A stretch of DNA of 64,000 nt from Gammaproteobacteria bacterium (GTDB lineage: Bacteria > Pseudomonadota > Gammaproteobacteria > Steroidobacterales > Woeseiaceae). A model generated the notes under the pieces. The model was not told the DNA's origin, did not search any database, and worked only from the letters and a program-made list of their open reading frames with translations. Of this stretch, positions 1 to 64,000 are shown piece after piece; positions within the stretch are counted from its first letter, which is position 1, and each line of letters opens with the position of its first letter. The stretch lies in assembly GCA_009937505.1 (NCBI GenBank), contig JAACFJ010000012.1, positions 1 to 64,000 of the forward strand, in the 5' to 3' direction. The position numbers were made by a program, and so were the translations under genes.

Positions 1-2
1 AA

Positions 3-293
3 TCGGAATCGGTCATCATCGACCCGGCCAAGGCCAGCTGCGCCCCGACGGCACGACAGCAACAGGTATTTGCCAGTCTCGACGCTATCGAGGATGCGAA
101 CCGGGATAAGGAAAACTGGAAGGCGCCGGAAATCAAAGATACCGGCACCGGCGTTACACTGGCCTCGCATCAGGAGCGGCTCGCGCGCCTGCCCGATTGC
201 GGTGAAGAAGGCGTCGTCGCGCCCTGCAAGGTCGGCGAGATCATCATCGAAGCTGGCGACACCGAGTCCGTCGACGTCTGGCGTCGCAACTGA
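3..293 (+). CDS. C-terminal end of an unrecognised protein (5' partial)
   Basis: An open frame runs in from the left edge and stops with TGA at 291-293, giving the last 96 residues of a protein. The piece is charged, has three cysteines and ends in a beta-rich stretch (GEIIIEAGDTESVDVW). There is no membrane segment or recognisable motif. I do not recognise the family. It is on the opposite strand to the next gene, and the two genes converge on the hairpin at 304-327. Confidence 0.6.
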   Translation, partial: SESVIIDPAKASCAPTARQQQVFASLDAIEDANRDKENWKAPEIKDTGTGVTLASHQERLARLPDCGEEGVVAPCKVGEIIIEAGDTESVDVWRRN

Positions 294-303
294 GCCGGAA
301 ACG

Positions 304-327
304 AAAAAGGCCTGCTTGGCGGGCCTT
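304..327 (-). terminator. Intrinsic terminator, best oriented for the minus strand
   Basis: A 9-bp stem (AAGGCCTGC at 307-315 with GCGGGCCTT at 319-327, one G-T pair, TTG loop) is flanked on the left by AAAAA at 304-308. Read on the minus strand this is a GC-rich hairpin running into a T tract, so it should end transcripts of the DUF6065 gene about 115 bases upstream. Read on the plus strand it lacks a T run, but it may also serve the partial gene at the left edge. Confidence 0.7.
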
Positions 328-440
328 ACTTGTCAGTTCGGACCTGGCCGGTTTCGAGCCGGGCAACTTCGGATTGCCGACGCGCGTCCGCGGAATCGTG
401 ACACGCAGCAAGCAGGTCGCCGATTGTCCGTGCGCCTGCT

Positions 441-1181
441 TCAGCCACGCCTGAACTCCTTCATCTGTATCTTGGTTTCGTGTCCTGCAAACGTGTTTCC
501 GGAGGTGTCCTCGCCCTTCATGTACGATCGTTGCCAACCCTTCTTCGCGGCGTCGGATCCGGAGACCTTCAGTTCTTCGTTGAATCGCAGGCGCTGCTCG
601 CGCCAGTCGACATACTGCCTGTAGAGCTTCGGGTTTTCATTCAGGTTCTTTATCGTGGCGTCGAACTTGCGGGCATAGTGCCGTGGGTAAGGAAGAATCG
701 TGCAGAACGGCTCACCTTCCTCGAAGGTTACCTTGTGGCGTTTTCGCGTGAACTGCCAGTTCATCGTGAACGAGTAGGGCGCCCAGTCGGTCTCTATCAG
801 ACCCTCGAGTGCGGCGATACCGTCTTTCGGCCTGTTGGCGGGACCCTTCACGTACAGGTTGTGTGACTTCGAGGTGCGGAAAAGGTAGCCGGGCGTGAAT
901 GTGAGTACCCCGTGTCCGAAATGGGAACCGATCAGCGGCGAAGGTTCGCCATGGAAGCGGATCTTGATGGCATCCAGGCCATCCTTGCCGTTCCAGCTTG
1001 CGGTGAACGGGACGGGGTTCAGCAGCTCCCATCCCACCTGGTTCGCGATTGCGAGCGGCAGGCATCGATAGCCGAATCGCTCGGGTAATTCCTCGATCCA
1101 GCTGCGCGCTCTCTGCGCGGTACGCAGCGAAACAGGCTGCTCGATAGCTTCGTAGGCTGTGATCTGGAGTTTGTCCTTCAA
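441..1181 (-). CDS. DUF6065 family protein
   Basis: 246-residue soluble protein matching, from memory, the DUF6065 family: an N-terminal YEAIEQP-like segment, a PLAIANQVGWELLNPV segment near residues 42-57, a HFGHGVLTFTPGYLFRT core near 87-103 and a C-terminal KGEDTSG motif. The biochemical role of the family is unknown, and relatives often sit near secondary-metabolite or oxygenase-type genes. There is no signal peptide or membrane helix. The start is a TTG codon with GGAG about 9 bases upstream (in GGAGACAAGACT). The gene is transcribed alone, divergent from the cytochrome-like lipoprotein and convergent with the left-edge gene. Confidence 0.75.
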   Translation of the reverse strand: MKDKLQITAYEAIEQPVSLRTAQRARSWIEELPERFGYRCLPLAIANQVGWELLNPVPFTASWNGKDGLDAIKIRFHGEPSPLIGSHFGHGVLTFTPGYLFRTSKSHNLYVKGPANRPKDGIAALEGLIETDWAPYSFTMNWQFTRKRHKVTFEEGEPFCTILPYPRHYARKFDATIKNLNENPKLYRQYVDWREQRLRFNEELKVSGSDAAKKGWQRSYMKGEDTSGNTFAGHETKIQMKEFRRG

Positions 1182-1342
1182 GTCTTGTCTCCGAGTGTCC
1201 GTCGAACCTTGCGACGTGTCCCGATTTCCGCTTTCGGCCGCAGATCGTCTGCATTCTGCGACAACAGGAGTGTGACGGGTTTCGCGTTTTGCAGTCTTCG
1301 AAACGATACCATCGGACGGCGGGTAAGGGAGCTTCCGGTTTC

Positions 1343-2574
1343 ATGGATTTCGTTAAGGCACAAAATGTGATTTCGAGAGTGGCGCGGCTGCTGATGGTCG
1401 TCGTAGCTGCGGCGGCTGCCGTCACGGGCTGTGACGTCGAAACGTATGATGATGCCGTTTCTCGAATTCCCGAGACATCCGCTCCGCCGCCACCGGCCTC
1501 GCCGCCACCACCACCTCCGCCGCCTCCGCCGCCTCCGCCTCCTGCGGCGGGCTTTGGGCCGAATTTCTCGGAGATTCAGGAAAGTGTATTCGACCGGGAG
1601 TGTGTCGGCTGTCATTCCGGGGCGGGCGCCTCCGGCGGACTGAATCTGGAGGCCGCGAGCAGTTACGCGATGCTTGTCGATGTCCCCAGCAACGGCAACC
1701 CCGGAATCGATCGCGTAGAGCCCGGTCAGCCGAACAACAGCAGATGCCGCCCGGCGCGCCTCTGCCACCGTCCGAGATCGACGTGATCCGGCAGTGGATC
1801 ACGGACGGCGCCATCGACGATACCGTGGTCCCGCCGCAGGCGCCGATCACGGTTACGTCATTGTCACCGATGCCAAATGCGGCACTGACGGCGCCGCCCA
1901 CGACTATCGTGGCGGGCTTCAGTCGCGAGCTCGATCAGACCTCGATCGGGACCATGACGTTCACGTTGACCGGCAGCGGCGGTGACGGAGACTTTACCGA
2001 CGGGGACGAAGTTCCGATCATGCCGGCCGCCGTCACCATTGGCGCAAATCCGATGAGCGCGGTCATGGACCTGACCGGAGTCACAATGAACGACGATACC
2101 TATCGTGTGACACTGGTCGGCAGCGGCAGCCCTGCGATCATGGACCTCGATGGCAATCTCCTCGACGGCGAATACATGAACCGCTTCCCGACGGGCAACG
2201 GTATTGCCGGCGGCGACTTCATGGTGCAGTTCACGCTTACGACGCCGGTGGTGGTCGGCGCCACGCTGGACGAGATCCAGGCCGCCATATTCACACCGAC
2301 CTGCGCCACCTCGAACTGCCATACTGGCGCCAACCCTTCCGGTGGTCTGGATCTCAGCGACGCGGACACGAGCCACACGGCTCTCTTCAACGTCGCAAGC
2401 ATTGGGGACCCGACCATATTGAGGGTTGCGCCCGGCCTGCCAAACGACAGCTACCTGGTCCAGAAACTCGAGGGAACGGCTGGGGGAGCGCAAATGCCGC
2501 TTGGCGGAGCGCCACTCGACGCGACAGAGATCGCCGCCATCCGCCAGTGGATAACAAACGGAGCGGTTCGCTAG
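1343..2574 (+). pseudogene. Cytochrome-like, Ig-domain lipoprotein, frameshifted by an internal deletion near 1740
   Basis: The start at 1343 gives a lipoprotein signal ending in the lipobox VTGC, followed by a long run of prolines. A CVGCH heme-type motif comes next, in a repeat module that reads GGLNLEAASSYAMLVDV and RVEPGQPNNS. At about 1738-1745 the frame breaks. Reading resumes one frame over at QMPPGAPLPPSEIDVIRQWITDG, then an SbsA-like Ig domain (about 1840-2240) and a second module with CATSNCH. The second module has a SYLVQKLEG-type segment between NDS and QMPLGGAP, and this segment is absent from module one. A loss of 3n+1 bases (about 40) explains both the missing residues and the frame change. 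The intact protein was probably a secreted or outer-membrane c-type-cytochrome-like lipoprotein. Assembly error is possible. Confidence 0.7.
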
Positions 2575-2582
2575 ACGAAATC

Positions 2583-3299
2583 TCAGTCGTCGAGATGAAT
2601 ATTGACCCGGCGGTTACGGCGGCCTTTCTTCTCGACTTTGCCGATCCTTACCTTGCCGACTTCCGCCGTCGATTTCAGGTGCGTTCCACCACAGGGCTGC
2701 AGGTCCACGCCTTCTATTTCGAGCAGGCGAACTTCGCCTTTGCCGCGTGGTGGCTGTACTGACATCGTGCGCACGAGTTCCGGGTTCGCGTCGAGTTCGG
2801 CATCGTTAATCCAGCGGCAGCTGATCGGGTGATCCGCCTCCACCAGTGCCTGCATCGCCACAGCGACGGCTTCCTTGTCGACCGAGTCCTCCATGTCGAA
2901 ATCGAGGCGGCTCTTTTCCGCGGAGATGTTGCCGCCCGTGACTCCGTACTTGAGGACCGCGCCCAGGAGGTGCATCGCGGTGTGCATGCGCATGTGGCGG
3001 TATCGCCGGTCCCAGTCGAGTTCAAGGTGTACAGTGTCACCGACCTCCGGCAATGGGCTGCCGTCCTCGACCAAATGGAGTATCTCGCCCGTCTCGCCGT
3101 AACGGGTGTCTACAATGCGGGCTTCGCCTGCCGGCCAGCTCATCGATCCCGTATCGCCGGGCTGGCCACCGCCCAGCGGGTAGAAAACGGTGCGATCGAC
3201 GGCCACCGCCTGGCCTTCGACCGCCGTGACGTCGGCGTCACATTCCTTCAGATAGGAATCCTTGCGAACATGATGCCGACAGTCCGGGCAATCTGACAT
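2583..3299 (-). CDS. AlaX-type alanyl-tRNA editing protein
   Basis: Free-standing tRNA editing domain (238 residues) homologous to the editing half of alanyl-tRNA synthetase. It hydrolyses Ser- or Gly-mischarged tRNA(Ala). The zinc ligands are visible: H106 and H110 in HTAMH, and C203 and H207 in CGGTH. The YPLGGGQPGDTG segment near residues 40-51 is the typical N-terminal beta-barrel signature. The start at 3299 (MSDCPDC) is preferred over an in-frame GTG at 3356, because the family begins close to this point. An unusual CPDC pair lies right at the N-terminus. The gene lies alone, divergent from the lipoprotein at 3449. Family assignment is firm, substrate preference is not. Confidence 0.88.
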   Translation of the reverse strand: MSDCPDCRHHVRKDSYLKECDADVTAVEGQAVAVDRTVFYPLGGGQPGDTGSMSWPAGEARIVDTRYGETGEILHLVEDGSPLPEVGDTVHLELDWDRRYRHMRMHTAMHLLGAVLKYGVTGGNISAEKSRLDFDMEDSVDKEAVAVAMQALVEADHPISCRWINDAELDANPELVRTMSVQPPRGKGEVRLLEIEGVDLQPCGGTHLKSTAEVGKVRIGKVEKKGRRNRRVNIHLDD

Positions 3300-3448
3300 A
3301 ACGTCGTGAGGCGGGCAAGCCGGGCGGGAATTTCGCGAAGTCACGACGCCGCGCACAGAACTCGCTTGACGAATCCAGTAAAAGCGAGTGAATACCCCGG
3401 GCAGGTCTGCTGGCGCCGCCCGGAAGTCAGGAATTGGAGAGGAACCGG

Positions 3449-4448
3449 GTGTACGGAAACGCCACTAAAATTACGGGCGCGCTGCGTCTTGCTACGGTGG
3501 CGGCACTGCTCCTGCTGCACGGTTGTGCGCTGCTCGGGCCGGAGCCGGAGCCTGTCGAGCCGGTACCCGAAGTCGTCGAAGCGCCGGAGCCGGTCGTCGA
3601 AGTTCCGGAACCCGAGCCCGAGCCCGAACCGCCTGTGGTCAAGCCCGCGCCGCCTCCGCGACAGGTCGCCGTAGTCCTGAGCAGTCGGCAGGAGGCGTAC
3701 GAGGCCGTCGCCAATGAACTGAGCGAGCGGCTCGACAACGTCGCCATCTACGACCTGGGCGATCGCAGCCAGCCTCCGGTGGTGGCATTTCGCCAGATAA
3801 ACGACTCCAGGACGGATGCAGTCGTTGGCGCAGGTGCCGGTTGTCTTCAGCCAGGTTTTCAACTACCAGGATCACGGTCTCATAACCGAGACCAGCCGCG
3901 GTGTCTCGGCTCTACCGCCGCTCGACGCCCACCTCGCCGCGTGGAAGAAACTCGATCCGACCCTCGCACGTGTGGGCCTGATCGTCGGTGCCGGGCACGA
4001 ATCGCTGCGGACGGAGGCTGAAATTGCCGCCCAGAATCACGGCGTGGAACTTCGCATCCAGGAGGCCGGATCTGACCAGGAGACCCTTTATCACTTCAAG
4101 CGCATAATTCACGAAATCGATGGTTTCTGGCTGTTTCCGGACAACCGGATACTCAGTCCGCGCGTGCTGACGGAGATTCTGCAGCAGGCAAACCGTCGGC
4201 ACGTGCCGGTAGCGGTATCGAACGAGGCGATGTTGCAGCTGGGCGCGGCGATCAGCGTGTCCACCATCCCGTCTGACATCGCGGCAACCATTGTGCAGGT
4301 CCTCGAGCGCATACGTGCGGGCGAGATCGACACGGTGCCGCCAATGACTCAACTATCGGAGGTGCGAGTCCTAACGAATGATGCCCTGATGAAGCCCGAG
4401 GTGGCGGCGGGCACTGCAGAGTCCGGCGGGAAGGGCGGATCGCAATGA
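3449..4448 (+). pseudogene. ABC-type substrate-binding lipoprotein (TrpX-like), frameshifted near 3820
   Basis: GTG at 3449 follows GGAGAGG by 6 bases and opens a lipoprotein signal ending in LLLLHGC, then a Glu-Pro repeat linker. The periplasmic domain starts at RQVAVVLSSRQEAYEAVANEL and stays in frame to SRTDAVV. Near 3815-3830 the frame changes. The remainder resumes as QSLAQVPVVFSQVFNYQDHGL and continues to 4448 with the features of PF04392-type binding proteins. About eight residues expected between DAVV and AQSL (the usual AVG-type loop) are missing, so a 3n+2-base deletion is likely, perhaps between GCAGTCGTT-like repeats. The end overlaps the GGDEF/EAL gene by ATGA, so the pair is an operon and the protein was probably the sensory partner. 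Confidence 0.7.
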
Positions 4449-6643
4449 AACAGGCGATGGTGATCATCACGGCATTCGTCGCAAGATTCCTGCAGCGGTT
4501 TCGACTGCCGAGCAGCAAGCGAGTCCTGGTCCATGAGATTCTCTGGATCCAGATTCTGAGCGCCGGCATTGTCGGCGCGTTCGCGATCGGTGCGCTTTAC
4601 TGGGGTGGGCAATGGGTATTGCAAGACAATTACAGTCGCTGGGCACTGCAGTGGACGGAGGAACTTAATGAACTCGGTTCTCCCCTGTACCTGAGCGATG
4701 ACAGTGAAGCGCTTTTGCGGCTGGAAAGCTTCGTTAAGAGATACCCGGAAATCGGCCGCGTCGCCTATTTCCGGCCGGATGGTGCGCCGCTGTTTTCGAT
4801 CGATGGCGACGCCAAGCTGGAGCCGCCAGGCCGTCTCTCAGAGTCAATGCTCGAGGAAGCCAGGGCGCTTGTCGGCAGCGATCAGCCGTACTTGCTACAA
4901 AGCAGTATCTTGAATCCACGGCAATTCGAGATCATGGCGCCGGTCTGGACCGAGTCGCTTGCCGACGATGGCCTGTTTGCATTCGACCCTGCTGTCGCGC
5001 TGACGGAAAGCAAGACCGAACTAATTGGTTTTGTCGGCATGCACCTCGACTTCATCATCTTTCACGACCGACTGCTCGCCAATATAAAAGTCGCGATTAT
5101 GATCTTGCTCGTGCTGTTGACCGCATTTGCTCTATACGGTCGGCGGGTTCTGCGGCGGGCGCTCGCGTCGATCTCGGATCTGCAGGATCCCATCCAGGAA
5201 CTCGCCCGCGGAAATCTGAAGGTCAAGTTCGAACCGGCGGAACACCGCGAAATTTCCGATATCGTGGAGGCATTGGAAACGACGGCCACTGCCTTGAGCG
5301 AGCGTGACGCAATGCTCATGGAGCTGGCGAATCACGACAACCTGACGGGACTCTTCAACCGGCGCCGCTTCATGGAGGAACTCAACGTTGAACTGGCCAA
5401 TATCGCAGTGCACGAGCACAGCAGCGCACTGTTCTTCATTGACCTCGACCAGTTCAAGTACGTCAACGACACCTGTGGCCATCACGCGGGAGACCGCCTG
5501 ATCCGCAAGGTCGCAGACGAGCTCATACGTAGCGTTAGCGAGAACGACATTGTCGCGCGCTTTGGCGGCGACGAGTTTGTCATTCTGCACTGCGGCACCG
5601 ATGAGAGATCCGTACGCGATATGGCCGAGAGCATACTTTCCAATATGCGGCGGCTTGCGCACGTCGAAGACGAGCGGGTATTCCACATTCACTGCAGCAT
5701 AGGCGTCACGATGATCGACCGGGCGAAGGCGAATCCCGACGAGATCATTGCAGAAGCCGATATTGCGTGTCGCGAGGCCAAGTCTGCGGGACGCAACCGC
5801 ATGCAGTTTTTCGAGAAGTCCTCGCATTTCGTCGAACGGGCATCGTCGGACGTGGGGTGGATGAACAGATTGCGCAATGCGGTTGATGCCGACAGTTTCG
5901 AACTGCGATTCCAGCCCATCAACCAGATTGATTCAGGCGCTACGAAACATCATGAAGTACTGCTGCGGCTGCGAGGCGATGACGGCAAGCTTTTGAGCCC
6001 CGATGCATTTCTGCCGTCAGCAGTTCGTTTCGGCCTGATGTCGGAGATCGACTTATGGGCTATCCGACATTCGGCCGAGGCGTATGCGGAGTACGTTGAG
6101 GAAAGTCCGCAACTCAGGCTGTCGATCAACCTGTCAGCAAACGCCTTTGAAAGCGACAACCTGTCGGAGTATGTCGCGTCGGTTTTCGCAGAGCATGGAG
6201 TTCCGGCGAACCGCATCATTTTCGAGATCACCGAGAGCCTGGCCGTAAGGCGGCCGCGGCACGTAGAACTGCAAATTGACGCTCTGCGGGAGATGGGCTG
6301 TAAGCTGGCGCTCGACGATTTCGGCACCGGATACAGCTCCTTCAGCTATCTGCAAAAGCTGCATTTCGATTTCATCAAGATCGACGGCTCGTTCGTCCAC
6401 GATATCCTGAACAACCCTGTTGACCAGAAGATGATCAAGCTCATCGCAGAGGTCGGGCGTGAGGCGAATATGCAGACCGTCGCCGAGTACGTGCAGGACG
6501 CAGAGTCGCTGGAGCTCCTTGGCGAACTCGGCGTCGATCTCGCACAGGGCTTTTTTGTCGGCCGGCCAACGAGGCGTCCGCTCTACAAGTCGACCCCGAT
6601 CTCGCTCAGTTCCCGGCGCAACCGGCGTACGTGGCAAAACTGA
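4445..6643 (+). CDS. Membrane GGDEF-EAL c-di-GMP synthase/phosphodiesterase
   Basis: 732-residue inner-membrane protein. TM1 is about 33-55, then a periplasmic sensor region to about 213, TM2 about 214-232, a HAMP-like linker (about 233-286), GGDEF and EAL. The GGDEF signature is intact (FGGDEF, 373-378), as are DNLTGLFNRR and DLDQFKYVND, so cyclase activity is expected. In the EAL domain the signature reads EVL instead of EAL. The other metal and substrate motifs (ITES, LDDFGTGYSS, KIDGSFV, TVAEYVQ) look complete, so hydrolysis is also plausible. Translation is coupled to the upstream binding lipoprotein by a 4-base overlap. That partner is frameshifted here, so the enzyme may have lost its input. 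Confidence 0.92.
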   Translation: MKQAMVIITAFVARFLQRFRLPSSKRVLVHEILWIQILSAGIVGAFAIGALYWGGQWVLQDNYSRWALQWTEELNELGSPLYLSDDSEALLRLESFVKRYPEIGRVAYFRPDGAPLFSIDGDAKLEPPGRLSESMLEEARALVGSDQPYLLQSSILNPRQFEIMAPVWTESLADDGLFAFDPAVALTESKTELIGFVGMHLDFIIFHDRLLANIKVAIMILLVLLTAFALYGRRVLRRALASISDLQDPIQELARGNLKVKFEPAEHREISDIVEALETTATALSERDAMLMELANHDNLTGLFNRRRFMEELNVELANIAVHEHSSALFFIDLDQFKYVNDTCGHHAGDRLIRKVADELIRSVSENDIVARFGGDEFVILHCGTDERSVRDMAESILSNMRRLAHVEDERVFHIHCSIGVTMIDRAKANPDEIIAEADIACREAKSAGRNRMQFFEKSSHFVERASSDVGWMNRLRNAVDADSFELRFQPINQIDSGATKHHEVLLRLRGDDGKLLSPDAFLPSAVRFGLMSEIDLWAIRHSAEAYAEYVEESPQLRLSINLSANAFESDNLSEYVASVFAEHGVPANRIIFEITESLAVRRPRHVELQIDALREMGCKLALDDFGTGYSSFSYLQKLHFDFIKIDGSFVHDILNNPVDQKMIKLIAEVGREANMQTVAEYVQDAESLELLGELGVDLAQGFFVGRPTRRPLYKSTPISLSSRRNRRTWQN

Positions 6644-6902
6644 TATCGCGACGCAGAAATCCATAGACGTCGATCTTCCCGACGCATTGCGCAACCACTC
6701 CAGAGAGACGTCGGCATCGCCGACGCGCTTGCTACAACTGCCAGAGAACGGCAGATTCCCGAGAACGATCAGACGCCCGTAGCAGGAGTGTGGCAGCAGG
6801 TAACGTTCCGACGAACGGCCGGAATCGGCCGACGAATGACATTAACAGCGTCCGGCCGAGGATCTACTATGGTGTCGAAGGGAATCACAGCAGGACGAGA
6901 TT

Positions 6903-7106
6903 ATGACAATCGACAGAATTACGGCAGAGTCGGCCCCGAATGGAAACGCGCACAACCCCGATTCGGACGCCGGTGATACTCCGGCTATCCCGCGACAACA
7001 GTTAGACCTGCTGGCGCTCGAAATCGAGGATGACGATCTGGGTAGCGATCCGTATAACCGCACGGGACAGTTCTATCTGGCCGAGTTGAAAAAACGGGAC
7101 CAGTAA
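6903..7106 (+). CDS. Small acidic orphan protein (67 aa)
   Basis: Short protein starting with ATG after AGGACGAGA. It is rich in Asp, Asn and Pro in the first 40 residues, then has a conserved-looking C-terminal part (LDLLALEIEDDDLGSDPYNRTGQF followed by YLAELKKRDQ in pieces). No signal peptide, membrane helix or known domain. The DPYN..G.F pattern followed by a basic tail looks like a short adaptor or regulatory peptide, but this is only an impression. The preceding 258 bases after the GGDEF/EAL gene hold no other convincing gene, only a GGCCGGAATCGGCC palindrome around 6819-6832. Confidence 0.55.
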   Translation: MTIDRITAESAPNGNAHNPDSDAGDTPAIPRQQLDLLALEIEDDDLGSDPYNRTGQFYLAELKKRDQ

Positions 7107-7213
7107 AAGATCCGCACTCTCGATCACGGCTACACACTGTTGAATCTATATGCGTTGGCTGTTGGTAAGGTAGTTAGGATCACGTATCGCGTCTTCCGTT
7201 TCGTTTCGAAAGA

Positions 7214-7627
7214 CTACCAGCGGGGACGCTCCTCACACTGAGCGTGTTGATGCAGGCGGGCGTCGTGCGTGCGAAAGTGCTCTGAAAACCAGTACTGCAA
7301 ATCGTCGGATAGCCGCTCTTCGGCGTAACGCCCTCCGGACCGAACCTGGTCCAGTATCTCTCGCAGGTCGTCCAGTAACACCTCATGGTCTTCTTTATGC
7401 TCGGCGTAAGCCATGTAGCGCGTTTCGCGCATGAACGCCTCCTCCCGATCGAAGTGCGTCGAGACGAGTGTGTAGATCTGGGTGATCCCCTCGACGATGT
7501 CCGCACGGCTGGCGCCGGCCAACATGGCTTCGTGCAGGGCATTTATTAATGCGACGAGATTTCGGTGCTCGATGTCGACTTCCTCGATACCGAGATTGAA
7601 TTCGTCCTTCCACTCGACCAGGCTCAT
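7214..7627 (-). CDS. Bacteriohemerythrin
   Basis: 137-residue single-domain hemerythrin that carries a non-heme di-iron centre and binds oxygen reversibly. The expected ligands are all present: H21, H58 and E62 (HFDREE), H77 and H81 (HKEDH), H117 and D122 (HFRTHD). The start MSLVEWKDEF is the standard beginning of the family, so I use ATG at 7627 rather than an upstream in-frame start. No membrane anchor or signalling domain is fused. The closest genes are a GGDEF/EAL enzyme and a small orphan, so a role in oxygen sensing or delivery is only a guess. The 120 bases upstream are AT-richer than the coding DNA. Confidence 0.9.
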   Translation of the reverse strand: MSLVEWKDEFNLGIEEVDIEHRNLVALINALHEAMLAGASRADIVEGITQIYTLVSTHFDREEAFMRETRYMAYAEHKEDHEVLLDDLREILDQVRSGGRYAEERLSDDLQYWFSEHFRTHDARLHQHAQCEERPRW

Positions 7628-7810
7628 TGCCCGTGCAGGTCCCGTACTATGTTTCGCGCTGCATTCGCGCAGAATAACAGGAGATGTCCCGCTACACACT
7701 TGCGAAAGTACTTTAACTTAATACGCCAACAGCAGAAACGAAAAACAGCTTGAAAAATCGAAGATACGGTTTCAAAAGAAAGAGTTGCAGCGCGCGAGAG
7801 AAGTTCTACA

Positions 7811-8168
7811 GTGAACCCTGAGGCGAAAGCCTCGAGTTAGCAAGTTCGCTTGTTGACGACCGCCCTGCTTGAAGAGGTCCGAGCCTCGTCCAGTGTCGGG
7901 GGCGGTGGACGCAAAAAAGGCGGAACCTGACGCGAAAGCGGTGAGTGAGAGCTCGCCAATGGAACGAAAGGAATGCGAAGGTGAAACTCGGAAATGAAAC
8001 CGGAGCGTTATGCCGGGTAGCCCGATATCAAGAACGTAGTCGGGTCTGAATTCGGGACGCGGGCCGCAAGGCCGGCAGACTGGGTGAAGAGTCGAGTACG
8101 CGACAAAGCAGATCTACCCACGCGTCCTCTTACGCCGAAAGCGGCCCATCGGGCCGCTTTCTTTTTTT
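7811..8168 (+). ncRNA. Candidate structured non-coding RNA of about 360 nt
   Basis: This stretch has no credible reading frame but many clean stems. They are GAGGC-GAAA-GCCTC (7820-7833), a UUCG-capped stem GCAAG-TTCG-CTTGT (about 7840-7852), ACCGCCC (7859-7865) with GGGCGGT (7900-7906) enclosing a GAGG/CCTC hairpin, CGC-GAAA-GCG (about 7931-7940), CCCGA (8021-8025) with TCGGG (about 8040-8044), GGCC-GCAA-GGCC (8062-8073), and a long-range GGACGCG (about 8055) with CGCGTCC (8121-8127). GNRA and UUCG loops in this density mark a folded RNA. It ends in a textbook intrinsic terminator. It does not match RNase P, tmRNA, 6S, 4.5S or CsrB/RsmZ as I remember them. The 5' end is not determined and may lie as far up as 7760. 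Confidence 0.55.
8138..8168 (+). terminator. Rho-independent terminator of the candidate RNA
   Basis: A perfect 10-bp stem, AAAGCGGCCC (8138-8147) and GGGCCGCTTT (8151-8160) with an ATC loop, is followed directly by C and seven T residues (8162-8168). The nearest upstream gene is on the other strand, so the terminator can only serve the non-coding transcript before it. This is the strongest sign that the transcript is real. Confidence 0.88.
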
Positions 8169-8246
8169 GCGTGTCGTAGCGGTTCTGGACAAGCTACGCA
8201 TGACCTGCGAGACTCGGCCGCCGGTACCCTGACGTGGAGTTAACCG

Positions 8247-9107
8247 ATGCTTCGATTCTGGTCCGTCATTCTCGCCCTGTTCGCGTTGTCGGGCGGCGCC
8301 CTTGCCGAATCTCCGACGCTAAAGCGTATTGCGGAAACCGGTACGATCCGCATCGGTTACGTGCCGGACGCGGCGCCACTGTCGTTCGAGGACGAGGACG
8401 GCAATGTCGTGGGCTACTCCGTTGATCTGTGTCGGCATATTGCGTCGGCGATCCGGTTCGATCTCGGCCTGGAGAAAATCGATATCGAATTCAAGCCGCT
8501 GGTCTCAATCGAAGAACGCATTAGCGCGATCGAGAAGGGCGAAGTCGATATTGAATGCGGCACGTCGACGGTCACTCTTTCTCGCCGTGAACGTGTGGAT
8601 TTCACATTGATGACCTTCATCACTGGCAGCGCCATACTTTCGCTCACGGACAAGCCTGTTAAGACGATTGACGAGCTCGACAAGAAGCGCATCGCTGTAG
8701 TGACCGGGACGACCACGGAGGACGTGGTGCGGCGCGTTGCCGAGGTTAACGATCTTCGCATCAAGCTGACGCCGATAAAGACTCACAATGAAGGCATGAA
8801 GCTTCTCAATAATGGCAAGGTGGATGGATACGCGTCTGATCGCGCCATGCTGATTGGCCAGGTGTTCCGCAATGCCAACGTGGCGAACGACTACTTCATG
8901 ACGCGCAGCGCACTGTCATTCGAACCCTACGCTTTCATGATCGCCCGCGGTGACACCGGGTTCAGGCTGGCCGCCGACCGCGCACTGGCGTCGCTGTACC
9001 GTACGGCCCGGATCCGTCGGATCTACCAGAACTGGTTCGGCCGTTACGGGGAACCGCTCTCACCGATCGTCGAGGCGATGTACCAGTTCCAGGCCGTCGG
9101 AGAGTAA
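8247..9107 (+). CDS. Periplasmic amino-acid-binding protein (SBP_bac_3)
   Basis: 286 residues with a cleavable signal peptide (about 1-20, ending GGALA). A family 3 extracellular solute-binding domain follows: TIRIGYVPDAAPLSFEDEDG near the N-terminus, GYSVDLCRHIA, the E-K-GEVDIECGTSTVTLSRRE segment, DGYASDRAMLIG and RRIYQNWFGRYG at the end. Such proteins capture polar amino acids (Glu/Asp/Gln group) for an ABC importer or act as stand-alone sensors. No permease or ATPase gene is adjacent, so the partner lies elsewhere or the protein works alone. It lies 78 bases after the terminator of the candidate RNA. Confidence 0.88.
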   Translation: MLRFWSVILALFALSGGALAESPTLKRIAETGTIRIGYVPDAAPLSFEDEDGNVVGYSVDLCRHIASAIRFDLGLEKIDIEFKPLVSIEERISAIEKGEVDIECGTSTVTLSRRERVDFTLMTFITGSAILSLTDKPVKTIDELDKKRIAVVTGTTTEDVVRRVAEVNDLRIKLTPIKTHNEGMKLLNNGKVDGYASDRAMLIGQVFRNANVANDYFMTRSALSFEPYAFMIARGDTGFRLAADRALASLYRTARIRRIYQNWFGRYGEPLSPIVEAMYQFQAVGE

Positions 9108-9245
9108 GTCGAATTCCGGTCGGGCCGGAGCAGGTCGCTGATCGCCGATAATCAAGGCCTTGGCACGCCGGACGGACCTGTGTCACATTCAAACGCCGCC
9201 TGATGTGGCACAAATAGACCCTGACCCACCAAATGGGGAACGGTC

Positions 9246-10544
9246 GTGAAAACTGCGTTTGGGCAAATACTTTTGGGGGCGTTGGTTTTGGTGCAGCCAC
9301 TGCTGGCGGGCGCCGATCTTGTCGTCCCTGTCGACGAGGTGAGTTCCTACGTCAAGATCCGCAAGGCACCTGACGGCGAAGCCGAGATAGTCGGTCGCCT
9401 GCACAGGAGCAAGCCGCGGCAACATATCGAGACCGTGCCGGGCTGGCACGAAGTAGAACTCGACGACGGTTCGACCGGCTTCGTCAGTTCGGATTGGTCG
9501 GTCCTCATCACCGAAGCGGCAGGTGACTTGCCGATACAGCAACCGTCTGATGTTGAATCCACCAGCGAACATGTCGCATTCACGGACGATGCTGAAAGCG
9601 CGGAGGCGCAAGCCGAGCCGGCTGAAGTAACCGATGCAGAAGCTACCGTGTCGATGTCGCAGGAGACGAGTGTTCAGGGCGAGTCCGAACCGGTCGACGC
9701 GGCGCCTGTCCCGGTTGCCGAAGTGACTCCCGGACTCGACCCCGCGCGGGCGGCCTCCGCGCCCGGCGAGGAAAACCCGACGCCCGGGATGTCGGGACTG
9801 CGCGGTCCCGCGGGTCCACCGGGTCCACCAGGACCACCGGGACCACCGGGGCCGCCTGGACCGGCGGGATCGGGCGGGGCGCCCGAGGCTGCCGCCGATG
9901 TCGAGATAAAGGGCGACGAAAACTTCCTGGTCAAGTTCAAGAAACCGACGGTAGGCGGGATGTCGCAGGTCTGGGACGACGGGAACTTCGTGGGCATCGG
10001 CACTACCGAGCCGAAGCAACGGCTCGAGGTGAATGGCAGCATCCAGATTCACGAGCAGAACAGCAGCGTAGCCGGTCTGATGATTACCCAGTCATCCGGC
10101 GATACGGGCTATATCCTGCACAACCGAGCCAGCACGCTAACCATCGGCGCCGGTTCGATTGACCGAATTACGATCGACAGACTGGGTAACGTGGGCTACG
10201 GCGTCGAACGGCCCGAACATCCTATCGAAATGGCGAGCGGTGCCTATGTCTCCGCGGGTGGGGTGTGGACGAACAGTTCGTCCCGGGAGCGCAAGGAAAA
10301 CATCGAATCGCTTGGCATCGAAGACGCGCTCGCCGCCCTCGCGCAACTCGAACCGGTTCAGTTTAACTACAGGAACGATAGTTCCGAGACCTACGTCGGG
10401 TTTATTGCCGAAGACGTACCGGCCCTTGTTGCGAACGAGGATCGCGCGAGCCTCAGCCCAATGGATATTGTCGCGGTGCTCACGAAAGTCATTCAGGCGC
10501 AGCAGGCAAAGATCGAGGAACTCGAGCAGCGCATGGCCGACTAG
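9246..10544 (+). CDS. Secreted SH3-like/collagen-like protein with C-terminal S74 chaperone domain
   Basis: 432 residues from a GTG start. Order: signal peptide (1-23), SH3b-like domain (about 25-88, with the WHEVELDDGSTGFV strand pattern), acidic low-complexity linker (90-182), collagen-type G-P-P triplets (about 183-208), a beta-rich region resembling phage tail-fibre or YadA-type stalks (NFVGIGTTEPKQRLEVNG near 247), and an S74-type intramolecular chaperone (about 343-432) with the SSRERKENI signature and a closing coiled coil. In the S74 family this domain drives trimerisation and then cuts itself off at the Ser. Together with the collagen triplets this predicts a trimeric exported fibre. 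No phage genes are nearby. The gene converges on the DUF885 gene with a 4-base overlap. Confidence 0.8.
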   Translation: MKTAFGQILLGALVLVQPLLAGADLVVPVDEVSSYVKIRKAPDGEAEIVGRLHRSKPRQHIETVPGWHEVELDDGSTGFVSSDWSVLITEAAGDLPIQQPSDVESTSEHVAFTDDAESAEAQAEPAEVTDAEATVSMSQETSVQGESEPVDAAPVPVAEVTPGLDPARAASAPGEENPTPGMSGLRGPAGPPGPPGPPGPPGPPGPAGSGGAPEAAADVEIKGDENFLVKFKKPTVGGMSQVWDDGNFVGIGTTEPKQRLEVNGSIQIHEQNSSVAGLMITQSSGDTGYILHNRASTLTIGAGSIDRITIDRLGNVGYGVERPEHPIEMASGAYVSAGGVWTNSSSRERKENIESLGIEDALAALAQLEPVQFNYRNDSSETYVGFIAEDVPALVANEDRASLSPMDIVAVLTKVIQAQQAKIEELEQRMAD

Positions 10545-12373
10545 GGCGAGGTCTGTGCCTCTTCGATGTAGCGATCAACCACGTCGTCGAGTAGCGCCAG
10601 CGGCACGGCCCCGTTCGACAATAGCGCGCGATGAAATGCTCTCAAATCGAATTGCGGCCCGAGTGTGTCCATCGCACGCTGTCGTTGTTCCAGAATCGCG
10701 AGCATTCCGATCAGGTATGCCGTCGCCTGGCCGGGCCATACGCTGTAGCGGCCTGCTGCACCCTGTGATGACCCGAGCGACGCGCCGACATTTTCCCGGT
10801 TGAACTGCGCGGCCTCGTCAAACGACCATCCCAGGCTGTGGATACCAGTATCCATGACAAGACGCGCCGCTCGAAGCGCCTCGAACTGCAGGCGCCCGAG
10901 TTCGCCGTAAGGGTCGCCGTCGTACCAGTCCAGGTCGTGCGCCAGGCGCTCAGCATAAAGCGCCCATCCTTCCACAAAGCCAGTGAACCCGATGATCTTC
11001 CGGAACGAGGGCACGTCCTGTTCCATGGCGATTGCAATCTGCGTGTGATGCCCCGGGACGGACTCGTGGTAGGTCAGCGACCGCATGGGAAAATATGCCT
11101 GGTCGTTGTCGGTGCCTGCATAAAACGCACCGGGACGTTTTCCGTCGAACGAGGGACCGATGTAAAAACCGCCGGAGGGGTCAGGCAACACAATGACGTC
11201 CGCTGCCGGAAAAATATCAAAAGCCTCTGCAAGGCGGGATTCGGCTTCTGCGATGATAGCCTCGTATGTGGGCTTCACGTCGGCGGCGGGAATGATGCCC
11301 CCGTCTTGCGCGACACGACTATACAGCTGCTCCACCGTTTCATTCTGCGGATAGCCCAGTTGGTCAAAGACCAGGCGCATCTCGGCGTGGATGCGCGCGA
11401 GCTCGTCGAGTCCCAACTGATGCACCTGCGCCGGTGTCAGGTCTGTGGTCGAGTGGTGCCGCAACGCGTATGCATACCATTCGCTGCCGCGTGGATACTG
11501 ACCGACGCCTATGACGGGCGGCGCGTTATTCAACAGGTTTTGCAGCTGGTTCTGCAGACGTTGATAGGCGGGTGCGACGCTATTTGCGGTGGCTGTCCGG
11601 GCACGCTCCAGCAAGTCGCTGCGGTCGGTGTCGTCCAGACCCGGGATCTGTTGGACCTTTGCAGAGAAACTGGAGAAGTAGGGATTATTGTCCGTGCTGC
11701 TTGCCGCGATAGCCGCTACCTGGTTTAGAGCAACATTCATCGTCAGCGCCGGTTCGACAATGCCCGCGTCGCGTTGTCGGTTGAGGTGGCTGATGAGCTG
11801 ATCGAACTTCTCGTCAACCGCCTGCAGCCGCGTAATGTAATCCTCTGCATCCTGGCGCGTCTCCAGGGGATGAATATCCGTGAAAAAGCGCTGGGTCCTG
11901 CGCTGCACACTGAAGCTCATGTACGTCGCGCGAAAGTCGTGATAAATGAATTCCAGCTGGTTGACCGTATCCTGGAGGAAATACTCGTAGGTATCGTAAT
12001 CGAGCTGCTGGTCAGCGGTGAGAGCGGCTCGATCGTAGCTGCGCAGTATCTCGAGCACGACGCTGTACATCGAAAACGTCTCGCGCTGGTACTCGTCGGA
12101 AAGATCGTCAAGCTCGGCACCGTCCAGCGGAAAGACAGATTCCAGCGCCTCCCAGGTAACGGTTTCGGGGCTGCGCCTGATGAGCGCCTTGAACGATTCG
12201 AAGTAGAGCTGGTCGAGCGTGAGGCCTTGCAGGTCTTCGGCGAGCTGCTCCGAGGCGTCGGGTTGGGTCGATGCCGGTGGTGGAGTCGGCGGGTTCGGAG
12301 CATTACCTCCCCCATCTCCCCCGCAGGAAACGATGACGAGCACCAGGGAGCTCGCAAGCAGATTCTTCCTCAT
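10541..12373 (-). CDS. DUF885 family lipoprotein (putative zinc peptidase)
   Basis: 610 residues. The signal ends in the lipobox VIVSC and is followed by a Gly/Pro/Thr-rich linker. The large helical DUF885 domain has the family's metal-site motif HESVPGHHTQ (in TYHESVPGHHTQIAIAM) and a later FVEGWALYAE segment that supplies the distant Glu. Members are M32/gluzincin-like carboxypeptidases of the envelope, substrate unknown. It lies at the distal end of the minus-strand branched-chain amino acid block, about 90 bases from the FAH-family gene, and may be part of its transcript. Confidence 0.88.
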   Translation of the reverse strand: MRKNLLASSLVLVIVSCGGDGGGNAPNPPTPPPASTQPDASEQLAEDLQGLTLDQLYFESFKALIRRSPETVTWEALESVFPLDGAELDDLSDEYQRETFSMYSVVLEILRSYDRAALTADQQLDYDTYEYFLQDTVNQLEFIYHDFRATYMSFSVQRRTQRFFTDIHPLETRQDAEDYITRLQAVDEKFDQLISHLNRQRDAGIVEPALTMNVALNQVAAIAASSTDNNPYFSSFSAKVQQIPGLDDTDRSDLLERARTATANSVAPAYQRLQNQLQNLLNNAPPVIGVGQYPRGSEWYAYALRHHSTTDLTPAQVHQLGLDELARIHAEMRLVFDQLGYPQNETVEQLYSRVAQDGGIIPAADVKPTYEAIIAEAESRLAEAFDIFPAADVIVLPDPSGGFYIGPSFDGKRPGAFYAGTDNDQAYFPMRSLTYHESVPGHHTQIAIAMEQDVPSFRKIIGFTGFVEGWALYAERLAHDLDWYDGDPYGELGRLQFEALRAARLVMDTGIHSLGWSFDEAAQFNRENVGASLGSSQGAAGRYSVWPGQATAYLIGMLAILEQRQRAMDTLGPQFDLRAFHRALLSNGAVPLALLDDVVDRYIEEAQTSP

Positions 12374-12464
12374 CGACGGCCCCGTTTCTTGTTAGTTGTC
12401 TTGATTAGTCCGCTGCGCTTTCGCTAAGTTCGCGCGAATACGTCGGGATTTGCCGTGCAGATGA

Positions 12465-13157
12465 CTACCTGCCGATCGTCAGCGTGATTTCTCCTGCCGA
12501 TGCCACGCTGCCCGTAATGTGATCGCCGCGCCTGACGGGGCCGACACCATCAGGGGTGCCCGTGTAAATAAGATCGCCAGGCTCGAGCCGGTAAAACCGT
12601 GACAGGTGGGCGATGATTTCAGGTACGGACCAGATGAGGTTTTCGAGGTCGGAGTCCTGGCGCAGCTCGTCGTTGACGGACAACTGGATGCGCCCGCTGG
12701 CCGGGTGCCCGATTTCCTCCACGGTCCTGATCTGGCCGATGATGGCCGAGTTCTCGAAGTCCTTGCCGATATCCCAGGGCCCTTTGTTCTCGCGGGACGC
12801 AACCTGCAGGTCGCGTCGAGTCATGTCGAGCCCACAGGCGTAGCCATACACGACGGATAACGCTGCGTCGACCGGAAGCTCGAAACCCGCCCTGCCGATA
12901 GCGACGACCAGCTCAATCTCGTGATGATAGTTCTCCGTGCCCGGCGGGTAGGGTATTTCGCTCCCGGACGGCGCGAGGCACCGGGCAGACTTGGTGAAGT
13001 AACAGGGTTCCTCGCGGTCCGGGTCGAAGCCCATTTCCCGCACGTGCGCGGCGTAGTTGCGGCCGACGCAGAAAATCCGGTTGATCGGAAAGCGCACGTT
13101 GAGACCGGCGATCTCGACGGAGACCGGCGGCGGTGGCTCGAACAGGTACTTGCTCAC
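12465..13157 (-). CDS. Fumarylacetoacetate hydrolase family protein
   Basis: 230 residues, the short-form FAH fold. Typical landmarks: IFCVGRNYAAHVREMG near residue 28, the metal-binding YHHEIELVVAIG (acidic ligands in HHEIE), the RDLQ...GKDFENSAIIG segment, and the closing EPGDLIYTGTPDGVGPV. Family members are Mg/Mn-dependent hydrolases, isomerases or decarboxylases acting on oxo-acids such as acylpyruvates or oxaloacetate. The protein lies in a cluster for branched-chain amino acid breakdown, so an oxo-acid clean-up role would fit, but the substrate cannot be read from sequence. Confidence 0.88.
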   Translation of the reverse strand: MSKYLFEPPPPVSVEIAGLNVRFPINRIFCVGRNYAAHVREMGFDPDREEPCYFTKSARCLAPSGSEIPYPPGTENYHHEIELVVAIGRAGFELPVDAALSVVYGYACGLDMTRRDLQVASRENKGPWDIGKDFENSAIIGQIRTVEEIGHPASGRIQLSVNDELRQDSDLENLIWSVPEIIAHLSRFYRLEPGDLIYTGTPDGVGPVRRGDHITGSVASAGEITLTIGR

Positions 13158-13166
13158 TTTGTTCCG

Positions 13167-13751
13167 TCAGCGCACGGGACCTTGTTCAACGACGATGGAG
13201 ACGGAGGTCGTCACCGTGAATATCACAAGATCACCGACCTTGGCGCGCTTGAGATTTTCGGGGTTGCGCGCGACATACTCCTGCACACTGCCATCCGGCC
13301 CGCGTAGCTTGAAGGTATTCGCCTCGATATTGATCTCTTCCACCGTGGCGGTCGTAACCTGCGTATCGATGGCGGCAACGCCCGGCATTTCGCCTTCCTT
13401 GGTGCGTGCCATGGCCTGCAACTCGCCGGATTCGGGCTCGAATCCTTCGTTGGCCACTACCTCGATCGACAACGATTCCACGTATTCGGCGTTCACCACG
13501 TCGCCGACGGCAACCTGGCCGAGATTGCGGGCCTCCTCGCTCGCTATGAAAGACGCCGCGTCTCCCTCGGGCATGCGGAGCGTTACTTCGCGTGTTTGAT
13601 GATCGATTGCTTCGACCGTCGCCCTGACCGTCATTGACTGTGACGCATGGAAAGAGGGCCGCTCGAGTTCTTCGGGCTGTGCCGCAATAGCGGACGTAAG
13701 AGCTGCAGAGAGCAGCAGGGCCAGCGCGTGGCCCGGTGAAATTATCTTCAT
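13167..13751 (-). CDS. Exported protein with two tandem small beta domains
   Basis: 194 residues with a signal peptide (cleavage near SAIAAQ). Two repeats are visible: RATVEAIDHQTREVTLRMPE... followed by NLGQVAVGDVVNAEY, and TATVEEINIEANTFKLRGPD... followed by NLKRAKVGDLVIFTV. Each has the look of an OB-like or DUF5666-type beta domain. I do not recognise a specific family. It sits between the E2 gene and the FAH gene on the minus strand with short gaps, so it probably shares their transcript, although nothing links it mechanistically to the dehydrogenase complex. Confidence 0.75.
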   Translation of the reverse strand: MKIISPGHALALLLSAALTSAIAAQPEELERPSFHASQSMTVRATVEAIDHQTREVTLRMPEGDAASFIASEEARNLGQVAVGDVVNAEYVESLSIEVVANEGFEPESGELQAMARTKEGEMPGVAAIDTQVTTATVEEINIEANTFKLRGPDGSVQEYVARNPENLKRAKVGDLVIFTVTTSVSIVVEQGPVR

Positions 13752-13772
13752 TTGCGCGTTTCCCGTGTTTGG

Positions 13773-15011
13773 CTAAGGTAGGAATATCGTCGCCGGATGT
13801 TCCAGCATCTCCTTGATGCTTTGAATCATGGCCGCGGCATCATAGCCGTCTACGAAGCGGTGATCAAAAGACGACGACAGGTTCATCATGAGTCTCACCG
13901 CTACCTGGCCATCGACGACGACCGGCCGTTCCACGGCACGATTAACGCCGATGATCGCCACCTCCGGCTGGTTGATGACGGGGGTGGAAACGATGCCGCC
14001 GAGTTTGCCAAGGCTGGTAATGGTGATCGTCGAACCGCTCAGCTCTTCCTTCCTTGCGCTGTTGTCCTTGGCCGCTTGCGATACCCGTCTGATTTCCGCG
14101 GTGAGCGCGTCCATAGACAAGGCATGCGCGTTTTGCACGACCGGCACCTTCAGGCCGTCGGGCGTCTGCGTCGCGATGCCGAGGTGCACGGCTCCATGCC
14201 TGAGCAATACGTTGCGCGCCTTGTCGTAAGTCGTATTGCATTGCGGGAAGTCCCGCAGTGCGCGGATCAGCGCAAGGCCGAGAAACGGCAGCAAGGTCAA
14301 CCGTTCTGACGGATCGGTTTTCTTGCTGTTCAGATGCTTGCGCAGTGCCTCGAGTTCGGTGATGTCGATCTCTTCGACGTACGCAAAGTGCGGAATCTCG
14401 CGTTTCGCCTCGGACATGCGTTCGGCGATGATGCGTCGCAGCCCGATGACCTTGACTTCGGTGGCCCTTGCGGCGGGAGCCGCTGCGACGGGCGCCACTG
14501 CCGCTGCCTGCCGTTTGATGTACTGGTCGAAGTCGGTTCGCGTAATGCGTCCTCCGGGCCCTGAACCCGGCACGAGCGCGAGATCGACGCCCATGTCCTT
14601 TGCGCGGCGGCGTATCGCCGGCGATGTCATTATGCGCTTGCGGTCCAGCGTCGTGGTCTGCATTTGCGGAGCCGCCGGTGCCTGGGCCGGTACCGGAACC
14701 GGCTCGGGCTGCGGTTCTTCTGCAGCCTGTGGCGACGGCGCGGGTGGCGACGATTCCGCTGCAGCTGCCGCATCGGTTTCGAAGATCACGAGCGGCGCGC
14801 CGACAGCGACGATATCTCCCGGTTCGCCCGCGAGTTTGAGGACTTTCCCCGACACCGGCGATGACAATTCGACCGCCGCCTTGTCGGTCATCATGGTCCC
14901 GACCACGTCTTCTTCGTTGACCTGTTCGCCGACGGAAATGAACCACTCGGCTATCTCGGATTCGACAGTGCCTTCGCCCAGATCCGGAAGCTTGAAGATG
15001 TATTCGCTCAT
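13773..15011 (-). CDS. bkdB: Branched-chain alpha-keto acid dehydrogenase E2 (dihydrolipoamide acyltransferase)
   Basis: 412 residues, the core of the BCKDH complex, which transfers the acyl group from lipoamide to CoA. An N-terminal lipoyl domain has the modified lysine K44 in MMTDKAAVEL. A Pro/Ala-rich linker and an E3/E1-binding domain (about 125-165, RKRIMTSPAIRRRAKDMGV) follow, then the catalytic domain with the SSSFDHRFVDGYDAA active-site motif. Start at MSEYIFKLPDLGEG overlaps the E1 beta stop by ATGA. Acetyl- versus branched-acyl specificity is inferred from the leucine dehydrogenase upstream. A dedicated E3 gene is missing, so the complex must use the cell's general lipoamide dehydrogenase. 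Confidence 0.93.
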   Translation of the reverse strand: MSEYIFKLPDLGEGTVESEIAEWFISVGEQVNEEDVVGTMMTDKAAVELSSPVSGKVLKLAGEPGDIVAVGAPLVIFETDAAAAAESSPPAPSPQAAEEPQPEPVPVPAQAPAAPQMQTTTLDRKRIMTSPAIRRRAKDMGVDLALVPGSGPGGRITRTDFDQYIKRQAAAVAPVAAAPAARATEVKVIGLRRIIAERMSEAKREIPHFAYVEEIDITELEALRKHLNSKKTDPSERLTLLPFLGLALIRALRDFPQCNTTYDKARNVLLRHGAVHLGIATQTPDGLKVPVVQNAHALSMDALTAEIRRVSQAAKDNSARKEELSGSTITITSLGKLGGIVSTPVINQPEVAIIGVNRAVERPVVVDGQVAVRLMMNLSSSFDHRFVDGYDAAAMIQSIKEMLEHPATIFLP

Positions 15012-16023
15012 TCGATCTCCATCATGCTGCGGATGCCCGCGATCATGCGTTTCTTGCCCGGAAAGTACTGCCATTCGAACGCGTGCGGGTAGGGCGTGTC
15101 CCAGCCGGCTATGCGCCCGATCGGGGCTTCGAGGTGCCAGAAGCATTCCTTTTGGATGCGGGCGGCGAGTTCCGCCCCGTAACCGCCGAATCGCGTCGCT
15201 TCGTGCGCGACGATGCAGCGGCCGGTCTTGGTAACCGACTCGGCCAGCGTGTCGACGTCGAGCGGTGAAATCGAGCGCACATCGACGACTTCGGCGTCCA
15301 CGCCCGTAGCTTCCGCGGCAGCGACCGCGACATGCACGAGGGTGCCGTAGGTGACGATTGTCAGCTCGCTGCCCTCACGAACGATTTCGGCCTTACCGAG
15401 CGGTACCGTGTAATGGCCCTCAGGGACGTCGCCTTTCGGGTGCGAAGTCCATCCCACGGCCGGCTTTTCCGGGTCCCCGTCGAACGGGCCGTTATAGATA
15501 CGTTTCGGCTCGAAGAACAGTACCGGGTCGTCGGACTCAATCGAGGCAATCAGCAGGCCCTTCGCATCGTAGGGATTCGAGGGCATCACCGTTTTGATGC
15601 CGCTGACATGTGCGAAGATGGCCTCGGGGCTCTGGGAGTGCGTCTGACCGCCACGGATGCCGCCGCCGCAGGGGGTGCGGATCGTGACCGGCGAGAAGAA
15701 TTCACCGCAGGAGCGATAACGGATTCTCGCGAGTTCGCTCACCACCTGGTCGAAGCCCGGGTAGATGTAGTCGGCGAACTGGATCTCGGCAACAGGCCGG
15801 AGCCCGTTGAGGCCCATGCCGATCGCGGCGCCGATGATACCGCCTTCGGCGATAGGCGCGTCGATGACGCGGTACTCGCCGTATTTTCGTTGCAGACCGT
15901 CCGTGCAGCGGAACACACCGCCGAAATAGCCGACATCCTCGCCGAGAACGACGACGTTGGGGTCCTTGTCCATGACAATATCGAGGGCAGAACGAATGGC
16001 CTCGATCATGTTCATCTGCGCCA

Positions 16024-16024
<1 letters not shown>
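15008..16024 (-). CDS. bkdA2: Branched-chain alpha-keto acid dehydrogenase E1 beta
   Basis: 338 residues beginning MAQMNMIEAIRSALDIVM. The transketolase-like pyrimidine-binding domain carries VLGEDVGYFGGVFRCT, and the C-terminal domain has the usual VDVRSISPLDVDTLAESV stretch. It pairs with E1 alpha to form the thiamine-diphosphate-dependent decarboxylase for the keto acids of Leu, Ile and Val. Its ATG shares one base with the E1 alpha stop (TAATG), and its own stop overlaps the E2 start, so the three subunits are translationally coupled. A longer in-frame extension upstream lies inside E1 alpha and is not used. Confidence 0.94.
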
Positions 16025-17331
<1,307 letters not shown>

Positions 17332-18426
17332 TTACGCGATAAGGCGGCCCGCTGTTGTCTGGTTTATGGCTAGTCCCGGAGCGCCGTGCGCGACGATCCG
17401 GCGCGCGAGTTCGTCGGCCACCACGTTGGTGGGCTGTGCGCTGCTTTCGGCTTCGGCGAAGATTTGCCGCAGCCGTTCCGGGATCCGGCAGACTTCGCTG
17501 CGAACGCGCTCTTCCGTACTTTTGCCCAGGTATTCGTGTGCAACGCTGATGACCCCGCCGGCATTGACGACGTAGTCGGGTGCGTAAAGGATGCCGCGTT
17601 CCGTTAGTCGCGCACCATCGTCGGCCGTTGCGAGCTGATTATTTGCCGCGCCGACCACCACCTTGGCACGAATGTGCGGAATCGTTTGAGAGTTCAGCAC
17701 GTTGCCGAGCGCGCAGGGCGCAAGTACGTCGGCGTCGCTGAAGAGTATGTCGCGGGGAGCGACTGTTTCGGCCGGAACCAGCGCACATGCGCCACGCAGG
17801 TTTTCCGCGTTCACGTCGGCCACGACCAGCTTTGCGCCCGCGGCATGCAGGAGCTCGCACAGATACACGCCGACATGGCCGACACCCTGTACCGCCACGG
17901 TGATGCCCTCGAGTGAATCGACGCCCAGCCGTGCTGCCACAGCCGCCTCGATGCCGTGAAACACTCCGAGTGCGGTCCAGGGAGACGGGTCGCCACCGGC
18001 GCTCGTGCCTGTTTGCGGCAGTCCGGATACAAATGCTGTGCTGCCGCGCACGGTGTGCATGTCGTCGACGGAGATTCCGACGTCCTCCGCCGTGATGTAT
18101 CGCCCGTTCAGCGAGTCCACGGCGCGGCCGAACGCTTCGAACAGGGCCCGAGATTTCGGCGCACGTTCCGCCGCAAGAATCACTGACTTGCCGCCGCCGA
18201 AGGGCAGTCCGGCGACCGCGTTCTTGTAGGTCATGCCGCGCGACAGGCGCAGCACGTCAGTGAGCGCGAGGTCTTCGCTTGCGTAGGTCCAGCGACGGCA
18301 GCCGCCGGCGGCGGGTCCGAGCGCCGTGGAATGGATCGCTATGATCGCCTTCAGGCCGGACCCGGGATCTTCGAAGTAGTGAACCGATTCGTGCCGATCG
18401 AACTCGGGATGGTTGAAAATGCCCAT
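17332..18426 (-). CDS. Leucine/valine dehydrogenase (Glu/Leu/Phe/Val dehydrogenase family), copy 1
   Basis: 364 residues, NAD-dependent oxidative deaminase of branched-chain amino acids. The catalytic lysine region LPFGGGKSVI, the substrate pocket AIHSTALGPAAGG and the Rossmann motif VQGVGHVGVYL are all present. ATG at 18426 is chosen because GGGAGC lies about 9 bases before it. An in-frame ATG 7 codons upstream has no clear ribosome site. First gene of the bkd operon and divergent from the Lrp-type regulator, with AT-rich palindromes in between. A paralogue lies at 42759-43808. Confidence 0.93.
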   Translation of the reverse strand: MGIFNHPEFDRHESVHYFEDPGSGLKAIIAIHSTALGPAAGGCRRWTYASEDLALTDVLRLSRGMTYKNAVAGLPFGGGKSVILAAERAPKSRALFEAFGRAVDSLNGRYITAEDVGISVDDMHTVRGSTAFVSGLPQTGTSAGGDPSPWTALGVFHGIEAAVAARLGVDSLEGITVAVQGVGHVGVYLCELLHAAGAKLVVADVNAENLRGACALVPAETVAPRDILFSDADVLAPCALGNVLNSQTIPHIRAKVVVGAANNQLATADDGARLTERGILYAPDYVVNAGGVISVAHEYLGKSTEERVRSEVCRIPERLRQIFAEAESSAQPTNVVADELARRIVAHGAPGLAINQTTAGRLIA

Positions 18427-18504
18427 GGATGCTTGCTCCCGATGCATATAAAGCTTCCGCTAATATATCCCTCTTAACGCCAATTTTCGTCTCTAATTCT
18501 TGTT

Positions 18505-18534
18505 CTATATGCTTATATAGAGCATAATTTATGC
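18505..18534. promoter_or_regulatory. Palindromes between the leucine dehydrogenase operon and the Lrp-type gene
   Basis: The 135-base divergent intergenic region drops sharply in GC content. It holds two perfect palindromes back to back, CTATATGCTTATATAG (18505-18520) and GCATAATTTATGC (18522-18534). Lrp/AsnC regulators bind AT-rich imperfect palindromes, usually in phased arrays, next to their own gene and the target operon. The position between the two start codons therefore makes these the obvious operator candidates. The binding itself is inferred. Confidence 0.6.
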
Positions 18535-18561
18535 AAGATTATTCTATTAAGTGAAATATTC

Positions 18562-19029
18562 ATGCAGTCCGTTCATATCGATTCCGTCGACCGCAAGATC
18601 CTTCACCTGTTGCAGTCGGAGCCCGGCATCAATGCTGCAGCGATCGGGGAGCGGATCGGCCTTTCGCAGTCTGCGGTCTGGCGCCGCATGCAGGGCCTGC
18701 GCGACGAGGGAATCATTCGCGAACAGCCCGTCAAGATTGATCGCGAGAAGATCGGCCTCAACACGATGGTCTTCGCCCACGTAAAGCTGACCTCGCACGG
18801 CCGCAGCAATCTTGCGGCGTTCGCGGAATCGGTAAGGAGCTATCCCCAGGTACTCGACTGCTACGTGTTGCTCGGTAACGTCGATTTCCTCCTGCGTATC
18901 GTCACCGAAGACATCAAGGCCTACGAGCAGTTCTTTTTTGAAAAGCTTTCACAGCTGCCAGGAATTCAGGAGATCAATTCGAGCATCGCGCTCTCCGAGA
19001 TCAAGCATTCGACGGTGTTGCCAATCTAG
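18562..19029 (+). CDS. Lrp/AsnC family regulator, probable BkdR
   Basis: 155 residues. An N-terminal winged helix-turn-helix (about 6-65; [24 protein letters not shown]) is followed by the RAM ligand-binding/oligomerisation domain ([37 protein letters not shown]). Such proteins sense amino acids and form octamers that bend DNA. It is divergent from the leucine dehydrogenase-bkd operon, the same arrangement as bkdR in Pseudomonas, so activation of branched-chain amino acid breakdown by Leu/Ile/Val is likely. Its stop overlaps the convergent proline racemase family gene by 4 bases. Confidence 0.92.
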
Positions 19030-20054
19030 GCGCCCGGCCAGGTGTCGGAGACTCTGTAGCCCTCGGGCCAGGGATCGTCGGGATCGACGAAGATTTTCCG
19101 GGAACCCGTGCGCCAGGCACGGCCCTCGATACTGGGAATGATTGCTGCCCTGTCGCCGACGGACGTCTCGCCCTCTATGCGTCCCGTGAACCTGGAGCCG
19201 ATGATCGAATACGCGAGCAACGAGTCGCCGGGGGCAATGGCCTGACGGGCGTGCAGCAACGCGAGCCGCGCGGAGACACCCGTGCCGGTGGGAGACCGGT
19301 CGATCTTGCCGGGTCGAATCGCAACGGCATGCCGTGTTTCGAGCACGTCGCCACGCCTCCGGATCGGCGCGGCAAACAGACAGAACGAGATGTGCTTCCA
19401 GTCCGGGTTCTGCGGGTGGCTGAAGCCGAGTTGTTCGGTCGCGGCAGCAGAAATGCGCACGCCAAGTTCCGCAAGTTCCCGGGCCTCCCTCGACACGAGT
19501 TCGAATCCCAGGCCTTCGACGTCGACCACCACGAAACTGTCGCCGCCGTATGCGGTGTCGACCTTGAGCCGGCCCAGTCCGGGAACCTCGAGCGGCATGT
19601 CAAGCGCGCACGCGAATGAGGGCACGTTCCGGATCCTGACGGACCGGACCTTGCCGGCAGCGCAATGGGCCGTAACGTGGACCAGTCCGCCCGGGGCTTC
19701 GAGCACGAGCTGCGTCTCGGGTTCCTTCATTGCCACGATGCCGGTCTCGAGGACCACGGTCGCCACGCAGATCGAGTTCGATCCGGACATCGGCGGCGTG
19801 TCTTCCGGTTCCATGATGATGAATGCGACGTCCGCCCCGGGGTGCTTCGGCGGCACGAGGAGGTTGACGTGACGAAATACTCCTCCTCGCGGCTCATTGA
19901 GGACAAGCCGCCGCAGGCGGTCGTCTTGCGCTATCCAGCGCGACTGCTCCCAGACTGAATCGCCCGGTGGAGGCGTGGCGCCATCTACGATGACGTCGCC
20001 GACTTCGCCTTCGGCATGACACCCGACGATGTGTATGATGCTGTCTTTATGCAC
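19026..20054 (-). CDS. Proline racemase family enzyme with Ser/Thr in place of both catalytic Cys
   Basis: 342 residues. The family acts on proline or hydroxyproline (racemase, 4-hydroxyproline 2-epimerase, trans-3-hydroxyproline dehydratase). The fold signatures are clear: [18 protein letters not shown] at the N-terminus and [18 protein letters not shown] near the C-terminus. The first catalytic position, normally Cys in MCGH, reads PPMSGSNSI (Ser), and the second reads SPTGTG (Thr). Racemisation needs two thiols, so a dehydratase or another activity is more likely. Start is GTG at 20054, preceded by GGAG at 5 bases. An upstream in-frame extension would run into the divergent rhomboid gene. 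Confidence 0.85.
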
Positions 20055-20109
20055 GGGCACTCCGTGTTGGAGGCGTGAGTGTAGATCACCCCGCTGCCGG
20101 AAATCGAAC

Positions 20110-20886
20110 GTGTTCCCGATCCGAGACGACAACCCGCAAATCCTGGTTCCCTACGCGACGTTCGGCATTATCGCCGTCAACGCGCTGGTGTGGGTCTTCG
20201 TGCAGGGGCTGGGTTCGAATCCGCTGCTGGCAGGCTCCATCTGCCAACTCGGGCTGATACCCGGCGAGCTGCTCGGAACCGTACCCGTGGGCACGCAGGT
20301 TCAGCTTGGCGCAAATACCTGGTGCGAACTCGGCAGCACTTCGAGCTGGCCGACAATATTTACGTCGATGTTCATGCACGGCGGGTGGTTACACATCATC
20401 GGCAATATGTGGTTCCTGTGGATCTTCGGCGATAACGTCGAGGATGCGATGGGATCTGTACGCTTCGTGATCTTCTACGTCCTGTGCGGGATTGCCGCCG
20501 CAGCGTTGCAGGTCGGCGCAAATCCACAGTCGACGGTGCCCATGGTCGGCGCGTCGGGTGCAATCGGCGGTGTCATGGGAGCGTACATCCTGCTGTATCC
20601 GCGCGTGCACGTGCACCTGCTGATATTTCTCGGCTTCTTCATCACAACCATCGCCGTGCCGGCCGTGTTCATGCTCGGCTACTGGTTCCTGCTGCAGGTC
20701 ATCGGCGGTTTCGGGTCGGTCGGTGCGAAAGGCGGCGTGGCGTTCTGGGCGCACGTTGGCGGGTTCGCTGCAGGGGCGTTGCTGGTCCTGCTGTTCCGTA
20801 AACCGGAATTGCTGCGCCGCCATCCGTTCTACGGCTGGAAGAAACGTTCACCTACAAGCAATTGGCGCCGTATCGATCGCCGTTAG
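20110..20886 (+). CDS. Rhomboid family intramembrane serine protease
   Basis: 258 residues, six or more membrane helices. The catalytic dyad is visible: S149 in VGASGAIGG and H215 in [10 protein letters not shown]. The L1-loop/TM2 signature [24 protein letters not shown] is complete. The start is a GTG reading (V)FPIRDDNP, the standard N-terminus for this subfamily, about 8 bases after GGAA. It lies 55 bases from the divergent proline racemase family gene, so the two must share promoter space. Substrates are unknown. The long insert between TM1 and the WLH loop is usual for this bacterial group. Confidence 0.92.
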
Positions 20887-20961
20887 CCCGAATGAGAGCT
20901 GCGTTCTTGTTTCGCAACTGACGCTGTGTAGACTGCCTTGTCATTGCCGCCCGGGTGGTCG

Positions 20962-22659
20962 ATGTCAACCAGGACAAAAAGCCTTTTCGCCGCCGCGTAC
21001 ATACTGCACGTGCTGTGGATCATTCTGCTGGCCAGCGTACCCCCGGTCAGCCGGGATGCATTGACGCATCATCTGGCGGTGCCGAAGCTCTGGGTCGAGG
21101 GCGGCGGAATCCACGAGCGGCCGGACATACTGTTCTCGTACTATCCGCAACTACTCGATGTCCTGTACATGGCACCGGTCGCGCTCGGCCACGACATTGC
21201 GGCAAAGTACCTGCATTTCGCATTCGCGCTGCTCACCGCAGTGCTCATCTTTCTTTTCGTGCGGCGAAGGCTCGGTCCATCATGGGCGGCACTCAGCGGA
21301 CTGATGTTCCTGACATTGCCGTTGATAGTGAAGTTGTCGGTGACCGTGTACGTGGATCTCGGGCTCATTTTCTTCACGACTGCAGCACTGTTCAGCGTCG
21401 CGATCTGGCTCGAGGAGACGGGCAAGACCCGCTGGCTGGTACTCGCAGCCGTTTGCAGCGGACTTGCCCTGGGCACGAAATACAACGCGCTGGTCTCCTT
21501 CCTGTTGCTGAGCCTGTTGCTGCCGTTTTTCTACCTGTTCCGGTTCCGGCGCGACAACCCGCACGCCGAGCAGCTCAATGCCGTGAAGTTCGGAGTGCTG
21601 TTTGTCGCAATCTCTCTCCTGGTGTTCTCGCCCTGGCTGGCTCGAAACTACAGTCTGACCGGCAATCCGCTGTACCCCTTGGCGCAGGGGGTGTTCGCCG
21701 GGCAGGCAGAGCAACTACCGTCGCCGGATCAGACGGCGAATGCCGAGGCGCATGCACGCGCCGCAATCGGGGAGCAGGCAGGGAAAGGCGAAAAGCCGCT
21801 CGGCCCCTTGTTGACGCGGCGGCTCGTGCATGAAGAAAGTTTGCCGTATACGCTCCTGATTCCATTGCGCATATTCTTCGAAGGCGAGGACGACAACCCG
21901 AAATACTTCGACGGCCGCCTGAACCCCATGTTGCTCTTGCTGCCGCTGGCATTACTCGTACTCGCAAGACGGGCGGGTATCGGGCACAGGGAACACCTCC
22001 TGTTGGGTACATATGCGGTGTTGATGATCGTGCTGGTGTTCCTGCTGACGGACATGCGGCTGCGCTGGGTTGCGACGATCGTGCCGCCGCTCGTGGTGCT
22101 TACAACCTGCGGCCTCTGGGCAATTCACCGGCAGCTCGCAGAACGATCTTCCTCGACAGGCAAGGCTCGCGCCGTGACGGGGCTCCTCGTCATCGCATAT
22201 TTCGTGCCGAACCTGCTCTATGCCCATGCACTGTTCGGCAAGATCGATCCCGTGCCGTATGTCACCGGCCAGGTGGACTATGCGTCATACGTTGACAGTC
22301 ATCGGCCGGAGTATGCGGCCATTTCGCTGGCTAACCAGCTGGTTGCAACTGACAAGAAGGTCCTGGGCCTGTATCTCGGAAATCGCCGCTACTACTTTTC
22401 CGTCGACGCGATCGTGGTGAACGCGGTATTTACCAGTGTCGCGGAGCGGTCGGAATCCGGCGACGGGATCGCGGATCGCCTGCTCGGGCTCGGCTACAGC
22501 CATATTGTCGTTCACACGGGTCTGTTTCGGCAGTGGCTGGGTTCGACGGATGAACGCACAGCTGCCCGGGTCAACGCATTCGCGGACGAACGCCTGAAGC
22601 AGCTTCTCTTCGACGATGGCTTCGGACTTTACGAAATCATGCCGCAAACGCCGCCGTGA
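20962..22659 (+). CDS. GT-C family membrane glycosyltransferase
   Basis: 565 residues with about ten to twelve hydrophobic helices. The first extracytoplasmic loop carries PPVSRDALTHHLAVPKLW, the acidic loop that supplies the catalytic Asp in ArnT/PMT-type GT-C enzymes. A soluble C-terminal part (about 430-565) reads like a small alpha/beta domain. These enzymes transfer a sugar from a polyprenyl-phosphate carrier to lipid, glycan or protein in the periplasm. I choose ATG at 20962 over an upstream in-frame start because it begins just before the first helix. Acceptor and sugar are not predictable, and there is no glycan gene cluster around it. Confidence 0.8.
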   Translation: MSTRTKSLFAAAYILHVLWIILLASVPPVSRDALTHHLAVPKLWVEGGGIHERPDILFSYYPQLLDVLYMAPVALGHDIAAKYLHFAFALLTAVLIFLFVRRRLGPSWAALSGLMFLTLPLIVKLSVTVYVDLGLIFFTTAALFSVAIWLEETGKTRWLVLAAVCSGLALGTKYNALVSFLLLSLLLPFFYLFRFRRDNPHAEQLNAVKFGVLFVAISLLVFSPWLARNYSLTGNPLYPLAQGVFAGQAEQLPSPDQTANAEAHARAAIGEQAGKGEKPLGPLLTRRLVHEESLPYTLLIPLRIFFEGEDDNPKYFDGRLNPMLLLLPLALLVLARRAGIGHREHLLLGTYAVLMIVLVFLLTDMRLRWVATIVPPLVVLTTCGLWAIHRQLAERSSSTGKARAVTGLLVIAYFVPNLLYAHALFGKIDPVPYVTGQVDYASYVDSHRPEYAAISLANQLVATDKKVLGLYLGNRRYYFSVDAIVVNAVFTSVAERSESGDGIADRLLGLGYSHIVVHTGLFRQWLGSTDERTAARVNAFADERLKQLLFDDGFGLYEIMPQTPP

Positions 22660-22745
22660 GGTGGCACGTGCCAGCGCGAAATTGTGACGCGAGTCACCTG
22701 TTTGCTGGGCGTAAAACACCATACTTGGCTTTGCCCGGAGCCAAT

Positions 22746-23228
22746 ATGATCCGATCACTGTCCATACTGTCGCTGACCTTCGGCCTGATCCTCACGGCGC
22801 ATGCCGACGTCTGGAAATGGGTTGACGCAAACGGCAAGACCCATTTCGTCGATACGATGAAGGCGATCTATACGTGGGTCGACGAAAACGGCAAGCGCCA
22901 CTATGCCGATACGCCCGGTCATGAAGACGCGGTCGGCGTGCAGCTGGTCTGGCATTCCGGCGGCACTCTCGATGAAGTGGAGAGCCCTGATGGTGACGAT
23001 GCCGGCGACGACTACGCGTACCCGGGCGAAACCGCCGAGGAGCGCGCCGAGCGCGAGGCGGCCGACGCCTACTACTGCAAGCGAGCCACCGAGATCTTCG
23101 AGTCCTACCTCAACGCACCCCGCCTGTATCGAAGCAACGATGCCGGCGAGCGCGAGTACCTCAGCGAGAAGGATGCCGCCGCCACGATCGCCGAAACGAA
23201 GGCGAGAATGGACGAGCTCTGCCGGTAG
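22746..23228 (+). CDS. Exported protein with two tandem DUF4124 motifs
   Basis: 160 residues, signal peptide 1-20 (cleavage after AHA). Two DUF4124 units follow in tandem: DVWKWVDANGKTHFVDT and AIYTWVDENGKRHYADT. The rest is acidic and helical and has one Cys. DUF4124 proteins are small periplasmic proteins of unknown function common in gammaproteobacteria, and normally one unit is present. Start ATG at 22746 follows CCCGGAGCC. An upstream in-frame start would place extra polar residues before the signal peptide. Confidence 0.82.
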   Translation: MIRSLSILSLTFGLILTAHADVWKWVDANGKTHFVDTMKAIYTWVDENGKRHYADTPGHEDAVGVQLVWHSGGTLDEVESPDGDDAGDDYAYPGETAEERAEREAADAYYCKRATEIFESYLNAPRLYRSNDAGEREYLSEKDAAATIAETKARMDELCR

Positions 23229-23254
23229 CCGCCGTAACGTGGCGGCCGTTACGT

Positions 23255-23755
23255 CTACGTAGTCGCCGATCTTACAAATATCGCCTTGTCGATCTTTTCG
23301 AACGTGTCCTGGTATAACGCAGGTTCCTGCACCGGCTGCGATTGCCGGGGTCCGCTCGAGAAATTCACGATGTTGTCAACGAAGTTCAGGCGAATCCTCA
23401 CGAGTCCCGACGGCATTTTTTCCACGAACGCCGTTGCCCGCCTGTGCGTCGCACCCCTCGTGTCGGTACCGGAAAATACTTGCGCCAGCAGGTCGCTCAT
23501 TTCCATTTCATGACGTTGCGTCGGACCGGTCGCAGTAATGAGCCCGGTGTCGAAGTCGCCGTCGTCAATAATGAAACCGAGGTCCTGGAACACGGACATC
23601 GTGGCCGAGAACGCGGCGCGTTTGCTCGTCTCGAATTCTCTTGCCTGGTAGGCCTGCAATTCGACCCCGCTTTTTGCGGCGGGCGGTGCCGATGCGCAAC
23701 CGCCCACGAGCAAAGCGAGGATCGTGATCAACGGAATGCTGGAGTAGGTTTTCAT
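23255..23755 (-). CDS. Small lipoprotein (outer membrane type)
   Basis: 166 residues with a lipobox LLVGGC, followed by ASAPPAAKSG. The body (FETSKRAAFSATMSVFQDLGFIIDDGDFDTGLITATG) matches the pattern of small alpha/beta lipoproteins in which a helix is followed by I..A/SxG..T.. strands. I do not know a functional name. A strong ribosome site (GAGGAGG) lies 6 bases before ATG at 23755, which rules out an in-frame start 18 codons upstream. The gene follows the BamE-like lipoprotein with a 22-base gap and is probably cotranscribed with it and the Omp85-like barrel. Confidence 0.8.
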   Translation of the reverse strand: MKTYSSIPLITILALLVGGCASAPPAAKSGVELQAYQAREFETSKRAAFSATMSVFQDLGFIIDDGDFDTGLITATGPTQRHEMEMSDLLAQVFSGTDTRGATHRRATAFVEKMPSGLVRIRLNFVDNIVNFSSGPRQSQPVQEPALYQDTFEKIDKAIFVRSATT

Positions 23756-23777
23756 CTCGGCCTCCTCTGGTAGCTTG

Positions 23778-24215
23778 TCAGAAACTCGAGGTGCGGTAGG
23801 AGAAGTCACGCACGAGGCCGGCGTCGTCGAACTTGACGATCACCGTCAGGGTGCGCTGCGATGAGCTGCGGGCGCCGGCATTCTTGCTGCCGCCCCCCGC
23901 ACCGCCCCCGGAGCTGCCTATCACGAGCCCGGCGACGACACCGCTGCTGCGCGAGTACGAGACGTCGCTGGATATCTTGTCCCAGATCCAGACCTCGTTG
24001 CGGTCTGCGTCCGTGGACACGATGTTCGGTGCGCCGAGTATCGCGGCGACCTCGGCAGTCGGCATGCCGACCCTGATTTCGCGCTGCACCATACCGACGG
24101 TAACCCGGTCGACGTTATCGTCCTGTACCTCGGCGCGATGCTGCGTCGCGCTGCAACCCGGCAATGTGATCGCCGCGGCCGCAAGTAGCGACAACGAGAC
24201 AATACTGGTTTTCAT
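23778..24215 (-). CDS. BamE/SmpA-like lipoprotein
   Basis: 145 residues, lipobox ITLPGC. The central segment QREIRVGMPTAEVAAILGAPNIVSTDADRNEVWIWDK (read in pieces) is the BamE-fold pattern of a helix followed by the VGMt..eV...lG.P turn. A Gly/Ser-rich loop near residues 95-110 interrupts the second half. BamE-fold lipoproteins assist outer-membrane protein assembly or bind peptidoglycan. The upstream gene on the same strand encodes an Omp85-type barrel, which supports an outer-membrane role. Confidence 0.78.
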   Translation of the reverse strand: MKTSIVSLSLLAAAAITLPGCSATQHRAEVQDDNVDRVTVGMVQREIRVGMPTAEVAAILGAPNIVSTDADRNEVWIWDKISSDVSYSRSSGVVAGLVIGSSGGGAGGGSKNAGARSSSQRTLTVIVKFDDAGLVRDFSYRTSSF

Positions 24216-24321
24216 GGTGATCTCCTTTGCGTGCCGTTATTCGACGGGAATATCATCGAACATGGCGCCGACAAAGGCCTGCGGGACTGCTGATTGTTTA
24301 CTGAGGTTTTTGTGAGGCGGG

Positions 24322-26010
24322 CTAGAAGCTGCGTTTGGCTTCCAGCAGGATCTGCACGCTGTCGATCGACGGGTCGCCGTCCAGAGGAAACGCGAAATCC
24401 AGGTGGGCGACCTTGTTGGTGCTGAAACGGGTGGGCGCGAAGCGAAACCCGAAGCCGACGTCTTTTAGCCAGCCGTAATTCCGTTCGCCGATGGGGTTCT
24501 CTCCCCAGGTGCGTCCGACGTCGGCGAATATCGCGCCGCCGACGCGGAACAGGCGCCAGGGGTACCAGTCGGTGAAGTAGCGTTGCTCGATCGAGAACAG
24601 CATCTTCGAGTCGCCCGTCTGGTAGCGCAGCGGGTAGCCGCGGAGGCCGGATTTGCCACCGAGCTGCACCGGATTATCCAGGTCGAGGTCATGCCCAACG
24701 GCGCCTGAGAGTTTCATGAAGAACAGCCGCTTTTCCGACTGCCGGTGGTAGAAGCCCGCCCGGATCGACGTGATCGCATTCTTGCTGTTGCCGCCCTCGC
24801 GCCGGCCGCTCGTTGCGGCGGTGAGCAGCAACGCGGTCTTTTCCAGCGAGCCGAAACCGAGATTGAGCGCGGCGGATACGATCAGCGCGTCGCGATCGGC
24901 GCCAAAGCTCTCGTCCGCCCAGCCGACAGACGCCGAAAGGCGCGTGCCCATGTAGAAATCTTCGGTGCGACCGATCTGATTGGTGTTGCTCGTCGTGCTG
25001 AACTCGTCCTGCAGGACTTCGAGCCCCAGGAACGGGTATACCAGCTTGCGGTCCTCCGGGATAACGGCGGGCAGCGTGGGATCGACAGCTTCCGAGAACC
25101 GGTTGTCATCGAAGACATAGCCGGCGCTCCAGCGCCGCACCCAGCCGTCCCTGAGACCCGCCGACCAGCCGCCGAAGCCCGTCACGTAGTCGCGCTCGTG
25201 GCGGTACTCCGCAGTTTCGTCTCCCAGCCGGTAGAGCGCCGTGCGGCGGTCGTCGAACGAGACCCAGCCGCCACCCGACCAGCGTGCATCCAGCGCGTGA
25301 AATGGCCGGACGATGGATAGCAACTGGGTTTCGCCGTCGGAGTTGTCAGCAAGGCGCAGGAACATCGAGACCCAGCTGCTGCCCAGGTTCCTGTCCTCGA
25401 AATCGAACTGCGTGGACGTTCGATCAACATTGTCGATCCACTTCAGCCGCAGAAGCTGACCCCGGCCCAGGAGGTTGGTCTCCTCGATTCCGAGGGCCGT
25501 CCGGTTCTCGCCGCCGCTGCGGGAAAACGATACGTCGGGCGTCAGCGACCAGACATCCTGCGTCGTGACCTTCACATCGACAACGCCGTTCTCGTACCTG
25601 ATGGGCTCGATCCTTGCGTCGTAAATGAAGCGGTTAGACCGCACGATTCGCTCGGTTTCCTCGAGCAGGCGGCCGGAGTAGGCGTCGCCATCCTCGAACA
25701 GCAACTGGTTACGAATGACGCGGTCGCGGGTAATGATGTGCAGCCGGTTCGCCCAGCGGTAGAGCCACTTGTTCTCTTTCGGATCCGAAAGATCGAATAT
25801 GTTGCGTTTCTCGAGCACAATATTGCCGATGACGGCATCGGCCGCTTCGAGGTCTCCGTCTTTCGGCACGGGCGCCGCGACCATCACTTCCCGGCCTTCC
25901 AGGGTCGGTGCCTGCTGCGCACCCGATTGCGGCCCCCATGCGATGAGCAACAGCAAAAGGATGGAGCTGTGCCGGCCCAAACGAATATTGTCGGTAACGC
26001 GATGTCGCAT
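24322..26010 (-). CDS. Omp85-superfamily outer-membrane barrel protein
   Basis: 562 residues from ATG at 26010, which starts a plausible signal peptide (RLGRHSSILLLLLIAWG). An in-frame ATG 15 codons further upstream is also possible. One or two POTRA-like domains (about 60-160; VIRNQLLFEDGDAYSGRLLEETERIVRSN in pieces) precede a beta-barrel with alternating hydrophobic strands, a GLRGYP motif near residue 460 (typical of the L6 loop region in Omp85/TpsB proteins) and a C-terminal strand ending KRSF with terminal Phe. A role in protein or lipid insertion into the outer membrane is expected. The next two genes encode small lipoproteins, which fits an assembly complex. Confidence 0.82.
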   Translation of the reverse strand: MRHRVTDNIRLGRHSSILLLLLIAWGPQSGAQQAPTLEGREVMVAAPVPKDGDLEAADAVIGNIVLEKRNIFDLSDPKENKWLYRWANRLHIITRDRVIRNQLLFEDGDAYSGRLLEETERIVRSNRFIYDARIEPIRYENGVVDVKVTTQDVWSLTPDVSFSRSGGENRTALGIEETNLLGRGQLLRLKWIDNVDRTSTQFDFEDRNLGSSWVSMFLRLADNSDGETQLLSIVRPFHALDARWSGGGWVSFDDRRTALYRLGDETAEYRHERDYVTGFGGWSAGLRDGWVRRWSAGYVFDDNRFSEAVDPTLPAVIPEDRKLVYPFLGLEVLQDEFSTTSNTNQIGRTEDFYMGTRLSASVGWADESFGADRDALIVSAALNLGFGSLEKTALLLTAATSGRREGGNSKNAITSIRAGFYHRQSEKRLFFMKLSGAVGHDLDLDNPVQLGGKSGLRGYPLRYQTGDSKMLFSIEQRYFTDWYPWRLFRVGGAIFADVGRTWGENPIGERNYGWLKDVGFGFRFAPTRFSTNKVAHLDFAFPLDGDPSIDSVQILLEAKRSF

Positions 26011-26135
26011 GGCGAGATTCTTGAAGTTCACGGCTGCAGTTGCCGACGCAACCATTTGCTCGGCGCGTTCAGCGCTACGTCAATCTTTCCGATCCAGTAT
26101 AATCGGCCATCCGCGCTTTGTAGACCTCGGATGTC

Positions 26136-26342
26136 ATGGAAGAAAGCCTGCTCGAACTAGGCACGATGCTCTTGATCGCCGGTATGGGAACGGTATTCGT
26201 GTTCCTGACCGTGCTGGTTGGGGCTATGTCTCTCATGGCGAACGTAGTAAGTAGACTCCAGCCCGCGGCGCCCGATGATCATGTTACTCATGAAGAGGTA
26301 GCTGCGATCGCCGCAGCCATTCGCCGGCACCGCCAATCCTGA
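26136..26342 (+). CDS. oadG: Oxaloacetate decarboxylase gamma subunit
   Basis: 68 residues: one N-terminal membrane helix (about 8-33), then a short cytoplasmic tail ending in a basic AAAIRRHRQS segment. OadG anchors the alpha subunit to the beta subunit and binds zinc. The tail here is short and has an HEEVAAIAAAI helix like other family members. It is the first gene of oadGAB, 20 bases before oadA. Confidence 0.88.
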   Translation: MEESLLELGTMLLIAGMGTVFVFLTVLVGAMSLMANVVSRLQPAAPDDHVTHEEVAAIAAAIRRHRQS

Positions 26343-26362
26343 TTGACCTGATATAGAAACCT

Positions 26363-28138
26363 ATGAGCGAAAAGAAACCACTCGGTATCACCGAACTTGT
26401 GCTGCGTGACGCGCACCAGAGCTTGCTGGCGACGCGTATGCGGATCGACGATATGCTGCCCGTTGCCGGCAAGCTCGACAAGATCGGGTTCTGGTCGATC
26501 GAGTCGTGGGGCGGGGCGACATTCGACGCCTGCATTCGCTATCTCGGCGAGGACCCTTGGGAGCGCATCCGCCTTCTCAAAGCGGCCATGCCCAATACGC
26601 CGCAACAGATGTTATTTCGTGGCCAGAATATTCTCGGCTACCGGCATTACGCCGACGACCTGGTCGAGAAGTTCGTCGAGCGCTGTGCCGTCAACGGCGT
26701 CGATGTCTTCCGCATCTTCGATGCGCTGAATGACCTCAGGAACCTGGAGACGGCGGTCAAAGCCACGGTCGCGGTCGGTAAGCATGCCCAGGGCACCATC
26801 TCGTACACCGTGAGCCCCGTGCACACGATCGATTTGTGGGTCGATCTCGGCAAGCGTATCGAGGACATGGGTGCCCACTCGATCTGCATCAAGGATATGG
26901 CCGGGCTGTTGCGTCCGTATGTCGCGTTCGAACTCGTCAGCCGGCTCAAGGAAGCGGTCGACATCCCGATTCACATGCAGTGCCATGCAACGACCGGTTT
27001 GTCCACGGCAACCTGCGTGAAAGCGGCGGAGGCAGGCATCGACAACATCGATACGGCGATTTCGTCGATGAGCATGACTTACGGTCACTCACCAACAGAG
27101 TCCCTGGTATCGATACTGGAAGGCACGGATCGTGACACCGGTCTCGATCTGCAGGCGCTCGAGGAGGTTGCCGCCTATTTCCGCGAGGTACGCAAGAAAT
27201 ACGCGAAATTCGAAGGCGGGCTCAAGGGCGTCGATTCCCGAATACTGGTTGCCCAGGTCCCCGGCGGCATGCTGACGAACCTCGAGAACCAGCTACGCGA
27301 ACAGAATGCCGGCGACAAGCTCGATGCGGTACTTGAGGAGATCCCCCAGGTGCGCCGTGATCTCGGCATGCTGCCACTCGTAACGCCGACATCCCAGATC
27401 GTGGGAACCCAGGCGGTCATCAATGTTCTCTCCGGTTCCCGCTACACCACTATTACCAAGGAGACTGCGGGAGTCCTGAAGGGCGAGTACGGTGCGACAC
27501 CGGCCGAGGTGAACAAGGAGCTGCAGGCGCGGGTGCTCGAGGGTGCCGAGCCGGTAACCTGTCGCCCTGCCGACCTGCTCGAGCCGGAACTCGAGTTGCA
27601 GACCGAGAAACTCAGTCATATAGCGATCGAGAAAAAGATTAATCTCGCGTCCGACGTCATCGATGATGTCCTGACCTATGCGCTGTTTCCGCAGATCGGC
27701 ATCCGCTTCCTGCAGAACCGCGGCAAACCGGACGCCTTCGAGCCGCCGCCTGGCATCGAGGCGCCGCCGCCCCCCGCCGCGCCGGCCCCCGCTGCACAGG
27801 GACCGGCCGTTTACTCGGTCCGGGTGAACGGCAGGGAATTTACGGTCGAGGTGGCGGAGGACGGCCAACTCGCCGATCTCAGCCCGGCGCCGGCGGGGCC
27901 GAATGTTGCGCCCCGATCGTCTGGCGAAGCAGTGAAAGCAGTGCTCGCGGGCAATGTCTTCAAGGTGAATGTCGCGCCAGGTGACCGTGTCGAGAAAGGG
28001 CAGCCGCTACTCGTGGTCGAGGCGATGAAGATGGAGACCGCGGTAAGCGCGCCGAGCGCCGGGACGATCAGCGACGTGTTCGTCCGCGAAGGTGACGTCG
28101 TCGCCGTGGGTGACCCGCTCGTTGCCATCGCGGGCTGA
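26363..28138 (+). CDS. oadA: Oxaloacetate decarboxylase alpha subunit
   Basis: 591 residues. The carboxyltransferase TIM barrel starts [19 protein letters not shown] and has MQCHATTG for metal binding. A Pro/Ala linker (about 465-485) leads to the biotinyl domain with K556 in [10 protein letters not shown]. The subunit transfers CO2 from oxaloacetate to biotin, and carboxybiotin is then decarboxylated by OadB with sodium export. The region between barrel and biotin domain contains another [13 protein letters not shown] strand, normal for the family. Its stop overlaps the oadB start by one base (TGATG). Confidence 0.95.
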
Positions 28139-29268
28139 TGGAGCTGATCCTCGAAATCTGGCGCGGCTCAGGCCTATATCAGATCACGGGCGGGCAGGCC
28201 GCCATGCTTCTCATCTGCCTCGGCCTTCTGTACCTGGGTATCGTCAGGAAGTTCGAGCCGCTGCTGCTGGTCACCATCGGCTTCGGCGGGCTACTGAGCA
28301 ACATCCCGGGCGCCGGGATCGCCGAGCCTGGCGGATTGCTCTACCTGACTTACGAGGTAGGCATCAAGACGGGCGCGTTTCCGTTGATTATTTTCATGGG
28401 GGTCGGCGCGCTAACCGATTTCGGGCCTTTGCTCGCTAATCCACGCACCCTGTTCCTGGGCGCCGCGGCGCAGTTCGGCATCTTCGCAACGCTGCTCGGC
28501 GCGCTTGGCATGACAGAACTCGGCGTGATGGACTTCACCCTGAAGGAAGCGGCCGCTATCGGTATCATCGGAGGCGCGGACGGGCCGACGGCAATTTACG
28601 TATCGGGCATGCTCGCGCCGCAGCTGCTGGGCGCGATTGCCGTCGCGGCGTATTCCTACATGGCATTGGTCCCGATCATCCAGCCGCCGATAATGCGGCT
28701 GCTCACGACCGAAGACGAGCGCAAGATTCATATGGTGCAGCTGCGCGATGTGTCGAAGACCGAGCGCATCCTGTTTCCCATATTGTTGTTGCTGCTGGTT
28801 GCATTGTTGTTGCCGACGGCGGCGCCGCTGCTCGGCATGCTGGCATTCGGCAACCTGATGCGTGAATGCGGTGTCGTGGATCGACTGTCCGACACCACGC
28901 AGAATGCGCTCATCAATATCGTGACGATATTCCTCGGGCTCTCGGTGGGATCCAAGCTCAGCGCCGATCAGTTCCTGTCGGTCGAAACGTTGGGCATCCT
29001 CTTGCTCGGCGTCGTCGCATTCGCGATCGGTACGGCCAGCGGTGTGCTCATGGGCAAGGTCATGAACAAGGTTTCGCACAACCCGATCAACCCGCTGATC
29101 GGTGCCGCCGGCGTTTCGGCAGTACCGATGGCGGCCCGCGTCGCCAACAAGGTCGGCCTGGAAGCCAACCCGCACAATATCCTGCTGATGCATGCCATGG
29201 GGCCGAACGTCGCCGGCGTCATCGGCTCGGCTATAGCCGCCGGCATCATGATCATGTTCACCACGTAG
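28138..29268 (+). CDS. oadB: Oxaloacetate decarboxylase beta subunit (sodium pump)
   Basis: 376 residues, about nine to eleven membrane helices. The family signatures are present: [17 protein letters not shown] (the Na/H-binding Asp region), ISVxxxAAR-type [15 protein letters not shown] near the end, and [19 protein letters not shown] mid-protein. It couples carboxybiotin decarboxylation to export of sodium ions, so the cell can build a sodium gradient from oxaloacetate. The gene follows oadA directly. About 120 bases of non-coding DNA separate it from the convergent M20 peptidase gene. Confidence 0.95.
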
Positions 29269-29389
29269 GAAAAACCTCAGCCAGCGTCATACGGCGTTGA
29301 AACCCACCTCGAAATGCTCATGTACGTGCCGGGTACACTGCGCTTCCTCGGTTGCTTTCGCCCCGCCGCAGTCTGGATCGCATTTCCCG

Positions 29390-30820
29390 TTAGGCGGCGG
29401 CTTTTACGCCAGTCTTGTGCACGTAGTGGTCGGCGAGTACCTGTGCGACGCAGCTCGTGACGCGCTTGCCGGTATCGATGTGCAGGAATTCGTTGGGACC
29501 GTGCGCATTCGAATTCGGCCCCAGCAGGCCCGTGATCAGGAACTGCGCTTCGGGAAATTTCTCGCCCAGCATGCCCATGAACGGGATCGTGCCCCCGGTG
29601 CCCATATACATCGACGGTTTGCTGAAGAACGCCTGTGAGGCTTTCTGCATGGACGCTTCGAGCCACTCTGCGACAGGCGGTGCGTTCCACCCGGCCATGG
29701 TCGATTCGACGTGGAACGACACCTTCGACAGCGGCGGCGTATCGGCTTCGAGAATTTCCTGCACGGTCTTTGCGGCATCGCCGGCGTCGCAGGTGGGCGG
29801 CAGGCGGAACGACAGTTTCAAGGTGTTGAACGGCAGCAGCGTGTTGCCCGCGTCGACAAGTGCGGGCAGGCCCGCAGCGCCGGTCACGCTCATGGTCGGC
29901 CGCCAGGTGTTGTTCAGCAACAGCTCGTACGGCGATTCGCTGGGGGCTGCATCTTCCAGCGCCCACGGGTACTTGCTGTAGACGCCTTTACCCAGCGTCC
30001 CGGCTGCAAGCTTCGCCTGCTCGATGCGCTGCTCCGGGATATCGGCGTGCAGGGCTTCCGGCTTGAGCTGGCCGCTGTCCTCGTCCTCGATGCGGCTCAA
30101 CAGCTTGCGCAGGATGCGGAAACTCGACGGCACGATGCCGCCGGCGCTGCCGGAGTGTACGCCCTCGGTGAGCACATCGGCGCGCAGGGTGCCCGTCAGG
30201 TTGCCGCGCAACGAGGTCGTGCACCACAGCTGCTCGTAGTTGCCGCACTCGGCATCGAGACAGACCACCAGGTCCGGCGAACCGATGCGGTCCTCGAGTT
30301 TCTCGATGTAGTAGGGCAGGTCGAAGCTGCCCGACTCCTCGCAGCCCTCGATCAACACGACGCAGCGTGCATGCGGGATGCCCTGTTCCTGCAGGGCACG
30401 AATGGCGGTCAGCGAGCCGAACACGGCGTAGCCGTCGTCTGCGCCGCCGCGGCCATAGAGTTTGCCGTCCCGGATCGTCGGCTCCCAGGGATCGAGATCC
30501 TCGGCCCAGCCGCTGAACTCAGGTTGCTTGTCGTAATGGCCGTACAGGAGCACCACGTCGTCCGAGTCCCCGGGGATCTCGGCAAAGAGCACGGGCGTGC
30601 GCCCCTCGATCCGCACGATCTCGACCGACATGCCCTTGACAGGTTGGGTCTTGCACCAGGCCTCGAGCTGCTGCACCGCCTTCTCCATATGGCCGTGCTT
30701 CTCCCAGTCGGGATCGAAGTGCGGGGATTTGTTCGGTAGTTTGATGTAGTCGCAGAGCTCGGGAATGATCGAGCTGTCCCACATGTCGTTTACGAAATTT
30801 TCGGTTTTCCTGTTGTCCAT
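29390..30820 (-). CDS. M20 family metallo-dipeptidase
   Basis: 476 residues. The di-zinc site is readable: H in LLYGHYDKQ, the bridging D in YGRGGADDGYAVFG, E in EGCEESGS, D in VCLDAECG, and H in SNAHGPNEFLH near the C-terminus. The lid/dimerisation domain is present (about 200-330, containing LRADVLTEGVHSGSAGG). No signal peptide, so a cytoplasmic peptidase of the CNDP-like branch that cleaves dipeptides or N-acyl amino acids. It lies 4 bases after the metallo-beta-lactamase-fold gene on the same strand and probably shares its transcript. Confidence 0.92.
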   Translation of the reverse strand: MDNRKTENFVNDMWDSSIIPELCDYIKLPNKSPHFDPDWEKHGHMEKAVQQLEAWCKTQPVKGMSVEIVRIEGRTPVLFAEIPGDSDDVVLLYGHYDKQPEFSGWAEDLDPWEPTIRDGKLYGRGGADDGYAVFGSLTAIRALQEQGIPHARCVVLIEGCEESGSFDLPYYIEKLEDRIGSPDLVVCLDAECGNYEQLWCTTSLRGNLTGTLRADVLTEGVHSGSAGGIVPSSFRILRKLLSRIEDEDSGQLKPEALHADIPEQRIEQAKLAAGTLGKGVYSKYPWALEDAAPSESPYELLLNNTWRPTMSVTGAAGLPALVDAGNTLLPFNTLKLSFRLPPTCDAGDAAKTVQEILEADTPPLSKVSFHVESTMAGWNAPPVAEWLEASMQKASQAFFSKPSMYMGTGGTIPFMGMLGEKFPEAQFLITGLLGPNSNAHGPNEFLHIDTGKRVTSCVAQVLADHYVHKTGVKAAA

Positions 30821-30824
30821 TTTT

Positions 30825-31706
30825 CTATTCCGATGTCAGGTCGCGGTAGTGAGTTTGTGTCATCCGCTCCGTCGTGATGAAGCTCCAGTTGTAATCGTCG
30901 TGGTAGTCGGCGAGGGGATTGGCAGCCAGGATCTCCTCCTCTGACATGCCCTGGTCGACGAGCGCCTTGACGCGTTTGCGACCGTCCACGAGAACGGCGA
31001 GGTTGCGTTCGACGTCGGCCTTGGTCGCCACAGGATCGCCGTGACCCGCGAGTACCAACGTGTCGTCGTCGGCCATGTCGATGAGCTGCTGTTGTGCAGC
31101 GATAAAGCCTGCGATGCTGCCACCACCATCGAGATCGACGTACGGGAAGATGCCGTTGAAGAGCACGTCGCCCGCGTGGATGACGTTGGCTTCGGGAAAG
31201 TGAATGGCGCCGTCACCGTCCGTGTGTGCATGCGGTAAATGAAAGACTTTCGCAATCTTGCCGTTGACGTGGAACGTTACCGTCTCGGAAAAGGTGAGCA
31301 CCGGTATTCCAGCAGCCCCACCGGCATCCCCGGGTTTCTCGAGGAGCCGCTTGCGCAGGTTGTCATGGGCAACGACGAGCGTGCCGTCTTTCGCCAGCTG
31401 CGCGTTGCCACCCGTGTGGTCACCGTGATAATGCGTGTTGATCACGAAATCGACGGGTTTGCCCGCGATCGCGGCGACAGCATCAATAAGAGCCGGTGCT
31501 GTCGGCACCATGGCGTCATCGATGAGCACGACATGCTCGTCACCAACCATGACGCTCACGTTGCCACCGACGAATTTCTCGCCCGCGCCGTAAATCACAT
31601 GGATGCCCGGAGACACCTCTTTGCTGGTGAAGGGATTCGCGGCTTCCTGTGCGTGTGCCGATATGGCGAACACGAGACAGCAAATCGCAAGGGTACGCTT
31701 TGTCAT
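30825..31706 (-). CDS. Exported metallo-beta-lactamase-fold hydrolase
   Basis: 293 residues from MTKRTLAICC, with a signal peptide ending AHAQ. The metal-binding signature HYHGDHTGGN is complete, with LPHAHTDGDGAIHF, GDVLFNG and a late AGHGDPV supplying the remaining ligands. The C-terminal extension (about 235-293) is helical. It belongs to the periplasmic MBL-fold group related to SoxH and subclass B3-like proteins, where most members hydrolyse unknown esters or thioesters rather than beta-lactams. ATG at 31706 is chosen because it starts the signal peptide. Confidence 0.86.
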   Translation of the reverse strand: MTKRTLAICCLVFAISAHAQEAANPFTSKEVSPGIHVIYGAGEKFVGGNVSVMVGDEHVVLIDDAMVPTAPALIDAVAAIAGKPVDFVINTHYHGDHTGGNAQLAKDGTLVVAHDNLRKRLLEKPGDAGGAAGIPVLTFSETVTFHVNGKIAKVFHLPHAHTDGDGAIHFPEANVIHAGDVLFNGIFPYVDLDGGGSIAGFIAAQQQLIDMADDDTLVLAGHGDPVATKADVERNLAVLVDGRKRVKALVDQGMSEEEILAANPLADYHDDYNWSFITTERMTQTHYRDLTSE

Positions 31707-31779
31707 CGACGCTCTCCGGAGCTGATTCGGGAACCACATAGTGTTCACGAATCGCGCCTGATTCTCCACCCCCGCAGGC

Positions 31780-33309
31780 TCACTGGTTGCTCGGGAAGGT
31801 GTACTGCGCCTTTTCGCGGACGCCGCCCGAGGGCCAGCGCTGCGTGATGGTCTTGCGGCGCGTATAAAACCTCACGCTGTCGGGCCCATAGGCGTAAAGA
31901 TCGCCGAACAGGGAACGCTTCCAGCCGCCGAAGCTCTGGTAGGCCACCGGTACCGGCAGCGGCACGTTGATGCCGACCATGCCGACCTTGATCCTGTCTG
32001 CGAAGTAACGCGCCGCCTCGCCGTCGCGGGTGAAAATGCACGTGCCGTTGCCGTACTCGTGTTCGTCGATCAGCCGCATCGCTTCTTCTTCCGACTTCGT
32101 GCGAACGACGCATAGCACAGGCCCGAAGATTTCCTCGTTGTAGATGCGCATGTCGCGCGTCACGCGGTCGAAAAGGCACGGGCCCAGGAAGAACCCGTCT
32201 TCGTGATCCGGGACGATGAGTTCGCGGCCATCGATAACGAGATCGGCGCCTTCCTCGACGCCGAGGTCGACGTAAGAGCGGACCTTGTCGTAATGCGCTT
32301 TCGTTACCAGCGGGCCCATGTCGTTGCCGGTATCGGTGCCGTTGCCAACCTTGAGTTCGGCGATGCGTTCCTGGAACTTGCTGACCACGGTATCCGCGGT
32401 CTCGTCCCCGACGCACACCGCGACGGAAATCGCCATGCAGCGCTCGCCGCAGGATCCGTAGGCTGCACCCATCAGCGCGCTCACGGCGTTGTCGATGTCT
32501 GCGTCTGGCATGACCACGGCGTGGTTCTTCGCGCCACCGAGCGCCTGCACGCGTTTACCGTTGGCCGTGCCCGTCGTGTAGATGTACTCAGCGACGGACG
32601 TAGAGCCGACAAAACTGACGGCCTGCACGCGTTCGTCGCTCAGCAGCGTATCGACAGCCTCCTTGTCGCCGTTGACGAGATTGAAGACGCCGTCCGGCAG
32701 GCCGGCTTCGCTCAAGAGCCTGGCACAAAGCAAGGGCGCCGTCGGGTCCTTTTCCGAGGGCTTCAATACGAACGTGTTGCCGCAGGCGATCGCCATCGGG
32801 TACATCCACATCGGCACCATCGCCGGGAAATTGAAGGGCGTGATGCCGGCGACGACGCCCAGCGGTTGATGCTCGGCCCAGCTGTCGATGTTCGGGCCGA
32901 CGTTCTTGGAGTGCTCGCCCTTCAGCAGTTCCGGGATTCCGCAGGCGTATTCGACGACCTCCACGCCGCGGATGAATTCGCCCATTGCGTCGTCGAGGAC
33001 CTTGCCGTGCTCATCCGTTATCGCGGCAACGATTTCGTCCGCATGCTCCTCGAGCAGCTGCTTGAAGCGGAACATGATGCGTGCGCGCTTGATCGGTGGC
33101 GTATCGCGCCACGCAGGGAAGGCAGCGTCGGCCGCGGCGATTGCCTCTTCCGCGGTCTGCCGCGACGCCATTGCGACGTGGCGGGTGACCTCGCCTGTGG
33201 CGGGGTTCGTGACCGGTTCGGGCCGGTTTGAATCGGCAACGTCGCAGCCGTCGATGAAATGGCCGACGATGTTTGCTGCGTCGATATCTTGTGCGGGGCG
33301 GGCGCTCAT
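31780..33309 (-). CDS. mmsA: Methylmalonate-semialdehyde dehydrogenase (CoA-acylating)
   Basis: 509 residues. ALDH fold with catalytic Cys in SCGERCMA and the [15 protein letters not shown] signature specific for MmsA, plus [15 protein letters not shown] and [11 protein letters not shown] for NAD binding. MmsA converts methylmalonate semialdehyde to propionyl-CoA in valine breakdown, and malonate semialdehyde to acetyl-CoA in beta-alanine breakdown. The next gene on the strand upstream is an omega-amino acid aminotransferase, so the pair fits beta-alanine or beta-aminoisobutyrate use. That aminotransferase is frameshifted here. Confidence 0.94.
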
Positions 33310-33330
33310 GAGCTCTCCTGTCGTGTTCGC

Positions 33331-34618
33331 TTAGTCGATGGTGTCAATCACGTGACGTACGCTGTCAAACGCCTTGTTCCAGTCGTCGACCTTCGAATTC
33401 AGGAACGGCGAGAAACTGAGGATGTCCATGCCGTTGCGCACCATCAGCTTCTCTTCCCAGAAACAACGTTTGTGGGTCTCGAGACCCCGCGCGCCCGGTG
33501 CGCCGTGCCGCGGCGCCATTTCAATGGCACCCATGAGGCCGAAGTTGCGCACGTCGATGACCTTGTCGTGGTCGGCGAACGAGTGCAGCAGATCCTCGAA
33601 CGGCTGCTCGAGCGATTTCGCCTGCTCGAAGATGCCTTCCTCCTCGTAGACATCCATCGCGGCGAGCCCTGCGGCCGCGGCAACCGGATGTCCCGAATAC
33701 GTATAGCCGTGGAAAAGCTCGATCATGAAGTCGGGCCCCTGCATGAAGGCGTCGTAAACATGATCGCGCACCAGTACGGCGCCCATCGGGATTACGCCGT
33801 TGGTGAGGCCCTTCGCCGTCGTGATGATGTCCGGCATCACGTCGAACCGCTCGGCGCCAAACGCCTTGCCGACGCGCCCGAAGGCGGTAATGACCTCATC
33901 GAAGATCAGCAGGATACCGTGCTTGTCGCAGATCTCGCGAAGGCGCTCGAGGTAGCCGACGGGCGGCGGCAGCACGCCTGCCGACCCGGCAACCGGTTCA
34001 ACGATGACCGCGGCGATATTGCTGCCGTCGTGCAGCGCAGCCAGTCGCTCCAGGTCGTCGGCAAGATGCGCACCCCATTCGGGCTGGCCGCGTGAAAACG
34101 CGGTGTGCTCGATATCCATCGTCGCGCGGATATGGTCCACGCCCGGTATAAGGTTGGGGCTGAATACCTTGCGGTTCGGCACCATGCCACCGACCGACAT
34201 GCCGCCGAAATTGACGCCGTGATAACCGCGCTCGCGGCCGATCAGGCGCGTGCGGTTACCCTCGCCGCGGGCGCGGTGATAACCGAGCGCGATCTTGAGG
34301 GCCGTGTCCACGGATTCGGATCCGGAGTTCGTAAAGAACGCGTGATTGAAGCCTTCGGGCGCCATGTCGGTGACCCGCTCGGCCAGCGCAAACGACTTTT
34401 CGTTGCCCGACTGGAAGGTCATCGAGTAATCGAGCTGCGCAACCTGTTCCGATGCCCGTGGTCCACAGGCCCGCGAACAGATCGTAGATCTTGTCACCGT
34501 CGATGGTCGTGTAGTGGTGGCCGCTTCCCGAGGTGATGATGCGGGGCTTCTTCTTGAAATCACGATTGGCCGTGAACGGCATCCAGAATGCGTCGAGTTT
34601 CTTGGCGGGTGCGCTCAT
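33331..34618 (-). pseudogene. Omega-amino acid:pyruvate aminotransferase, frameshifted near 34450
   Basis: Class III PLP aminotransferase of about 430 residues. The start at 34618 reads MSAPAKKLDAFWMPFTANR and runs in frame to YDLFAGLWTTGIG. The frame then changes at about 34446-34455 and resumes as EQVAQLDYSMTFQSGN. The conserved GHxHPxIxxAV stretch between these points (about eleven residues) is missing. The rest is intact: FTNSGSESVDTALKIA, ERGYHGVNFGGMSVGG, IFDEVITAFGRVG and the PLP lysine region in TTAKGLTNGVIPMGAV. A 3n+2-base deletion explains the break. The gene stands 21 bases before mmsA, in a beta-alanine/omega-amino acid operon divergent from an XRE-cupin regulator. Assembly error remains possible. 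Confidence 0.8.
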
Positions 34619-34677
34619 GCTATGGCTGCTCCAGGCTATCCAGGCAATTGAGAAGGGAGTGTACGCCCGAGCAGCTA

Positions 34678-34759
34678 TGTTAAACAATTAGTTAGTTGAG
34701 GTTTATTAAGCGCTTGATTTAAAAGGCGCATCCCCACAAAATGTTCAGTAAGCTAAACA
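34678..34759. promoter_or_regulatory. TGTT/AACA inverted repeats in the divergent promoter region
   Basis: Between the aminotransferase and the XRE-cupin regulator (157 bases, AT-rich) the sequence carries TGTTAAACA (34678-34686) and TGTTCAGTAAGCTAAACA (34742-34759). Both contain TAAACA and a TGTT/AACA dyad. Repeated half-sites next to an autoregulating XRE gene are likely operators. The regulator's start codon follows 17 bases after the second site, where binding would block initiation. Confidence 0.45.
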
Positions 34760-34775
34760 ATCCTGGAGCCGAACG

Positions 34776-35324
34776 ATGGAGCAGCCGATCGGTCCCCGCC
34801 TGCGGCAGATTCGCCTGCGGCACCGGCTTTCGCAACGTAAGCTGGCGCGGCAATCCGGCGTTGCCAATGCGACGATCTCCCAGATCGAGGCCGGAAAACT
34901 GAACCCTACCGTAAGCATGCTGAAAAAAGTGCTGGACGGTATCCCGGTGCGGCTCTCGGAGTTCTTCAGCGACGAGCCCGAAACCCCGGATCGCGTCTTT
35001 TTTCGTGCTGACGAGCTGACCGAGATCGCGGACGGTGGCGTCTCATTCCTGCAGGTCGGTGCCAATCTGAACGACAAGGCCATTCAATTCATCAAGGAGT
35101 GCTACCAGCCCGGCGCGGGCACCGGAAAACACGCCATCACCCACGAGGGTGAGGAGTGCGGTCTTGTTCTGAAGGGGAGGTTGCAGGTGACGGTCGGCGA
35201 ACAGTCGGCGATCCTGCGTGCCGGTGACGCGTACTACTTCAGGAGTAACCAGCCGCACAGTTTCCTGAATCCGGGCAGCGAAGCCTGTGAGCTCATATCA
35301 GCCTGCACACCGCCGAGCTTCTAG
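34776..35324 (+). CDS. XRE-family regulator with C-terminal cupin domain
   Basis: 182 residues. An N-terminal helix-turn-helix of the XRE type (about 7-61; LRHRLSQRKLARQSGVANATISQIEAGK) is followed by a cupin sensor domain (about 110-178; KHAITHEGEECGLVLKGRLQVTVG, YYFRSNQPHSFLNPG). This is the PuuR-like architecture, used to control polyamine, GABA and omega-amino acid genes. The divergent gene is an omega-aminotransferase followed by mmsA, which makes that operon the likely target, with the amine or its aldehyde as the effector. Confidence 0.9.
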   Translation: MEQPIGPRLRQIRLRHRLSQRKLARQSGVANATISQIEAGKLNPTVSMLKKVLDGIPVRLSEFFSDEPETPDRVFFRADELTEIADGGVSFLQVGANLNDKAIQFIKECYQPGAGTGKHAITHEGEECGLVLKGRLQVTVGEQSAILRAGDAYYFRSNQPHSFLNPGSEACELISACTPPSF

Positions 35325-35413
35325 AAACCGCTACCCGTTTGCCGGGCTGGCCAACGGTGGTCGTTTAATGGCACAGTTACCGCCCCTGGTTTTTAATCCA
35401 AATTAGAATTCTC

Positions 35414-36406
35414 ATGGCTCAATTCGGCACCGTATTCTGCGATCACATGTCGATCGCGCGGTTTGAAAACGGCCGCTGGGGCGAGGCGGCGATTGAACCG
35501 CTCGCGCCGCTGCCCCTGCACCCGGCATCACACGTTTTTCATTACGCGAGCACCTGCTTCGAGGGCTTCAAGGCCTACCGCTGGCCGGACGGCAAGGCGC
35601 GTATCTTCCGCCTTCATGACCACGTCGCGCGCATGCAACGCAGCGCAAAATCGTTGCACCTGCCGGTTCCGGACGCCGACCTGCTGGCTGAAATGGTCGA
35701 AAGCCTTGTCAGGCGGCAACTCGACGACATACCGGAACCGCCCAGTTCTCTATACCTCCGTCCGACGCTGATCGGCACCTTGCCCAACATCGGCGCGGCA
35801 GCCGCGCCGTCGACAGAAGCGACGCTGTTCGTTCTCGCGTCCCCGGTCGGCGATTACTTTGCAGGTGGTGCGAGGCCGCTCAAGTTGCTCGTCGCGGATA
35901 CGTTCGCGCGTTCCACGGAACAGCTCGGCAGCACCAAGACGGGCGGCAACTACGCGGCGGCACTCGGGCCGACGCTGGACGCAAAGGAAAAATACGGCGT
36001 TGACCAGGTGCTGTTCTGTCCGGACGGCGACGTGCAGGAGACGGGCGCAGCCAACTTCCTGCTGATCAGCGACGACGAAATTATTACCAAGCCGCTGAAT
36101 ACTTCGTTCCTGCACGGTATGACCCGTGCCTCGATCCTTGCGATTGCGAAAGACCTCGGCTACCGGGTCAACGAAAGGGACTTCACGGTGAAAGAATTGC
36201 TGGAATGGGTTGCTACCTGCGAAGCTGCGCTTTCAGGTACGGCGGCCACGCTGACCCCGGTCGGCACCCTCGTTTATGACGACAACGAGATCCCCGTTCG
36301 CGATGGTGGCGCAGGACCCAATACCGAGAAGCTGCGCAAAGCGCTACAGGCCATCCAGTACGGCAACGCGCCGGATACCCACGGCTGGCTGACCGAGGTG
36401 AGCTGA
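35414..36406 (+). CDS. ilvE: Branched-chain amino acid aminotransferase
   Basis: 330 residues, fold-type IV PLP enzyme. Landmarks: HYASTCFEGFKAYR near residue 42, the PLP lysine in STKTGGNYAAALGP, and the ETGAANFLLI motif. It interconverts Leu, Ile and Val with their keto acids, in either direction. The length and the TKTGGNYA motif place it in the IlvE class II-like group that includes eukaryotic-type BCATs. It follows the XRE-cupin gene by 89 bases and has its own likely promoter region, since the upstream gap is AT-rich. It works with the two leucine dehydrogenases and the bkd complex in the window. Confidence 0.92.
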   Translation: MAQFGTVFCDHMSIARFENGRWGEAAIEPLAPLPLHPASHVFHYASTCFEGFKAYRWPDGKARIFRLHDHVARMQRSAKSLHLPVPDADLLAEMVESLVRRQLDDIPEPPSSLYLRPTLIGTLPNIGAAAAPSTEATLFVLASPVGDYFAGGARPLKLLVADTFARSTEQLGSTKTGGNYAAALGPTLDAKEKYGVDQVLFCPDGDVQETGAANFLLISDDEIITKPLNTSFLHGMTRASILAIAKDLGYRVNERDFTVKELLEWVATCEAALSGTAATLTPVGTLVYDDNEIPVRDGGAGPNTEKLRKALQAIQYGNAPDTHGWLTEVS

Positions 36407-36423
36407 CCAGCGATTGCGTTCGT

Positions 36424-36512
36424 AGGAGCGGTTCTCGACCCGCTATCGCGCCCAGGCGCACTCCTGCAGCAATCGTGGGATCCTGTAGGAGCGCTTGTCG
36501 AAGTGCGACCTT
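36424..36512 (+). repeat. REP-like intergenic repeats (GTAGGAGCG type)
   Basis: Two copies of the motif GTAGGAGCG start at about 36424 and 36487, followed by short GC-rich complementary segments (CGACCCGCTATCGCG and TGTCGAAGTGCGACC). CTGTAGGAGCG-type elements are scattered in the intergenic DNA of many gammaproteobacteria as REP units placed after genes. Here they fill the gap between the convergent ilvE and hemN genes, where they could stabilise 3' ends. I saw no further copies in the window. Confidence 0.55.
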
Positions 36513-36515
36513 TGC

Positions 36516-37928
36516 TCAGATCGCCCTGGAAAAGCGTTTGTTGGTATCGACCTCGGCCATGTGACGGTCGAACACCATCGCGATACAGCGAAGCAGCAGC
36601 CTGCCTTTTGCCGTAATGCTGATGCCGTCGGGGTCGAGTTCGATCAGTTCGTCTTCGGCCAGCGGCTTCAGCCGCTCGAGTTCCGACTTGAAATAGTCCC
36701 GGAAATCGAGGTCGTGGCTGGCGTCGAAGTCATCGAAATCGAGCCGGTCGTAGCACATCAGCGCCTGGATCACGTCTGCGCGCAGCAGGTCGTCGTCATC
36801 CACGGCGATGCCCTTCTTGACGGGAAGGTGACCGTCTTCGATCAGCGTCTCGTATTCCATGGTCGTGACGGCGTTTTGTGCGTAGACATTGCCAATGCTC
36901 GAGATCGAGCTTACGCCCAGGCCGATCAGGTCACACCCGCCATGCGTCGAGTAGCCCTGGAAATTCCGCTGCAGCGTGCCGTCGCCGCGAGCCTGCACGA
37001 GGTCGTCGTCGGGTAGCCCGAAATGATCCATGCCGATATAGAGGTAACCGCTTTCGGAGAGCCGGTCGATCGTGTGGTGCAGGATGTCGAGCTTGGTCGA
37101 GGGCAAGGGAATGTCGTCCGCGTTGATCATGCGCTGGCCCTTGAACCGCTCAGGCAGGTGCGCGTAGTTGTAGACCGCGAGCCGGTCCGGGCGCAGCCCG
37201 ATGACCCGGTCGAGCGTCGCATCGAAACTCGCGACATTCTGGTGGGGCAGGCCGTAGATGAGATCGAAGGAGATTGACTTGAAATCCGCAGCTCTCGCAG
37301 CCTTGACGAGCCCCGATACCTCCTCGAAAGACTGCATGCGGTTTACCGCTTCCTGCACGGTGGGATCGAAATCCTGGATGCCGAGGCTCAGGCGATTGAA
37401 GCCCAGGTCGGTCAGGTACTTGATGCCTTCGACGTCCACCGTCCTCGGGTCTACCTCGATGGAGAATTCCCGTGCGTCGCTTTCGTCGAAGTTGAACGCG
37501 CCGCGCAGCGCAGCCATCAGCGCGTCCATCTGGTCGTTGTCGAGGTAGGTGGGCGTGCCGCCGCCGAAATGCAGTTGACGGGTCTCGCGAGACCGGTCGA
37601 AGAGCTCCGACTGCATAAGGATCTCCTTGTGCAGCATCTCCATGTAGCGCTCGACCCGTACCTGGTTGCGGGTGACGATCTTGTTGCAGCCGCAGTAGTA
37701 GCAGAGCGAGTGACAGAAGGGGATGTGCACGTAGAGCGACAGTGGCGCCCCGCCCGCGTTGCTGTTCAGGGCGTTGGCGCGGTACTCCGACTCTCCGAGG
37801 CGCTCACTGAACTGCAGCGCGGTCGGGTAAGACGTGTAACGGGGGCCGCGCCCATCGTAGCGTTCGATCAATTCCTGGTCGAAGCAGATGGCGGGCGGCG
37901 CAGAATGGGTTGCAGGTACGTTTTTCAT
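36516..37928 (-). CDS. hemN: Oxygen-independent coproporphyrinogen III oxidase
   Basis: 470 residues, radical SAM enzyme that makes protoporphyrinogen IX without oxygen. The 4Fe-4S cluster motif is CHSLCYYCGCNK, with the extra HemN-specific Cys, and the SAM-binding GGGTPTYL follows. The C-terminal HemN domain with MGLG-like segments (GLGVSSISSIGNVYAQN) distinguishes it from HemW. It allows heme synthesis when oxygen is scarce, and together with ctaA next door it indicates a facultative lifestyle. No perfect FNR box was found in the 63 bases up to ctaA. Confidence 0.95.
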   Translation of the reverse strand: MKNVPATHSAPPAICFDQELIERYDGRGPRYTSYPTALQFSERLGESEYRANALNSNAGGAPLSLYVHIPFCHSLCYYCGCNKIVTRNQVRVERYMEMLHKEILMQSELFDRSRETRQLHFGGGTPTYLDNDQMDALMAALRGAFNFDESDAREFSIEVDPRTVDVEGIKYLTDLGFNRLSLGIQDFDPTVQEAVNRMQSFEEVSGLVKAARAADFKSISFDLIYGLPHQNVASFDATLDRVIGLRPDRLAVYNYAHLPERFKGQRMINADDIPLPSTKLDILHHTIDRLSESGYLYIGMDHFGLPDDDLVQARGDGTLQRNFQGYSTHGGCDLIGLGVSSISSIGNVYAQNAVTTMEYETLIEDGHLPVKKGIAVDDDDLLRADVIQALMCYDRLDFDDFDASHDLDFRDYFKSELERLKPLAEDELIELDPDGISITAKGRLLLRCIAMVFDRHMAEVDTNKRFSRAI

Positions 37929-37991
37929 GTCGCAGATACTCGCCGAAGCAATAGGCCGATTATATGGGTATTTGCACCTATGACGCAGCGG

Positions 37992-39023
37992 TCAGTCGCG
38001 TCTCAGGCCGTGCAAAAGGTACAGGACCGACGTCAGCAACAGCAGTGCGGTTGCCTGGTGGCTGACTGCCGGCAAGGTCGGTACCGCCAGCACCACGGTC
38101 GAGATTCCGAGTAACACCTGCAGCACCGCCGTCACGAGCAGCGCGTTCGCGCCGCTGCGCGCGCGCTGGGGCAGTTCCGCGCCTCTCGCCCGGAACCAGT
38201 AAATTACGATCAGCGCGAACGTAGTCAGAGCGAGCAGCCGGTGATCGAACTGCACTGTGGTCAGGTTATCGAAGAAGTTGCGCCACACAGGGTCGAGCGC
38301 AAGCAGGCCGGGTGGAATCCAGTAGTCCCCCATCTTCGGGAACGTGTTGTAGATCAATCCGGCATCGAGACCCGCGACGAATCCGCCCGAAAAAATCGTG
38401 ACCGCGATCAGTGCGGTGAGCGCTACTGTCCATCGACGCCACGGGTGGGGTGCCCCGGAAGACGCGCCGTGCAGCAGTGACTGGGCACGCCAGAACATCA
38501 ACGCGTATACAAGGAAGGCGGCCGAGAGGTGCGCGGTCAACCGGTAATGACTCACCTGCGGCGCGTCCACCTGGCCGCTTGCGACCATGATCTTGCCGAT
38601 AACGGCCTGGACGCCGCCCAGCGCCAGCATCAGCAGGTACCACGGCAGCTGGCGTAAATTGATGTAGCGGCGGTAAACGAAGTACACGAGCGGCAGCAGG
38701 AAGACGAAGCCGAGCAGCCGGCCCAGCAGGCGGTGCAGATACTCGAGCCAGAAGATGCCCTTGAAATCGTGCACATCCATGTGCGAATTGACTTGCTGGA
38801 ACTCCGGCGTCTGCCTGTAGATTTCGAAAACCCGTTGCCACTCCGCGTCGCTTAGCGGCGGCAGCGTTCCCATGATCGGCCGCCATTCCGCGATGGACAG
38901 GCCCGATCCCGTGAGGCGTGTAAAGCCGCCGAGGACGACCATCGCAAATACGAATCCACAACAGACAAGAAGCCAGGCTGCAATCGCCCTGTTGCGGGTC
39001 CTTGTGTCCGGCAGTTGGTTCAT
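37992..39023 (-). CDS. ctaA: Heme A synthase (CtaA/COX15 type 2)
   Basis: 343 residues, eight membrane helices. The four heme-ligand histidines are visible in EYLHRLLGR, SHYRLTAHLS, QFDHRLLAL and VSHQATALLL. The enzyme converts heme O to heme A for aa3-type cytochrome oxidase. ATG at 39023 (MNQLPDTRTRNRA) is preferred over an in-frame TTG at 39059. The gene stands apart from any cytochrome oxidase cluster in this window. It is followed by hemN on the same strand after 63 bases. Confidence 0.93.
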   Translation of the reverse strand: MNQLPDTRTRNRAIAAWLLVCCGFVFAMVVLGGFTRLTGSGLSIAEWRPIMGTLPPLSDAEWQRVFEIYRQTPEFQQVNSHMDVHDFKGIFWLEYLHRLLGRLLGFVFLLPLVYFVYRRYINLRQLPWYLLMLALGGVQAVIGKIMVASGQVDAPQVSHYRLTAHLSAAFLVYALMFWRAQSLLHGASSGAPHPWRRWTVALTALIAVTIFSGGFVAGLDAGLIYNTFPKMGDYWIPPGLLALDPVWRNFFDNLTTVQFDHRLLALTTFALIVIYWFRARGAELPQRARSGANALLVTAVLQVLLGISTVVLAVPTLPAVSHQATALLLLTSVLYLLHGLRRD

Positions 39024-39110
39024 GATGTGCGCAAGCGTCCGTTTCAGGCTGGCGCGCAATCATAGCAGCAGCAGCCCTTACTTTGTGGAGCCGCGTGCTA
39101 TTCTCGCCCC

Positions 39111-40262
39111 GTGAATATCGCCAAATGCAACAACGTCATGGACTTTCGCCGCGTTGCGAAACGCCGCTTGCCTGCGCCGGTATTCCATTACCTTGATGGC
39201 GGCGCGGATGACGAACTGACGCTGGCGCGAAACACCGAAGCATTCGGCGACTACGAGCTGCTGCCGTCGCAATTGTCGGACGTCAGCAACGTCGACCTGC
39301 GCTCGACAATTTTCGGGCAAGAGGTCGATTGGCCTGTGATGATTGCGCCGACCGGCGCGTCGAAGCTGTTTCACGGTGCGGGCGAGCCGGCAGTGGCGCG
39401 TGCCGCCGAGAAATTCGGCATGGTCTACAGCCTGTCCACGCTGAGCACGGCGACCATCGAGGACGTCGCGGCCGCGACCGGTGGGCCCAAAGCCTTTCAA
39501 CTCTATATCTTCAAGGATCGCGGCCTGACCGATGAATGGCTCAATCGTTGCAGTGAAGCCGGCTACAGTGCGCTGCAGCTGACCGTCGATACGCCGGTCG
39601 CGGGAAACCGGGAGCGTGACTTCGTTTACGGCTTCGGCGCCCCGCCGCGGTCACGGCTTCGCCAGGTCGCGAGTTTCGCGCGCTATCCCGGATGGCTTTA
39701 CCGGGCACTGCTCCGCAATGACCTGGAGATGGTCAATATCACGAGTGGCAGCGAGGCCGCGCGTAACTGGAAGGGCGGGATCCGCAAGTACATCGACGAG
39801 CAGCTCGAACGGTCGCTCACCTGGAAAGACGTCGAGTGGCTCGCGGGGCGCTGGCCGGGTGCGCTCGTCATCAAAGGGGTGCAGACCGTCGAGGATTGCC
39901 GCAAGGCGGCCGAGTCGGGCGCTACCGCCGTCATGCTGTCGAATCACGGCGGCCGGCAGCTGGAATCGGCGCCGGCGCCGGTTGACTGTATCGCCGCGGT
40001 GGCGGACGCGCTGCGTGATCGCCTGGAAATAATCTGCGACGGCGGAATCCGCCGCGGTAACCACGTCGTCAAGGCGCTGGCACTGGGCGCGCATGCCTGC
40101 AGTATCGGCCGCGGATACCTGTTTGCGCTGGCCGCCGGCGGCCAGGCCGGCGTTGAGCGTGCGCTCATGCTGCTGCGCGCCGAAGTGGAACGCACGATGG
40201 CGCTTGCCGGCTGCGATTCCGTGCGCAAGCTCGGCCGCAGCCATGTCAGGCGCAGGGGCTGA
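39111..40262 (+). CDS. FMN-dependent alpha-hydroxyacid dehydrogenase/oxidase
   Basis: 383 residues from a GTG start. TIM-barrel FMN enzyme of the LldD/glycolate oxidase family. Landmarks: VFHYLDGGADDE near residue 24, IAPTGASKLFHGAGE, QLYIFKDRG, VDTPVAGNRERD, and the active-site base and Arg in MLSNHGGRQLE, closing with GGIRRGNHVVKALALGAHACSIGR. It oxidises L-lactate, glycolate, mandelate or a longer hydroxyacid and passes electrons to quinone or oxygen. Which one cannot be told. It has no lactate permease or partner gene next to it and is divergent from ctaA. Confidence 0.9.
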   Translation: MNIAKCNNVMDFRRVAKRRLPAPVFHYLDGGADDELTLARNTEAFGDYELLPSQLSDVSNVDLRSTIFGQEVDWPVMIAPTGASKLFHGAGEPAVARAAEKFGMVYSLSTLSTATIEDVAAATGGPKAFQLYIFKDRGLTDEWLNRCSEAGYSALQLTVDTPVAGNRERDFVYGFGAPPRSRLRQVASFARYPGWLYRALLRNDLEMVNITSGSEAARNWKGGIRKYIDEQLERSLTWKDVEWLAGRWPGALVIKGVQTVEDCRKAAESGATAVMLSNHGGRQLESAPAPVDCIAAVADALRDRLEIICDGGIRRGNHVVKALALGAHACSIGRGYLFALAAGGQAGVERALMLLRAEVERTMALAGCDSVRKLGRSHVRRRG

Positions 40263-40389
40263 CGTACCATAATTTGCGCAAAGCTGCGCAATTCCATTCC
40301 GATGTTGCCGCAAGCGGAAGTTCTGCTGCATTGCGGCAAGCAGAAAAAAGCTCTTTAAAAAAAAGGATCTTATTTATTGCTGTAATATT

Positions 40390-40417
40390 TTGACCGCATA
40401 ATTCCGTTCCGTAAACT
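40390..40417 (+). promoter_or_regulatory. Candidate sigma-70 promoter of the cold-shock gene
   Basis: TTGACC (40390-40395), a 16-base spacer and TAAACT (40412-40417) lie in a locally AT-rich stretch. Transcription from here would give a leader of about 85 bases before the cold-shock start codon, in line with the long leaders that control translation of csp genes. The assignment rests on the match alone. The rest of the 249-base gap (40263-40389) holds an A-rich tract and no gene. Confidence 0.4.
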
Positions 40418-40511
40418 TGCGTCCACGGCGGGAATTGCGGTTAGGATTGGGAAGCTGCACCGTTGCGGCGAAATCGTGCCGAGCGGGCAGGCGGGTTGTA
40501 TTGAGGTTACT

Positions 40512-40724
40512 ATGTCAGAAGATAGAGTTTCAGGAACCGTCAAATGGTTCAACGACGATAAGGGATTCGGCTTCATCGAGCGCGAAGATGGTAAGGACGT
40601 CTTTGTTCACCACAGCGCGATCGTTTCGGAAGGATTCAGAACACTGAAAGAAGGCCAGAAGGTTACGATGGAAGTAACCGAGGGCCAGAAAGGACCGCAG
40701 GCGGAAAACGTCATCCCGGAATAA
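40512..40724 (+). CDS. CspA-family cold-shock protein
   Basis: 70 residues, a single cold-shock OB domain. Both RNA-binding motifs are intact: KGFGFIE (RNP1) and VFVHHSAI (RNP2), preceded by [10 protein letters not shown]. It binds single-stranded RNA/DNA and melts structure. ATG at 40512 gives the canonical [13 protein letters not shown] start. It is a single-gene transcript with its own promoter candidate upstream and a strong hairpin about 58 bases after the stop. Confidence 0.95.
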
Positions 40725-40781
40725 GGGATGCCATGTCGGTCCGCTGTGCGAGTTACCGGCAACCCCCGAGCGTTATCCTCA

Positions 40782-40810
40782 TCAGGCAGGTCATGACAGG
40801 ACCTGCCTGA
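40782..40810 (+). terminator. Hairpin after the cold-shock gene
   Basis: A perfect 11-bp stem (TCAGGCAGGTC at 40782-40792 with GACCTGCCTGA at 40800-40810, 7-base loop) lies 57 bases after the cold-shock stop and 50 bases before the end of the convergent TSUP gene. The following bases are ATAATTGTGTT, AT-rich but without a clean T run. It could end transcripts from both sides. Confidence 0.6.
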
Positions 40811-40860
40811 ATAATTGTGTTCGTGACTGTGCCGAGGCTGCGTGAGACGCCGGCTGCCGT

Positions 40861-41622
40861 TCAGTACATTGCTGTCATGCCGTCGTAAAGCAATTTGCAG
40901 CCGACGACGAACAGCACCACGTACATAAGGCGGAAAAAGAAGCGGTCCGAGACACGCCGGTGCAGCCACACGCCTGCGTACACGCCGACCGGCGCCAGGG
41001 GCGCAAGCATGAGCGACGTCAAGAGGTTTTCGGCGGACAACTGGCCCAGCCAGCCGTAGGGCAACAGTTTGACGTAGTTGATCGCTGCGAATAGCAGTAC
41101 CGTCGTCGCGACGAAATCCGTCCTGTCCATTGGCCGCCTTAGCAGGTAAATGCTGATCGGCGGCCCGCCGGCATGGGCAATGAAACTCGTAAAGCCTCCG
41201 GCCGCGCCGGCGGCGAACCCCACAGCCGGCGGGAAATGCGGTAACGCGGAGTTCGGCCTGTGGCGTGTCGAGTAGATGTAATGCGCGGTGAAAGTGATTG
41301 CGACGACACCGACGATGATTCTTACGGTTGCCGCACTCATGAAGCCGAACATCAGCGTACCTGTGGCGATGCCGACCATCGAGGCGGGGATCAGGATTCG
41401 CAGTTCCGGCCACAGCCACTTGCCGCGATATGCCCAAAGCCCTACGAGGTCCATGAGACAAAGAATCGGCAGCAGCACGGCGGCCGCCTGCACTGGCGAT
41501 ACGACCAGTGCCATGAGCGGCACGGCCAGCACACCGAGTCCCCCGCCAAAGCCACCCTTCGCAATGCCGAATATCAGCACGGCCGGAACGGCAGCCGCGT
41601 AGAACCAGGGATCAGTGATCAA
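40861..41622 (-). CDS. TSUP (TauE/SafE) family permease
   Basis: 253 residues, about eight membrane helices. The family has two copies of a G-x-x-x-G/P-rich motif, seen here as FGGGLGVLAVPLMALV (near residues 27-42) and GGFTSFIAHAGGPPISIYLL (near 141-160). TSUP proteins export small anions such as sulfite, sulfoacetate or organosulfur acids. No sulfur genes are adjacent, so the substrate is open. The gene is monocistronic, convergent with the cold-shock gene and divergent from the DUF7009-type gene. Confidence 0.9.
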   Translation of the reverse strand: MITDPWFYAAAVPAVLIFGIAKGGFGGGLGVLAVPLMALVVSPVQAAAVLLPILCLMDLVGLWAYRGKWLWPELRILIPASMVGIATGTLMFGFMSAATVRIIVGVVAITFTAHYIYSTRHRPNSALPHFPPAVGFAAGAAGGFTSFIAHAGGPPISIYLLRRPMDRTDFVATTVLLFAAINYVKLLPYGWLGQLSAENLLTSLMLAPLAPVGVYAGVWLHRRVSDRFFFRLMYVVLFVVGCKLLYDGMTAMY

Positions 41623-41701
41623 GGGCAGCTCCTGCCGGGCGGACTTACCGGCCTCGAGGATTCATGCTTTAATCGGGTCCGGCGGACAATCATAAACAAT
41701 A

Positions 41702-42052
41702 GTGAAACTCAGAATCCGTGACAATTCCGTGGGACTGCGCCTGACGCAAGACGAAGTCGAGGTCCTGCGGAAGCAAGGCGTGGTGTCGGCGCGTACCGGT
41801 TTTCCCGGAGGGCGCGAATTACGCTACGAACTCGAGAGCAGCCCGGCCAGCGTCGCACCGGCCGCGTTCTTTTCCGACAACGTGCTCACCGTGCGCCTGC
41901 CCGAGACTACCGTCATTGCGTGGGCCGCGACCGAGCAGGTCGCTATCGAGGGCGAGCAGGTACTCGTGGACGGTGAAAAGCTCGCGATCGTCGTCGAGAA
42001 GGATTTTGATGGTTGTACCCGGCACGAAGAACATGGTGAAGGGCGTAGCTAG
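41702..42052 (+). CDS. Small conserved hypothetical protein (DUF7009-like)
   Basis: 116 residues from a GTG start. The N-terminus MKLRIRDNSVGLRLTQDEVEVL is characteristic of a small family that I recall as DUF7009, followed by short strands (RELRYELES, NVLTVRLPE) and an acidic C-terminal EKDFDGCTRHEEHGE with one Cys between charged residues, possibly a metal site. Function unknown. Its stop shares one base with the GTG of the DUF2461 gene, so both are translated together. Confidence 0.75.
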   Translation: MKLRIRDNSVGLRLTQDEVEVLRKQGVVSARTGFPGGRELRYELESSPASVAPAAFFSDNVLTVRLPETTVIAWAATEQVAIEGEQVLVDGEKLAIVVEKDFDGCTRHEEHGEGRS

Positions 42053-42747
42053 TGGCCATCCCTCGTTACGCCGGCTTCGAGAAGGCGTCGATCGAATTCC
42101 TCGAGCAGCTCTCGGCCAACAACAATCGCGAGTGGTTCAACGAAAACAAGGTTTGCTACGAGGAGCAAGTGCTCGATGTGGCGTTGAGATTCATCCAGTC
42201 AATGCAGGAACCGCTCGCGCAACTCGCACCACATTTCACCGCGATTCCACAGCGTGTAGGCGGCTCGTTGATGCGGGTGTACCGGGATACCCGCTTTTCG
42301 AAGAACAAGCTGCCGTACAAGACCAATATCGGCATCCAGTTTCGTCACGAGCAGGCGAAGGACGTTCACTCTCCGGGTTACTACGTGCATATCGATCCCG
42401 AGCAGGTATTTCTCGGCGTGGGCATGTGGCGGCCTGAATCAGATGCGCTGCACGCAATCAGGCAGCGCATCGCCGCAAGGCCGTCTGAATGGAAAATTGC
42501 GCTCGGCGACCCGAAGTTTCGCCGCCATTTCGAACTCGGGGGTGAGTCGCTGAGTCGCGCACCCCGCGGATTCGACAAGAACCACGAGCTGATAGAGGAC
42601 ATCAAGCGAAAGAGTTTCATCGCGGTCAGAAATCTAGACGTAGGGGATAGCCTAAACCCCCGGTTTCAGCGTAAGGTGGAAACGACTTTCACCGCGGCGG
42701 CGCCGTTCATGAGATTTCTGTGCAAAGCGGTTGGTGTGCCCTTCTAA
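42052..42747 (+). CDS. DUF2461 family protein
   Basis: 231 residues. Typical elements: FLEQLSANNNREWFNENK near residue 16, VYRDTRFSKNKLPYKTNIGIQFRH in the middle (read in pieces), GYYVHIDPEQVFLGVGMW, and a closing FMRFLCKAVGV. The family has no known biochemical function and is usually found as a cytoplasmic single-domain protein of this length. It begins on a GTG that overlaps the preceding gene and precedes the second leucine dehydrogenase by 11 bases, so the three genes form one transcription unit. Confidence 0.88.
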   Translation: MAIPRYAGFEKASIEFLEQLSANNNREWFNENKVCYEEQVLDVALRFIQSMQEPLAQLAPHFTAIPQRVGGSLMRVYRDTRFSKNKLPYKTNIGIQFRHEQAKDVHSPGYYVHIDPEQVFLGVGMWRPESDALHAIRQRIAARPSEWKIALGDPKFRRHFELGGESLSRAPRGFDKNHELIEDIKRKSFIAVRNLDVGDSLNPRFQRKVETTFTAAAPFMRFLCKAVGVPF

Positions 42748-42758
42748 GGAATGAAGCG

Positions 42759-43808
42759 ATGACAGTCTTCAGTAACCCGGCGTTCGATAATCATGAGCGT
42801 GTGCTTTTTTGCCGTGATGAACCTACCGGCCTTTGCGCGATCATCGCGATTCATTCGACCGCCCTGGGTCCTGCCGCGGGAGGGACCCGCTTGTGGACCT
42901 ATGCCAACGACGACGATGCGCTTTATGACGTACTGCGGTTGTCGCAGGGCATGAGCTACAAAAATGCAATGGCGGGTTTGAAGTTCGGCGGCGGCAAGGC
43001 CGTAATCATAAAAACGCCCGACTTCGACGCAAGCGATGCTTTGTTCGAGCGCTTCGGCGAATTCGTGGACACTCTCGGCGGCGACTACATTACGGCCGAG
43101 GACGTCGGCATGAGCGTGGAAATCATGGAAACCATCGCGCGCAGGACACGTTATGTGTCCGGCTTGCCACTGCAATCGGGCAAGGCCGGTGGCGATCCCT
43201 CGCCAAAGACCGCGTACGGTCTCTATTGCGGCATCCAGGCCGCGGCGAAGGCCAGGCTGGGCCGAGATGACCTGGAAGGCATGCGCGTTGCCGTTCAGGG
43301 CGTCGGACACGTGGGTTATCACCTTTGCAAATTGCTGCATGAAGCGGGTGCGACCCTCGTGGTATCGGATCTCGACGAGACCCGGGTCGACAGGGTGTGC
43401 GACGAGTTCTCTGCGGAACGTGTCGGGAACACGGAGATACTCGGAGCTGATGTCGACGTACTCGCCCCCTGTGCGCTCGGCGCCATCCTCCATGAGGAAT
43501 CGATCCCCGGGCTCAAGGCCCGAATCATCGCTGGCGGCGCGAACAATCAGCTGCGCAGCCCGGAAGACGGGCAGCGCCTGGCGGACGCGGGCATCCTCTA
43601 TGCGCCCGATTACGTGATCAACGCCGGCGGCATTATCAATGTGGCGTGTGAATATTTTGGCGACGTGGACGACGACGGCGTGACGGAGCTCGTCGCGCAG
43701 ATCGGCTCGAGACTTGCAGATATATTTGAAGAAGCGTCGCGCACAGGCGAACCGACGAACGTCATCGCCGACCGTCGGGCGCGGAAAATAATCTCGGGTG
43801 ACGTCTGA
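42759..43808 (+). CDS. Leucine/valine dehydrogenase, copy 2
   Basis: 349 residues, paralogue of the enzyme at 17332-18426. Shared segments include AIIAIHSTALGPAAGG, GMSYKNAMAGLKFGGGKAV (catalytic Lys), ITAEDVGMSV, AVQGVGHVGYHLCKLLHEAG and APDYVINAGGIINVA. Start ATG at 42759 is preceded by AAGGAATGAAG. Unlike copy 1 it is not next to bkd genes but follows two small DUF genes. It may differ in substrate (Val, Leu, Phe) or direction. Both copies have the residues needed for activity. Confidence 0.92.
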   Translation: MTVFSNPAFDNHERVLFCRDEPTGLCAIIAIHSTALGPAAGGTRLWTYANDDDALYDVLRLSQGMSYKNAMAGLKFGGGKAVIIKTPDFDASDALFERFGEFVDTLGGDYITAEDVGMSVEIMETIARRTRYVSGLPLQSGKAGGDPSPKTAYGLYCGIQAAAKARLGRDDLEGMRVAVQGVGHVGYHLCKLLHEAGATLVVSDLDETRVDRVCDEFSAERVGNTEILGADVDVLAPCALGAILHEESIPGLKARIIAGGANNQLRSPEDGQRLADAGILYAPDYVINAGGIINVACEYFGDVDDDGVTELVAQIGSRLADIFEEASRTGEPTNVIADRRARKIISGDV

Positions 43809-43815
43809 TCCGGAT

Positions 43816-44403
43816 TCAGGCGTCGATGGCCTTTTGCAGTTCTCGCAGGAGCGTCTTCGGGTTCGGCCGGTCGATGATATGTTTCGATAGCTCGACGTAT
43901 CGAATGATTCCGTCTGCACCAATGACCAGCGATGTCGGCCAGATGGTGTCGCTGCCGTATTCGGTGTAATAGTCCTTGGGAACGCCGGACTCGAGCAGCA
44001 GCCCGAGCTGGCGCGTAGCCGCCAGCGATTCGTCGAGCCAGAACTCGAATTCCACGTCAAAGAACCCGGCGACGCGTCGCGTCGTCTCCAACGGCTTGGG
44101 CGTGACGAATATGAGCTTCGCGCCCAGGTCGACAATATTCTTGTAAGAAGCGGTGAGGTTCTTGACCTGCCGGCTGCAGAATGGGCACCAGTTCCCGCGG
44201 ACGAATATCATCACCACCGGCGTTCCCCGCAACTGTTCTGAATTCAGGCTGTTGCCAGCCTCGTCCAGCGCCACAAACTCCGGCAGTGGCTTTCCCTCGC
44301 GCAGCTGCTCGGGCACCGGCCGCGCGCTGCGCTTGCGATAGTAAAGGTAGGCGGCGCCGGCGATCAGCAGCAAGACGGCCAGGCCCGTGAATGCTTCAGT
44401 CAT
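43816..44403 (-). CDS. Membrane-anchored thioredoxin-like/peroxiredoxin-like protein
   Basis: 195 residues: an N-terminal membrane helix (about 5-22), then an AhpC/TSA-type thioredoxin fold facing, by the positive-inside rule (YYRKRS after the helix), the cytoplasm. The redox site is WCPFC in VRGNWCPFCSRQVKNL, a CxxC pair in place of the single peroxidatic Cys of 1-Cys peroxiredoxins. Family members reduce peroxides or transfer electrons from quinol or thioredoxin. Its 5' end overlaps the 3' end of the quinone oxidoreductase gene on the same strand by 8 bases, so the two are coupled. Confidence 0.82.
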   Translation of the reverse strand: MTEAFTGLAVLLLIAGAAYLYYRKRSARPVPEQLREGKPLPEFVALDEAGNSLNSEQLRGTPVVMIFVRGNWCPFCSRQVKNLTASYKNIVDLGAKLIFVTPKPLETTRRVAGFFDVEFEFWLDESLAATRQLGLLLESGVPKDYYTEYGSDTIWPTSLVIGADGIIRYVELSKHIIDRPNPKTLLRELQKAIDA

Positions 44404-45409
44404 GCTTGGCGACCTCCGTCACATCGTCACTCGTCGTAAGTACGATCTTGCCCATGTGGCGGCTGCTCTCCATCAGTTCGTGCGCCGCCGCTGCGGCGCC
44501 CAGGGAAAACGCCTGGTGGACAATAGGCCTGACGCGGCCGGATTCAAGCAGCGGCAGCACATTGTGCTCGAGGTCAGCGGCAATGCGGGCTTTTTCCGCC
44601 ACGGTCTGAGGTCTTAACGTCGACCCCGTGATGGTCAGGCGCTGCGCGAGCACGACGCGCAGGTCCAGCTCCGCGCTCGGTCCCTGGAGGAAGGCGATGA
44701 TGGAGCAGCGGCCGTCGCGCGCCATGGACTCGAGATTCTTCTGCGTGTACGGGCCCGCAACCATGTCGAGCAACACGTCGACGCCACGCCCGCCGGTCGC
44801 ATCCCGGACTCCGGCTTGCCAGTCCTCGGTGCGGTAATTGAACGCTTTGTCCGCACCGAGTTTTTCGCAGAAATTGCATTTCTCATCGCTGCCGGCCGTC
44901 GTCAGCACGAAACATCCGTGAGCTTTGGCGAGCTGGATAGCGGTCGTGCCGATGCCGCTCGAGCCGCCATGCACCATGAAAGTCTCGCCATCCGCAAGCC
45001 GGCAGCGCGTAAAAACGTTGTACCAGACCGTGAAATACGTCTCGGGGATCGCGGCCGCTTCGATAAATGAAAGGCCCGACGGAACAGGCAGGCAATGCGC
45101 ACCTTCGACGGCGCAGAATTCCGCATAGCCGCCACCGTGCGTGAGTGCCATGACCCGGTCACCGGATTGCCAGCGTTCGACGCCGTTACCAACAGCCACG
45201 ATCTCACCGGCGACCTCCAGTCCTGGCAACGGACTCGCACCCGGCGGCACGGGATACTTGCCAAGGCGCTGCAGCACGTCGGGCCGGTTGACGCCGGCCG
45301 CAAGGACACGAATCAGTACCTCGGACGCTCCAGGATGGGGAACCGGGTAATCGATCTCGCGCAGTACGGCAGGACCGCCAGGTTCGACAATGGAAATCGC
45401 CTTCATCAT
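44396..45409 (-). CDS. NAD(P)H-quinone oxidoreductase (MDR, zinc-independent)
   Basis: 337 residues, medium-chain dehydrogenase/reductase fold. The N-terminal GroES-like domain has ILxxGVNRPDVLQRLGKYP, and the Rossmann motif is HGGSSGIGTTAIQLAKAHG. There are no zinc-ligand Cys/His, as expected for the quinone reductase/TP53I3 (PIG3) branch. NADPH-dependent reduction of quinones or enones is the family activity. ATG at 45409 (MMKAISIVEPGG) is chosen, since the longer form adds only seven uncharacteristic residues. The gene overlaps the thioredoxin-like gene downstream. Confidence 0.9.
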   Translation of the reverse strand: MMKAISIVEPGGPAVLREIDYPVPHPGASEVLIRVLAAGVNRPDVLQRLGKYPVPPGASPLPGLEVAGEIVAVGNGVERWQSGDRVMALTHGGGYAEFCAVEGAHCLPVPSGLSFIEAAAIPETYFTVWYNVFTRCRLADGETFMVHGGSSGIGTTAIQLAKAHGCFVLTTAGSDEKCNFCEKLGADKAFNYRTEDWQAGVRDATGGRGVDVLLDMVAGPYTQKNLESMARDGRCSIIAFLQGPSAELDLRVVLAQRLTITGSTLRPQTVAEKARIAADLEHNVLPLLESGRVRPIVHQAFSLGAAAAAHELMESSRHMGKIVLTTSDDVTEVAKHD

Positions 45410-45507
45410 TGCAGGAAATTTGTCGGGCACCGTGAACCTCGTCGGGCGTGGACAGAGATGATCTTATGTGCATACTGACACGCCCGGCAAATCAAAAGAC
45501 GATAGTG

Positions 45508-47445
45508 ATGGGCGACAACCCGATCTTGTGGGAGCCGAGTACCGAGAGACGCAGGTCGTCGGCAATGTACCGGTTCATGCGGCAGCAGGGATTCGACGAC
45601 TACGAAACTCTGTATGAGTGGTCTATCGACGATTCGGCGGCATTCTGGGAAGCGCTGTGCAGGTTCTGCGACATACACTTCGCCAAGCCGCCCGAAACAG
45701 TACTGAAGCGTCCCGACAACATCATGAATGCCGGCTGGTTCGATGGCGGCGAGCTGAATTACGCCGAGCACCTTCTGCGCCACGAGGGGGAGCGTGAGGC
45801 ACTGGTGTTCTCGGGGGAAAACGGCGAGCGGCGTTCGCTCAGTTTCGACGAGCTGCGCGATGCGGTTGCCGGTGTTGCAGCCGGCCTGAAACGCGCCGGC
45901 GTGGTCAAGGGCGACCGCGTTGGCGGTTACCTGCCGAATTGTCCAGAGGCGATTATCGCGATGCTGGCAACGACCAGCATCGGTGCAATCTGGTCGTCGT
46001 GTTCACCGGACTTCGGCGTGACCGGTGTTGTCGATCGTTTCGGGCAGATCGAACCGAAGGTCCTGTTCACTGCCAATGCCTATTTCTATAACGGCAAGCG
46101 CTTCGACTGCCTGGATACAGTGGCGCAAATCGTCAAAGCGATACCCGCAATCGAGCGAACCGTCGTGGTGTCGTTTGCCGGCGCTGCGGTGGATCTGGCG
46201 GGAACAGGCAACGCGGTAACGCTCGAGGAGTTTGCAAAACCGGGTGCCGGGCTGACGTTCGAGCCTGTTGCATTCGATCATCCCCTGTTCATCATGTACT
46301 CGTCGGGCACCACCGGTGTTCCCAAGTGCATTGTGCACGGCCATGGCGGCACCCTGCTGCAAATCGTCAAGGAGCACGTGCTGCACTGTGATACCGGGCC
46401 TGGAGATCGCCTGTTCTATTTCACGACCTGCGGCTGGATGATGTGGAACTGGCTCGTTACCGGTCTCGCAACCGGTGCGACGCTCGTGCTGTTCGACGGC
46501 TCGCCCTTCTATGACGACGGACGCGTCCTCTGGCAGATGGCAGAACGCGAAAAGCTCACCGTGTTCGGCACCAGCGCGAAATACATCTCCGCCCTGCAGA
46601 AGGCTGGTGTGCGGCCGCGGGACGAGTTCGATCTCCCGGACTTGCGTGCGGTGCTGTCGACGGGTTCTCCGCTGGCGCCCGAGAGTTTCGACTACGTCTA
46701 CGACGCCATCGGCAGCGATTTGCAGTTGTCGTCGATTGCAGGTGGGACCGATATCATCAGCTGTTTCGTCCTCGGCAATCCGACGCTGCCGGTGCGCCGC
46801 GGCGAGATCCAGTGCAGGGGGCTCGGCATGGCAGTGGCATTTTTCGACGACGAGGGTAATGCCCTGCTCGAAGAACGCGGCGAATTGGTATGCACTCGGC
46901 CATTTCCGTCGGCGCCCGTCGGTTTCTGGAACGATCCCGATGACGCGCGATACAGATTCGCGTACTTCGAGAAATATCCCGGCATCTGGGCACACGGCGA
47001 TTTTGCCGAGCTGCGCAGGACCGGCGGCGTCGTCATCCATGGACGGTCCGACTCGGTACTGAATCCCGGCGGCGTTCGCATCGGCACTGCGGAGATTTAT
47101 CGGCAGGTAGAAAAGCTCGACGATGTCGTCGAGAGCATCGCGGTCGGCCAGGATTGGGACGACGACGTCAGGGTCGTGCTGTTCGTCGTACTGCGGCCGG
47201 GCGTCGACCTCGATGATGCGCTGTGCGACAGGATCAGGCGGGTGATCAGGGAGAACACGACACCTCGGCACGTGCCCGCGAAGATCGTTGCCGTGCCCGA
47301 GATTCCGCGGACCAAGAGCGGCAAGATCGTGGAGATCGCAGTGCGTTCCGTCGTCCACGGCGAAGACGTAAAAAATACCGAAGCGCTTGCCAATCCCGGG
47401 GCGCTGCAGCACTTTCGAAACATCCCGGAACTGGGAACCGACTAA
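45508..47445 (+). CDS. aacS: Acetoacetyl-CoA synthetase
   Basis: 645 residues. ANL-superfamily adenylating enzyme. The P-loop-like motif is YSSGTTGVPKCIVHGHGG, followed by TTCGWMMWNWLV, the A5-like GGTDIISCFV and the C-terminal catalytic lysine in RTKSGKIVEIAVR. The size and the ACS-type N-terminal domain with SCSPDFG identify acetoacetyl-CoA rather than acetyl-CoA synthetase. It activates acetoacetate, a product of leucine breakdown, which links it to the bkd and leucine dehydrogenase genes. ATG at 45508 (MGDNPILWEPS) is the normal family start. Confidence 0.93.
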   Translation: MGDNPILWEPSTERRRSSAMYRFMRQQGFDDYETLYEWSIDDSAAFWEALCRFCDIHFAKPPETVLKRPDNIMNAGWFDGGELNYAEHLLRHEGEREALVFSGENGERRSLSFDELRDAVAGVAAGLKRAGVVKGDRVGGYLPNCPEAIIAMLATTSIGAIWSSCSPDFGVTGVVDRFGQIEPKVLFTANAYFYNGKRFDCLDTVAQIVKAIPAIERTVVVSFAGAAVDLAGTGNAVTLEEFAKPGAGLTFEPVAFDHPLFIMYSSGTTGVPKCIVHGHGGTLLQIVKEHVLHCDTGPGDRLFYFTTCGWMMWNWLVTGLATGATLVLFDGSPFYDDGRVLWQMAEREKLTVFGTSAKYISALQKAGVRPRDEFDLPDLRAVLSTGSPLAPESFDYVYDAIGSDLQLSSIAGGTDIISCFVLGNPTLPVRRGEIQCRGLGMAVAFFDDEGNALLEERGELVCTRPFPSAPVGFWNDPDDARYRFAYFEKYPGIWAHGDFAELRRTGGVVIHGRSDSVLNPGGVRIGTAEIYRQVEKLDDVVESIAVGQDWDDDVRVVLFVVLRPGVDLDDALCDRIRRVIRENTTPRHVPAKIVAVPEIPRTKSGKIVEIAVRSVVHGEDVKNTEALANPGALQHFRNIPELGTD

Positions 47446-47489
47446 ATGTGCCGGATGAGTTTCTTTTCCGTTGACGGAGTGACACTGAC

Positions 47490-48977
47490 GTGACGAAGCA
47501 ATTCCTGCTGGCGATAGACCAGGGTACGAGCAGCAGCCGTACCGTTATTTATGATGATCGGGCAAACGTCGTTGCGAGTGCGCAGCAGGAGTTTCGGCAG
47601 ATCTACCCGGAGTCGGGCTGGGTGGAACATGACCCCGAAGAGATATGGGCTTCAGTCAGGCAGGTTACGCGAGAAGCGCTCGCCAAGGCCGGTATCACGA
47701 TACGCGATATCGCCGGAATCGGTATCACCAATCAGCGCGAGACGACGGTGGTGTGGGATCGGCGCAGCGGAGAGTGCATCTACAACGCGATTGTCTGGCA
47801 GGATCGGCGCACGGCGGCTTACTGCCGCGACCTCAGGGAGCGCTGTGCAGACGAGGTGGTCGCCGGCAAGACCGGGTTGCGCCTCGACCCGTATTTTTCG
47901 GCGACCAAGGTCGCCTGGATCCTCAATAACGTGGACGGAGCCCGGCGTCTGGCGGATGACGGCCACCTTGCTTTTGGCACCATCGACAGCTTTTTGTTGT
48001 GGCGCCTTACCGGAGGCGCCGTGCACGCGACCGACGCGACCAATGCGTCCCGCACGATGTTGTTCAACATCCACGCACAAGCCTGGGACGATGAAATGCT
48101 GGAACTCCTGGAGATACCGGCGTCCATGCTGCCCGAGGTACTCGACTGCGCGGCAGAGTTCGGCAGCACAAGTGAAGACGCCGTCGACGGCGCGGTTCCG
48201 ATTTGCGGTATTGCCGGCGACCAGCAGGCCGCGTTGATAGGGCAGGCCGGATTCGAGTACGGAATGACCAAGAGCACTTACGGCACGGGCTGTTTTGCAA
48301 TCGCCAACACGGGCAACACGGCGTTGACGTCGCACAACCAGCTCCTGACGACGGTCGCCAGTCGTATCGGTGGCGAAGTGACATACGGCCTCGAAGGCAG
48401 CGTGTTCGTGGCGGGATCGGCACTGCAGTGGCTGCGCGACGAATTGCGCATTATCGATTCGGCGCCCGAGTCGGAGCAGGTCGCCGCGCGCACCGGTGTT
48501 GTTGACGACGTCTACGTGGTACCCGCATTCGCCGGGCTCGGCGCTCCGTACTGGGATCCGGATGCCCGCGGCGCGATCGTCGGCCTGAGCCGCGGAAGCG
48601 GACGCGACCAGATCGTGACTGCGACCCTGCAGGCGGTCGCCTACCAGACGCGGGACCTCATCGACGCGATGGCGGACGATGGGATCTCGCCGAGCGTGAT
48701 TCGTGTCGACGGCGGCATGGCCGGTAATGAGTGGTTTCTGCAGTTTCTTGCCGACATCCTCGATATCCGCGTGGAGCGGCCCGCCAATGTCGAGTCCACC
48801 GTGCTCGGTGCGGCGTATCTTGCGGCGCTGCAGTGCGGGCTGATCGATAACCTGCAGCAAGCCACGCGGCTGTGGCGTTGCGACGCCGTGTTCGAACCGC
48901 GCATGACGGGCGACCAGCGGGACGCGCTGTTGGCTGGCTGGGCGACCGCAGTAGCCCGGGTCCGCGGCGCAAGCTAG
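47490..48977 (+). CDS. glpK: Glycerol kinase
   Basis: 495 residues from a GTG start, the usual length. FGGY-family signatures: [17 protein letters not shown] for phosphate binding, [29 protein letters not shown] in pieces, and [18 protein letters not shown] with [12 protein letters not shown] near the end. It phosphorylates glycerol with ATP to glycerol-3-phosphate. No GlpF or GlpD gene is in the window. It follows acetoacetyl-CoA synthetase by 44 bases and may share its transcript. Confidence 0.95.
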
Positions 48978-49037
48978 CTCTCGAACAGGGTGACATCCTA
49001 AACGTCGCGTTGCGGTTTGGTGACGAAGATGTTGCTC

Positions 49038-49066
49038 TTGACTGCACCCGATTCTGCCCCAATGAT
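49038..49066 (+). promoter_or_regulatory. Candidate sigma-70 promoter of the kinase cluster
   Basis: TTGACT (49038-49043) and AATGAT (49061-49066) are separated by 17 bases, in the only sizeable gap (140 bases) between glpK and the first kinase gene. The predicted start of transcription lies about 45 bases before the TTG start codon at 49118. The -10 element is a modest match, so this is a suggestion only. No operator palindrome was found. Confidence 0.35.
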
Positions 49067-49117
49067 TGCTGACCTGATCTGCACCACCGCCCGGCGCCAC
49101 AGACAGCGTAACCAGAC

Positions 49118-50404
49118 TTGCTAAGAGCCCGCCAGAAAATCGGAAAATACCGGATCGTGGGACGTATCGCGTCCGGACCCCTCGCCGACGTCTACCGTGC
49201 CTATGACACGATCCAGAAGCGGCGCGTGGCGCTCAAGATACCCAAGGCAGACGCGCATACCGGGCACGACGAATTCCTGCACGAAGTCCAGGTTGCAACG
49301 AAGCTGCAGCACCCGAATATCTTGTCCGTTCTCAACGCGAGCTATATTGACGATAATTTCGTGATTGCCATGGAGCTCGGCGAAGAATCACTCGCCGACC
49401 GCATCGAGCGCCGCATATCGACGGCGCGCGCGCTGGACCTCACCGGCCAGGCAATTGCAGCGTTGGCCCACGCTCATGAACACAGGATCATCCATTGCGA
49501 TATCAAGCCGGAGAATTACATCCTGTTTCCGGGAAACCAGTTGAAGCTCTGCGACTTCGGGTTTGCAAAGATCAGCCTCCGTACATTGAAAGCGTCCGGC
49601 TCCGGCACCATCGATTACATTGCGCCTGAACAGGCCATGGGCCGGCCCAAATTCCAATCCGACGTGTTCTCACTCGGGCTGGTGCTTTACCGCCTGTTGT
49701 CGGGCAAGCTGCCGGAATGGCCGTTTGCCTGGCCGCTGGTCGGGCACGAGCGGTTGACCACGAAGGTACGCCCGGAGGTCGTCGAGATGCTCAGGAAAGC
49801 GATCCAGCTGGATCCGGCGAATCGCTATCGCGACGCGGTACAAATGATGTCCGCCTTCGAACAGTTGCAGAGCCATGCCCGGCGGCAGAAGCGCTCCAGG
49901 TCGCGCGGCGACCGCAAGCTCGGAACGACCTGGCGGCGCATGCAATGGCGCGAGTTTCAGCGGCAGTACAGGAAGGCTCTCGATACCCGGCATCAGTGCA
50001 GGCACTGCGAGGGGCCCGTGTCGGAGAGCATGCAGGCGTGTCCGTGGTGCGGCTTCGACAACCCGGCGCGGAGTTCGGAATCGTCCATGCCGTCGAGTTG
50101 CCCGCGCTGCGAACGCGGCGTCAAGAACGACTGGGATTACTGCCCGTGGTGCTACGGACCTGGCTTCGTCGAGGAAACGGCACGCCGCTACCCTGACAAG
50201 CGATACTCTGCCCGCTGCAATAACAAGCGCTGCCGCGGACAGCTGATGCCGTTCATGCGCTACTGCCCATGGTGCCGCATGAAGGTACGCAGGCCATGGA
50301 AACTGCAGGGCAGCCGGCATTGCTGCAAGGCCTGCGGCTGGGGTATCGCGCGGGAGTTCTGGAATTACTGCGCCTGGTGCAGGGAGCCCGTGAAGCGCGC
50401 GTAA
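49118..50404 (+). CDS. Ser/Thr protein kinase with four C-terminal zinc ribbons
   Basis: 428 residues from a TTG start. Kinase domain about 10-255: VALK lysine K40, catalytic loop HCDIKPEN (126-133, HCD instead of HRD), DFG 146-148, activation segment ending IAPEQ. The glycine loop is degenerate (IASGPLADVY). The tail (294-421) holds four CxxC...CPWC-type pairs: C294/C297-C308/C311, C328/C331-C342/C345, C367/C372-C383/C386 and C403/C406-C418/C421, each a zinc ribbon. No membrane helix, so cytoplasmic. It is followed after 20 bases by a PP2C phosphatase, which suggests a kinase/phosphatase switch for the downstream envelope proteins with FHA domains. The zinc ribbons may sense metal or redox state, or bind partner proteins. 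Confidence 0.85.
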   Translation: MLRARQKIGKYRIVGRIASGPLADVYRAYDTIQKRRVALKIPKADAHTGHDEFLHEVQVATKLQHPNILSVLNASYIDDNFVIAMELGEESLADRIERRISTARALDLTGQAIAALAHAHEHRIIHCDIKPENYILFPGNQLKLCDFGFAKISLRTLKASGSGTIDYIAPEQAMGRPKFQSDVFSLGLVLYRLLSGKLPEWPFAWPLVGHERLTTKVRPEVVEMLRKAIQLDPANRYRDAVQMMSAFEQLQSHARRQKRSRSRGDRKLGTTWRRMQWREFQRQYRKALDTRHQCRHCEGPVSESMQACPWCGFDNPARSSESSMPSSCPRCERGVKNDWDYCPWCYGPGFVEETARRYPDKRYSARCNNKRCRGQLMPFMRYCPWCRMKVRRPWKLQGSRHCCKACGWGIAREFWNYCAWCREPVKRA

Positions 50405-50424
50405 CGGCGCTTCAGGGTAACGTC

Positions 50425-51273
50425 GTGTCGAAAATTATAGACGGTCTGCTCGTGCTGGACGGCGCATTCCAGCCGGACAGCCAGGTCGCGCAAGTCGGTG
50501 GCGGTTCGGTGGTGGCTTTCACGGAGCGTGCGCCGGACAAGGACACGGAGAACGAGGACACGGTCGCCGTGATTCCCTGGGGGCCAGAGTCGGTCGTCCT
50601 GGTCGTTGCGGACGGTGCCGGAGGGCTGCCGGCGGGTAAACGAGCTTCGATGACGGCCGTGTCGTCGCTGGCCGAGGCGCTGTCGGTCGCCATGTCCGAA
50701 ACGGTGGTGCTGCGTACCGCGATTCTCGACGGCATAGAAGCGGCGAACGAGGCCGTCAAACGGCTTTCGAATGGTTCCGCGACGACACTGACCGTAGTCA
50801 CGATAGAAGGGCAGATAGCACGCGCTTACCAGATCGGCGATTCGGAAGCGCTGGTCGTCGGTCAGCGCGGCCGGGTCAAGCTGCAGACGACGGCGCATTC
50901 GCCCACGGGTTTTGCGGTCGAGGCGGGCTTTCTCGATGAACGCGAGGCACTCCACCATGCCGAGCGACACCTGGTTTCGAATTTTCTTGGCACCAGCGAT
51001 ATGAGTATCGATATCGGCGCACCCGCCAAACTTCGGCCCAGGGACACGGTTCTCCTGGCGAGCGACGGTTTGACAGACAACGTGCATCTCGACGAAATCA
51101 TCGAGCACATCCGCAAGGGACCGGCCGATGTCGCGGTGGATGCCGTCGTCGAACTCGCACGAAAGAGGATGCAGTCGAACAACGGCAAAGAGCCGTCGAA
51201 ACCCGACGATCTGTCCCTGATCGTTTACCGGAAACGTCCGGAAGCGCGGCGCAAATCCCCCGGCAAGCCGTAA
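50425..51273 (+). CDS. PP2C-family Ser/Thr phosphatase
   Basis: 282 residues. Metal-dependent phosphatase motifs are all there: DKDTENEDTVAV (first Asp region), VVADGAGGLPAGKRAS (DGxGG), GDSEALVV, LASDGLTDNV and the final DDLSLIVYRKR. It should reverse phosphorylation by the kinases of the cluster. GTG at 50425, with an AGGG element about 7 bases before it, is preferred over in-frame starts that lie inside the kinase gene. Cytoplasmic, no fused domain. Kinase plus PP2C next to vWA proteins recalls the TerY-P triads of tellurite-resistance-type clusters, although no Ter genes are present. Confidence 0.88.
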   Translation: MSKIIDGLLVLDGAFQPDSQVAQVGGGSVVAFTERAPDKDTENEDTVAVIPWGPESVVLVVADGAGGLPAGKRASMTAVSSLAEALSVAMSETVVLRTAILDGIEAANEAVKRLSNGSATTLTVVTIEGQIARAYQIGDSEALVVGQRGRVKLQTTAHSPTGFAVEAGFLDEREALHHAERHLVSNFLGTSDMSIDIGAPAKLRPRDTVLLASDGLTDNVHLDEIIEHIRKGPADVAVDAVVELARKRMQSNNGKEPSKPDDLSLIVYRKRPEARRKSPGKP

Positions 51274-51326
51274 TAGCGAGTCGCGCGCGGGCATAAAATC
51301 CCTTTAAATCATGCGCTTGTAGAACT

Positions 51327-51418
51327 GCCCTGCGCCAGATCCAAGCACCCGACAGGGCTATTGATTGACCAATGGCAGCGTATTATCGTCACAGGGTGCC
51401 GGCAAGACGTTTGCCGGC
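51327..51418 (+). other. Hairpin-rich leader between the phosphatase and the glycine-rich lipoprotein
   Basis: The 276-base gap 51274-51549 has no credible gene. It contains a GCCCTG (51327-51332)/CAGGGC (51353-51358) stem and a perfect 8-bp hairpin GCCGGCAA (51398-51405), loop GACGT, TTGCCGGC (51411-51418), followed by further GCCGG/CCGGG complementarity to about 51435. A T tract is absent, so this is not a classical terminator. It may act as a partial attenuator, an RNA-processing site that separates regulator and structural mRNA levels, or a leader element. Confidence 0.35.
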
Positions 51419-51549
51419 CCGGCGAGTGCCGGGATTCCGATGGAACTCAGGCATACGTTTGGTGCTCAAAACAAGGAATACCGGTCGTTCCGGGTCGTTA
51501 CGAAGTAACAGGCCGGGCCTCCACACTCGCCATCGAGAGGCACGAGCAA

Positions 51550-52755
51550 ATGAACCGCAACCAGTCAAGCAGATCGATTTCCGGCCTGGCCAAAACCGGC
51601 CTGGTTATCTTGGCCGCGACGCTTCTCGTCGCCGGCTGCAAATCGTCGGTTATCCAGCCGCCCAGTAGCGGTATTCCGCAACCACCGTCAGGTGGCGCGC
51701 CCCCGTCCGGAGGTGGCTCGCAAAGTGGCGAGCAGCAGGGCGGCGAACAGGGGGGTGGCCAGCAGGGTGGCGGCTCTTCCGGTGGTGGTGAACAGGGCGG
51801 TGGTGAACAGGGCGGTGGTTCCTCCGGTGGCGGTTCTCAAGGTGGCGGCTCTCAAGGTGGTGGCCAGCAGGGCGGCGGTGCCTCCGGTGGCGGTGCCTCC
51901 GGTGGTGGCGCCTCACCGAGCGGCAGTTCGTCCGGCGGCGGCGCCGGCCAGTCCGGCGGAGTCGGCAGCGTGCCACAGATCGAACTTCCGATGCCGGGTG
52001 GCGTACCGGGCATGAGCGGCGGCGCAGGCGATGAGGGTACCGAGGGCGACGGTGGTGAAGCTGGTGACGGCGATGGCGACGGCCAGAGCAGTAGTGACTG
52101 CGGTGACACCGGTCCGCTACCTGGTGGCGTAGGCGGCATGGGTCAGGCAGGTGAATGCCTGGGTGGTGGCGCATCTGCGAGCGACTCCGCCGAGTCGGCC
52201 GGAGGCGGTGCTGAAGCCGCGATGGAAGGCGGTGGCGGTGGCGGTGGCGGTCAAGACGCCGAGGGTGGCGCTGCTGGTGGCGCTGCAGGCGGAACCGGAA
52301 CGGGAGGTGCAGGCAGCGCCGGTCAGTTCCCCGCCGAATCGGACGCGGAGCGTGCCGAGCGACTCGGACGCGAACTCGACGAGTCGGTCGGCGGTTTCGA
52401 CGAGGTTTTGAGCGAAGAACAGCGCGAGGTCGCTTCCGTTGGCCGCAACATGGAAGGATTTGGCGGCAACGGTAGTTCCGGTGGCGGGGACGGCGGCATC
52501 AGCCTGGGCGAGCAGGCGGGTGGCGGCTCGGGCGCCGGATCGGTGACCGTGGCGAACCAGCCGCAGGCGCAGCGCGAATCGCCGGTCGCCGGGCTCAGTC
52601 AGGAGGAGGTTCGCGAACGGACGCCAGACGATATTCCGATGATGGTTGATGATGACATCATCGCGCGGCAGCTTCGTGAGGCGGCCCTCGCTGAGGAAGA
52701 TCCGGAACTGCGCGAACGGCTTTGGGAAGAGTACCGGAAGTACAACGGGATTTAA
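51550..52755 (+). CDS. Glycine-rich low-complexity lipoprotein
   Basis: 401 residues. A basic N-region and hydrophobic segment end in the lipobox LLVAGC at about residues 25-30. Residues about 40-270 are almost only Gly, Ser, Gln, Ala and Glu in short tandem units (GGGSSGGGEQ, GGGSQ, GGGASG). After that come an acidic stretch with two Cys (SSSDCGDTG, AGECLGG), another Gly-rich block, and a charged C-terminal helix (QLREAALAEEDPELRERLWEEYRKY). It is probably an outer- or inner-membrane-anchored flexible extender or matrix. No family recognised. The C-terminal helix is the only part likely to be conserved. It lies 9 bases before the next lipoprotein gene. Confidence 0.75.
   Translation: MNRNQSSRSISGLAKTGLVILAATLLVAGCKSSVIQPPSSGIPQPPSGGAPPSGGGSQSGEQQGGEQGGGQQGGGSSGGGEQGGGEQGGGSSGGGSQGGGSQGGGQQGGGASGGGASGGGASPSGSSSGGGAGQSGGVGSVPQIELPMPGGVPGMSGGAGDEGTEGDGGEAGDGDGDGQSSSDCGDTGPLPGGVGGMGQAGECLGGGASASDSAESAGGGAEAAMEGGGGGGGGQDAEGGAAGGAAGGTGTGGAGSAGQFPAESDAERAERLGRELDESVGGFDEVLSEEQREVASVGRNMEGFGGNGSSGGGDGGISLGEQAGGGSGAGSVTVANQPQAQRESPVAGLSQEEVRERTPDDIPMMVDDDIIARQLREAALAEEDPELRERLWEEYRKYNGI
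51718..51912 (+). repeat. Tandem GGTGGCGG-type DNA repeats encoding Gly-rich units
   Basis: Short degenerate tandem units of 15-18 bases follow each other within the glycine-rich gene, for example GGTGGTGAACAGGGC twice and GGTGGCGGCTCTCAA-like units twice. They are in frame with the protein and differ mainly at third positions. Such a tract can expand or contract by slippage in multiples of three, so length variation between strains is expected. Confidence 0.7.
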
Positions 52756-52764
52756 GGAGACGGT

Positions 52765-54006
52765 TTGCAAAACATGAGGAAACTATCGCCGCTTATCGCT
52801 ATGGCCCTGTTCGCGGTTCAGGGCTGCACCGTCAACGAAGTCATTACTGCCGAAGAATCCGAGCTCGTCGTCGCGGATGAGACTGTCGACGAATCTCTGC
52901 TTCTCGATATCGGCATCGTCGAGTTCGAAGACGGGGTGCCCGAAAACAACGACTCTGCGGATACGCGAGTTTACGAAGAAATACGAGGCGCCGAGGCACG
53001 ATACCTGCCATACCACCTGAAGACGACACTGCAGGGGACCGGTCACTGGGGCGCGGTGCGGGTGATACCGTCGCGCGAAGCATTCACGGACGTCATCATC
53101 AGCGGCCGCATCGAGAAATCGGACGGCGAGTACGTGAAGCTCGAGATATCCGTTGACGACGCGAGTGGCCGGCACTGGTACTCGGAGAAATACAGCGCAC
53201 AGACGGGCGTCTCATCGTATTCCGAGAGGCGCGACCGGCGCGAGGATCCGTACCAGAAAGTCTTCAACGACATTGCAAACGATTTGCAGGCGTTTGTTGC
53301 CGGGATGCCGCCCCAGGAGGTCAAGCGGGTCCGCCAGGTTTCCGAATTGCAGTTCTTCGGCGACATGTCGCCGGCACAATTCGGCGAACACCTTGCGACT
53401 GACGAGGACGACATCGTGCAGGTAATGCGCCTGCCTGCGGAAAACGACCCGGCGGTGGCTCGCCTGCGGCAAATCCGCGAGCGCGACCGGCTCGTCGTCG
53501 ACACGCTTAACGAGCACTACGCCAACTTCTATTACGGTATTGCGATCCCCTATAGCGCGTGGCGCAAGACATCACGCGAGGAGGCTATCAACTACCGCCA
53601 GGTGAAGCGTTCAGCAACGCTGCAGACGCTGATGGGCGTCGTCGTCCTCGCCGGTTCCCTTGCAGTCGATACGAATAGCTCCAGTTCGTCGACGCGCCGC
53701 ATGCAGCGAAGCCTGCAGAGCATCGGCATCTCGCAGGGCATAGACCAGATATTTGCGGGCTTTTCACGGCGTTCCGAGGCAACGCTTCACGTCGAAGCGA
53801 TCAAGGAACTGTCGGAGTCGTTCGGCTCGGAGGCTGCGCCCATGGTGATCGACGTCGAGGGCCAGACGCGCCGCCTTACCGGGACGGCTGCAGCCCAGTA
53901 TGAAAGCTGGCGCCGTTTGCTTCGTGAAATCTACGAGGCGGAAACCGGGTTCCCGACGCCGATCGAAGTCGGTTCACCTGCTCGCGAGGCTGAACCGACT
54001 GGATGA
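52765..54006 (+). CDS. Lipoprotein of unknown function in the kinase/vWA cluster
   Basis: 413 residues. AAGGAG (52754-52759) lies 5 bases before TTG at 52765 and 14 before an in-frame ATG at 52774, so the TTG start is chosen. The lipobox is AVQGC at residues 17-21. The N-terminal half (about 45-175) looks like a domain that begins LLLDIGIVEFEDGVPEN and contains VRVIPSREAFTDVIISGRIEKSDGEY, similar in style to periplasmic GNA1162/CsgG-like domains (a strand-helix domain building outer-membrane-associated rings). The middle has a long helical segment, and about residues 285-301 are hydrophobic (TLMGVVVLAGSLAV). I cannot name the family. Its stop overlaps the second kinase by ATGA. Confidence 0.72.
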   Translation: MQNMRKLSPLIAMALFAVQGCTVNEVITAEESELVVADETVDESLLLDIGIVEFEDGVPENNDSADTRVYEEIRGAEARYLPYHLKTTLQGTGHWGAVRVIPSREAFTDVIISGRIEKSDGEYVKLEISVDDASGRHWYSEKYSAQTGVSSYSERRDRREDPYQKVFNDIANDLQAFVAGMPPQEVKRVRQVSELQFFGDMSPAQFGEHLATDEDDIVQVMRLPAENDPAVARLRQIRERDRLVVDTLNEHYANFYYGIAIPYSAWRKTSREEAINYRQVKRSATLQTLMGVVVLAGSLAVDTNSSSSSTRRMQRSLQSIGISQGIDQIFAGFSRRSEATLHVEAIKELSESFGSEAAPMVIDVEGQTRRLTGTAAAQYESWRRLLREIYEAETGFPTPIEVGSPAREAEPTG

Positions 54007-56378
54007 GCGATCGAAAACCGACGCGAGACCTGAGCGAAGGGGTCCGGCTCGCTAATCGGTATACCTTAGCCCGGCGATTAGGCAGAGGGGGCGCGGCCGA
54101 GACCTGGCTCGCGACGGACCGGATCACCCGCGCGTCGGTCGCGCTCAAGATCCTCGTGGACGATCGCATCGATGACGATGCATTGCGACGCGAGTGGCAA
54201 CTCGCGATTCGCCTGATGCACGCACATATCGTGCGCGCGTTCGAATTCCACGAGGACGACGGGGCTTTCTACAGCCTGCAGTACATCGACGGACCGGATA
54301 TTGGCGTGCTCGCCGGCGCGTCTCCGGCAGAATCGCTGCCGCCGGTCGCGCTGGTCGCGGATGCCCTGCGATATGCACATGCAAAAGGCGTCGTACACCG
54401 AGACGTCAAAGCCTCGAACATCCTTCTCGATCACAACGGTGCGCCGTACCTGATCGACTTCGGCATTGCGGCGACTCCCGGCCAGGATCCGGGCGGCGGT
54501 TCGCTGATTGCCGCCAGTCCTCAGCAACTCTCGGGCGACGCGCCTGATCCGACCGACGACATTTTCGCGCTCGGTGGTGTGATCCATGAACTGGTGAGCG
54601 GTCGTTCGCCCTGGAGATCAGAGGATACGGCGGGCGACATTCTCCACAGAGAACCGCCACCGCTCGAGGCGGCAGACGGCTCGGCAGTGTCCGCCGGTCT
54701 TCAGGAGTTGGTCGCCCGAATGCTGGACAAGGACGCATCGCGCAGGCCGGACGCGGAGTCCGTTGCCGGCCGTCTGGCGGAGCTGGGTTATGCTCCTGCA
54801 CCCGCCGCGAAGCGCTTCGTCGCCGCGACGGGGGGTGCGCACGACGAGATTATCCGGACGCAGGAAGCCGTCCGCCCGGTCAGTCGCGAACCGCACCCTG
54901 CTGCTGCGGCGAGTAGCACGACATCCAGCGGCATGAGCCCGCGGACCCTCGGCATCAGTTTTGCCGCATTGCTGGTCTTGCTGCTTGGCGTCGTATTCCT
55001 GTTGCCAAGGGCGGTCGAAAAACCTGCAGCCGTGCCGGCGGCGGACACGACAGCACAGGATGAAGGGCCGCAGGCGGAGACAGGAGTCGAAAAGAAGCCC
55101 AGCGTCGAGTTTAACGAGAACCTCGACGACCTCAGCGGCCGCGATCAGCGCGTCCAGGACCGGGCATCTACCGAGGAGGTACTCGGGGAGTTACTGGCCA
55201 AGATGGATACGCTGGAAAGCCGTGCCGTGCAGCGTTGGGGCGGGTTGCGATTTGCCCGGGCGCAGGCGGTCTACGCCGAGGGCGACGAGGCCTACCTGGC
55301 GCGGGACTATGCCGCTGCATCGCAGAAATACCGTGAGGCCATCGAAATCGTCGAACCGCTGCTGGATGAAGTCGACAAGGTGTTCGAATCGACCTATGCG
55401 GAGGCTCGCGCGGCTCTGGAGGCTGCCGATCCCGTGGAGGCCCTGCGCCTTTTCGATCTCGCCGCAGCGATCAGTCCGGGACACCGGGGCGCGCAGCAGG
55501 GACTGGCGCGGGCACGAAATCTCGAAACCGTCCTTTCATTGATGGACCAGGGCCTCGCGCATGAAAAGGACCTCGCGCTGCAGGCAGCCCGGCAAAGCTT
55601 CGAACAAGCCGTCGAGCTCGACCCGGCATGGGAGCCCGCGCAGCTTGCGCTGGACCGAGTACGCGGCACGATCCGGCAAATGGAGTTCGACATGCGCATG
55701 ACGGAGGGCCTGACCGCACTGGCCGATGGCGATTTCCTGGCGGCTCGCGCGGCATTTCGCATGGCGGAGAAGCTTAAGCCCGGGTCACCCGAGCCGGCTG
55801 ACGGCGTGTTGCAGGTAGACCAGGGTATCCGGTTGCAGGAGATCACGTCGCTGGAGCAAAAGGCCCTGCAGTACGAGCAGGCGGAAGAATGGAGTGACGC
55901 GACCGAGACCTACGGGCGTATCCTCGAGCTGGATTCCAACCTGGCGTTTGCGCAGGACGGCATCGTCCGGACGCGGCAGATGGAAGCCCTGTTCGAGATG
56001 CTCGACGGGTTCATCGAGGAACCCGATAGCCTGAGCCGGCAGTCGAAAATGCAGTCCGCCACCAAGCTGCTCCTCGACATCACACGCATGGAAGAAATCG
56101 GCCCACGCCTCGCGGATCGGCGCGACGAGCTGTCGAGACTGCTGAAGCGGGCGGCAACGCCGCTCACAGTCAGGCTCGTTTCCGACAACCAGACCGACGT
56201 TTCGATCTACAAAGTTGGTAAACTCGGCAGCTTCGACCAGCATGAACTCAATCTGCGGCCAGGCACCTACGTTGCGGTCGGCGTACGCCCCGGATACCGC
56301 GACGTACGCCTGGAGTTTCGCGTGGGACCGGAAATTGACATGCAGCCCATTGTCGTTCGCTGCGAGGAACCAATTTGA
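54003..56378 (+). CDS. Transmembrane Ser/Thr kinase with extracytoplasmic TPR-like repeats
   Basis: 791 residues. Kinase domain about 18-265: K49 in VALKIL, HRDVKASN (132-139), DFG 152-154. The activation-loop APE is replaced by ASPQQLSG, as in several bacterial kinases. A single membrane helix (about 314-336) leads to an extracytoplasmic part of about 450 residues with TPR-like helical repeats (ARAQAVYAEGDEAYLARDYAAASQKYREAIE and later copies, to about 640) and a C-terminal PEGA-like beta domain (LTVRLVSDNQTDVSIYKVG...LRPGTYVAVGVRPGY). This looks like a receptor kinase whose outer part senses or scaffolds envelope components. It overlaps its neighbours on both sides by 4 bases. Confidence 0.87.
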   Translation: MSDRKPTRDLSEGVRLANRYTLARRLGRGGAAETWLATDRITRASVALKILVDDRIDDDALRREWQLAIRLMHAHIVRAFEFHEDDGAFYSLQYIDGPDIGVLAGASPAESLPPVALVADALRYAHAKGVVHRDVKASNILLDHNGAPYLIDFGIAATPGQDPGGGSLIAASPQQLSGDAPDPTDDIFALGGVIHELVSGRSPWRSEDTAGDILHREPPPLEAADGSAVSAGLQELVARMLDKDASRRPDAESVAGRLAELGYAPAPAAKRFVAATGGAHDEIIRTQEAVRPVSREPHPAAAASSTTSSGMSPRTLGISFAALLVLLLGVVFLLPRAVEKPAAVPAADTTAQDEGPQAETGVEKKPSVEFNENLDDLSGRDQRVQDRASTEEVLGELLAKMDTLESRAVQRWGGLRFARAQAVYAEGDEAYLARDYAAASQKYREAIEIVEPLLDEVDKVFESTYAEARAALEAADPVEALRLFDLAAAISPGHRGAQQGLARARNLETVLSLMDQGLAHEKDLALQAARQSFEQAVELDPAWEPAQLALDRVRGTIRQMEFDMRMTEGLTALADGDFLAARAAFRMAEKLKPGSPEPADGVLQVDQGIRLQEITSLEQKALQYEQAEEWSDATETYGRILELDSNLAFAQDGIVRTRQMEALFEMLDGFIEEPDSLSRQSKMQSATKLLLDITRMEEIGPRLADRRDELSRLLKRAATPLTVRLVSDNQTDVSIYKVGKLGSFDQHELNLRPGTYVAVGVRPGYRDVRLEFRVGPEIDMQPIVVRCEEPI

Positions 56379-58801
56379 GTCTGAACCTTTTCATCAGGGA
56401 TGTTGAAGGCGAACGACGAATAGAGGCGGAGCGTTTGCCGCTGCGCGTCGGTACCGGCAGCGACTGCGACCTCCGTCTGCCAGGCCCCGGCGGCGGGCCG
56501 GTCATGATGCTCGATGTGCTCGACGACGTGCCTTTCGTGCAGCCCGTCGGTCGTGACGCGTCGATGGCGATTAACGGCGAATCGCTCCTTGCCAGCCGAC
56601 GTTTGCAGGACGGCGACGAGCTGCGCTACTTCGGCAGCCGCATCGTCGTCCATCTCGGCGAGGCGCGCCTGACGCTGGAAGTCCGGCTCGAGGACAGCGC
56701 CTATGTGACGAAGCCGCCCGAACTCGGCGATGCCGGCGAACAGCCGGCCGAGGAGACCATCGCGCCGACGGCTTTCCGGCGCGCTGCGGAGACACCCCAG
56801 GCGCCAGGGGACAGCGCGGGCCACGGCACTCTGCGCTGGATCATTGGTATTGCCCTGACGGTACTGGTGCTCGCGTCTTATCTGTTGTTCACGGCGAAGT
56901 CGGTCAAGTTCGAGGTTACGCCGGGCGAGCCCGATTCGTTCTCGGTCAGCGGTGGCTGGTTCCGCATGCCGCTTGGCGATCGCGTGCTGTTGCGCAAGGG
57001 CAGTTACACGGTGCAGGTGTCGCAGCAGGGGTATTTCGACGTTAGTCAGAACTTCGAAGTGGGAGACGAGCAGAACGTCATTATCGACATCGAGATGCGC
57101 AAGCTGCCAGGGCACGTGACGGTCGTCACGAATCCCCCGACGGAAGCAGTTGTCGGGATCAACGAGAGCGAGATCGGGCCGGCACCGTTCGGACCGATCG
57201 AGTTGTTGCCCGGGGAGCACAGCGTCAACGTGCGCGCCGAGCGGTTTCTCCCATACACGGGCGTTATCAGCGTCCCGGGACTCGGCAGGCACGAACAGCT
57301 CAGCGTGCAGCTCGTGCCGCGCTGGGCGGACATCGAGATCAGCTCGGAACCGCCGGGTGCAAGCATATTTGCGGGCGAACATCAGGTTGGCGAGACCCCG
57401 GCGACCATCGAACTGATGGAGGGCACACACCAGATCAGCGTCGTGCGGGACGGCTACAGCGCCTGGGACGGCACGGTGGTCGCGGAGCCGAACACCGACA
57501 CGGCGCTGCCGCTGATCCGGCTGCAGCCGGCGAACGCCAGGCTGCTCGTCAACTCTATTCCGCGCGGCGCCAACGTCACCGTGAACGGCCGTTACCGCGG
57601 GCAGTCACCGATATCGCTCGATCTCGCGCCGGACGTCAACTACGAGATCGGACTGTCGAAGGCCGGTTACGGCATGACGAGCCGTAAAGTTCGGCTCGAA
57701 GCGGCGGCCAGCGACTCGATCACGGTCGATCTTACGGCCAGGACCGGCACCCTGACCGTCAACGTTCAGCCTGCCGACGCCACGGTCTACGTGGATGGTC
57801 AGGCACGCGGAACGGGCAATGCGACGTTACGTCTGAGTTCGGCCCCGCACCGCATCGAGGTGCGCAAGGCCGGCTACGAATCCTGGTCGCGAACTGTAAC
57901 GCCGCGGCCGGGCTATCCGCAGACGCTGTCGGCTCGCCTGCGTTCGCTTGAAGAGATAGAGCGTGCGTCGGTTGCGCTCGAGCGCAAGACGGCTGCCGGC
58001 CAGGTATTGCGCCTGGTCGAGCCCGGCACCTTCACCCTGGGCTCGTCGCGCAGCGAGCAGGGCCGGCGGGCAAACGAAGTCATTGTGCCTGTCAAGCTGA
58101 CGAAACCGTTTCTGATCGGCGTGAAGGAAGTGACCAACCGGGAGTTTGCGCAGTTCCGGGAGAATCACGATTCCGGCGCCGATATCCACCCGTCGATGGC
58201 CGGCGACAACAACCCCGTGGCCAACGTGACCTGGGCGGATGCCGTACAGTACTGCAACTGGCTCAGCGCACGCGAAGGCCTGACGCCGGTTTACAAGGAG
58301 GAGTTCGGCGAGTGGGTTGCCATACGGCCGTTCCCGGATGGGTACCGCCTGCCGACCGAGGCGGAGTGGGTGTGGGCTATTCGTTACCAGGGCGGCAACG
58401 GCGCACTGAAATTTTCCTGGGGCAGGGAATGGCCGCCCCGGCGCGACGCGGGCAACTATGCCGACAAGTCCGCGGCCGATCTCGTGCCCACGATCATTCC
58501 CGGCTATGACGACGGCTTCGCATCGACCGCGGAAGGCGGCAAGTTTCCAGCGAACGCCATAGGGGTTTTCGACGGCGCCGGAAACCTGGCCGAATGGGTG
58601 AATGATTTCTACACGGTACCGGCCCCCGGCGTTACCTCACCGCTGGTCGACCCCCTGGGCCCCGAGCGCGGACAGTCCTACGTGATCAGGGGTTCCGGCT
58701 GGCGGCATGCATCGACGACCGAACTGCGACTGTCCTACCGGGATTACGGCAATGAACCGAGGTCGGACGTCGGTTTCCGCGTAGCGCGAAATGCCGACTG
58801 A
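56375..58801 (+). CDS. FHA-like/PEGA/SUMF1-like transmembrane protein
   Basis: 808 residues from a TTG that overlaps the upstream stop (TTGA). Order: a cytoplasmic FHA-like beta domain (1-110, LPLRVGTGSDCDLRLPG), a membrane helix (about 153-173), at least four PEGA-type repeats (about 175-520; GxxVTVVTNPP..AVVGINE, ISSEPPGASIFAGEHQVGETP, VNSIPRGANVTVNGRYRGQSP, VNVQPADATVYVDGQARGTG) and a C-terminal formylglycine-enzyme/SUMF1-like domain (about 540-805; GVKEVTNREFAQF, YRLPTEAEWVWA, GNLAEWVNDFY, VIRGSGWRHA...GFRVAR). The cysteines needed for FGE catalysis are absent, so the domain is probably structural or ligand-binding, as in GldJ/GldK of the Bacteroidetes gliding machinery. It likely links cytoplasmic phospho-signals to an outer scaffold. 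Confidence 0.86.
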   Translation: MSLNLFIRDVEGERRIEAERLPLRVGTGSDCDLRLPGPGGGPVMMLDVLDDVPFVQPVGRDASMAINGESLLASRRLQDGDELRYFGSRIVVHLGEARLTLEVRLEDSAYVTKPPELGDAGEQPAEETIAPTAFRRAAETPQAPGDSAGHGTLRWIIGIALTVLVLASYLLFTAKSVKFEVTPGEPDSFSVSGGWFRMPLGDRVLLRKGSYTVQVSQQGYFDVSQNFEVGDEQNVIIDIEMRKLPGHVTVVTNPPTEAVVGINESEIGPAPFGPIELLPGEHSVNVRAERFLPYTGVISVPGLGRHEQLSVQLVPRWADIEISSEPPGASIFAGEHQVGETPATIELMEGTHQISVVRDGYSAWDGTVVAEPNTDTALPLIRLQPANARLLVNSIPRGANVTVNGRYRGQSPISLDLAPDVNYEIGLSKAGYGMTSRKVRLEAAASDSITVDLTARTGTLTVNVQPADATVYVDGQARGTGNATLRLSSAPHRIEVRKAGYESWSRTVTPRPGYPQTLSARLRSLEEIERASVALERKTAAGQVLRLVEPGTFTLGSSRSEQGRRANEVIVPVKLTKPFLIGVKEVTNREFAQFRENHDSGADIHPSMAGDNNPVANVTWADAVQYCNWLSAREGLTPVYKEEFGEWVAIRPFPDGYRLPTEAEWVWAIRYQGGNGALKFSWGREWPPRRDAGNYADKSAADLVPTIIPGYDDGFASTAEGGKFPANAIGVFDGAGNLAEWVNDFYTVPAPGVTSPLVDPLGPERGQSYVIRGSGWRHASTTELRLSYRDYGNEPRSDVGFRVARNAD

Positions 58802-58860
58802 AATTCGTGCGACAATTGCCGCCTGCGGCGGTCAAATAACGTGGTAATGACAAGAGACCA

Positions 58861-59109
58861 ATGATGCATCGTTATTTATTGACCGTTTTATTGCTGCTCG
58901 CGGGCGCGGGCACCTGGGCCCAGGAGAGTGCCCCGGCCGACGAGGCCGATGCGCCGGATGCGCAGGACACGGCGGAAGAAGCGCCCGATGAACAGGAAGA
59001 CGATCTCGACCTCGATGAAGAAAGCTACCGGGATGCCGAGGAAGAGGATTTCGTGCCGACCGAGGACATACCGGCCGACCAGGCGATCCCTTTCCCGACC
59101 GACATCTAA
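58861..59109 (+). CDS. Small acidic exported protein (82 aa)
   Basis: Signal peptide about 1-20 (HRYLLTVLLLLAGAGTWA, cleavage before QES), then a mature chain of about 62 residues with more than twenty Asp/Glu and no aromatic core except near the end (EDFVPTEDIPADQAIPFPTDI). It is disordered by appearance and probably a charged periplasmic spacer, cation binder or ligand. It stands between the PEGA/SUMF1-like gene and the channel gene and is presumably part of the same assembly. No family recognised. A second ATG follows immediately and could also be used. Confidence 0.65.
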   Translation: MMHRYLLTVLLLLAGAGTWAQESAPADEADAPDAQDTAEEAPDEQEDDLDLDEESYRDAEEEDFVPTEDIPADQAIPFPTDI

Positions 59110-59144
59110 GCCCGACCCATTTTCAAAGCTGACGTTGCTGATCT

Positions 59145-59945
59145 ATGAACAAGAAAAACATTCCTGTTGAGTTCGTATTCCAGATGTTTGCACTGATCAT
59201 CGCGATCATTGTCGTGCACGCGTTCTACGTGTCCGTTGTGCGGCCGAACGCGGCGCAAATCATCGAGGAACAAAACGCTGCGGCCGCCGCCGACCCCAAC
59301 TACGTCCGCGAGCGCCGCGTCGCCGTGCTGATCAAGGACCTCGAACAGGAAGCCTGTTTCATCCTCATGATCTGGGCGCTCGCGATCATGGGGTACAAGG
59401 CAGTCAGTATCACGCGCGAGCGCCGCCTGCTCGACGTCGACCTCGTTCCGGTCGCGGAAGGGATGCGAATATTGCCCGAGGATACCCGCGAATTCGCCCG
59501 CCAGGTGCAGCAGCTGCCCAACGAGCAGCAACAGATGCTGCTGCCACGCGCCCTGCTGAACGCGCTCCGGCGATTCAATTCGACGCACAATATTCAGGAC
59601 GTCTCCAGTAGCACGAACACCATCTGCGAGTCCGAGGCTGAGCGGCTGGAATCGGAGCTGTCGATGATCCGCTACATCTCCTGGGCGATTCCCTCGATTG
59701 GATTTATCGGCACCGTGCGCGGTATCGGTGAGGCGCTCGCGCAGGCGGACAAAGCGGTTCAGGGCGACATCGCGGGTGTTACCCAGAGCCTGGGCGTCGC
59801 GTTCAACTCGACCTTCATCGCGCTCCTGATCAGCATATTCCTGATGTTCCTGGTGTATCAGCTGCAGCTCTTGCAGGAGCGCCTCGTGTTCGATGCGCAG
59901 GCGTACTGTGACGACAAGCTGATCCGCCACATGAGAGCGGACTGA
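59145..59945 (+). CDS. MotA/TolQ/ExbB-type channel protein
   Basis: 266 residues. Four hydrophobic segments: about 10-32, 70-88, 177-197 and 209-241. The conserved core of the MotA/TolQ/ExbB family is clear in the last two, AIPSIGFIGTVRGIGEALAQADKAV and GVTQSLGVAFNSTFIALLISIF, the latter with the Thr/Ser that lines the ion path. The N-terminal pair is separated by about 37 extracytoplasmic residues, and a cytoplasmic domain (about 90-175) lies before the core. In known systems five such subunits surround two copies of a TolR/ExbD/MotB partner and turn ion flow into rotation. The two vWA proteins 1.4-2.5 kb downstream are the evident partners here. Confidence 0.88.
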   Translation: MNKKNIPVEFVFQMFALIIAIIVVHAFYVSVVRPNAAQIIEEQNAAAAADPNYVRERRVAVLIKDLEQEACFILMIWALAIMGYKAVSITRERRLLDVDLVPVAEGMRILPEDTREFARQVQQLPNEQQQMLLPRALLNALRRFNSTHNIQDVSSSTNTICESEAERLESELSMIRYISWAIPSIGFIGTVRGIGEALAQADKAVQGDIAGVTQSLGVAFNSTFIALLISIFLMFLVYQLQLLQERLVFDAQAYCDDKLIRHMRAD

Positions 59946-59964
59946 CCGCCGCGCGGAGCGACGG

Positions 59965-61329
59965 ATGTCCCTGCTTGCAGCCCATATCAATGATGCCGGG
60001 ATCTCGGTACTCAGTGCCGAGCGCATGCTTTACCGGGAACCCGGTTTCGCACTTCTCGACGACGAGCTGACAACGGGCTCGAAGGCGTTCGAAAACGCCC
60101 GCATAAAACCGCGGAGGATCCAGAATCGATTTTGGTTGGAGCTGACGACAAACGCACTGCCCGACCGCCGATTCCAGCACCTGAGTGCCGCGGATCTCGT
60201 CAGCCGGCAGCTCGAACAAATCTGGCATGGCGCTGCGGCCTCCGGCGACCGGCTGGTCGTCGCCGTGCCGGCCTATATGACGGGCGAGAATCTCGGCCTG
60301 TTTCTCGGCATTGCAAGCGAACTCGACGTCCCGATCGTCGGCCTGGTCGACGCTGCCGTCGCGGCGACGCGTCGCGAATACCAGGGGGCAGTTCCCGCGC
60401 ACGTGGATTTGGGTCTGCACGTCACGACCCTGTCGCGTCTGAAGCAGAATGGCCAGGTACAGCTCGACCGCAGCGAGGTAATCGAAAACAGCGGAATGCT
60501 GGCGCTGTACGAAGCCTGGATACGGGTGATCTCCGACGCATTTGTGAAGCAGTCGAGATTCGACCCGCTGCATACCGCAGAAACCGAGCAGCTGTTGCTC
60601 GACCGGCTTGGCGAGTGGCTGGCAAGCGCGTCGGCCAATGCGAAAGTGGCGCTCGAAATCGAGTACCGGGGTATCGTGCACAGTGCCGAACTCGAATCCC
60701 TGCACCTGATATCAGCGGCGGCGCCTGTTTACCAGCGCATCGCAAGCCAGCTTAGAGCCATTTTCCGGGCCGAGGAAACGCCTGCAATTCAACTTAGCGA
60801 TCGCGCCGCACGTATGCCGGGCCTTGCCGACATGCTCGCCGCGCGCGTCGGTGGCGAAATATTCCTGCTCGAGCCCGGCGCCACGGCGCGTGGACTCTTG
60901 ACCCGCTGCCGGGACATGCAGCGCGGCGATGGCGGCGTGACGCTGATCAGGCAGCTGCCATGGGACCAGACGCCGGTGACGATCGCGCAAGACGAAACGC
61001 CCGTCGCGGCCGGGCAGCCGACGCACCTGCTTTTCGAAAATACGGCCTATCCGATCGATGCCCGTGCACTACTGATGGGCTCGCAGCCCGCGGCCGGCGA
61101 GCGCTGGATCGACCTGAGAGGCGAAATGCCGGGCGTATCCCGGCGGCACTGCTCCATCGAACGCAAGAACGGCCAATGCATCGTGCAGGACTACAGTCGC
61201 TACGGCACGTTTCTCAATGGCCACAAGATCGACGGCTCAGCCGTCCTCCAGGTAGGGGACCTCATTCGCCTGGGCAGCCCCGGCTACGAATTTCGGCTGA
61301 TCATGACGGAGCCTGACGATGGCTCGTAA
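59965..61329 (+). CDS. Actin/Hsp70-like fold protein with C-terminal FHA domain
   Basis: 454 residues, no signal peptide. Residues 1-340 have the layout of a degenerate Hsp70/actin-type ATPase: an N-terminal strand pair (LAAHINDAGISVLSAE), LVVAVPAYMTGENLGLFLGIASELDVPIVGLVDAAVAA (the pattern of the Hsp70 crossing helix), then HVDLGLHVTTLSRLKQNG in place of the usual DLGGGTFDvS phosphate loop. The Gly-rich phosphate loop is weakened, so ATP hydrolysis is doubtful. The C-terminal FHA domain (about 362-447) has VSRRHCSI (S392, H395) and YGTFLNG (N418), while the Arg normally next to Gly at the start of the motif is replaced (MGSQ). It probably reads phosphothreonine made by the cluster's kinases. 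It overlaps the next gene by 11 bases. Confidence 0.72.
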   Translation: MSLLAAHINDAGISVLSAERMLYREPGFALLDDELTTGSKAFENARIKPRRIQNRFWLELTTNALPDRRFQHLSAADLVSRQLEQIWHGAAASGDRLVVAVPAYMTGENLGLFLGIASELDVPIVGLVDAAVAATRREYQGAVPAHVDLGLHVTTLSRLKQNGQVQLDRSEVIENSGMLALYEAWIRVISDAFVKQSRFDPLHTAETEQLLLDRLGEWLASASANAKVALEIEYRGIVHSAELESLHLISAAAPVYQRIASQLRAIFRAEETPAIQLSDRAARMPGLADMLAARVGGEIFLLEPGATARGLLTRCRDMQRGDGGVTLIRQLPWDQTPVTIAQDETPVAAGQPTHLLFENTAYPIDARALLMGSQPAAGERWIDLRGEMPGVSRRHCSIERKNGQCIVQDYSRYGTFLNGHKIDGSAVLQVGDLIRLGSPGYEFRLIMTEPDDGS

Positions 61330-62416
61330 GCGCCGGCAATTCGAGGTCTTCAGCATGTCGTTTCTCGACTGCATGAGTTGCGGTTTCGGTGCCGTGATCC
61401 TGTTCTTCATGATCATCAATGCGCAGGTGAAGGAGTCCACGGAAGAGGATCCGACCGAGCTGATGGCCGAGACGAAGCGCCTGGAGGTCGAGATACTCGA
61501 AGGTCGCAAGGATCTCGTGCTTGCGAAGAATACGACCGAGACACTGGAGGAAGAGAAACAGACCGCCGAGGGCAAGATCGCCGAGATCATCGCCCTGATA
61601 AAGGAATTGCGTGAGGAACTCGCCGAGTACGACGACGAAACACTCGCCAAAATCGAGCGTATCGAGAAGCTGCAGAGCGATATCAAATCACTCGAGGAAG
61701 AAGTGAAGCGCCTGCTGGCGCTGAAGGCCGAAGAGGAAAACCAGGGCGCGAGGATTCGGGAATTCAAGGGCGAAGGCGACCGCCAGTACCTGACGGGGCT
61801 CAAGCTGGGCGGCGACCGCACACTGATACTCGTCGATCGTTCGGCGAGCATGCTGGACGACACGATCGTCAATATCATCCGCCGTCGCAACATGGCGGAA
61901 GCGGACAAACTGCGCGCCGTCAAGTGGCGCCAGGTCGTGGCCAGCGTCGACTGGCTCACGTCGCAGTTCAAGCCGGGCAGCAAGTTCCAGATCTACATGT
62001 TCAACAACGAGGTCCAGCCGGTGATCAAGGGCAGTGGCGGCACCTGGCTCGAAGCGGACGATGCGACCAAGCTGGACGAGGCCATACGGGTGCTGCGGCG
62101 CACGCCGCCCGAGAACGGTACCAATTTACGTGCCGCCTACGAGATCGCGGCCGAGCTTACGCCGCGGCCCGACAATATCATCCTGCTGGTCGATGGTTTG
62201 CCGACGATGATGGAGTCCACCACTAACCGCAGGATGGTCACCGGCCGCGATCGCATGAGTATGCACGGCCGCTCGGTCCGTGAACTGCCCAGCGGCATAC
62301 CGGTCAATATATTATTGTTCCCGATGGAGGGCGACTACGATGCCGCCATCGCGTACTGGACACTGGCATACGGCAGCGGCGGGTCATTCATGGCCGTCAG
62401 CCGGGACTGGCCGTAG
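61319..62416 (+). CDS. TolR/ExbD-like membrane protein with vWA domain, paralogue 1
   Basis: 365 residues. After a basic N-terminus (ARKRRQ) comes FSMSFLDCMSCGFGAVILFF, a single membrane helix that starts with Asp17 in S-F-L-D, the position of the ion-carrying Asp in TolR/ExbD/MotB. A long charged coiled coil (about 40-140) leads to a vWA domain (about 160-365) with a full MIDAS: LVDRSASM (DxSxS), NGTNLRAAY (Thr) and LLVDGLPT (Asp). Topology by charge is N-in, so the vWA part is extracytoplasmic. It should be one half of the B-type subunit pair in the channel complex with the MotA/ExbB-like protein. Start inside the previous gene implies translational coupling. Confidence 0.87.
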   Translation: MARKRRQFEVFSMSFLDCMSCGFGAVILFFMIINAQVKESTEEDPTELMAETKRLEVEILEGRKDLVLAKNTTETLEEEKQTAEGKIAEIIALIKELREELAEYDDETLAKIERIEKLQSDIKSLEEEVKRLLALKAEEENQGARIREFKGEGDRQYLTGLKLGGDRTLILVDRSASMLDDTIVNIIRRRNMAEADKLRAVKWRQVVASVDWLTSQFKPGSKFQIYMFNNEVQPVIKGSGGTWLEADDATKLDEAIRVLRRTPPENGTNLRAAYEIAAELTPRPDNIILLVDGLPTMMESTTNRRMVTGRDRMSMHGRSVRELPSGIPVNILLFPMEGDYDAAIAYWTLAYGSGGSFMAVSRDWP

Positions 62417-62431
62417 CACGTTGGAGCACGC

Positions 62432-63430
62432 ATGAGTAAACGACGTCGCAACGTAGATGCATTCAGTCTCTCGTTCCTCGACTGCATTTGCTGCGGGTTC
62501 GGCGCGATTATCCTGTTGCTCGTGTTGTCGAAGATTTACGAGCCGATGATCATCGAGAAGACCCAGGACGACCTGGAGTCCCTGATCGCGTTGCTGCAGC
62601 AGGAACTCTTCGATATCCGCGGCGAGGCGGCAATACTGAATCGCGAACTCACGGACGTGCGCGAGCAGACCTCCGACACCAAGATCCAGCTCGCCCGCCT
62701 GCAGCAGGAACTCAGCACGGTAAAGGGTCAGTACGAAGCGTCGCAGGAAGAATCGGATTCGACGATCGACGAGGGTGCACTGGCCTCGGCGAAACAGCGC
62801 CTCACCGCGGAGATGCGCCGCCTGCAGCCGTATTACAAGCGTGCCAATGACGATGCGGTTGCGGGCATCCCCGTCGACAGCGAATACATCATCTTCATTA
62901 TCGACACGTCCGGAAGCATGCAGCAGTACAACTGGGACAGGGTGCAACAAAAACTGGACGAGACGCTGGACGTCTATCCGCAGGTCAAGGGCCTGCAGAT
63001 CATGAACGACAACGGCAACTACATGTTTTCGCAGTATGCGGGCAAGTGGATTCCCGACACGCCCGGCCGCCGCGAAGCGATCAAGAACACGATGCGCCTG
63101 TGGCGCCCGTTCAGCGACAGTAACCCGGTTGACGGCATCATCTACGCGATCAGTACCTACTGGTCGCCGGACAAGAAGATCAGCATCTACGTTTTTGGCG
63201 ACGAGTTCAGCGGCCGTTCGGTCGAGAATGTGGTTCGGCAGGTCGACACGGTCAATCGCGCGGACGCCGAAGGCAACAGGATGGTACGGATACACGCGGT
63301 CGGCTTTCCGTTCCTGTTCCGTGGCGGCGGCAATATCCCGCCGACTGCCCATAAGTTCTCACAGCTCATGCGTGTGCTGTGCGAACGCAACGGCGGTACT
63401 TTCGTCGCCCTGACTCATTGGGACCGCTGA
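62432..63430 (+). CDS. TolR/ExbD-like membrane protein with vWA domain, paralogue 2
   Basis: 332 residues, the same plan as its neighbour: basic start (SKRRRN), FSLSFLDCICCGFGAIILLL with Asp17 in the same place, a Gln/Glu-rich coiled coil (about 45-130) and a vWA domain (about 148-332). MIDAS motif 1 is intact (IIDTSGSM) and the late Asp is present (YVFGDEFSG), but the middle Thr motif reads SNPVDGIIYAI, so metal binding may be altered. The coiled coils of the two paralogues differ in composition, which would favour pairing of one with the other. Last gene of the cluster, starting 16 bases after paralogue 1 with GGAGCACGC upstream. Confidence 0.87.
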   Translation: MSKRRRNVDAFSLSFLDCICCGFGAIILLLVLSKIYEPMIIEKTQDDLESLIALLQQELFDIRGEAAILNRELTDVREQTSDTKIQLARLQQELSTVKGQYEASQEESDSTIDEGALASAKQRLTAEMRRLQPYYKRANDDAVAGIPVDSEYIIFIIDTSGSMQQYNWDRVQQKLDETLDVYPQVKGLQIMNDNGNYMFSQYAGKWIPDTPGRREAIKNTMRLWRPFSDSNPVDGIIYAISTYWSPDKKISIYVFGDEFSGRSVENVVRQVDTVNRADAEGNRMVRIHAVGFPFLFRGGGNIPPTAHKFSQLMRVLCERNGGTFVALTHWDR

Positions 63431-63564
63431 CCTCGACCAGCGCACTTTTCGCCATATTTGATCGCCGGTTTTCCACGAGGCAGTCCCGCGCCTACCGGTT
63501 TTGCGCGTTGTAATCATCCCGTCGATGGCCACACGGGTGGCCTCAATACACGGAGGAGATTTCA

Positions 63565-64000
63565 ATGCGTAAGACGATTACAGCAATCACGGCTCTGGCC
63601 CTCATCACCGTGCCGCCGCTGGCTGCGCAGGCGGCCGCGTCCAAAAAGGAAACTATCGGCGTCGGCGCCGGCGCGATCGTCGGGGCAGCCGCCGGCGGCC
63701 CGGTTGGGCTTATCGTTGGTGCAGCGGTAGGTGCATACCTCGGCGATAACATTCACCAGAAGGACGGCGAAATCCAGACGCTTACGGTGGAGCTCGCGGC
63801 CTCCAGGTCCGAGGTTGTGGGGCTGGAAGGCGATATCGGCAGGATGGACCGCGATATAGATACGCTGAGCGCCGAACTGCAGCGTATGCAGCGTTACTCG
63901 AGCCAGGAGATGATCAGCTTGCTGGAGGCGGGCATCGTCATGGAGCTGCTTTTTCGAACGGACGAGGCGGTGCTTGCCGATAGCACCGGAAGTCGACTGC
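63565..64000 (+). CDS. Glycine-zipper/OmpA-family protein, PdsO-like (3' partial)
   Basis: The first 145 residues are inside the window. Signal peptide 1-24 (cleavage near AQAAA), a glycine-zipper hydrophobic pair (IGVGAGAIVGAAAGGPVGLIVGAAVGAYLGD in pieces), a coiled coil (about 68-112), then MELLFRTDEAVL, which looks like the first strand of an OmpA peptidoglycan-binding domain. The order glycine zipper, coiled coil, OmpA matches PdsO, the OmpA-like protein of proteobacterial dedicated sortase systems. A strong GGAGGAG lies 6 bases before ATG at 63565. A GGCCAC/GTGGCC hairpin around 63525-63540 precedes it, so it may be a separate transcript from the vWA cluster. Confidence 0.65.
   Translation, partial: MRKTITAITALALITVPPLAAQAAASKKETIGVGAGAIVGAAAGGPVGLIVGAAVGAYLGDNIHQKDGEIQTLTVELAASRSEVVGLEGDIGRMDRDIDTLSAELQRMQRYSSQEMISLLEAGIVMELLFRTDEAVLADSTGSRL

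Follow-up and report, generated by a model that had tools for sequence, protein, structure and literature searches.

TMH-tethered vWA genes tightly co-occur with tolQ homologues in Proteobacteria, with no tolR or exbD, according to the available text of Williams-Jones et al. (Mol Biol Evol, June 2025, PMC12204202). As described there, these vWA genes mostly form heterologous pairs and the transpore helix of their products bears a conserved Asp; in AlphaFold 3 models a TolQ-like pentamer encloses these helices, the Asp is ringed by Thr, and the predicted stoichiometry is 5:2. In TolQR, the Thr pair T145/T178 forms a polar ring that hydrogen-bonds Asp23 of TolR (PMC12583513). Neither of two further overviews of this motor family, one of 2022 and one of 2025, refers to vWA.

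The locus described here lies in a stretch of 64,000 nucleotides, called the window below, from a metagenome-assembled genome of a member of the Woeseiaceae. Its genes are the following:

49118-51273, + strand: second Ser/Thr kinase with a zinc-ribbon tail (49118-50404) and PP2C-like phosphatase (50269-51273); probable regulatory neighbours
51361-52755, + strand: Gly/Ser-rich lipoprotein (sequence, relatives); in 32 of 33 loci
52765-54006, + strand: second lipoprotein of the core set, without a Pfam family; in 32 of 33 loci
54003-56378, + strand: Ser/Thr kinase - TM - TPR protein (PF00069, 103.9 bits; TPR)
56375-58801, + strand: PEGA(x5)-FGE/SUMF1-like protein, membrane-anchored, with a putative cytoplasmic FHA-like head (PF08308, PF03781)
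58861-59109, + strand: small secreted acidic protein, poorly conserved (ORF; orthologues within the family)
59145-59945, + strand: MotA/TolQ/ExbB-like A subunit, 266 aa (PF01618, TolQ alignment, conservation)
59965-61329, + strand: accessory cytoplasmic protein with a C-terminal FHA domain (PF00498, 49.9 bits)
61319-62416, + strand: vWA-A, 365 aa (ORF list, profile search, fold model, residue conservation)
62432-63430, + strand: vWA-B, 332 aa (ORF list, fold model and Foldseek, residue conservation)

The ORF list contains both vWA frames on the + strand, at the coordinates that the original prediction had given. The pair had also been placed behind a single A gene: there is indeed one A gene with the vWA pair downstream, but the FHA-domain gene intervenes. 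In many Woeseiaceae loci vWA-B is followed by a PdsO-like OmpA protein, seen here at 63565-63999 and partial at the window end. Another contig of the same genome encodes a marine proteobacterial sortase (215 bits; G000:C106:23668-24186, L089).

The TolQ-like gene and the vWA N-termini

The product of 59145-59945 has four hydrophobic segments and scores 54.4 bits against PF01618, for which the curated cutoff is 22.9. In a search of solved structures, the A-subunit profile aligns without gaps to E. coli TolQ over TM2-TM3, but weakly (E about 0.05); in this weak alignment T190 falls on T145 and T223 on T178. Both threonines are invariant (83/83 sequences). The vWA pair had been predicted to have a MotA/TolQ-like partner, and the PF01618 score together with the matching Thr pair supports it.

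As first noticed, both vWA proteins carry SFLDC at residues 14-18 and, ahead of a hydrophobic stretch, G22-F23-G24: each has a basic start, SFLDC, CGFG at 21-24 and a single hydrophobic helix. In vWA-A, a basic cytoplasmic N-terminus leads into a transpore-like helix at about 13-36, which holds Asp17, and then into a coiled coil at about 45-144. vWA-B is laid out in the same way, with Asp17 and a coiled coil predicted at about 38-134. The coiled coil is predicted in both proteins over ~100 residues between the helix and the vWA domain; in single-chain models, helix and coiled coil are of low confidence (pLDDT about 35-70).

Invariance of Asp17 among homologues had been set beforehand as a check. 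The residue proved invariant among the vWA-A and vWA-B sequences compared first, 58 distinct ones of either protein. With the set widened by samples from the class and the phylum, it still shows no exception among 91 distinct sequences of vWA-A and 90 of vWA-B, which puts its conservation far beyond chance. In family f55, of a different class in the same phylum, CGFG is replaced by SGLG or SAFA and the Asp is retained. Layout and invariant Asp17 together support the TolR/ExbD/MotB-like topology with an intramembrane Asp that had been proposed for the pair.

The N-termini of the vWA proteins have no match to ExbD/TolR (PF02472) or to any Pfam ExbD/MotB family even at E up to 1, and the whole proteins have none to PF02472 at E 0.1. 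Topology, the Asp and the partner gene are therefore the grounds for homology with TolR/ExbD. The vWA proteins would so act like TolR, yet lie outside the ExbD family by sequence.

No gene for TolR, ExbD or MotB was found in the vWA operon (ORFs and Pfam), and the other operons, where read completely, have no TolR/ExbD gene either; several ExbD/TolR proteins are encoded elsewhere in the same genome. The latter could serve a system in which the vWA proteins are TolA/TonB-like force transducers, their helix docking outside the pentamer while a separate ExbD/TolR dimer occupies the pore. A different vWA family with a like layout, found beside tolQ and two tolR genes, offers a precedent in the available text of PMC12204202. 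We nevertheless consider such an arrangement quite improbable here: the locus and the other fully read operons lack the TolR/ExbD gene that it calls for, and what is invariant is not the His of an SHLS motif but an Asp, placed towards the cytoplasmic end of the helix as it is in axle subunits. It is also very unlikely that the helix is the ordinary anchor of a BatA/BatB-like periplasmic vWA protein, its Asp serving, for example, helix packing and the motor gene being linked by regulation only. BatB does rank among the top fold matches of the vWA domains; against this stand the Asp within the helix and the Thr pair encoded by the adjacent channel gene, both invariant, and the obligate linkage.

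Invariant Asp17, a TolQ-type Thr pair and the lack of TolR/ExbD nearby therefore make a 5:2-type motor with vWA axles the best reading. On this evidence, vWA-A and vWA-B very probably serve as the axle (B) subunits in an ion-driven inner-membrane motor of the 5:2 type.

The vWA heads and their pairing

A C-terminal vWA domain, predicted for both proteins, is recognised in vWA-A by PF13519 (31.8 bits, cutoff 27) and in vWA-B, which scores under the Pfam cutoffs for vWA, by its predicted fold: it matches solved vWA domains, e.g. BatB 3ibs, with a Foldseek E of 2e-7. Solved vWA domains, BatB among them, are the best fold matches of both heads, and the vWA fold is confident in the single-chain models (block pLDDT mostly about 80-94). 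A sequence search of the PDB with the vWA profiles gave only chance matches to coiled coils.

The vWA domain of vWA-A (about 165-365) has the MIDAS residues D173/S175/S177, T268 and D292. They are well conserved: D173 in 90/91 sequences, S175 and S177 in 91/91, T268 in 86/90 and D292 in 90/90. In vWA-B (domain about 150-327), the DxSxS residues D158, S160 and S162 and the distal D257 are invariant (90/90), and the position of the MIDAS Thr is held by Ser228-x-Ser230 (91/91 each). The full MIDAS foreseen for vWA-A is thus present; that vWA-B 'lacks the Thr motif' was too strong a statement, as an invariant S228-x-S230 stands in its place. With DxSxS, D257 and SxS all invariant, a degenerate MIDAS in vWA-B is therefore not shown. 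Speculatively, the vWA tip might serve as a gripping or adhesion head, and the two heads might have separate tasks.

Every locus read contains one A form and one B form. In nearly all of them, including those of other families and another class, the two are adjacent and lie beside a single motor gene; in genome G047, the genes are split over two contigs. Such near-constant 1:1 adjacency beside one A gene favours a mixed axle, without being proof of it, and from the gene arrangement a 1:1 heterodimer of vWA-A and vWA-B appears plausible. Asp17 and the first MIDAS Asp mostly lie 155-158 residues apart in A, against 141-144 in B. Considered as a sign of pairing, stalk lengths of A and B show no correlation across loci (Spearman 0.07); coiled-coil pairing in register therefore gains no extra support.

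The clear differences between A and B, in vWA sequence as well as in Asp-to-MIDAS span, would also suit two homodimeric motors, A5(vWA-A)2 and A5(vWA-B)2, which use a common A subunit for different jobs. We find this rather unlikely, given that the genes are near-always adjacent and 1:1 beside a single A gene: from independent motors, loss of one would be expected in some lineages. Moreover, one-A-two-B systems of the AglR/AglQ/AglS type possibly pair within one motor (PMC9389320, PMC9120999).

The operon core and its kinase-FHA module

The vWA system was matched in 56 of 60 relatives, in 29 of 369 genomes of the class and in 15 of 399 genomes of the phylum sample, own genome counted; the class and phylum figures show it to be patchy outside its own order. 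The search for plasmid copies of the system gave no match. Genomes G056 and G043 each contain, in addition to the usual system, a diverged duplicate of all of it (L065 and L085, respectively) that has neither kinase nor FHA. The window's own genome has two more clusters with one A and two B genes, L003 (C159) and L005 (C12), in which an ExbB-like gene precedes two ExbD-like ones; the first ExbD-like protein has Asn at the position of the ion-carrying Asp (FMNLM/FLNLM), the second has Asp.

Seven genes form the core of the operon: those for the Gly/Ser-rich lipoprotein, the second lipoprotein, the TPR protein, the PEGA-FGE protein, the motor subunit, vWA-A and vWA-B. Of 33 loci drawn from family, order, class and phylum, 30 have all seven. 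The Gly/Ser-rich lipoprotein (51361-52755) has no Pfam or NCBIfam family match and a low-complexity body; its conserved C-terminus, DDDIIARQLREAA..DPELR..LW.EYRKY, recurs in distant relatives.

The PEGA-FGE protein scores 81 bits against GldK TIGR03525, below the cutoff of 350. Having only two Cys overall, one of them in the FHA-like head, it lacks a catalytic Cys pair, and catalytic formylglycine generation was rejected on this ground. The cytoplasmic head is FHA-like by our reading of the sequence; Pfam makes no call there.

In the protein encoded at 54003-56378, the TPR part belongs to the core and the N-terminal Ser/Thr kinase domain, active-looking in the window, is a variable module. The FHA protein keeps SRxH, the phosphothreonine-binding motif, in 9 of 12 genomes with the kinase in the locus and in 0 of 20 without it, kinship being ignored in this count. 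Where the kinase is absent, the FHA gene is absent too or has lost SRxH, and the PEGA-FGE protein often lacks its FHA-like head. L143 and L144 are kinase-bearing loci without SRxH; L139 and L140 may contain a diverged kinase. We read kinase and FHA as a detachable regulatory module over a motor-envelope core, which suggests control of the motor by phosphorylation in some lineages.

An anti-phage motor of the Zorya kind was considered as well, since ZorA has the same MotA/ExbB fold and matches weakly (15.1 bits in PADLOC, 13.2 bits in NCBIfam). We rejected this role as extremely improbable: beyond the weakness of the ZorA matches, the operon lacks Zorya effectors, with neither the OmpA-like domain of ZorB nor ZorC/D/E, and it is a conserved chromosomal operon across the whole order, with envelope lipoproteins.

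Proposed machine and comparison with known systems

We now propose how a motor with vWA axles may work. A pentamer of the TolQ/MotA-like protein (59145-59945) would encircle two axle helices, and Asp17 of each axle would take up a proton passing the T190/T223 ring. Proton uptake would make pentamer and axle turn or step against each other, and the coiled coil would relay this motion across the periplasm to the two vWA heads. Each motor would most likely pair one vWA-A with one vWA-B. What the heads bind may lie in the periplasm or the outer membrane, the likeliest candidates being the operon's two lipoproteins or the PEGA/FGE protein; the cytoplasmic Ser/Thr kinase and FHA proteins probably switch the motor in this genus. 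Five-to-two assembly, proton coupling, binding partners and phospho-control are what we infer from architecture, invariant residues, gene linkage and the absence of other B subunits, all read from sequence.

In its most specific form, the proposal is somewhat less likely than not: an obligate A5-B1-B'1 axle with two different metal-binding heads would form a trans-envelope motor that grips outer-membrane lipoproteins, and in some lineages kinase and FHA would switch it from the cytoplasm, coming and going as one module.

If the motor reading is right, many Gammaproteobacteria have an uncharacterised proton-powered envelope machine, with protein-binding heads at the end of its axle in place of a cell-wall anchor. 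The conserved core amounts to a short list of candidate partners. The system would also be a clean one for asking whether two different axle subunits can share a motor, a question that AglRQS raises too.

Compared with E. coli TolQR, T145/T178 correspond to T190/T223 and TolR D23 to D17. However, TolR is a homodimer, and its periplasmic domain is short, with peptidoglycan as its proposed ligand; in place of that domain the proteins described here have a coiled coil and a vWA domain. AglRQS, the gliding motor of Myxococcus, likewise has two distinct B paralogues for a single A subunit; its accessory genes differ. To our knowledge, the periplasmic parts of AglQ and AglS are not vWA. GldKLM of type IX secretion and gliding is another 5:2 motor whose operon encodes an FGE-like protein (GldK), but the periplasmic domains of GldM differ, and the FGE protein of the window also has PEGA repeats and a membrane anchor. 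BatA and BatB are a membrane-anchored vWA pair too, BatB being a close fold match; unlike the window's locus, they come without a motor gene. The BatA/BatB operon carries a MoxR ATPase.

The window's vWA pair evidently belongs to the same family as the TPH-vWA proteins of PMC12204202, which include Idiomarina members, by the features described in the available text. Shared features are an N-terminal Asp helix followed by vWA, here in both proteins, a tolQ-like neighbour, the lack of tolR/exbD in the locus and a heterologous vWA gene pair. The Thr residues of the pentamer, known as residues only, are present here as T190/T223. Unlike in that description, the locus has genes for Ser/Thr kinase, FHA, PEGA/FGE and lipoproteins, which the available text does not mention; nor does that text name the window's lineage. 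As PMC12204202 appeared in June 2025, the concept of a vWA-tipped axle is not new; what we add to it are the conservation counts, the correction of the MIDAS, the core operon and its linked kinase-FHA module.
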